Source: a virus. Taken from it: DNA of 25,311 bases. Position 1 is the first letter of the stretch. Each line of letters begins with the position of its first letter. Where the stretch lies: IMG/VR virus record IMGVR_UViG_3300025617_000106, positions 1-25,311 of that record, one strand, 5' to 3'. The notes below the pieces were generated by a model. That model had not been told where the DNA came from. It did no database searches and saw only the letters and a program-made list of their open reading frames with translations. The translations under genes and the position numbers were made by a program. Below, piece after piece: positions 1 through 25,311 of the stretch.

Positions 1-1
1 C

Positions 2-58
2 GCGGATATACTACGCGATTTGCAACCTGGTGAAGATCGCTACGGTATTGGTCCATAG
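2..58 (+). CDS. 3' end of an unknown gene (partial)
   Basis: The reading frame that enters at base 2 stays open for 18 codons (ADILRDLQPGEDRYGIGP) and stops at TAG 56-58. The start lies outside the window, so only the C-terminus is seen. Its place directly upstream of the scaffold suggests a head gene such as a portal, protease or minor head protein, but 18 residues are not enough to name a family. It could also be a chance open frame, although the 130-base gap that follows fits a gene end here. Confidence 0.45.
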   Translation, partial: ADILRDLQPGEDRYGIGP

Positions 59-63
59 CGATT

Positions 64-79
64 TAGCTAGTTAAAGAAA
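64..79 (+). promoter_or_regulatory. 16-base intergenic element, copy 1 (TAGCTAGTTAAAGAAA)
   Basis: This 16-mer recurs exactly at 15768-15783. The two copies sit at the start of the two largest non-coding gaps in the window, one before the head block and one before the fibre block. An A+T-rich -10-like sequence follows each copy (TATACA at 95-100 here, TATAAT at 15801-15806 there), about 31-33 bases from the start of the element. A promoter element or a site for a phage transcription factor is inferred. No consensus sigma-70 -35 box is seen. Confidence 0.4.
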
Positions 80-82
80 ATA

Positions 83-108
83 TGCCCTTTTGTATATACA
101 TTAGGGTA
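83..108. promoter_or_regulatory. Interrupted palindrome, candidate operator or hairpin
   Basis: The core TGTATATACA (91-100) is a perfect 10-base palindrome. It is flanked symmetrically by TT and then by CCCT (85-88) and AGGG (103-106), which are complementary; the outermost bases add a G-T and a T-A pair. The symmetry suggests a dimeric DNA-binding site. As RNA it would form a hairpin with two U-U mismatches. It lies between copy 1 of the 16-base element and the scaffold gene. Confidence 0.4.
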
Positions 109-190
109 CTATTTGTTGTATTATAAAATTCCATATACTGATAATCCGTGATTATTAGTAAATAAAGACTGTGTCTTAAGGAGATAAGAA

Positions 191-892
191 ATGTCTGAAC
201 AGAATAATGAACTAAACGAAAGCCAAATTCAAGAAACACTACAGGACGAATTAAATAAGCAAGCCGCACCAGCTCCTATTGAGGATGATGATCTTAAAGC
301 TATTGTTGAAAGCCGTGTAGCTGACGAAGTAGCAAAAGCTAAGGCAGACTTTAAAAGTAAACTTGATGAAGTCTACGCAGCACGAGATACTGTGCTAGCT
401 GAAAAAGTAGCGCTTGAAGAAGAAAAACGTCAACAAGAAATTAAGCGAATGGAAGAAGAAGGCAAACACAAAGAAGTTGCAGAACTTCGTGTTGCTGAAA
501 TGAAAGCCAAAATGGAATCTTTGCAAAAAGAAAATACTCGCTTAACTCGCGATCAAAATGTTAAAGATGCTTTACGCGGAGTTGATTTTCGCTCTGATCT
601 TGCATCAGAAATGGCATTTGAGCGCATTGTTAACCAAATGGTCCAAGACGAAAGTGGACGTTGGCAACATAAATCTGGTGTTTCAGTTCGAGAATTTGTA
701 GAGCATTTTAAAAAAGAGGAAGATAATGCTTTTCTGTTCAAGGCTAAAGTTAATAGTGGATTAGGAGCCATTGCTGGCCAATCTACAGCGGATACAACAT
801 CTAATAAACCGATTACTGAAATGAGTACTGAAGAGATGCTTGCACACTTTTCACGACAAGCTCCTGATAGCAATACTCCTTTCGGCTTTTAA
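191..892 (+). CDS. Head scaffolding protein
   Basis: A 233-residue, highly charged, almost wholly helical protein placed directly before the major capsid gene. Residues about 35-125 are dominated by E, K, A and L with coiled-coil spacing (for example EEEKRQQEIKRMEEEGKHKE). The C-terminal part is less charged and ends in a flexible, T/S/N-rich tail finishing FGF. Scaffolds of this type direct procapsid assembly, bind the coat protein through a C-terminal element and then leave or are degraded. The ATG at 191 has a good AAGGAG site about 7 bases upstream (179-184). The 37-base gap to the capsid gene has no terminator, so the two are probably co-transcribed. The family is assigned from position and composition, not from a diagnostic motif. 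Confidence 0.8.
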   Translation: MSEQNNELNESQIQETLQDELNKQAAPAPIEDDDLKAIVESRVADEVAKAKADFKSKLDEVYAARDTVLAEKVALEEEKRQQEIKRMEEEGKHKEVAELRVAEMKAKMESLQKENTRLTRDQNVKDALRGVDFRSDLASEMAFERIVNQMVQDESGRWQHKSGVSVREFVEHFKKEEDNAFLFKAKVNSGLGAIAGQSTADTTSNKPITEMSTEEMLAHFSRQAPDSNTPFGF

Positions 893-928
893 CAAATTTA
901 CTTTTCTACTTAAGAAGGAAAATATATA

Positions 929-2050
929 ATGGCTGTTTCTAGCACTTCTACATACGGCAATTTTGCATTTGCGTTGCAATCAGCACTTGGTGCGTACTCA
1001 GACGAAATGTACACTAATGCCAAGAAGCTTTCTGGCACGGGAATCGTTGGCGGATCTGCTAACATCGATCCTTCGACTGAAACTTTTATCGGTCAGGCTC
1101 GTTTCTTCAAGCCTTACTCTTCACAAACTGTTAACGTTGCTTCTTTGACAAACGCTAACGATGGTGGTAAGCAATCTTACACTTCAGACTTCTTGACTTA
1201 CGTTAAGACTGTTCGTACTCATGGCGCACAAGAAATCAACATGCAGCGTGTTGTTTCTCAGCAAGACGGACTTGCTAAAATCGCTCGTGATTTCGGTGAA
1301 GTACGCGCTCAAGACGAGCATGATGCTATCCTTTCTGTATTGAAGGGTGTTGCTGCTGCTGAATCTGCAGCTGGCGCTGGTGTTACTGCTTACGATATTG
1401 ACTCGCATTCTGGCGGTTTCTATGTTGACGTAAACGCAGCTGGTGCTTTCGGTGATTCCGATGGTGCAGTCTCTGGAGCCCGCGATCTTATCATCGGTGG
1501 TTCTACTTCTACTGGTTATGGTGCTGTATTGGGTGAAAACCTTTTTAAAGCTGTTTCTCTTGGTTTTGCTGACTACGAGCCTGAGTTTATGTACATGGTT
1601 ACTTCACCAGAAACATTGACTAAGCTGCGTGTTGCTAACCTTGTTGATCAAACTACTATTACTGAAGGCAACCTTGAGTTTTCTACCATCTTTGGTGGTA
1701 AGTTCCGTCTAGTTGTTACTCGTGCGGATCAAGGCGATCGCTCAGCTGATTCTGATACTTCTGCAGCTTCTACTAAAACTACTTTCCTCGTTAAGCCAGG
1801 TGCTATTGAAGTTGCACAGCTTAATGTTCCAATGCCTGTTGAACTATACCGCGATGCTAACAAGTATAACGGTGGTGGTACTACTGACATTTGGTACCGT
1901 TGGGGCTACGTTGCGCATCCACAGGGTTACTCTGTAACTTCTGGCGCTCAATCAGCTTTCGCTACTAATGCGACACTTGCTGGTGCGACCACTTGGGAAC
2001 GTAAGTATGACATGCTGAACCTCGGCATTCTTCCTGTATTCCACGCTTAA
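929..2050 (+). CDS. Major capsid protein
   Basis: This 373-residue protein follows the scaffold, as expected for the coat subunit that forms the icosahedral shell. A central segment with R-x-H-G, NMQRVVSQQDG and KIARDFGEVRAQDEHD is the kind of helical, charged spine segment seen in marine-phage HK97-fold coat proteins, and the rest is beta-rich and glycine-rich. No cysteine is present. Codon choice differs from most of the window: tyrosine is mostly TAC and phenylalanine and asparagine are often C-ended, as expected for the most abundant virion protein. The ATG at 929 has an AAGGA site. The fold is inferred from order and length; no protease cleavage site is claimed. Confidence 0.88.
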   Translation: MAVSSTSTYGNFAFALQSALGAYSDEMYTNAKKLSGTGIVGGSANIDPSTETFIGQARFFKPYSSQTVNVASLTNANDGGKQSYTSDFLTYVKTVRTHGAQEINMQRVVSQQDGLAKIARDFGEVRAQDEHDAILSVLKGVAAAESAAGAGVTAYDIDSHSGGFYVDVNAAGAFGDSDGAVSGARDLIIGGSTSTGYGAVLGENLFKAVSLGFADYEPEFMYMVTSPETLTKLRVANLVDQTTITEGNLEFSTIFGGKFRLVVTRADQGDRSADSDTSAASTKTTFLVKPGAIEVAQLNVPMPVELYRDANKYNGGGTTDIWYRWGYVAHPQGYSVTSGAQSAFATNATLAGATTWERKYDMLNLGILPVFHA

Positions 2051-2056
2051 TCCTTT

Positions 2057-2069
2057 TAGGAGTATCCTA
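2057..2069 (+). promoter_or_regulatory. Hairpin burying the ribosome site of the adaptor gene
   Basis: TAGGA (2057-2061), loop GTA, TCCTA (2065-2069) form a 5-bp stem whose left arm holds the AGGAG ribosome-binding site and whose right arm overlaps the A of the start codon at 2069. Such a hairpin could hold down translation of the adaptor, needed in few copies, just after the capsid gene, needed in hundreds. The stem is short, so its effect is an inference. Confidence 0.35.
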
Positions 2070-2629
2070 TGGCTATCGTACTCGGCGTAAATACATACGC
2101 GTCTGCTGAAGAAGCAGATCTCTATTTTGAGAACCGTGTTGACGTTGCTGCCTGGGAATCCGCTAGCGTTGCGTTAAAAGAGCAATCTTTGATGACTGCG
2201 ACTCGTTATTTGGACCAGCTAAGTTTCGCCGGATACACCACTGAGGAAACTCAATATCTTGCATGGCCAAGAGTTGGAGGCGTTACGCTTCCTTCTCGTG
2301 GTCGAGATATCCAATTTGATCAAGATTACGAATTCACTGATTTAGCGGATGAGTATGATTTTGATATTGCCTTAGCACAATTGCCTTTTGAAATAAGGGC
2401 GATTAAAACGGCAACAATAGAGCAAGCTTATCATATAGTTAATAATGACGGCTTGTTTGATTACCAAGGCCAAACACCTGATTCTATTTCTGTTGGTTCA
2501 ATTACTCTTAATGGTTTAGGAGCACCAGGCTCAGCGCCTAAGCGACCTAAAATTGTTACAGATATTTTGAAACCAGTGCTAGCAACGGGTACTTCCTATA
2601 ATACTGCAACATGGTATAGGGCTAACTAA
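2069..2629 (+). CDS. Head-tail connector / adaptor (DnaT-like, gp6-like)
   Basis: A 186-residue protein after the capsid gene. The N-terminus (NTYASAEEADLYFENR), the 'ATRYLDQLSFAG' helix and the YLAWPR segment followed by a loop are typical of the phage family often labelled DnaT-like ssDNA-binding protein. Its position, and the resemblance to the HK97 gp6 adaptor architecture, point to a ring that binds under the portal. The helical first half includes a long acidic loop. The C-terminus has the usual basic, proline-containing segment (APKRPKIVTDILKP). Its stop TAA shares its last base with the ATG of the next gene, so coupled translation is likely. The DnaT label should not be read as a replication role. 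Confidence 0.7.
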   Translation: MAIVLGVNTYASAEEADLYFENRVDVAAWESASVALKEQSLMTATRYLDQLSFAGYTTEETQYLAWPRVGGVTLPSRGRDIQFDQDYEFTDLADEYDFDIALAQLPFEIRAIKTATIEQAYHIVNNDGLFDYQGQTPDSISVGSITLNGLGAPGSAPKRPKIVTDILKPVLATGTSYNTATWYRAN

Positions 2630-2979
2630 TGTCTTTACGTAATACAATATTGCGTGGCGTAGACACAGCATTTCGTATCGCAGATGGACTTGCGACAGAT
2701 GTTACCTTTAATCCAGCACAAAGTTCTGGTTATAATTTTTCTAACCAATCAGCAACTGTCGCTAGTAGCGGATCCGTAACAATACGCGGAATCATCACAA
2801 CAGTAGATGAAGCTTCTATTACAGACGGTAGCAAAGCTGGCAGTAAATTGCTGATAAAGGCTTCAGACATTAGCGAAAGCATTGATAATTACTCGACTTT
2901 TAGCATTGATAATAAAATTTATGCCTTAGACAAGTATGAAGATAACGGTTACGTTATTGAAATCTCGTTAAGGAGTTAA
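2629..2979 (+). CDS. Probable head-closure (stopper) protein
   Basis: A 116-residue protein starting on the last base of the previous stop codon. An N-terminal helix (NTILRGVDTAFRIADGL) is followed by beta strands, a serine-rich loop and a closing segment NKIYALDKYEDNGYVIEI. Small beta-barrel proteins with a 'what you measure is in volts'-like closing strand here are usually stopper proteins that seal the connector and dock the tail (SPP1 gp16 or lambda gpFII type). No specific motif proves the family, so the call rests on position between the adaptor and the tail terminator, size, and predicted beta content. Confidence 0.5.
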   Translation: MSLRNTILRGVDTAFRIADGLATDVTFNPAQSSGYNFSNQSATVASSGSVTIRGIITTVDEASITDGSKAGSKLLIKASDISESIDNYSTFSIDNKIYALDKYEDNGYVIEISLRS

Positions 2980-2980
2980 A

Positions 2981-3391
2981 ATGAGTAAATATACTGAAAC
3001 CTTAAACGTTGTAGAAAGTTTATTCGGTAGTGAAACATGGACGAATACTGGCATAACTGCTTATCCGTCTAATTATCCTAAAGATTCTGGCGTTAATACC
3101 GAATTTGCAGTGATAGAAGTTATTCCTGGAAACGAATTTACTAACTACGGAAGCACTGGTCTTAAAGGTCAAATTATTGTTCAAATTTATATACCTTCTG
3201 ATAAAGGTGTAAAAAGATCATACGAAATAGCTGATATTTTAGATTCTATTCTTGAAAGAAAAGAATTGGAAGATGGAAACGGGCGCAAAGTTTTAATAAC
3301 TGGCACAAGCACAATGTCTCATCAAGGCATTGACCAGGATGATCAATACTTATTTAGAACTGATTATGCAGTCAGTTTTACAAAATATTAA
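2981..3391 (+). CDS. Tail terminator / tail completion protein (gpU-like)
   Basis: A 136-residue protein. The pattern of an N-terminal helix (YTETLNVVESLFG), a strand EFAVIEVIPGN, a strand GQIIVQIYIP, a helix SYEIADILDSILE and a final strand pair ending YLFRTDYAVSFTKY is the alpha/beta layout of tail terminators of the gpU/DUF4128 type. This ring caps the finished tail tube and joins it to the head. Its position immediately before the tail tube gene is the standard one. Its ribosome site AAGGAG lies inside the end of the previous gene. The start at 2981 is one base after the previous stop. Confidence 0.7.
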   Translation: MSKYTETLNVVESLFGSETWTNTGITAYPSNYPKDSGVNTEFAVIEVIPGNEFTNYGSTGLKGQIIVQIYIPSDKGVKRSYEIADILDSILERKELEDGNGRKVLITGTSTMSHQGIDQDDQYLFRTDYAVSFTKY

Positions 3392-3408
3392 ACGAGGTAA
3401 AAACTAAA

Positions 3409-3936
3409 ATGGCACACATTGCTTCTCTAAACTCTAGTGTGTATACTACTCTTAAGTATGCGACATACACTAGTCGTCCAACTACAGCTGATGGCTGGTT
3501 GGACCTCGCGGATTCTGATGGCGTAGCTGTTGGTAACGTTCGTGAGTTCCCTTCAATGGGTACTCCTGCGAACATCGTAAACGTACCTGTTTACGGCCAA
3601 GCAACTTCATCACAGATTCAAGGTCAGGCTGATTCTCCATCATTGGAATTCACCCTTAACTACGTACCTACAGATCACGGTGCTCTAGAAGCACTTCGTA
3701 AAGCTGGTACTAAGCTAGTATGGCAAGTTCGTCTTGCTGGATCAGAAACAGATTCTTATGCAGCAGATCCAGATGCAGACGAATATGATGACGTATATTT
3801 CATTGCATCTATTGCATCTTTTGAAATTACTCCATCTTTGACTGATGCTATGCAGGCTACAATGACATTGGCTATTGACGGCGAATTTGAAGGTCCTTTC
3901 TCTTCAGTTTCCGGTACATATGGTCTACCTGCTTAA
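3409..3936 (+). CDS. Major tail (tube) protein
   Basis: A 175-residue, beta-rich, cysteine-free protein between the tail terminator and the tail chaperone, which is the normal place of the tube subunit. Visible segments include VREFPSMGTPANIVNVPVYG, an 'SLEFTLNYVP' strand, a helix HGALEALRKAG followed by a strand KLVWQVRL, and a closing ASFEITPSLTDAMQATMTLA strand pair, as in lambda gpV-type tube proteins. Codon usage is shifted toward C-ended codons as in the capsid gene, which fits a highly produced protein. A UUCG hairpin 8 bases past the stop could cut down transcription of the next genes. Confidence 0.8.
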   Translation: MAHIASLNSSVYTTLKYATYTSRPTTADGWLDLADSDGVAVGNVREFPSMGTPANIVNVPVYGQATSSQIQGQADSPSLEFTLNYVPTDHGALEALRKAGTKLVWQVRLAGSETDSYAADPDADEYDDVYFIASIASFEITPSLTDAMQATMTLAIDGEFEGPFSSVSGTYGLPA

Positions 3937-3944
3937 TGACTATA

Positions 3945-3971
3945 GAAAGTGAGTCCTTCGGGACTCCTTTC
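3945..3971 (+). terminator. UUCG hairpin after the tail tube gene (partial terminator)
   Basis: GAGTCC (3951-3956), loop TTCG, GGACTC (3961-3966) is a 6-bp stem with a very stable tetraloop. GAAAG (3945-3949) and CTTTC (3967-3971) extend it past one bulged T. Only a short T-poor tract follows, so it may slow or partly end transcription, or protect the upstream mRNA 3' end. Either would favour tube protein over the chaperone genes. Confidence 0.6.
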
Positions 3972-3994
3972 TTATCCCTGAATTAGGAACTATT

Positions 3995-4246
3995 ATGACA
4001 GATAACAATACTCCTTTTTCTAAGTCATATGTACTGAAAACAACTACTCGGCATATGCGTCGTAGTATTGATATTAGTATTCGCAAATCTTTTGATCGCA
4101 TGGCCGATTTTGCTGACGATGGCGGCAAACGAATGGAAATTATGGAAACACTAGATGTTTTACATAAAATGCGAAAAATCTTAGATGATTTTCAAGAAGC
4201 AAATACACATCTATTTTCAGATAATGACGGAGAAGATAATGCGTAA
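3995..4246 (+). CDS. Small unknown protein before the tail chaperone
   Basis: An 83-residue charged protein that I do not recognise. It opens with a basic segment (VLKTTTRHMRRSIDISIRKS), continues as a helix (RMEIMETLDVLHKMRKILDDF) and ends in an acidic tail (FSDNDGEDNA). An AGGAA site precedes the ATG, and the last 8 bases overlap the start of the gpG-like gene (ATGCGTAA), which implies coupled translation. Its position suggests a tail-assembly accessory factor. A DNA- or RNA-contacting role is possible from the basic N-terminus but unsupported. Confidence 0.65.
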   Translation: MTDNNTPFSKSYVLKTTTRHMRRSIDISIRKSFDRMADFADDGGKRMEIMETLDVLHKMRKILDDFQEANTHLFSDNDGEDNA

Positions 4247-4553
4247 ATTCGCAAAGGTACTTCCTACCAAAAAAGTCCCATTTATGGGCGACGAAATTGA
4301 AATTCGCAAGTTGTCCGCTGGTGCCGTAAAACGTATTGGCGCTATTAGTAATGATCAAAACATTTCTGAAGAAGATAAAACGCTAACAATTGTTCTAGCT
4401 GTCTTGAATGAAGGAGTTGTTTTGGAAGAAAATGAAGAAGCGTTGACACTTGAAACACTTGAAGAATTCCCATTAGACGAACTTAACAATCTTTCCATGG
4501 AAATTATGGCTTATGCAGGCGTAGTTTTAGGGGAAGTGGGAAACGTAAGCTAA
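4239..4553 (+). CDS. Tail assembly chaperone, unshifted form (gpG-like)
   Basis: A 104-residue protein read without frameshifting. It has the usual chaperone build: an N-terminal basic strand pair (FAKVLPTKKVPF, then EIEIRKLSAGAVKRIG), a helical middle (EEDKTLTIVLAVLNEGVV) and a leucine-rich helix (LEEFPLDELNNLSMEIMAYAG). In lambda-type phages this protein coats the tape measure before the tube polymerises. The start chosen is ATG 4239, inside the end of the preceding gene, with an upstream GGAG; an earlier in-frame start at 4185 would only add residues with no ribosome site. The slippery heptamer GGGAAAC lies just before its stop codon. Confidence 0.8.
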   Translation: MRKFAKVLPTKKVPFMGDEIEIRKLSAGAVKRIGAISNDQNISEEDKTLTIVLAVLNEGVVLEENEEALTLETLEEFPLDELNNLSMEIMAYAGVVLGEVGNVS

Positions 4554-4885
4554 GCGATGAAGAAATACAAGAATTTTATATCGCAAAACAGTTAGGTTGG
4601 TCGCACCAGTATTTAAAAGAAGAAATATCATTTGAAGAATATTTAGGTTGGATCGATTACTTTGATAGGCAACCTGATGGCTGGAAAGAAGACTTGAGAA
4701 CTTATTATATAATGAGCTCATTTACTAAAATTAAGAAAAAGCCAGAAGAAATTTTTCCTGCTATACAACAACTTAAGCAAGGCGGTTCTAGAGCTAAGCA
4801 TTTACTAGATGATAAACAAACAAATGTTGCGTCTTTAAAAGCTAGTGCTTTTGGCCACTTATTAAATAAAGCAGGAATAAAATGA
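4239..4885 (+). CDS. gpG-GT-like frameshift fusion (tail chaperone)
   Basis: A -1 frameshift at GGGAAAC (4538-4544) joins the first 102 codons of the gpG-like gene to an open frame that has no start of its own, read from 4544 to TGA 4883-4885. The result is about 215 residues. The T part begins RKLSDEEIQEFYIAKQLGWS and continues with W- and Y-rich segments (EEYLGWIDYFDRQPDGW) and a basic C-terminal end (LLNKAGIK), as in GT proteins that bind the tape measure and recruit tube subunits. In frame 0 the last codons are GTG GGA AAC GTA AGC TAA; the two decoding tRNAs re-pair on GGG and AAA. AGGGGA at 4529-4534 may act as a stimulatory internal Shine-Dalgarno sequence. No obvious downstream pseudoknot was found by eye. 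Confidence 0.8.
4538..4544 (+). promoter_or_regulatory. -1 ribosomal frameshift slippery site GGGAAAC
   Basis: The heptamer fits X-XXY-YYZ in the reading frame of the gpG-like gene (G-GGA-AAC) and differs from the lambda G/T site GGGAAAG only in the last base. It is two codons before the frame-0 stop, and the -1 frame is open for 114 codons downstream. Confidence 0.85.
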
Positions 4886-5244
4886 TGCCTAAATTTGATA
4901 TAAAAGTACAAAATATAAAAGCTGAGTTTAATAAACTAGAACAAGAATTAAAAACAGAGGCAGCAACAAAATCTGATTTAGTAATACTAGATGCAATCTC
5001 TGATTTAAGAGATGCAACTCCAAAAGATTCAGGTTTTGCAGCTGATAGTTGGTACTTTCAAAAAGAAGGTAAAGATCTTTTAACAGGCTACGAAAACTAC
5101 TCATTAACCAATAGTGCTCCTTATATTGAAACGCTTAATAACGGTAGTTCTCGTCAAGCTCCTAAACGCTTTATTGAGAAAACACTTTTTAAATACTTTG
5201 AATCGGATGGTATAGTCGTAAAGGTTATTCCTATCCGTAATTAA
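4882..5244 (+). CDS. HK97 gp10-like tail/connector protein
   Basis: A 120-residue protein starting inside the end of the GT frame (ATG 4882 or the adjacent ATG 4885; AGGAA upstream). An N-terminal helix is followed by the family signature: ATPKDSGFAADSW, then a strand, then NSAPYIETLNNGSSRQAPK and a closing helix. Members of the HK97-gp10 family usually sit between the head-closure and tail terminator genes and act in tail completion. Here the gene lies between the chaperone and the tape measure, an unusual position. The family call is from motif order; the exact function is inferred. Confidence 0.7.
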   Translation: MMPKFDIKVQNIKAEFNKLEQELKTEAATKSDLVILDAISDLRDATPKDSGFAADSWYFQKEGKDLLTGYENYSLTNSAPYIETLNNGSSRQAPKRFIEKTLFKYFESDGIVVKVIPIRN

Positions 5245-5248
5245 CTTT

Positions 5249-5296
5249 TGCCCCTGATGGTATTGCTTACGATGCTAAGCTTTATTGTTAGGGGCA
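5249..5296 (+). terminator. Two-tier hairpin before the tape measure gene
   Basis: TGCCCCT (5249-5255) pairs perfectly with AGGGGCA (5290-5296). The enclosed 34 bases hold a second perfect hairpin, GCTTA (5265-5269) with TAAGC (5276-5280). The sequence TTATTATTT follows. It may be a weak terminator, a processing signal, or a structured leader that separates the chaperone mRNA from the tape measure mRNA. The U tract is interrupted, so full termination is unlikely. Confidence 0.5.
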
Positions 5297-5343
5297 TTAT
5301 TATTTAATGACTATACTCATTAGGATTCCAAAGGAGGCTAACC

Positions 5344-8300
5344 ATGGCAGTCCAAATTGAGGTACGCAGCGATTCTAAACAGGCGCGCCAAGACCTTAAT
5401 AAACTAGAGCAATCAGTAGGTAATATTGAAAGCTCAGCAAATGACGTATCTGGTGCCATACGCAATATAGGCACAACCGTACAAATAGTAGGCGGATTAA
5501 TTACCGCAGCTTTTGCAAGTAATGCTATAACACGTGCAGGCGACTTATACAAAACAATTAATGGCCAGCTTAAGCTAGCAACAAAATCTACCCAAGCATT
5601 TGCCAAAGCGCAAGCAGATGTTAACAGAATTGCTATTCAAACAAGAGGCAACATTAGCTCTATTGCTGGCTTATATGCTAGATTTAGTAGATCGGCTACA
5701 GAATTAGGAAAAGCGCAATCAGATGTAGCTACCGCAGTACAAGCTGTTAGCGAATCTTTTGCCGTATCAGGATCAAGCGCAGCTTCTGCAGATGCGGCTA
5801 TTACTCAGCTTTTGCAAGGTTTAGCGTCTGGTCAATTGCGTGGTGAAGAACTTAACTCAGTTTTGGAGCAATCACCGCGATTAGCCAGCGCTATTGCTGA
5901 TGAACTGCAAGTTAGCGTTGGTGCTTTACGCGGATTAGCAAAAGATGGTAAAATTACTTCTGAAGTAGTTTTCTCTGCGCTAGTTAATCAAGCAGAAGCT
6001 ATTAATCAAGAATTTTCACAATTACCGGATACAGTATCACAAGCTTTTAATGTGCTTGCTACTGGTTCTAATAATTTCTTAGCCGCTATTGATAGATCAC
6101 TTGGTTTATCTGACGCTGTAGCATCTAGAATATTAGCTATAGGTTCTGCGCTTAATACTGCAGCTCAAGATTTTGATATTATAGTTGGTATAGCTCGCGT
6201 AAAATTTACAGAGTTTATTTACGATGTAAAAGCTGCATTTAGGGCAATAACTGATGGTGCAGGCAGTATACTTGACTTTATTATTCCAGATAGCGGTTTT
6301 GGACCTGAGCTAGAGCGAACATTATCTAGCATATCTGACTTTAAAATAGAAATTGATTTTACGCTATTATCCGAATCAATCGATAAAGTAGCTAGCTTTT
6401 CTCAAAGAGTAAAAGATATATTCTACGATCTTTATATTTATCTTGTTGGTAATTCAGTAGTACCTGATACTGTAGATGAAATTGTTGCGCAGTTTGAAAA
6501 CTTAGGTCTTCGCGCAATGGCCGCGATTAATGGCTTTACTGAAGACGCAAAAGGAGGCTTTAGCTCTTTACAATCATCTGTTACTGATATTACAGCAGAA
6601 ATAGCCGATGGCATTATTAATTCTTTTGAAGGAATTGATGCCGCAGAAATGGCTAGAAAGATTAAAGAATCTACACAAGAAGCTGTTAGATCACTTAGCC
6701 CGTTTAGTCTTAGCGTTACTGAAGACGTAGCTTTAGTAACTGAAATCGCTAGAGCTACAGCTGAAGGTGTACAGCAAGGTCTTGAGCAAGTTTCTTTTGG
6801 TTCTTTTGTTGATGAGCTGAAAGCATCTGCGTCTTCGGTTTTGGATAACGAAGCGCCTGCTGCTCAGCCAATTCAAATGGAAACACCACTTATTCTTGAG
6901 ATTGACGCAGCTTTAAAAACTACAGGTAATATAATAAGTAACTTAGCCGAAATCGTTAATGTTCTAGTAGACACTATTTCTTTCTTTACTGAAGAACTGT
7001 CTACGCTCGAGATTGGCGGTCTTATTATCGCTTTAAGAACGCTTAGCGGAGGCTTTAATAACTTTGCTGCTGCCGTTGGCGCACCAGGTAGAGGTATAGC
7101 TACCGCTATCACTGATCGCTTACAGACTCCTAAAGTTCAATCACAAGTTACTGGCTTAACCGCTCAAGGTACTGCTGCAGACTTGCTAGCAGGTTTTGAT
7201 ACTGGCCGAGTTCGTGAATATAACGCAGCTCTTGCTTCTCAGGCTGAAATTTTTGGCCGCGCACAGAAAGAAGGTAAAAAGTTTACTGCTAGTCTTAACG
7301 CAGCTGATGCCGCAGTTTCTAGACAAATAGAATCTTTAAGAAAGCAAGCTAACGTTAGCCAAAGTGCAGTTGATGAGCTTGTTGCATGGAACCAAGGTTC
7401 ACAGGAATATAGAAGCCAGACTAAGCTTAGTACTGAAGCTAGAGCGCTGCAAGCAGTTGCCGCCGATCGTGCTAGAACTTCGACCGCTAGATTAGGCGAA
7501 GCACAGCAGCGATTAGCTGATATTCAAGAGCGTGCTCAGGCACGTGCTGCTAGCATTATTAACTTTTCAAAGCAAGCCGGCGCTACCGTTGGTAGTGGCG
7601 TTGGTGCAGCGGTAGGCTTTGATATTGGTCGTGACTTTATCACTGCCATCGAACGAGATATTGGCGATCTTCCAGGTTGGGCTGAAGCAGGTATTACTAT
7701 TGCAACATCTTTTGCAGGTCAAATTGGTGGTCAAGCAATAGGTACCGCTCTTGGTACTGTAATTGGTACTGGCATAATAGCCGCGATTTCTGCAGCTTCT
7801 GCCGTAGCTAGTATCGGTGCAGGTATCTTAAGTGCTATTCTCCTTGCAACTGCCGGTATAACTTCATTGTTAGTATTTCCTGATGTAACACTTGCAGCTA
7901 TCGAAGCTGTATTTGGTAAAGGCGCAAGAGACTTTGTAGAAGGTGTTCGTGAAGCCTTTTTAGACGGCGTAACAATAGTTGCTAATTCAATTGCTGAAGC
8001 ATTTAGCCCTATTATTAGCTTCTTTGATAACATATTTGGTGGTGGCGGAAATAATGTTATAGGCGCACAAAGTCAACAAACAAGAGATAGTCTTGTAAAA
8101 GCTTTAGAAAATCTTCGAGGGCAAGATCGTCAAAGCGATCCTGTTATTTCAAAAGCTCTTACTGCGGTTACTAACAGTAGTTTAACTAATAAAGAAGTTG
8201 CAGGAGAATTAAATAGACTTAATACTAATAATGAAGGTTTAAGACAAACTTTAAATGCTTTAGCCGCAGTTCTTAATAAAACTCCAACAGGCTTTGCCAC

Positions 8301-9675
8301 AGGCGGTAGAGTAAGAGGAGCTGGCAGCGGTACATCAGATGATATTATTGCTAAGCTATCAAATGGCGAATTTGTTGTTAACGCAGAAGCAACACGTAAA
8401 TATTTACCTTTGCTTGAAGCGCTTAATAACGGTCAACTACCTGCATTTAGAAATGGCGGCTTGGCTGGTGAAATTAAACAAGTAACCGGCTTGAGTGTTG
8501 ATCCTGCTAACTTACAAAATTTAAGCTCTCAAACTGAGTCTGCTGTTAAAGTAGCTTTATCTTCTATTAAAAGTCTTGCTGATAAAATTAAAGGCTTACC
8601 TGAACAGGATAGAGCAAGCGGTGAAGAAGCTATCGCAAGCTTGGTTGATGCATTTAAAACAAGATTTCCTGACATTGTTACTACTACTGAAACAGGAACT
8701 TCTAAAAAGTATGACGGTGGTGAACCACTTGACTTAAAAGAGGTTACTAGGCTGGTTGATAGCCTATTACCAATTAGTAACGCAGCTGAAGATTTTAATG
8801 ATGAATTCTTTATGCTACAGCAGGCATTCCAAGAAGGAGCTATTGATCTTGAAACGTTGACAGCGGCAACAAAAGTTCTTGAAGATAATGCTTTAGAAGC
8901 TGCTCGAGCGGCAGATGGTCTTGCTGCATCAGATATCGCTGGCGCTGTAGCTAACGCATTTCCTGATATAGCTATGCAGCAGCAGTTTGCAGAACAAAAG
9001 CGTTTATTAACTGAAGCAGAGCGGCAAGGAATAATTAGCACAGATCAATTAATTGAGGCTATTGAAGAACTTGGTTTAGCGGCTAAGAAAGCGTCTAACG
9101 ATGGCGCTGCTTTTGGTCAGCAGCTAGCACAAAATATTCAAAACGACCTATCATCAGGACTTTCCTCTGTACTTAAAGGTGAAAGTAGCGTTAAGGATGT
9201 TCTAGGCGGTTTGCTTGACAATATTACAGGAAGTATTGTAGATCAATTTGCTTCTAGTATGACTAGCAAACTTACAGATGGCTTAGATGGCGTACTTTCA
9301 GAAGTTTTCTCTGGCAATTTATTCGGTGGTGCTTCCGCAGGTGGTGGTGTCGATTGGGGTGGTATGCTTTCTAGCGTTAGCAGCTTCTTTGGTGGCTTTG
9401 GCGGTTTCTTTAGTGAAGGCGGTGTAGTTCCAGGAGCAGGTCCTGTTCCTATTGTTGCTCACGGCGGTGAGGTTATACTAAATAAAGAACAACAAAATGA
9501 AGTATTCGGAAATGGTGCCGGCGTGGATAGTAGCATGTCTGGTGGTGTATCCGTAAACTTGCAAGTAGTTGGTGATGTTTCTGTAGAAACGCGCAAACAA
9601 ATTGTATCAATGATGCCTGAGATAGCTGATGCTACTCAACGTACATTTACTGAAAGAAGAATAATCGGAGGATAA
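5344..9675 (+). CDS. Tape measure protein
   Basis: A 1443-residue protein, the longest gene of the tail-tube block, following the chaperones as always in siphoviruses. It sets tail length and is carried inside the tube. Residues about 1-100 are coiled-coil. Residues about 55-240 match the tape measure N-terminal domain (ARFSRSATELGKAQSDVATA, then GQLRGEELNSVLEQSPRLA). A long hydrophobic, glycine/alanine-rich stretch lies near residues 780-846 and could form membrane segments during DNA injection. Typical C-terminal motifs occur twice: GEFVVNAEATRKYLP near residue 1006 and AHGGEVILNKEQ near residue 1373. At about 0.15 nm per residue the tail would be near 210 nm; this is a rule-of-thumb estimate. 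ATG 5344 has a strong AAAGGAGG site. I noticed no cysteine. Confidence 0.93.
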   Translation: MAVQIEVRSDSKQARQDLNKLEQSVGNIESSANDVSGAIRNIGTTVQIVGGLITAAFASNAITRAGDLYKTINGQLKLATKSTQAFAKAQADVNRIAIQTRGNISSIAGLYARFSRSATELGKAQSDVATAVQAVSESFAVSGSSAASADAAITQLLQGLASGQLRGEELNSVLEQSPRLASAIADELQVSVGALRGLAKDGKITSEVVFSALVNQAEAINQEFSQLPDTVSQAFNVLATGSNNFLAAIDRSLGLSDAVASRILAIGSALNTAAQDFDIIVGIARVKFTEFIYDVKAAFRAITDGAGSILDFIIPDSGFGPELERTLSSISDFKIEIDFTLLSESIDKVASFSQRVKDIFYDLYIYLVGNSVVPDTVDEIVAQFENLGLRAMAAINGFTEDAKGGFSSLQSSVTDITAEIADGIINSFEGIDAAEMARKIKESTQEAVRSLSPFSLSVTEDVALVTEIARATAEGVQQGLEQVSFGSFVDELKASASSVLDNEAPAAQPIQMETPLILEIDAALKTTGNIISNLAEIVNVLVDTISFFTEELSTLEIGGLIIALRTLSGGFNNFAAAVGAPGRGIATAITDRLQTPKVQSQVTGLTAQGTAADLLAGFDTGRVREYNAALASQAEIFGRAQKEGKKFTASLNAADAAVSRQIESLRKQANVSQSAVDELVAWNQGSQEYRSQTKLSTEARALQAVAADRARTSTARLGEAQQRLADIQERAQARAASIINFSKQAGATVGSGVGAAVGFDIGRDFITAIERDIGDLPGWAEAGITIATSFAGQIGGQAIGTALGTVIGTGIIAAISAASAVASIGAGILSAILLATAGITSLLVFPDVTLAAIEAVFGKGARDFVEGVREAFLDGVTIVANSIAEAFSPIISFFDNIFGGGGNNVIGAQSQQTRDSLVKALENLRGQDRQSDPVISKALTAVTNSSLTNKEVAGELNRLNTNNEGLRQTLNALAAVLNKTPTGFATGGRVRGAGSGTSDDIIAKLSNGEFVVNAEATRKYLPLLEALNNGQLPAFRNGGLAGEIKQVTGLSVDPANLQNLSSQTESAVKVALSSIKSLADKIKGLPEQDRASGEEAIASLVDAFKTRFPDIVTTTETGTSKKYDGGEPLDLKEVTRLVDSLLPISNAAEDFNDEFFMLQQAFQEGAIDLETLTAATKVLEDNALEAARAADGLAASDIAGAVANAFPDIAMQQQFAEQKRLLTEAERQGIISTDQLIEAIEELGLAAKKASNDGAAFGQQLAQNIQNDLSSGLSSVLKGESSVKDVLGGLLDNITGSIVDQFASSMTSKLTDGLDGVLSEVFSGNLFGGASAGGGVDWGGMLSSVSSFFGGFGGFFSEGGVVPGAGPVPIVAHGGEVILNKEQQNEVFGNGAGVDSSMSGGVSVNLQVVGDVSVETRKQIVSMMPEIADATQRTFTERRIIGG

Positions 9676-9677
9676 AA

Positions 9678-10325
9678 ATGGCTTCTCTCTTTAATTTTGA
9701 TTATGTAACTCCTGTTACTATAAAGAATAACGAGCCACGCTTTATTACCGATACTCAATCTCTCCGTCGTCAGAGCGTTCGCACGGGCGCTCAACGATGG
9801 GAGCTTGATATATCTTTTAGAGGTGGTAAACATGATAATTTGTATGGTGTATTTCAAGCTCACTTTATGGAGTATGGCTTAGAAACACCTTTTTACATAC
9901 CAATGCCGCAAAACCAAGCTGCAAAAAGCAGATATAATCGTGAAGGTACTATTGAATTAAGCGCAAATACTGTAGGAGCTAATTCTGCAGGAGATAATAG
10001 CGTAAATTTAACAAGTGATTTTGATTTCACAATTCCTGCTGGTTGGTTTATTAAGTTTGAATCACACGATAAAGTTTACATGACTACAAAAGAAGTAAGC
10101 TTTACTGCAGGTGGTTCTCCTGTTAATTTAACTATTGCACCTGCTTTACAAGCCTCTGCTCGTCCTAACGGCGATACCACTGGAGTCACATCAGATGAAG
10201 CGTTAGCGGAAAGCGATGACGGTGTTTTAATTAAAGTAAAACATGAAGTAACCAATTCAACAGTTTCTTATACAGAAGGCTACATGCAAAGTGTATCTTG
10301 GTCGTTTGTGGAAAGTTTATCATGA
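9678..10325 (+). CDS. Distal tail / minor tail protein (gpM- or Dit-like)
   Basis: A 215-residue protein two bases after the tape measure, where the first tail-tip protein is found (lambda gpM or the distal tail ring of other siphoviruses). It is beta-rich: a start MASLFNFDYVTPVTI, an RRQSVRTGAQRWELDISF strand pair, a helix GVFQAHFMEYG, and a final strand QSVSWSFVES of the type that closes Dit-like N-terminal domains. The middle (NLTSDFDFTIPAGWFIKF) looks like an inserted beta domain. A GGAGG site spans the junction with the tape measure. The name depends on position and fold guess; there is no catalytic motif. Confidence 0.65.
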   Translation: MASLFNFDYVTPVTIKNNEPRFITDTQSLRRQSVRTGAQRWELDISFRGGKHDNLYGVFQAHFMEYGLETPFYIPMPQNQAAKSRYNREGTIELSANTVGANSAGDNSVNLTSDFDFTIPAGWFIKFESHDKVYMTTKEVSFTAGGSPVNLTIAPALQASARPNGDTTGVTSDEALAESDDGVLIKVKHEVTNSTVSYTEGYMQSVSWSFVESLS

Positions 10326-10594
10326 TAAAATATTATATTAAAGATGGATCAGCGATTGCTCATTTAAATATTAATAAGTGGAGCCCTGATACTCGCAGGG
10401 CTTTTTTAAAAGAAGCAGCTGAAAAAGCAAAAGAAAATAATTATCCATATGTATGGGCTCAAGTGCCTGAAGAAAAAGCACGCTTTATGGAGCATCTGGG
10501 TATGCGCTTTATTAGGAATGTTTGGACAGCAAAAGGCATTCGCAAGGTTTATTGTATAGATAGTGGAGTTTTTAAATATGTTAGAAATAGATAG
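10322..10594 (+). CDS. Orphan 90-residue protein, faintly GNAT-like
   Basis: The start is taken at ATG 10322, which overlaps the previous stop as ATGA; an upstream TTG start at 10298 is less likely. The protein has an alternating basic/hydrophobic pattern, a helix RRAFLKEAAEKAKENNYP, a strand YVWAQVP, and EEKARFMEHLGMRFIRNVW. The 'F-x-x-x-LGMRF' piece recalls the end of GNAT acetyltransferase domains, but the protein is about half the usual length and has no visible acetyl-CoA loop. It sits between two tail-tip genes, where a lambda-like map has no such gene. I do not know its function. Confidence 0.6.
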   Translation: MIKYYIKDGSAIAHLNINKWSPDTRRAFLKEAAEKAKENNYPYVWAQVPEEKARFMEHLGMRFIRNVWTAKGIRKVYCIDSGVFKYVRNR

Positions 10595-11168
10595 CCGTAT
10601 TAGCGATTTAATTCAGTATTCAAGAAATGGAAATTCAAATATTGTAACGTTTACGTTAGTTAAAATAAACTTTAGCGATGTTGCGCTTCTTACAGATGCT
10701 CCAAGAGACATAACTATTACAATAAATGGTGAAAATAGAACATACTCAGCAGATTCTACGTTAAAAGCGGTATCGCCTCCAAAGGCTCAGATTGAAGTAA
10801 ACCGTGATCTTTTTGATATAACAATAACTGATCCTTACTTTAGCTATGCAGCAACTTTAGCAAGTGCTTCCACTGGAATTAGAACAGAAATACATGTTGG
10901 TTTTTTAGATAGCGATGGATCTTTAATAGAAGCAGCATTGCCTATTTATACTGGACAAATTTCATCATGGAGCAGCAGTGTTTCTAAAGATAATAACGAA
11001 CCAATCGTTATTATTACAAGTAGCGGACCTTTAACAAAATTAAGGCAAATAACTGATAGGCTAACAACAGCAGACAGTCAAAAAGCAATTTATTTGAATG
11101 ATACTTGCTTTGATTATTCATTTGATACAGATAACGAAGCAACAATACGCTGGGGACCAGGGGAGTAA
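10578..11168 (+). CDS. Tail hub-like minor tail protein
   Basis: A 196-residue protein with ATG 10578 and GGAG nine bases upstream; a GTG at 10563 would place the ribosome site inside the gene. Its start overlaps the end of the orphan gene. The layout is beta-rich, with PKAQIEVNRDLFDITITDPYF, GIRTEIHVGFLDSDG, LPIYTGQISSWSSSV and then LTKLRQITDRLTTADSQKAI and NDTCFDYSF. The last part, a strand followed by 'R-TTADSQ-x-x-Y-x-ND-x-x-F', resembles the tail proteins grouped as DUF2163/BR0599-like that sit next to the tip protein. It may play the part of lambda gpL. It has only one cysteine, so it lacks gpL-like iron-sulphur ligands. Confidence in the exact family is moderate. Confidence 0.55.
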   Translation: MLEIDSRISDLIQYSRNGNSNIVTFTLVKINFSDVALLTDAPRDITITINGENRTYSADSTLKAVSPPKAQIEVNRDLFDITITDPYFSYAATLASASTGIRTEIHVGFLDSDGSLIEAALPIYTGQISSWSSSVSKDNNEPIVIITSSGPLTKLRQITDRLTTADSQKAIYLNDTCFDYSFDTDNEATIRWGPGE

Positions 11169-11171
11169 ATA

Positions 11172-13742
11172 ATGGGTGATCCGCTTAGTACATGGCAAAT
11201 TGTGCAGATAGTTCTTACTGTGGCAGCTACTGTTTATCAGCAAAAGCAGCAGAAAAAGCTTAAAGATGCACAAAAAAGACAAGCTGAATTAGCAAAAGAT
11301 AACGCAGCTACACGTAATGTAAGGCCATCTGGCTCTTCTAGAGCAATAGATTTTATTTATGGCTATTCCGCAGCAGATGGAATTACAGTAAACGTAAATA
11401 CTTCTGCCACTTTAAATACTAATAACATAACACAGCCAAATTTTGGAACCATGGCGTCACAAAGCGGTAAGGCTAATGAATTTTTGGTTATGCAAAAAGT
11501 AATTGGCTTTGGACCTTTAGATGACATAGTTGATGTAACAATAGATGGCCAAAGTGTAACAGACGAAACATATAATAGCTATTCGCGAATTGAAACTAAA
11601 TTAACAGGTGGCGAACAAAGTTTTTTTGGCGCAGATAGTAGCTCAAGTATTGATTATACTAACCTATTTAACGATATAGCGTATTCAACAGAAGCTTATA
11701 AAATTAATCGTGATGAACCGCAATTTGGTGGACCTCCAGATACATTTTTCTATATACGTGGTAGAAAAATAAGATATCTTGTTGAATTTGGGGGTAATGC
11801 GATATTTGGCGTAAGTAAAAATTTTAGTAATAACGCAGTAAGAGTATTACTCGATTATTTACTAGACTCTGATGTAGGTTTAGGATTATCAGAAGATGAC
11901 CTTGATTTAAACTCTTTTTATCGTGCCCAAGAAGTTGCAAATACTATAGTAGTGCCTAATGCTTCTGTTAACGGAAAAGTTTTTGGCTCCGCTACGTCTA
12001 GAAATATTTTAAAGTACGAGTTTAATGGCATTATATCGTCTAGTAATGACCATATGGATAATATTGCAACTATACTAGATGTTATGCCTGGGGCAATATT
12101 TTTAAGAGACGCTACAGGAAAAATAAAACTTAATCTTCCTGACGTAGAAAACGATTCTGATAACGAGCAATTAGCTGTAGGAACAATTGATGATGATGTA
12201 CTTGTTGGATATGTTGATATTTCTTATCCTGATAGTTCTGAAAAGCTTAATGCTGTAACAATTAAATTTCCAAATGCAAGTAAAGATTTTGCTCAGGATA
12301 CGTACACGTATAATAATGACACATTTAAGCAGCAAGATTCACAGGTTAAGCTAGAAACATCTGTTTCATTAAGTGGAATTTCAAATTTATATCACGCTAG
12401 GTATTTTGCAGAAAATACAGTAAGCGTATCTAGAAGAGCAACTTTTACTTTTAAAATGACATCAGAAGGCTTTTTATACGAGCCAGGTGATATTGTTACG
12501 CTAGTATCTCCTTCGCAAAATATAAATACTCAAATAAGAATTGGTGATATTACTGTAAAACAAGATATGACAGTAGACATTGTAGGCACTGAGTTTGAAA
12601 AAGCGGATTATACATGGACTAATACAGATAACGAATTTGTAACTCCTGCGTTAAACTTTAACTTTGTAATAGGTATTCCAAGCATAACTGATGCTTTCTT
12701 TGATAACGATATTTATGCAGCAACTGTTAGCTGGCAGCCTGCGGCAAATGAAAGTAACCTAGTAAATCAGTATACAATATATAGAAAAAATGTATTTACA
12801 AACGAAGAATACAAAGCAATCGCTACGGTATCCGCTACTACATACCAGTTTATAGATGATTCTATAGTAAACGCAGGTCAGTATAGATACCATGTTGAGG
12901 CTGTTACTAGCAATGGTCGCAGAAGCGGTTTTGAAGGTCAAAATTATGGTCAAATAGACGCTGGTGGAATAGTTGCAAATCAAATTGTAACAATTACGAT
13001 TTATGCTGCGTCTAGAACAACAGCGGTAATTCCTGCTGGAACTTATAACTACAACTTTGAAACTTTAGAGTTAAGTCCTGTTCCAAGTGGCTGGAGTACT
13101 ATTCCGCCAGTCGTTGGTGAAGGATACTCTTTGTGGCAATCTACCGCAACTATTTCAGGGCAAGCTAACTCAATCTATGAAAATGTTGAGTTTTCTACTC
13201 CTGCTATAATATCTGTGCCTGGCTCTGATGGCGAAGATGGTGAACCAGGTGAACCAGGTGAAGATGGCATATCTGGCGGAATGACACTTTATTATAGGAT
13301 AGGACCGCCTCTTGATCCTGGAGCAGCTGATAATTGGACTCAAGCGCAAGTAGCACAATGGTGGGAAAACGCCATACTACAAAACGGCTATCCTACTGAA
13401 AGAGCTGCTCCGATAAAAGGTGATATACTTTGGTTATTTACTTCTGAAGAAACTTCTCAAGGCCTTCCAACTGCTCAATGGGTTTATAGATGGAGTCATC
13501 TTGCTGTTTGGGAAAGTCAAACACAAGTAATTGATGGTAATTTACTAGTTACAAATACAATTACTGCTGATAAGCTTAACGTAAACTCTATCGATAGTAT
13601 AAGTGCAGATATTGGAACAATTACTGCAGGTTTACTTGAAGGACCAAATCAACGCTTTGTATTAGATTTATCAAATAACGTACTTAAAATTTTTGATGAA
13701 AATGGTACACTAAGAGTTAAACTAGGAGATCTTAGCCAATGA
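11172..13742 (+). CDS. Tail tip / central fibre protein (gpJ-like)
   Basis: An 856-residue protein, three bases after the hub gene with a GGGGAG site. An N-terminal hydrophobic then basic coiled-coil segment (residues about 5-45) leads to a hub body with conserved-looking pieces such as GFGPLDDIVDVTIDGQSV and DNIATILDVMPGAIFLRDA near residue 295, and EPGDIVTLVSPS. A fibronectin type III domain is seen at about 501-595 (YAATVSWQPAANESNLVNQY). A short collagen-like run of G-x-y triplets lies at 684-703. The C-terminus (about 790-856: GNLLVTNTITADKLNV to the end) is the DUF1983-like part common to gpJ tips. It should form the trimeric tip that carries receptor-binding parts. It overlaps the next gene by ATGA. 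No cysteine was noticed. Confidence 0.85.
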   Translation: MGDPLSTWQIVQIVLTVAATVYQQKQQKKLKDAQKRQAELAKDNAATRNVRPSGSSRAIDFIYGYSAADGITVNVNTSATLNTNNITQPNFGTMASQSGKANEFLVMQKVIGFGPLDDIVDVTIDGQSVTDETYNSYSRIETKLTGGEQSFFGADSSSSIDYTNLFNDIAYSTEAYKINRDEPQFGGPPDTFFYIRGRKIRYLVEFGGNAIFGVSKNFSNNAVRVLLDYLLDSDVGLGLSEDDLDLNSFYRAQEVANTIVVPNASVNGKVFGSATSRNILKYEFNGIISSSNDHMDNIATILDVMPGAIFLRDATGKIKLNLPDVENDSDNEQLAVGTIDDDVLVGYVDISYPDSSEKLNAVTIKFPNASKDFAQDTYTYNNDTFKQQDSQVKLETSVSLSGISNLYHARYFAENTVSVSRRATFTFKMTSEGFLYEPGDIVTLVSPSQNINTQIRIGDITVKQDMTVDIVGTEFEKADYTWTNTDNEFVTPALNFNFVIGIPSITDAFFDNDIYAATVSWQPAANESNLVNQYTIYRKNVFTNEEYKAIATVSATTYQFIDDSIVNAGQYRYHVEAVTSNGRRSGFEGQNYGQIDAGGIVANQIVTITIYAASRTTAVIPAGTYNYNFETLELSPVPSGWSTIPPVVGEGYSLWQSTATISGQANSIYENVEFSTPAIISVPGSDGEDGEPGEPGEDGISGGMTLYYRIGPPLDPGAADNWTQAQVAQWWENAILQNGYPTERAAPIKGDILWLFTSEETSQGLPTAQWVYRWSHLAVWESQTQVIDGNLLVTNTITADKLNVNSIDSISADIGTITAGLLEGPNQRFVLDLSNNVLKIFDENGTLRVKLGDLSQ

Positions 13743-14026
13743 GTTTTGGATTTCAAATATTTGACCAAACAGGTACTTTGCGATTTGATTCTACGGATAC
13801 AACGTGGAATCAAATAGCATTTTATTATGTTGAAAGGCAAGCAACCGACGTTAGAAATTTTCCTGAAGCAATAGGTAAAACTCTTGCGGTTGGACAAATA
13901 ATGGTTGATCCGCCTATTTATGACAGAGAATGTTATGCGCATGCCGTAAATGTTGATACTTACGGAAATGTTGCTGTTTTTAATGGTTCAGAAAATGTAT
14001 ATATAATAGTATTAGCAAAAGGATAA
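13739..14026 (+). CDS. Small tail-tip accessory protein A
   Basis: A 95-residue protein coupled to the tip gene by ATGA overlap. It starts MSFGFQIFDQTGTLRFDSTD, the pattern of small beta-sandwich proteins encoded right after gpJ-like genes (DUF6453-like, an impression only). The rest is beta-rich with one cysteine and ends ENVYIIVLAKG. The next gene has a related N-terminus, so the pair may be an old duplication. A role capping or decorating the tip fibre is inferred from position. Confidence 0.65.
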   Translation: MSFGFQIFDQTGTLRFDSTDTTWNQIAFYYVERQATDVRNFPEAIGKTLAVGQIMVDPPIYDRECYAHAVNVDTYGNVAVFNGSENVYIIVLAKG

Positions 14027-14030
14027 TTAA

Positions 14031-14957
14031 ATGGCTTTTGGGATAACAGCGTTAAATAATAATAGTGAAACGCTTATTAGTTCAGAATATAAAAACTTAC
14101 ATTTCATTAATAAAATCACTAGCCCTACTTCTACACAAAAACAAACTACGCTATTTGGTGGAAGAGCGATACACACTTACAGAATAAGTAATTGTCCTTC
14201 TATACCAGTGCCCTTTTTGCATATGGATCCAATCGACAAAGCAGGAATTATTTCAATTAAACCTACTAGTGTTGCAAACCAATGGGATATAGAAGTTTTA
14301 ACTAGCAATCATGAGCCTACCGTTTATGTTTTTGCAGATGCTAGCTCTTTACAGCATGATGACGATTTTGGGCTAGCAGTTTATGGTTCTGATGGCGCAG
14401 CAAATTTTGATTCTAGGGCAAGACCTTTTGCAGTAGTTAACGCAGTAAATACTACGTTACCTCCAGATCCAAGAATTAACTGGAACGCTTCTTTAAACGC
14501 AAAATATTGCGCGGATAATGGAACTACAACTATGAGTAATCAAGCGTATCCTGACGCGTTTGAAATTTATAATGTGGCTAATCTTCCAGAAAAACCTATG
14601 TTTTTTTATTTTAGTGTTGGTCAATGCGAAAGAGAAGCTGAATTTTATACAAAAGAACAAGAGTGCGATAGCTTTAGCATTTATAATGAATGTGTTGCAC
14701 TTGGACGTAATTATGAATGGTGGTCGACTTATTGGATTTTTTACAGAGCAACTATGACTTGGCAGCCAGGTCAAATAGGAACTCATTGGACTATGGCAGA
14801 ATACGATTGCTACTGGAGACATGAGCAAGATAGCCAATCTTTTGGATTTGACACGGGTGGATCTTCAGATGCAGGCGGCGCATTTCCTTTAAGTAATAAA
14901 ACTATTAATGTTGACAGCAATATTATTATTATAGGAGATGCATCAAGATATGATTAA
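14031..14957 (+). CDS. Tail-tip accessory protein B
   Basis: A 308-residue protein with an AAGGA site four bases after the previous stop. The first 30 residues (MAFGITALNNNSETLISSEY) mirror those of protein A, followed by a strand-rich region with PVPFLHMDP and PTVYVFADASS. Residues about 150-270 are different: rich in aromatic residues and with six cysteines (in segments such as FSVGQCEREAEFYTKEQEC and NYEWWSTYWIFYRATMTW). Such aromatic-rich regions are common where proteins bind sugars, but no fold is recognised. The C-terminus is a simple beta tail ending IIIIGDASRYD. It probably extends the tip and may contact the receptor; this is inference. Confidence 0.6.
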   Translation: MAFGITALNNNSETLISSEYKNLHFINKITSPTSTQKQTTLFGGRAIHTYRISNCPSIPVPFLHMDPIDKAGIISIKPTSVANQWDIEVLTSNHEPTVYVFADASSLQHDDDFGLAVYGSDGAANFDSRARPFAVVNAVNTTLPPDPRINWNASLNAKYCADNGTTTMSNQAYPDAFEIYNVANLPEKPMFFYFSVGQCEREAEFYTKEQECDSFSIYNECVALGRNYEWWSTYWIFYRATMTWQPGQIGTHWTMAEYDCYWRHEQDSQSFGFDTGGSSDAGGAFPLSNKTINVDSNIIIIGDASRYD

Positions 14958-15147
14958 GCCGTTTACAATATTAAATCAACTAGAAGAAATTGGTGGCACT
15001 ATGGTTACTTTTAAACTAGTTTATAATACAAGAACTGAAAACCAAATACAAAGTAAAACAATAAAAACAGCTATTAAAGTACCGACAGGCTACGATATAG
15101 ATGAATACATTTTTAATTACGCTAAAGAGCATGGATGGATTTTATGA
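14950..15147 (+). CDS. Small unknown tail-region protein
   Basis: A small unknown protein. Several starts are possible: ATG 14938 touches the GGAG site too closely, ATG 14950 has the site 12 bases upstream, and ATG 15001 has GGTGG before it and would give 48 residues. I list 14950. The common part reads MVTFKLVYNTRTENQIQSKT and then IKVPTGYDIDEYIFNYAKEH, a simple beta-beta-alpha build. It overlaps the preceding gene and is coupled to the next by ATGA. I do not recognise a family. Confidence 0.5.
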   Translation: MIKPFTILNQLEEIGGTMVTFKLVYNTRTENQIQSKTIKTAIKVPTGYDIDEYIFNYAKEHGWIL

Positions 15148-15770
15148 TAGAAAAAATGATTTGTGATGGAGAAACAAGAATTGCTTACGAAAAAAGTGAT
15201 AGTGAATTTAGCAATCTTTTAGCTGTAATTGAAAATACCTTTGGTGAGCAACAAACAAATTTATGGCTATCTATTTCAAATCCGCATTATAATCCCGTAT
15301 TTGACGACTCTACAATAGCTGTTAAATTTCATACAAAGCCTGCTTATGCTGTATCTTTAGAGAATGAACCACAGCATGTAGGAAGAAAATTTGCTTTAAA
15401 TAAGCAATGGGTTTATGATAAGTTTTACTATATTACTTCTCGAGAGCTTTGCGAGTTACCTTATCCTAATAGCGCGTATCCTTTAGCAATTGGCATTTAC
15501 GAAAATATCTATGGGCAACCAGGAGATAGCGACTTATCAGCTTACAAATGTCTTTATTTTTCTTGCAATGACCATAATGAAGTGGAAAATTGGTGCGGTG
15601 AGACTTTGCCGCAAGGAGAAATAAGTACATACTACGCAGCAACATTTTTAAACAATGAATGTATTCGTGTAAAAACTTATTGTTATGATGATGAAAACGA
15701 ACTGCTTTCTGCATGGGAAGTTATATGGCTTCAGCATGCTAAAAAATTAGGAATGAGCACAGAAATGTAG
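15144..15770 (+). CDS. Unknown 208-residue protein
   Basis: Start taken at ATG 15144, which makes an ATGA overlap with the previous stop; ATG 15135 would add three residues. The protein is aromatic-rich with about seven cysteines, four of them in KCLYFSC, NWCGE and ECIR. Segments such as NLLAVIENTFGEQQTNLWLS, WVYDKFYYITSRELCEL and LSAWEVIWLQHAKKLG suggest an alpha/beta globular domain. I do not recognise it. Its place just before the fibre block, and its cysteine and tryptophan content like that of protein B, suggest a virion-tip or fibre-assembly protein. Its stop codon TAG is the first triplet of the 16-base element. Confidence 0.55.
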   Translation: MIEKMICDGETRIAYEKSDSEFSNLLAVIENTFGEQQTNLWLSISNPHYNPVFDDSTIAVKFHTKPAYAVSLENEPQHVGRKFALNKQWVYDKFYYITSRELCELPYPNSAYPLAIGIYENIYGQPGDSDLSAYKCLYFSCNDHNEVENWCGETLPQGEISTYYAATFLNNECIRVKTYCYDDENELLSAWEVIWLQHAKKLGMSTEM

Positions 15771-15783
15771 CTAGTTAAAGAAA
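15768..15783 (+). promoter_or_regulatory. 16-base intergenic element, copy 2
   Basis: Exact second copy of TAGCTAGTTAAAGAAA (first copy 64-79). It begins on the stop codon of the 208-residue gene. A perfect TATAAT follows at 15801-15806. No -35 consensus is placed correctly; TTAAAG inside the element is the nearest candidate with a long 20-base spacer. Confidence 0.45.
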
Positions 15784-15800
15784 TAAACTTGCGGGTTTAT

Positions 15801-15806
15801 TATAAT
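15801..15806 (+). promoter_or_regulatory. Candidate -10 box (TATAAT) for the fibre leader
   Basis: A perfect TATAAT within a T-rich run, in a non-coding stretch and downstream of copy 2 of the 16-base element. Transcription would start near 15813 and give a leader of roughly 125 bases before the terminator at 15911-15939. The missing -35 box makes an activator or phage sigma factor likely if this is real. Confidence 0.4.
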
Positions 15807-15830
15807 TTTTACACAATGACTTGACCTCTC

Positions 15831-15918
15831 ATCTAGCGATCATGTTAACGAGTCGTTTGTGATTCAGCTGTACCAAGATGTAGTAGCACCCTTACGACTT
15901 TACAACAATCGCCTAGAT
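15831..15918 (+). promoter_or_regulatory. Candidate antiterminator and structured leader
   Basis: Bases 15831-15840 (ATCTAGCGAT) can pair with 15908-15918 over ten base pairs with only C15912 bulged. That partner contains most of the left arm of the terminator, so the two structures exclude each other. Inside the loop, AGTCGT (15851-15856) pairs perfectly with ACGACT (15894-15899), and shorter stems can form within it. This is the layout of a transcription attenuator. The effector, if any, is unknown. Confidence 0.45.
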
Positions 15919-15939
15919 CTTAGTGGTCTAGGCTTTTTT
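15911..15939 (+). terminator. Strong intrinsic terminator in the fibre-block leader
   Basis: GCCTAGATC (15911-15919) and GGTCTAGGC (15925-15933) form a 9-bp stem (one G-T pair) with loop TTAGT, followed by six T. It ends 21 bases before the ATG of the next gene, leaving no room for a promoter between, so the fibre genes must be read by transcripts that pass it. Confidence 0.85.
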
Positions 15940-15960
15940 ATCAAATTTGGAGAATTAACG

Positions 15961-16452
15961 ATGGCAAGATCTAGACTTACCGCTACTCCTAACCATGACG
16001 TCAGCACAGATTCTGGTCCTGTTTTGCTGTCACTAACTGAAGCTGAAAAATACATGCTTCAGATAGATCTCAATGCAACTCAATTTGCTGATATTACAAA
16101 CATGTCTGTATGCGCAGCTGTTGTAGAAGGAACTAATGACGGAGAAGGCACAAAGCCTGCTAGCGTTTTAAACGGTGCAACTGCCGTAGAATGTCCTATT
16201 ATAATGCCACCTAATAGTTTTTGGTTAGGTAAAGGTGGAACAGCAAATAACTTAGAACCAAATCAGTTCAGAGTTTATTTTGATGCAGAAGAAATTTTAT
16301 CAACTTGGTCAACCCAACCATCGGTAGGAAAGCCTGTATACGGTTTTCTTTCTGTTGTGATAGATGAGCTAGCAGATGATAGCGAAACTTCATTCCAACA
16401 ACACTTTGAGCTTTTAAGAGGTCAAATAGAATTTGTTAAAAGCATTTGCTAA
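15961..16452 (+). CDS. Unknown 163-residue fibre-block protein
   Basis: The start is ATG 15961 with GGAG nine bases upstream; an in-frame GTG at 15859 would read through the terminator hairpin and is rejected. The protein starts MARSRLTATPNHDVSTDSGP, followed by a strand SLTEAEKYMLQIDL, a cysteine-bearing SVCAAVVEG strand, a loop, a strand NQFRVYFDAEEIL and a strand VYGFLSVVIDELA, and ends with QQHFELLRGQIEFVKSIC. The order looks like a beta-sandwich seen next to tail fibre genes. It may be an adaptor linking the fibre to the tip. I cannot name a family. It is followed 12 bases later by the giant fibre gene. Confidence 0.65.
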   Translation: MARSRLTATPNHDVSTDSGPVLLSLTEAEKYMLQIDLNATQFADITNMSVCAAVVEGTNDGEGTKPASVLNGATAVECPIIMPPNSFWLGKGGTANNLEPNQFRVYFDAEEILSTWSTQPSVGKPVYGFLSVVIDELADDSETSFQQHFELLRGQIEFVKSIC

Positions 16453-16464
16453 CCGGAGAAAAAC

Positions 16465-19400
16465 ATGGCTGATATAAGAATAGCGAGTGAAACTATTAAA
16501 GTTTCTTTATCTCGCGTTGGTCCACAAGGACCAGCAGGAACAGCTAGTATTTTAGCTGAAGAGCTAGCACGAATTGCTGGCGATTCCGACTTACAAGCGC
16601 AACTTGATGCCGCTATTGTAAGAATTGCCGCTGTAGAAGGTTTTACGGTTGGCGCTGGCTTTGTTAGCGATTCAGACTTAGCAGTAGTAGACGCTAAGGT
16701 TGACGCTTTAGAAGTAAAACATGATTCAGAAGTATATGTACTTCAAGAAACTATTGATAATCTAAGTACAGCTATTATTAACCTTGATAGCACAGCTTTA
16801 CAAAATCAATTAAATAATTTGTCAAGCACAGTTGGAGGTTTAGTAACTGAGCATGATTCTGACGTTATATCTTTGCAATCTCAAATAGATTCAATAGGTA
16901 CAGATACAGGAGATCGTCTTGACAGTGAGATTTTAGTTCGCGCTGCTGGCGATGTTGCAACATTAGCCTCTGCACAAGCTTATACTGATAGCGAAATTGC
17001 ATCATTAATTAATTCAGCGCCTGGCGCGTTAGATACTCTTAATGAGCTAGCAGCTGCCCTTGACAATGATTCTGATTTTGCTACAAGTATAACTACACAA
17101 ATTACAAATGAAAGCAATGCAAGAAGTTCTGCGGATACTGCACTGCATGATCGCCTAGATTCTGAATTAGCTCAAATAAGAGTAGAAATTGATGAAGAAG
17201 GCGCATCAGCTGTCAACCAAGTTACCGCAACGATTGTTGGAGAGGATACTCCTTCATCATTAAATACTTTAAAAGAAATTGCAGCTTCTATTAACAACGA
17301 TTCTGATGTATTTAACACATTAAATAATTCTATAATTGCTGTTGATGCGAGAGTTGATTCTGAAATTATAGCAAGAGATGCTGCAATAGCTGCGTCAGAA
17401 AGTAGCTTAAATGCATCGATAAATACACTTGATTCAGAGCTTGACTCTTCTGTTACTGAATTAAACGCAAGATTAGATTCAGAGTACCTTATTTTACAAA
17501 ATCTCATTGACGAAAATGAGTTACAACACGAAGCTGACCAACAGCAAGCTGAAGCAAATTATGAAGAACTTACAGGATCAATTGCGATAGAAGGAGTAGT
17601 TCGCGCAGAAGGTGATAGCGAGCTTAGCAACAGAATAGATTCAGAGCAAACAGCTCGCGTAGCAGGCGACTCTAATACGTTATCATCTGCACAAACGTAT
17701 ACCGATAATGCTATCAGCGATTTGGTTGACGGAGCACCTTTAGCTCTTGATACTTTAAACGAGTTAGCATCAGCTTTAAGTGATGATTCAGATGCGCTTG
17801 CAGCTTTAACAGTTAATTTATCAAACGAATCATCAGAAAGAGTTTCTGCAGATGATGCATTAGATACTCGTATTGATTCTGAGCAAACAGTTCGTGCATC
17901 TGAAGTATCTGCGCTTACGGCTGCTATAGATTCTGAAGAATCAGCGCGTATTTACGAAGATAACGTGCTTGATGGGCGCATTGACTCAGAGCAAGCTGCA
18001 AGAATAGCCGCAATTAATACTGTAGATTCAGATATTGCTACGGAATCTTCTGCAAGAGCAGCAGCAGACACAACTTTGTCTGACCGCATTGATTCTGAGC
18101 AATTAGCTCGAGTTGCATCAGATAATACTTTATCTAATCGCGTAGATTCAGAGGAAGTAGTTAGGGCTGCGGAAGATTTAGCTTTAGAGAGCAGAATAGA
18201 TTCAGAGCAAACTGCTAGGATTACAGCGGATGCTACTAAGCTTAGCATTGCTGATTTTAGCACAGAATTTGATTCTGATTTAGCCACTAAAACAACAGAT
18301 GCTTTAGCAGAAGGTGCTATTAATAGGTATTATACTGATGAGCGTGTAGATGATCGTGTTAGTAATTTGCTTGTAGCGGGTAATAATGTTAGCTTAAACT
18401 ATAATGATAGCGACGGTACTTTATTAATTAACTTAACTTCAGGTGAAGTTGGTTATGATCTTACAGGTAATACTACAGATGATCTTAGCGAAGGTGCTAG
18501 CAATAAATACTTTACAGATGCTAGAGCGCGCGACGCTTTAAGCGCCGGTACAGGTATTAGCTATGATAGCGATACTGGTATTATTTCGATTAATGATGCT
18601 GGTGTAGCAACTCAAAGCGAACTTAATACTGTTGAAAATCGTTTAGATTCTGAAATTGTAGTTAGAACAAATGCCGACAGTACGCTAGATGGCCGTATTG
18701 ATTCTGAAGCAACCGCTAGAATATCAGGAGATAGCTCAACACTTTCTTCAGCACAATCTTACACGGATACAGCTATTAGTAATCTTGTAGATGGTGCACC
18801 TCTAGCGCTAGATACGCTCAATGAGTTGGCCGCTGCACTTGGTGACGATTCAGATGCTTTAGCCGCATTAACTGTTGTTGTTGATAATCTTTCAATCGAA
18901 CATGATTCTGATAATTTAGTACTAACTAATCGTATTGCAGCAGAGGAAACAGCTAGAACAAATGCTGATTCAACTTTAGATTCTCGTATTGATTCTGAGG
19001 CTATTGCGCGTAGTAGTGCTGATACCGCATTAGATACTCGCATTGATTCTGAAGCTTTAGCTAGGATTTCTGCGGATGATGCGCTTCAAACAAATATTGA
19101 TACTCTTAGTACTGAACACGACTCAGATGTAACAGCGCTTGAAGCAGCTGATTCTGCGTTAGATTCACGTATTGATTCTGAGGCAGTTGCACGCGCAGCT
19201 CAAGATAGTACTTTGCAGTCTAATATTGATACGTTATCAACCGAGCACGACTCAGATGTGCTTGCTATTTATGCAGAACTTACTGCTATAAGTAATGAGC
19301 ATGATTCAGATGTTACCGCCATTAATACTGATATAACCGCGCTTGATAACCGTGTTGATAGCGAACAGCTGTCAAGAATTGCTGGAGATTCTACTACTTT

Positions 19401-22400
19401 ATCATCAGCACAAGGTTACACTGATACTGCTATAAGTAACTTAGTAAACGGCGCGCCTTTAGCGCTTGATACTTTAAAAGAGCTAGCAGACGCACTGTCA
19501 GATGATTCAGATGCGCTAGCTGCTTTGACAACTACAGTTTCTAATGAAACAACAAATCGTACAAATGCAGATACCGCTTTAGATGGCAGAATTGATAGTG
19601 AATCTGTTGCTCGTTATAATGAAGATACAGCAATTAATAACCGCATTGATTCCGAGCAATTAGCAAGAATTACGGTAGACTCTACAAAGCTTAATATATC
19701 AGATTTTGGATCACAATTTGATTCTGATTTTGCAGCTAAAACTACAAGTAATCTTACCGAAGGCACTAATAAATATTACACAGATGCCAGGGTTCAAGGA
19801 GTTGTTACAAAGGCATATGTTGAAGGCTTAGGAATAAGCTCAAGCAACGTAGCTTATGATAATGAGCACGCAACAGACTTGACAGCGACTACTGTACACG
19901 AAGCTATTGATCAATTAAATGCAATAAAGGCTTCTGTTGCTGATGTAGCATCTAACTTAATATTGTATCCAACAACAGCGTCTGCTGACGTAAGCGGTTA
20001 CTTTAAATTAGTTAGTAGCACAGATGACTCTGATTATAATACTACGGCTGTAGATATTTCTACAGGCGCAATTACAGGCAGCGATGTACTTATTTCAACA
20101 CTAATAAGTGATGCTAATGTAATTGGTGGAAATCCTGGTGTTATTAATTTATCTGTTATAGGTAATATACGCAAAATATCTGGTAACGATGACGCTCACT
20201 TTTATTTTACAGTTTCTGTAAGAGATTCTGATAATAATGAAGTACTGCTAAGCACGTCTAACCAAACAGATACTATAACAGTTTCTACGTACGAGCAATT
20301 TGCGGCATCTGCTTTGCTAAATGATGTAGCTTTTGCATCTACAGACCGCTTAGTTTATCGCTTTTATGGAATAAAAGTAGGCACTTCAACAGATCCTACT
20401 TACGAATTCCAATTTGGTGGTGGAAATCCAGTTCGTGCGCTTGTACCTTTACCGTTCAGCGCTGTGCCTATTAATGTTGATAGTTCTAACTTAGTAATTG
20501 ATACAGCAAACTTTGGTGGAATACTTTCTGCCTCTGACGCAATATTACAAGATGCGCTTGATATAATTGATGGTGTTACTACAAGTGAAGTTCCTGAAGG
20601 TTCTAACTTGTATTATACAGATGTAAGAGCTAGAAAAGCTATAGCAGGCTCTTCTGGTATTAGCTACGATAGTGATACCGGTATCATATCGATTAATGAC
20701 AGCTATTTAGCAACGCAAGCAGAGCTTGATGCAGTAAGCGATACTTTGTCTGCGCTATCTACAGAACATGACTCGGATACAACTTCACTGCAGTCGCAGA
20801 TTAATACTGTAAATAGCACGTTATCTGCGTTATCTACAGAGCATGACTCTGATGTAATTGTGCTTAATGCTGCTATTACTTCAGGTGATTCTAATACTTT
20901 ATCATCAGCGCAATCATATACTGACACGGCAATTTCTGATCTTGTAAATGGCGCACCTTTAGCGTTAGATACATTAAAAGAATTAGCAGATGCGCTTTCT
21001 AACGATTCTGATGCCTTAGCTGCTTTAACTACAGTTGTAGATGAATTATCGCAAGAGCATGATTCTGATACTACTGCTTTACAAGCTCAAATTGATACTA
21101 TAAATAGCGATGTCAACGAATTGTCAACTGAGCATGACTCTGATGTGGCATCTTTGCAAAGCCAAATAGACGCAATTCAAGCAAGCGCTTATGATGATAC
21201 GGCAGTAAATGATCGTATTGATTCTGAAGCAGCTATTCTTAGCGCGCTTGTAGCAGAGCATGATAGTGATACCACTTATCTTCAAGCACAAATTAGTGAT
21301 TTAGTCAATGAACATGACTCTGATGTTACTTCTTTGCAAGGGCAAATAAGTACTCTTGACAGTACGCTAGTATCTTTAGACAGTACTGTTGGTACTCTTT
21401 CTGGTACTGTTAGCGCGTTAAGTACTGAGCATGATAGCGATATTACTTCGCTTCAAAATCAGATTACAACTTTAGATGACACAGTAAGTACTTTAAGTAC
21501 AGAACATGATAGCGACACTGCTTCTTTACAAGGACAGATAAATACTCTTGATAGTACTCTCACATCTTTAGATGGTACTGTTAGCACGTTAAGTACTGAA
21601 CATGACAGTGATATTACTTCGTTACAAGGACAAATAAATACACTAACATCAGATTTGTCTACTTTGTCTACTGAGCATGACAGTGATACTGCTTCATTGC
21701 AAAGTCAAATAAGTACTCTTGATAGCACTGTTAGCGCGCTTTCAGCTGAGCACGATAGCGATGTTACTTCATTACAAACGCAAATTACTTCTGTTGACGA
21801 TACACTAAGTGCGTTGTCTACAGAGCATGACAGCGATGTAACAGCGTTGGAATCAGCTATTTCAAGCGGTGATTCTACTACTTTATCATCTGCTCAGTCT
21901 TATACTGATTCAGCTATTAGCGATCTTGTTAATGGAGCGCCTGTTGCTCTTGATACACTTAATGAGCTTGCAACAGCTTTAAGCGATGATTCTGATGCTT
22001 TAGCAGCATTAACTGTTTTAGTAGATAATTTGTCTACAGAACACGATTCTGATGTAACTTCATTACAAGAACAAATAGATACGCTAACATCAGATTTGTC
22101 TACTTTGTCTACGGAGCATGACTCAGACACTGCATCATTGCAAAGTCAAATAACAACTGTTGATGGTACGCTTAGTACGCTTAATAATACCGTTTCAACG
22201 TTATCCAATGAGCATGACTCTGATGTTACATCTTTGCAGTCACAAATTACAGCGTTATCTAATGAGCATGATTCTGATGTAACTGCTTTAGAATCATCTA
22301 TTGCGGCTATTAATGGACTTAATGTACAAACATTAACTACGACAAGTACAAGTGCTGCAACTATTGCATCATTCAGCGCAACAACTTACGCGGGAGCTAA

Positions 22401-22632
22401 AGTGGTCATTATGGCGCACGATACAGTTACCGACGAAAGACATGCTTCTGAATTATTGATGACTCACGACGGTACCCTGCCACAATCTGTAGAATATGGC
22501 ACGGTTACTACAGATGCAGAATTGTCTGCTTACAGTGTAGCTCTCCAAAACGGAAGCTTAAACCTGCGCGCAGTACCTGCATCATCGAACTCAACTAAGT
22601 TTACTGTTACAGCAACTTTGATTGAGATTTAA
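16465..22632 (+). CDS. Giant repeat-built tail fibre
   Basis: An uninterrupted 2055-residue protein with CGGAG before its ATG. Residues 19-27 form a short collagen-like piece (GPQGPAGTA). The shaft holds about 19 'R-[ILV]-DSE' units spaced by 18 or more residues, 22 'HDS[DE]' units (21 HDSD), many at 25-residue spacing between about 1430 and 1945, and six copies of a module of about 42 residues (AQ-x-YTD to ALDTL-x-ELA-x-AL-x-DDSD) starting near residues 170, 409, 763, 982, 1482 and 1810. Four EG-x-x-x-YYTD/YFTD-R units lie near 615, 674, 1097 and 1376. A globular beta domain of about 1165-1336 interrupts it (HFYFTVSVRDSDNNEVLL). Residues 1952-2055 form a compact C-terminal domain ending TLIEI. 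It is cysteine-free as far as I saw. It should form a trimer that binds the host. Confidence 0.85.
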   Translation: MADIRIASETIKVSLSRVGPQGPAGTASILAEELARIAGDSDLQAQLDAAIVRIAAVEGFTVGAGFVSDSDLAVVDAKVDALEVKHDSEVYVLQETIDNLSTAIINLDSTALQNQLNNLSSTVGGLVTEHDSDVISLQSQIDSIGTDTGDRLDSEILVRAAGDVATLASAQAYTDSEIASLINSAPGALDTLNELAAALDNDSDFATSITTQITNESNARSSADTALHDRLDSELAQIRVEIDEEGASAVNQVTATIVGEDTPSSLNTLKEIAASINNDSDVFNTLNNSIIAVDARVDSEIIARDAAIAASESSLNASINTLDSELDSSVTELNARLDSEYLILQNLIDENELQHEADQQQAEANYEELTGSIAIEGVVRAEGDSELSNRIDSEQTARVAGDSNTLSSAQTYTDNAISDLVDGAPLALDTLNELASALSDDSDALAALTVNLSNESSERVSADDALDTRIDSEQTVRASEVSALTAAIDSEESARIYEDNVLDGRIDSEQAARIAAINTVDSDIATESSARAAADTTLSDRIDSEQLARVASDNTLSNRVDSEEVVRAAEDLALESRIDSEQTARITADATKLSIADFSTEFDSDLATKTTDALAEGAINRYYTDERVDDRVSNLLVAGNNVSLNYNDSDGTLLINLTSGEVGYDLTGNTTDDLSEGASNKYFTDARARDALSAGTGISYDSDTGIISINDAGVATQSELNTVENRLDSEIVVRTNADSTLDGRIDSEATARISGDSSTLSSAQSYTDTAISNLVDGAPLALDTLNELAAALGDDSDALAALTVVVDNLSIEHDSDNLVLTNRIAAEETARTNADSTLDSRIDSEAIARSSADTALDTRIDSEALARISADDALQTNIDTLSTEHDSDVTALEAADSALDSRIDSEAVARAAQDSTLQSNIDTLSTEHDSDVLAIYAELTAISNEHDSDVTAINTDITALDNRVDSEQLSRIAGDSTTLSSAQGYTDTAISNLVNGAPLALDTLKELADALSDDSDALAALTTTVSNETTNRTNADTALDGRIDSESVARYNEDTAINNRIDSEQLARITVDSTKLNISDFGSQFDSDFAAKTTSNLTEGTNKYYTDARVQGVVTKAYVEGLGISSSNVAYDNEHATDLTATTVHEAIDQLNAIKASVADVASNLILYPTTASADVSGYFKLVSSTDDSDYNTTAVDISTGAITGSDVLISTLISDANVIGGNPGVINLSVIGNIRKISGNDDAHFYFTVSVRDSDNNEVLLSTSNQTDTITVSTYEQFAASALLNDVAFASTDRLVYRFYGIKVGTSTDPTYEFQFGGGNPVRALVPLPFSAVPINVDSSNLVIDTANFGGILSASDAILQDALDIIDGVTTSEVPEGSNLYYTDVRARKAIAGSSGISYDSDTGIISINDSYLATQAELDAVSDTLSALSTEHDSDTTSLQSQINTVNSTLSALSTEHDSDVIVLNAAITSGDSNTLSSAQSYTDTAISDLVNGAPLALDTLKELADALSNDSDALAALTTVVDELSQEHDSDTTALQAQIDTINSDVNELSTEHDSDVASLQSQIDAIQASAYDDTAVNDRIDSEAAILSALVAEHDSDTTYLQAQISDLVNEHDSDVTSLQGQISTLDSTLVSLDSTVGTLSGTVSALSTEHDSDITSLQNQITTLDDTVSTLSTEHDSDTASLQGQINTLDSTLTSLDGTVSTLSTEHDSDITSLQGQINTLTSDLSTLSTEHDSDTASLQSQISTLDSTVSALSAEHDSDVTSLQTQITSVDDTLSALSTEHDSDVTALESAISSGDSTTLSSAQSYTDSAISDLVNGAPVALDTLNELATALSDDSDALAALTVLVDNLSTEHDSDVTSLQEQIDTLTSDLSTLSTEHDSDTASLQSQITTVDGTLSTLNNTVSTLSNEHDSDVTSLQSQITALSNEHDSDVTALESSIAAINGLNVQTLTTTSTSAATIASFSATTYAGAKVVIMAHDTVTDERHASELLMTHDGTLPQSVEYGTVTTDAELSAYSVALQNGSLNLRAVPASSNSTKFTVTATLIEI

Positions 22633-22644
22633 ACAAAAGTAAGG

Positions 22645-22672
22645 TGAGCCTTCGGGCTCATTTTGCTCTTTT
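22645..22672 (+). terminator. UUCG hairpin terminator after the giant fibre
   Basis: TGAGCC (22645-22650), loop TTCG and GGCTCA (22655-22660) form a perfect 6-bp stem with a stable tetraloop, followed by TTTT and a second T-rich run. It begins 12 bases past the fibre stop codon. It resembles the hairpin at 3945-3971, so this phage uses UUCG hairpins after long or abundant structural genes. The next gene starts only 28 bases past the stem, so some read-through is needed. Confidence 0.75.
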
Positions 22673-22688
22673 ATAGGGAAAGTGAACT

Positions 22689-23036
22689 ATGGCAGAAAAA
22701 GACTTTATAGTCAAAAAAGGTCTACAAGTAGGCGAAAATATCGTCTCTGGTGGTACCGTCGATGGTCGTACTTTATCAACTGATGGAGCTAAGCTTGATG
22801 GAATTGCGGCAGGCGCAACAAACTATGGAGATAGCGAAGTTGCTTCGTATCTTAGCGCTAATAGCTACGCAACAGAAACCTACGTTACATATGCAACTGA
22901 TGGCTTTATAACTGCGTCGTATCTTACCTCTAATAATTACGCAACGCAAAGCTACGTTCAATCACAAATTCCAGACACAGCGCAGCTAGAAGACGATGTT
23001 GATACAGCGACTGCTTTAGCTCTTGTTGGTTTATAA
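22689..23036 (+). CDS. Small fibre-associated protein
   Basis: A 115-residue protein between the two large fibre genes. It contains DGRTLSTDGAKLDGIAAGAT, a motif of phage fibres of the type where a short segment turns into the shaft, and then alternating Y/T/A-rich segments (SYLSANSYATETYVTYATDG and a similar SYLTSNNYATQSYVQSQ) that look like two beta-repeat units of about 19 residues. Its end is an acidic helix (AQLEDDVDTATALALVGL). It may be an adaptor between fibres or a separated part of the following protein; the stop codon and the next GGAG-ATG are almost contiguous. It is not recognised as a known functional family. Confidence 0.65.
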   Translation: MAEKDFIVKKGLQVGENIVSGGTVDGRTLSTDGAKLDGIAAGATNYGDSEVASYLSANSYATETYVTYATDGFITASYLTSNNYATQSYVQSQIPDTAQLEDDVDTATALALVGL

Positions 23037-23046
23037 GGAGAATTAA

Positions 23047-24621
23047 ATGGCACTTAATACAGCAACGTATACTACTGCTTTGCAAGCAAAACTAAATGCG
23101 GCAAGTAGTTCAGATACGGAAACTAATTTATTGCTGCTAGCAAAAGCACTTGAATCTTTTGACTCAGTAGTAACACAAACATACGCAAGCTCATCTGCTT
23201 TTCCAGCAGCTAGCTCGTCAGAAGGCGCTATTGTTTACGCGCTTGATGTAAATACTTTGCACTATTCAGATGGATCTACTTGGAATGAAGTAGGTGGATC
23301 TATAGGTGCAGGTGAAGTTACACTTGAAATGCTTGATACAAGCTGCTATACTTGGTCTAATGGTCGAGTACTTACACTATACAATAGTGGCTACGGCTAC
23401 GAAATGTGTTGGTGTGATGCAGGTGGTGGTTACACAGCCTCGTGTAATAATAACATCTACTCATGTAACGCTAATGCTACTTACAAAACTGCAACTTCTT
23501 CAGTGATAATAGGGTACAACGCTTGCGCGACAGGTAACGTATCTGTTGCTATTGGTTGCAGTAGTGCTGCGGCATACACTTCTGTAGCTGTTGGATGTTA
23601 TGCTCGAGCGACTGGAAGCGGCAGCATTGCAATCGGCTCAAACGCTGGTTCTTTAGCAAACTGCTCAATAGCTATCGGTAAATCAGCGTGTGCTTGCAGT
23701 ACTGGCGCTATTACTATAATGGCTTGCAATTACTTAGGTTGCAATATCAATAAAGGTAATATACAAATAGGCAGTGGGTGCTGCAATAGAATGTATGGCA
23801 CCAACTCTTGCAATAACATACAAATTGTGCCATGTACCACACGATCGCTCATGGCCTCAGGTCTTTATAACGTGCAGATAGGAGCTACTACAGGTAGTAC
23901 GCAAGGTTCTGGTAGCTGCAACGTAAATATTAATTCGCCATCTAGTAACGTGTACTCAAACTGTACCACCTTAATTAATTCATGCGGCAGTCGGCCGAAT
24001 GGACGCAATATTTATATTGGATCTAATGGACTTTGCTGCATTGGTCCAGGTGGAGCTACTATTTTAAACGGCACCGCATCCGGTTTTAGATCGCATATAA
24101 ACTACCAGCAAGGTTGGGATATGGCTAATGCCAGCGGCTTTGCGTTATTCTTAGGATCTACAGACACGTATAGTGGACCAGGTTGGGTTCTATATGACGA
24201 ATGCCCTGGTGGCTACACAGGTGGCGCTTGTTTCTTTGATAAGTTCTTTAGTATTAAAGCTGGTTACTCTAACGGTATAATGCGTTATTGCTTAAATGTA
24301 ACAATGAAACTGTATGATAGCAACGCAAACGATGCTTATCTTCTTACAGAGCATTGCGGTTTTGCACTTTATAGCAGACCAGATCCATATAATCCTTATG
24401 CAGCTAGCGGATTTAGTAATCTTTGCCAGTTGTGTAACAATGTTATCTTTAGCTGTAATCCGCAACATCTTGTTGGTTCTGCTAATACTAGCACTCCAAT
24501 ATGCGCAATTATAGGAAACTATAGCAGTACTGCGCAATTTACGCTTTGTGTAGGCAGTGCAGAATGTTCTTGCTCGCCTAGAGCACACGTTACTGGCTAT
24601 ATTGATATGCTTTGGGCATAA
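23047..24621 (+). CDS. Cysteine-rich, YadA-head-like fibre protein
   Basis: A 524-residue protein with GGAG before its ATG. Residues 1-99 have no cysteine and contain a helix and a strand pair (GAIVYALDVNTLHYSDGST), a piece common in phage fibres. From residue 100 to the end I count about 33 cysteines, close to 8 percent, many in CxC or CC pairs (MCWCD, SACACS, GSGCCN, GLCCIG, AECSCS). Residues about 150-215 carry four left-handed beta-roll rungs of the YadA-head type: SVIIGYNACATG, SVAIGCSSAAAY, SVAVGCYARATG and SIAIGSNAGS, spaced by about 14-16 residues. Further IQIG/VQIG strands continue to about residue 330. The last third is a beta domain. A trimeric adhesin is inferred. Cysteines may form disulphides, or stack as a ladder, after release from the cell. 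This is unlike the other virion proteins here. Confidence 0.75.
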   Translation: MALNTATYTTALQAKLNAASSSDTETNLLLLAKALESFDSVVTQTYASSSAFPAASSSEGAIVYALDVNTLHYSDGSTWNEVGGSIGAGEVTLEMLDTSCYTWSNGRVLTLYNSGYGYEMCWCDAGGGYTASCNNNIYSCNANATYKTATSSVIIGYNACATGNVSVAIGCSSAAAYTSVAVGCYARATGSGSIAIGSNAGSLANCSIAIGKSACACSTGAITIMACNYLGCNINKGNIQIGSGCCNRMYGTNSCNNIQIVPCTTRSLMASGLYNVQIGATTGSTQGSGSCNVNINSPSSNVYSNCTTLINSCGSRPNGRNIYIGSNGLCCIGPGGATILNGTASGFRSHINYQQGWDMANASGFALFLGSTDTYSGPGWVLYDECPGGYTGGACFFDKFFSIKAGYSNGIMRYCLNVTMKLYDSNANDAYLLTEHCGFALYSRPDPYNPYAASGFSNLCQLCNNVIFSCNPQHLVGSANTSTPICAIIGNYSSTAQFTLCVGSAECSCSPRAHVTGYIDMLWA

Positions 24622-24648
24622 CAAGTTTAACTTAAAAGGAATAAAACA

Positions 24649-24936
24649 ATGGCTTTACAGCAAAATTATGAAATCGAAGAATTTGGTGGTGGTTTTATTA
24701 TAGAAAATGCTTATCACAGAATTGAAAGCATTCGCGCCGATAAAGAAAATGCTCAAATTTATATTGAAATTTTTAAAATCGGTGATGACGAAAGGCAGCA
24801 AAAGCATTTTGTAAAAAATATTGAAGTTGAAATAGAAACAGCTGAAATTGATGCAGGAGAAGGTAGCAATATCTTTGAAAAGGCTTATAATATCGTTAAG
24901 CAATTACCTGATTACGAAGGCTCAACTGACGTTTAA
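24649..24936 (+). CDS. Small fibre-associated conserved protein
   Basis: A 95-residue protein with AAAGGAA before its ATG. It has two beta strands (ENAYHRIESIRADKENAQIY, IEIFKIG), a linker, and a C-terminal FEKAYNIVKQLPDYEGSTDV. The end resembles the 'AYE-x-LK-x-LPEF-x-GA-x-DV' close of small proteins found beside marine phage fibre genes; that is from memory of the pattern, not a search. It may assist fibre folding or attach to a fibre. There is no signal peptide or membrane segment. Confidence 0.6.
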   Translation: MALQQNYEIEEFGGGFIIENAYHRIESIRADKENAQIYIEIFKIGDDERQQKHFVKNIEVEIETAEIDAGEGSNIFEKAYNIVKQLPDYEGSTDV

Positions 24937-24941
24937 ATATT

Positions 24942-25311
24942 ATGATTCGTAATGTACATGTATTTACAAACGTTACGGAGAATATAAGAACACACCGCAC
25001 CATCAAAGAGACTATAAGTAGTTTTATTAGTCGCTTTGGTGGTGACTTTTTATTTACAATTTGGTGTGATGTTCATCCTAACGAAAAATTAGAAGATATT
25101 GAATTTTATTTTAATTATCTCAAAAAGGAATTTCCATTTGCAGTAGTTAATAAAACTCAAGGCATGACTAAAGGTTATTTGCAAATGCTAGAACAAGAAA
25201 AAGAGGAATTTGTTTTTATTTTAGAGCACGACTGGGTGCTTAACGAAAAAATTGAGTGTACGCTAAAAGAAGTTACCGAAACAATGAAGCAAGATAATCT
25301 GCTTTCTTATT
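24942..25311 (+). CDS. Glycosyltransferase-like protein (5' part only)
   Basis: The gene starts at ATG 24942, six bases after the previous stop, and runs off the window end after 123 codons. No good ribosome site is seen, so the start is provisional. The N-terminus reads MIRNVHVFTNVTENIRTHRT, then a strand FLFTIWCDVHPNEKLEDIEF, a helix, a strand PFAVVNKTQGMTKG and a strand FVFILEHDWVLN. The EHDW at the end of a hydrophobic strand lies where GT-A glycosyltransferases have the D-x-D-type nucleotide-sugar site. A sugar transferase that modifies a virion or cell glycan is inferred. The full gene is needed to be sure. Confidence 0.5.
   Translation, partial: MIRNVHVFTNVTENIRTHRTIKETISSFISRFGGDFLFTIWCDVHPNEKLEDIEFYFNYLKKEFPFAVVNKTQGMTKGYLQMLEQEKEEFVFILEHDWVLNEKIECTLKEVTETMKQDNLLSY

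Follow-up and report, generated by a model that had tools for sequence, protein, structure and literature searches.

Cysteine in a YadA-head-like phage fibre protein and in related β-roll fibres of environmental viruses

Why does a phage with otherwise cysteine-poor virion proteins encode a fibre protein with 33 cysteines, and are these residues arranged in any order? The question is raised by a 25.3-kb IMG/VR virus record (the window, i.e., the whole stretch of DNA that was analysed), which represents a tailed phage and includes its capsid and tail modules. The major capsid protein of the window is 46% identical to its counterpart in Bacteriophage DSS3_VP1 (Naomviridae). Of the 524 aa of the fibre protein, 33 are Cys (6.3%), residue 100 being the first; the codon is TGC in 20 cases and TGT in 13. 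An earlier note, made by a model from the sequence alone, had counted about 33 Cys and about 8% beyond residue 99; we obtained 33 and 7.7%, respectively. Its statement that the other large virion proteins have one cysteine or none was also borne out, because the tape measure, tail tip, 2055-aa fibre, and major capsid protein have none. Besides, two ORFs past the tail-tip gene (14031-14957 and 15135-15770) carry 6 and 7 Cys, against 0 to 1 in most virion proteins here; the former matches phrog_6061 (unknown function), and the latter matches nothing.

Table 1. Features at the fibre locus (positions in the window; residues are those of the fibre protein)
Feature	Position	Strand	Remarks
AAGGAG ribosome-binding site	23035-23040	+	6 nt ahead of fibre ATG; read off the sequence
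Cys-rich fibre ORF	23047-24621	+	Intact, 524 aa
N-terminal anchor module, residues 1-95	23047-23331	+	Cys-free; two helices and a small β element; from homology and AF2
Cys-rich linker, residues 100-147	23344-23487	+	5 Cys; low confidence in AF2 model
β-roll, residues 148-345	23488-24081	+	17 Cys; from sequence, AF2, and Foldseek
C-terminal domain, residues 346-524	24082-24618	+	11 Cys; no relative found; pLDDT <50
Upstream small fibre-like ORF, 115 aa	22689-23036	+	phrog_32829, tail fiber, E = 1e-8
Downstream small ORF, 95 aa	24649-24936	+	phrog_18037 (unknown function), E = 2e-6
Truncated ORF at window end	24942-25310		

The N-terminal module has 36 to 39% identity with the start of four proteins from environmental phages (L342-L345), which beyond this region are unrelated to the window fibre and nearly Cys-free; AF2 places its helices at residues 5 to 18 and 25 to 46. 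Exchangeable receptor-binding proteins are usually built in this way, with a shared N-terminus and an unrelated remainder. Residues 152 to 220 comprise five YadA-head rungs of 13 to 14 residues each with tandem SxA(I/V)G motifs, SVAIGC (residues 166 to 171) and SVAVGC (residues 179 to 184) among them, and past residue 220 follow irregular N-I-x-I-G rungs of 16 to 19 residues. Pfam YadA_head (PF05658) matched the protein at 14.8 bits (E = 0.039), under its cut-off of 25, and NCBIfam YadA_autotrans at E = 1e-4, far under its cut-off. The best sequence match in the PDB by phmmer was the solved YadA structure 1p9h (E = 0.005), and YadA-type phage proteins reached 49 to 50% identity over 62 to 65 residues, with E values down to 1e-8 when no low-complexity filter was applied. 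An AF2 model, computed as a monomer from a 30-row alignment, has a regular strand pattern with a pLDDT of about 90 across residues 151 to 210 and no confidence past residue 336; single-sequence AF2 (pLDDT 32.6) was useless. In a Foldseek search with the model against the PDB, the top nine matches were all head domains or fragments of YadA-type trimeric adhesins (best E = 0.004, none below 0.001), and the viral matches include proteins annotated as trimeric adhesin heads. These rung matches, together with the survey described below, support the earlier description of a YadA-head-like fibre with unusual cysteine content.

The protein shares with the heads of trimeric autotransporter adhesins (YadA, 1p9h; BoaA, 3s6l; AtaA, 3wp8; PF05658) the 13- to 14-residue SxAIG rungs and, presumably, a left-handed β-roll and a trimeric adhesive head. 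Unlike these adhesins, it is encoded by a phage, carries a fibre-type anchor, and is rich in cysteine. No YadA-type C-terminal membrane anchor or secretion signal was found, nor any other autotransporter part; YadA_head was the sole Pfam match, and the context is that of a phage fibre. YadA domains in marine phages have already been reported as putative receptor-binding proteins (PMC7029224).

We found no close relative of the fibre. A tblastn search of INPHARED phages with the whole protein and with pieces of it returned nothing significant (the C-terminal domain had no match at all), a related-locus search of viral and genome contigs returned nothing, and no fibre relative was present among 31 sister contigs identified via the major capsid protein. 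Cys-rich ORFs that appeared in the sister contigs were antisense frames. One sister contig, G002 (IMGVR_UViG_3300021958_000120; loci L089-L091), is syntenic with the window up to and including the tail-tip gene, with an identity of about 50%. Its fibre gene set is largely different and Cys-poor, which would be expected where host-recognition genes are exchangeable.

The Cys-free fibre of 2055 residues (16465-22632) has a peculiarity of its own, namely 38 D-S/T-D motifs against 7 expected, mostly as EHDSD or HDSD within a coiled-coil-like repeat. An origin at the DNA level was dismissed because the codon use is varied, which places the enrichment at the protein level. DSD and DTD are also abundant in the tail-tip and fibre genes of G002.

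How unusual the cysteine content is was assessed by surveying IMG/VR for β-rolls with DNA patterns, one of which (17-residue NTAIG rungs) names no Cys. This Cys-neutral pattern yielded 94 nonredundant proteins of the 17-residue type; rung Cys was absent in 51 and reached at least 0.4 per rung in 11, and the top 10% of the proteins hold 73% of all rung Cys. The distribution is therefore skewed, with a rich minority. Rich members retrieved with a Cys-bearing pattern contain 122 Cys in 1689 residues, 77 in 1117, 61 in 954, and 171 in 3191, and the richest β-roll fibres of IMG/VR have 4 to 7% Cys. Named phages are represented by Marine virus AG-345-L05 (Kyanoviridae), with 75 Cys in 2491 residues, and by Pelagibacter phages HTVC112P (14 Cys) and HTVC111P (12 Cys). 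The Cys-rich NTAIG-type rolls (L194, L178, L210, L170, L202, and L278; AG-345-L05; HTVC111P and HTVC112P at lower levels) have in common with the window fibre that Cys occupies variable positions, often just before the rung Asn (CN occurs 9 times in the window fibre, against 3.4 expected). They differ in having regular 17-residue rungs and in being mostly longer, whereas the rungs of the window fibre are mainly of the 14-residue YadA kind and its C-terminal domain is rich in Cys. The window fibre falls outside the Cys-rich 17-residue NTAIG class (regular rungs averaging 0.4 Cys or more), having rungs of 13 to 14 residues and then irregular ones.

Among 101 sampled phage proteins with 14-residue YadA rungs, only one exceeds 4% Cys and none reaches 6%. 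That one, L357 (23 Cys in 500 aa; 4.6%), carries Cys in its rungs as the window fibre does, but has less of it and ends in what looks by eye like an intramolecular-chaperone-like (S74-type) tail. Thus, the claim of exceptional cysteine content stands as far as YadA-type proteins are concerned, and fails if taken to mean one of a kind, since Cys-rich rolls occur elsewhere in IMG/VR: the window fibre is extreme for its rung type, yet one case of a recurring phenomenon. Cys-rich fibres, YadA heads, and β-rolls in phages were looked for in the open-access literature, and no description of such a pattern was found, so that the earlier suggestion of an undescribed kind of phage fibre apparently holds. 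Most virion proteins in the window and most sampled β-roll fibres are Cys-poor, and a recurring minority with 4 to 7% Cys at variable positions and unpaired is new to the papers searched. An AIGC-x10-AIGC pattern gave mostly noise, the exception being a YadA-containing phage protein of 732 aa (L122). In that contig, two Cys-bearing proteins lie side by side, one of 330 aa with 11 Cys and the 732-aa protein with 18, the latter with Cys in its YadA rungs.

The earlier note had proposed that cysteines one rung apart form a ladder, and had pointed to CxC and CC pairs along the protein. Such pairs are present, but at chance frequency (CC, 2 against 2.5 expected; CxC, 3 against 2.5), CxxC also occurs as often as under random placement, and separations of 12 to 14 residues number 5 against 7.2. 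C171 and C184 are the sole Cys of the five canonical rungs that occupy the same position in adjacent rungs. Across the 17-residue class, Cys makes up 4.7 to 14.8% of the variable positions 6, 7, 10, 11, 16, and 17 of the rung and at most 0.2% of positions 1 to 5, 8, 9, 12, and 15, being almost absent from the conserved core; the former define three "corners" (positions 6-7, 10-11, and 16-17), which we assigned from the repeat pattern and not from a structure. A set of 65 rich proteins contained 1598 Cys, of which a fraction of 0.411 (0.430 expected) had another Cys at the same corner, either in their own rung or in the next one; pairs in adjacent rungs numbered 341 against 340, and pairs within a rung only 63 against 102, a deficit not seen for Ser and Asn. 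The per-rung variance of Cys was 0.84 of that expected. The main search pattern could be matched only by proteins with an adjacent Cys pair. We therefore repeated the count on 75 proteins, each with one such pair masked; the fraction with a same-corner neighbour was then 0.371 against 0.407, adjacent pairs numbered 302 against 321 expected, and same-rung pairs 58 against 96 (z = -4.7). Cys at position 17 of neighbouring rungs had seemed to be in excess (59 against 40), which the search pattern can explain; after masking, no surplus of adjacent pairs was left. Thus, with no excess of pairs and a same-rung deficit, the cysteines are placed singly and, if anything, apart from one another, and the proposed ladder was not upheld, either in this protein, where the spacing is random, or class-wide.

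These numbers bear directly on the possibility that the solenoid is hardened by disulphides, with Cys that lie next to each other, within a roll or on different chains, being oxidized after lysis so as to stiffen the fibre. There is a precedent in Agrobacterium phage Milano, the virion proteins of which are extensively disulphide-linked (PMC10811340); it has Cys-rich structural proteins as here, although in Milano many virion proteins contribute Cys (2.1% on average) and the bonds are mapped, whereas here a single protein is rich and bonds are not evident from the statistics. About 40% of the class Cys do have a same-corner partner in the same or next rung, and C171 and C184 would be suitably placed, but that share is the chance level, same-rung pairs are depleted, Cys positions are not conserved, and the 33 Cys show no excess of CxC, CC, or rung spacing. 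We therefore regard such hardening as improbable.

Conservation was examined in the class and in distant rolls, no close relative of the window fibre itself having been found. In rolls at least 50% identical, Cys at variable sites was kept in 31% of cases, compared with 37% for Asn, 32% for Ala, and 28% for Gly, and a pair of rolls at 82% identity has 14 Cys in common and 8 in one protein only. In 50 distant roll segments, the Cys of the window fibre were matched by Cys in 1% of the cells, whereas Gly, Ala, and Ile were kept in 55 to 73%. By these alignments, cysteine is dispensable for the roll fold. The free replacement of Cys by relatives, which the earlier note had set against its own proposal, does occur at the class level, that is, among related but more distant rolls.

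We consider the chance somewhat below even that the protein serves a tailed siphovirus of marine type as a modular receptor-binding fibre, or adhesin, its surface coated with scattered thiols none of which is needed individually. The conserved N-terminal anchor, for which homology was found, would join the fibre to the tail; the YadA-type β-roll indicated by sequence and model would be the shaft or head, probably as a trimer, and the C-terminal domain may form the tip. The cysteines, located at variable roll positions outside the conserved core, would be exposed. Since they are single and irregularly spaced at variable sites, what selection maintains would be a dense cover of exposed thiols over the surface that adheres, and not a designed set of bonds. 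The thiols might exchange with disulphides of host surface proteins or stick to such proteins. A wider hypothesis is that phages repeatedly evolve such "thiol-coat" β-roll adhesins, selection keeping the density of dispersed, exposed Cys while their positions turn over, and adsorption proceeding by thiol chemistry (host disulphide exchange or soft-metal bridging) with no fixed binding site; we regard this as rather unlikely. If thiols do act in adsorption, this would be a receptor-binding chemistry absent from the open-access papers searched.

Random placement of Cys would also fit neutral drift of the surface with no thiol function. Cys would then be tolerated at exposed roll sites in place of Ser, Thr, Ala, or Asp, and its richness would reflect lineage history or habitat, e.g., low-oxygen water. 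Besides the random spacing in the window fibre and the free turnover in homologues, the composition of Cys-rich rolls agrees with this in that Ser, Thr, Ala, and Asp are fewer (the last about half). These rolls also have more Arg and Phe, and unchanged His. The heavily skewed distribution among the 94 proteins, however, is not what drift would suggest, and neither are the same-rung avoidance and the neighbour genes of Cys-rich rolls, which are not enriched in Cys (1.2% against 0.9%; P = 0.25); together, these suggest that cysteine content belongs to the fibre as a property of its own, independent of the genome around it. Drift appears somewhat unlikely, and it and exposed-thiol adhesion are the two readings left standing. 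Should the thiols play no role in adsorption, the fibres would clearly exemplify a solenoid whose surface composition has drifted.

The other role suggested earlier, metal binding, gained no support. In this scheme, soft metals bound by Cys clusters would be offered to the uptake receptors of the host, as proposed for the HxH iron sites of marine phage fibres, and fibres with potentially iron-binding HxH motifs have been reported in phages (PMC11705849). The window fibre, however, has neither HxH nor CxxCH motifs, close Cys pairs are avoided, and the make-up of Cys-rich rolls, with no enrichment of His and about half the Asp, is not that of Cys/His/Asp metal sites. A metal-binding adhesin is very unlikely in our judgment. 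A hardened or metal-bound fibre, as the earlier note envisaged, is possible, with no statistical sign of either.

Finally, the cysteines might be sites of covalent modification (e.g., S-glycosylation) by phage enzymes encoded beside the fibre gene. In 9 of 33 Cys-rich β-roll loci, and in none of 24 Cys-poor ones, the gene immediately downstream is heptosyltransferase-like (GT9), and genes that look sulfotransferase-like by eye are also present near such loci. The nine GT9 cases form a single homologous cluster, however, and so are not independent, and sulfotransferase-like genes also adjoin a Cys-poor roll. In the window, the ORF at 24942-25310 matched no family model (glycosyltransferase models included) and no phage relative, and a sequence relation to the GT9-like genes of pelagiphages was looked for and not found. 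A FILEHDWVL stretch in this ORF is reminiscent of the acidic motifs of glycosyltransferases. We regard modification as very unlikely and the GT9 neighbourhood as a lead only. The loci with arrangements of this kind include L149, L152, L156, L173, L197, L222, and L297, and L108 and L109: a GT9-like gene directly follows the β-roll fibre gene in many pelagiphage-like contigs, and in others the fibre gene is followed by genes that by eye resemble those of sulfotransferases or nucleotidyltransferases.
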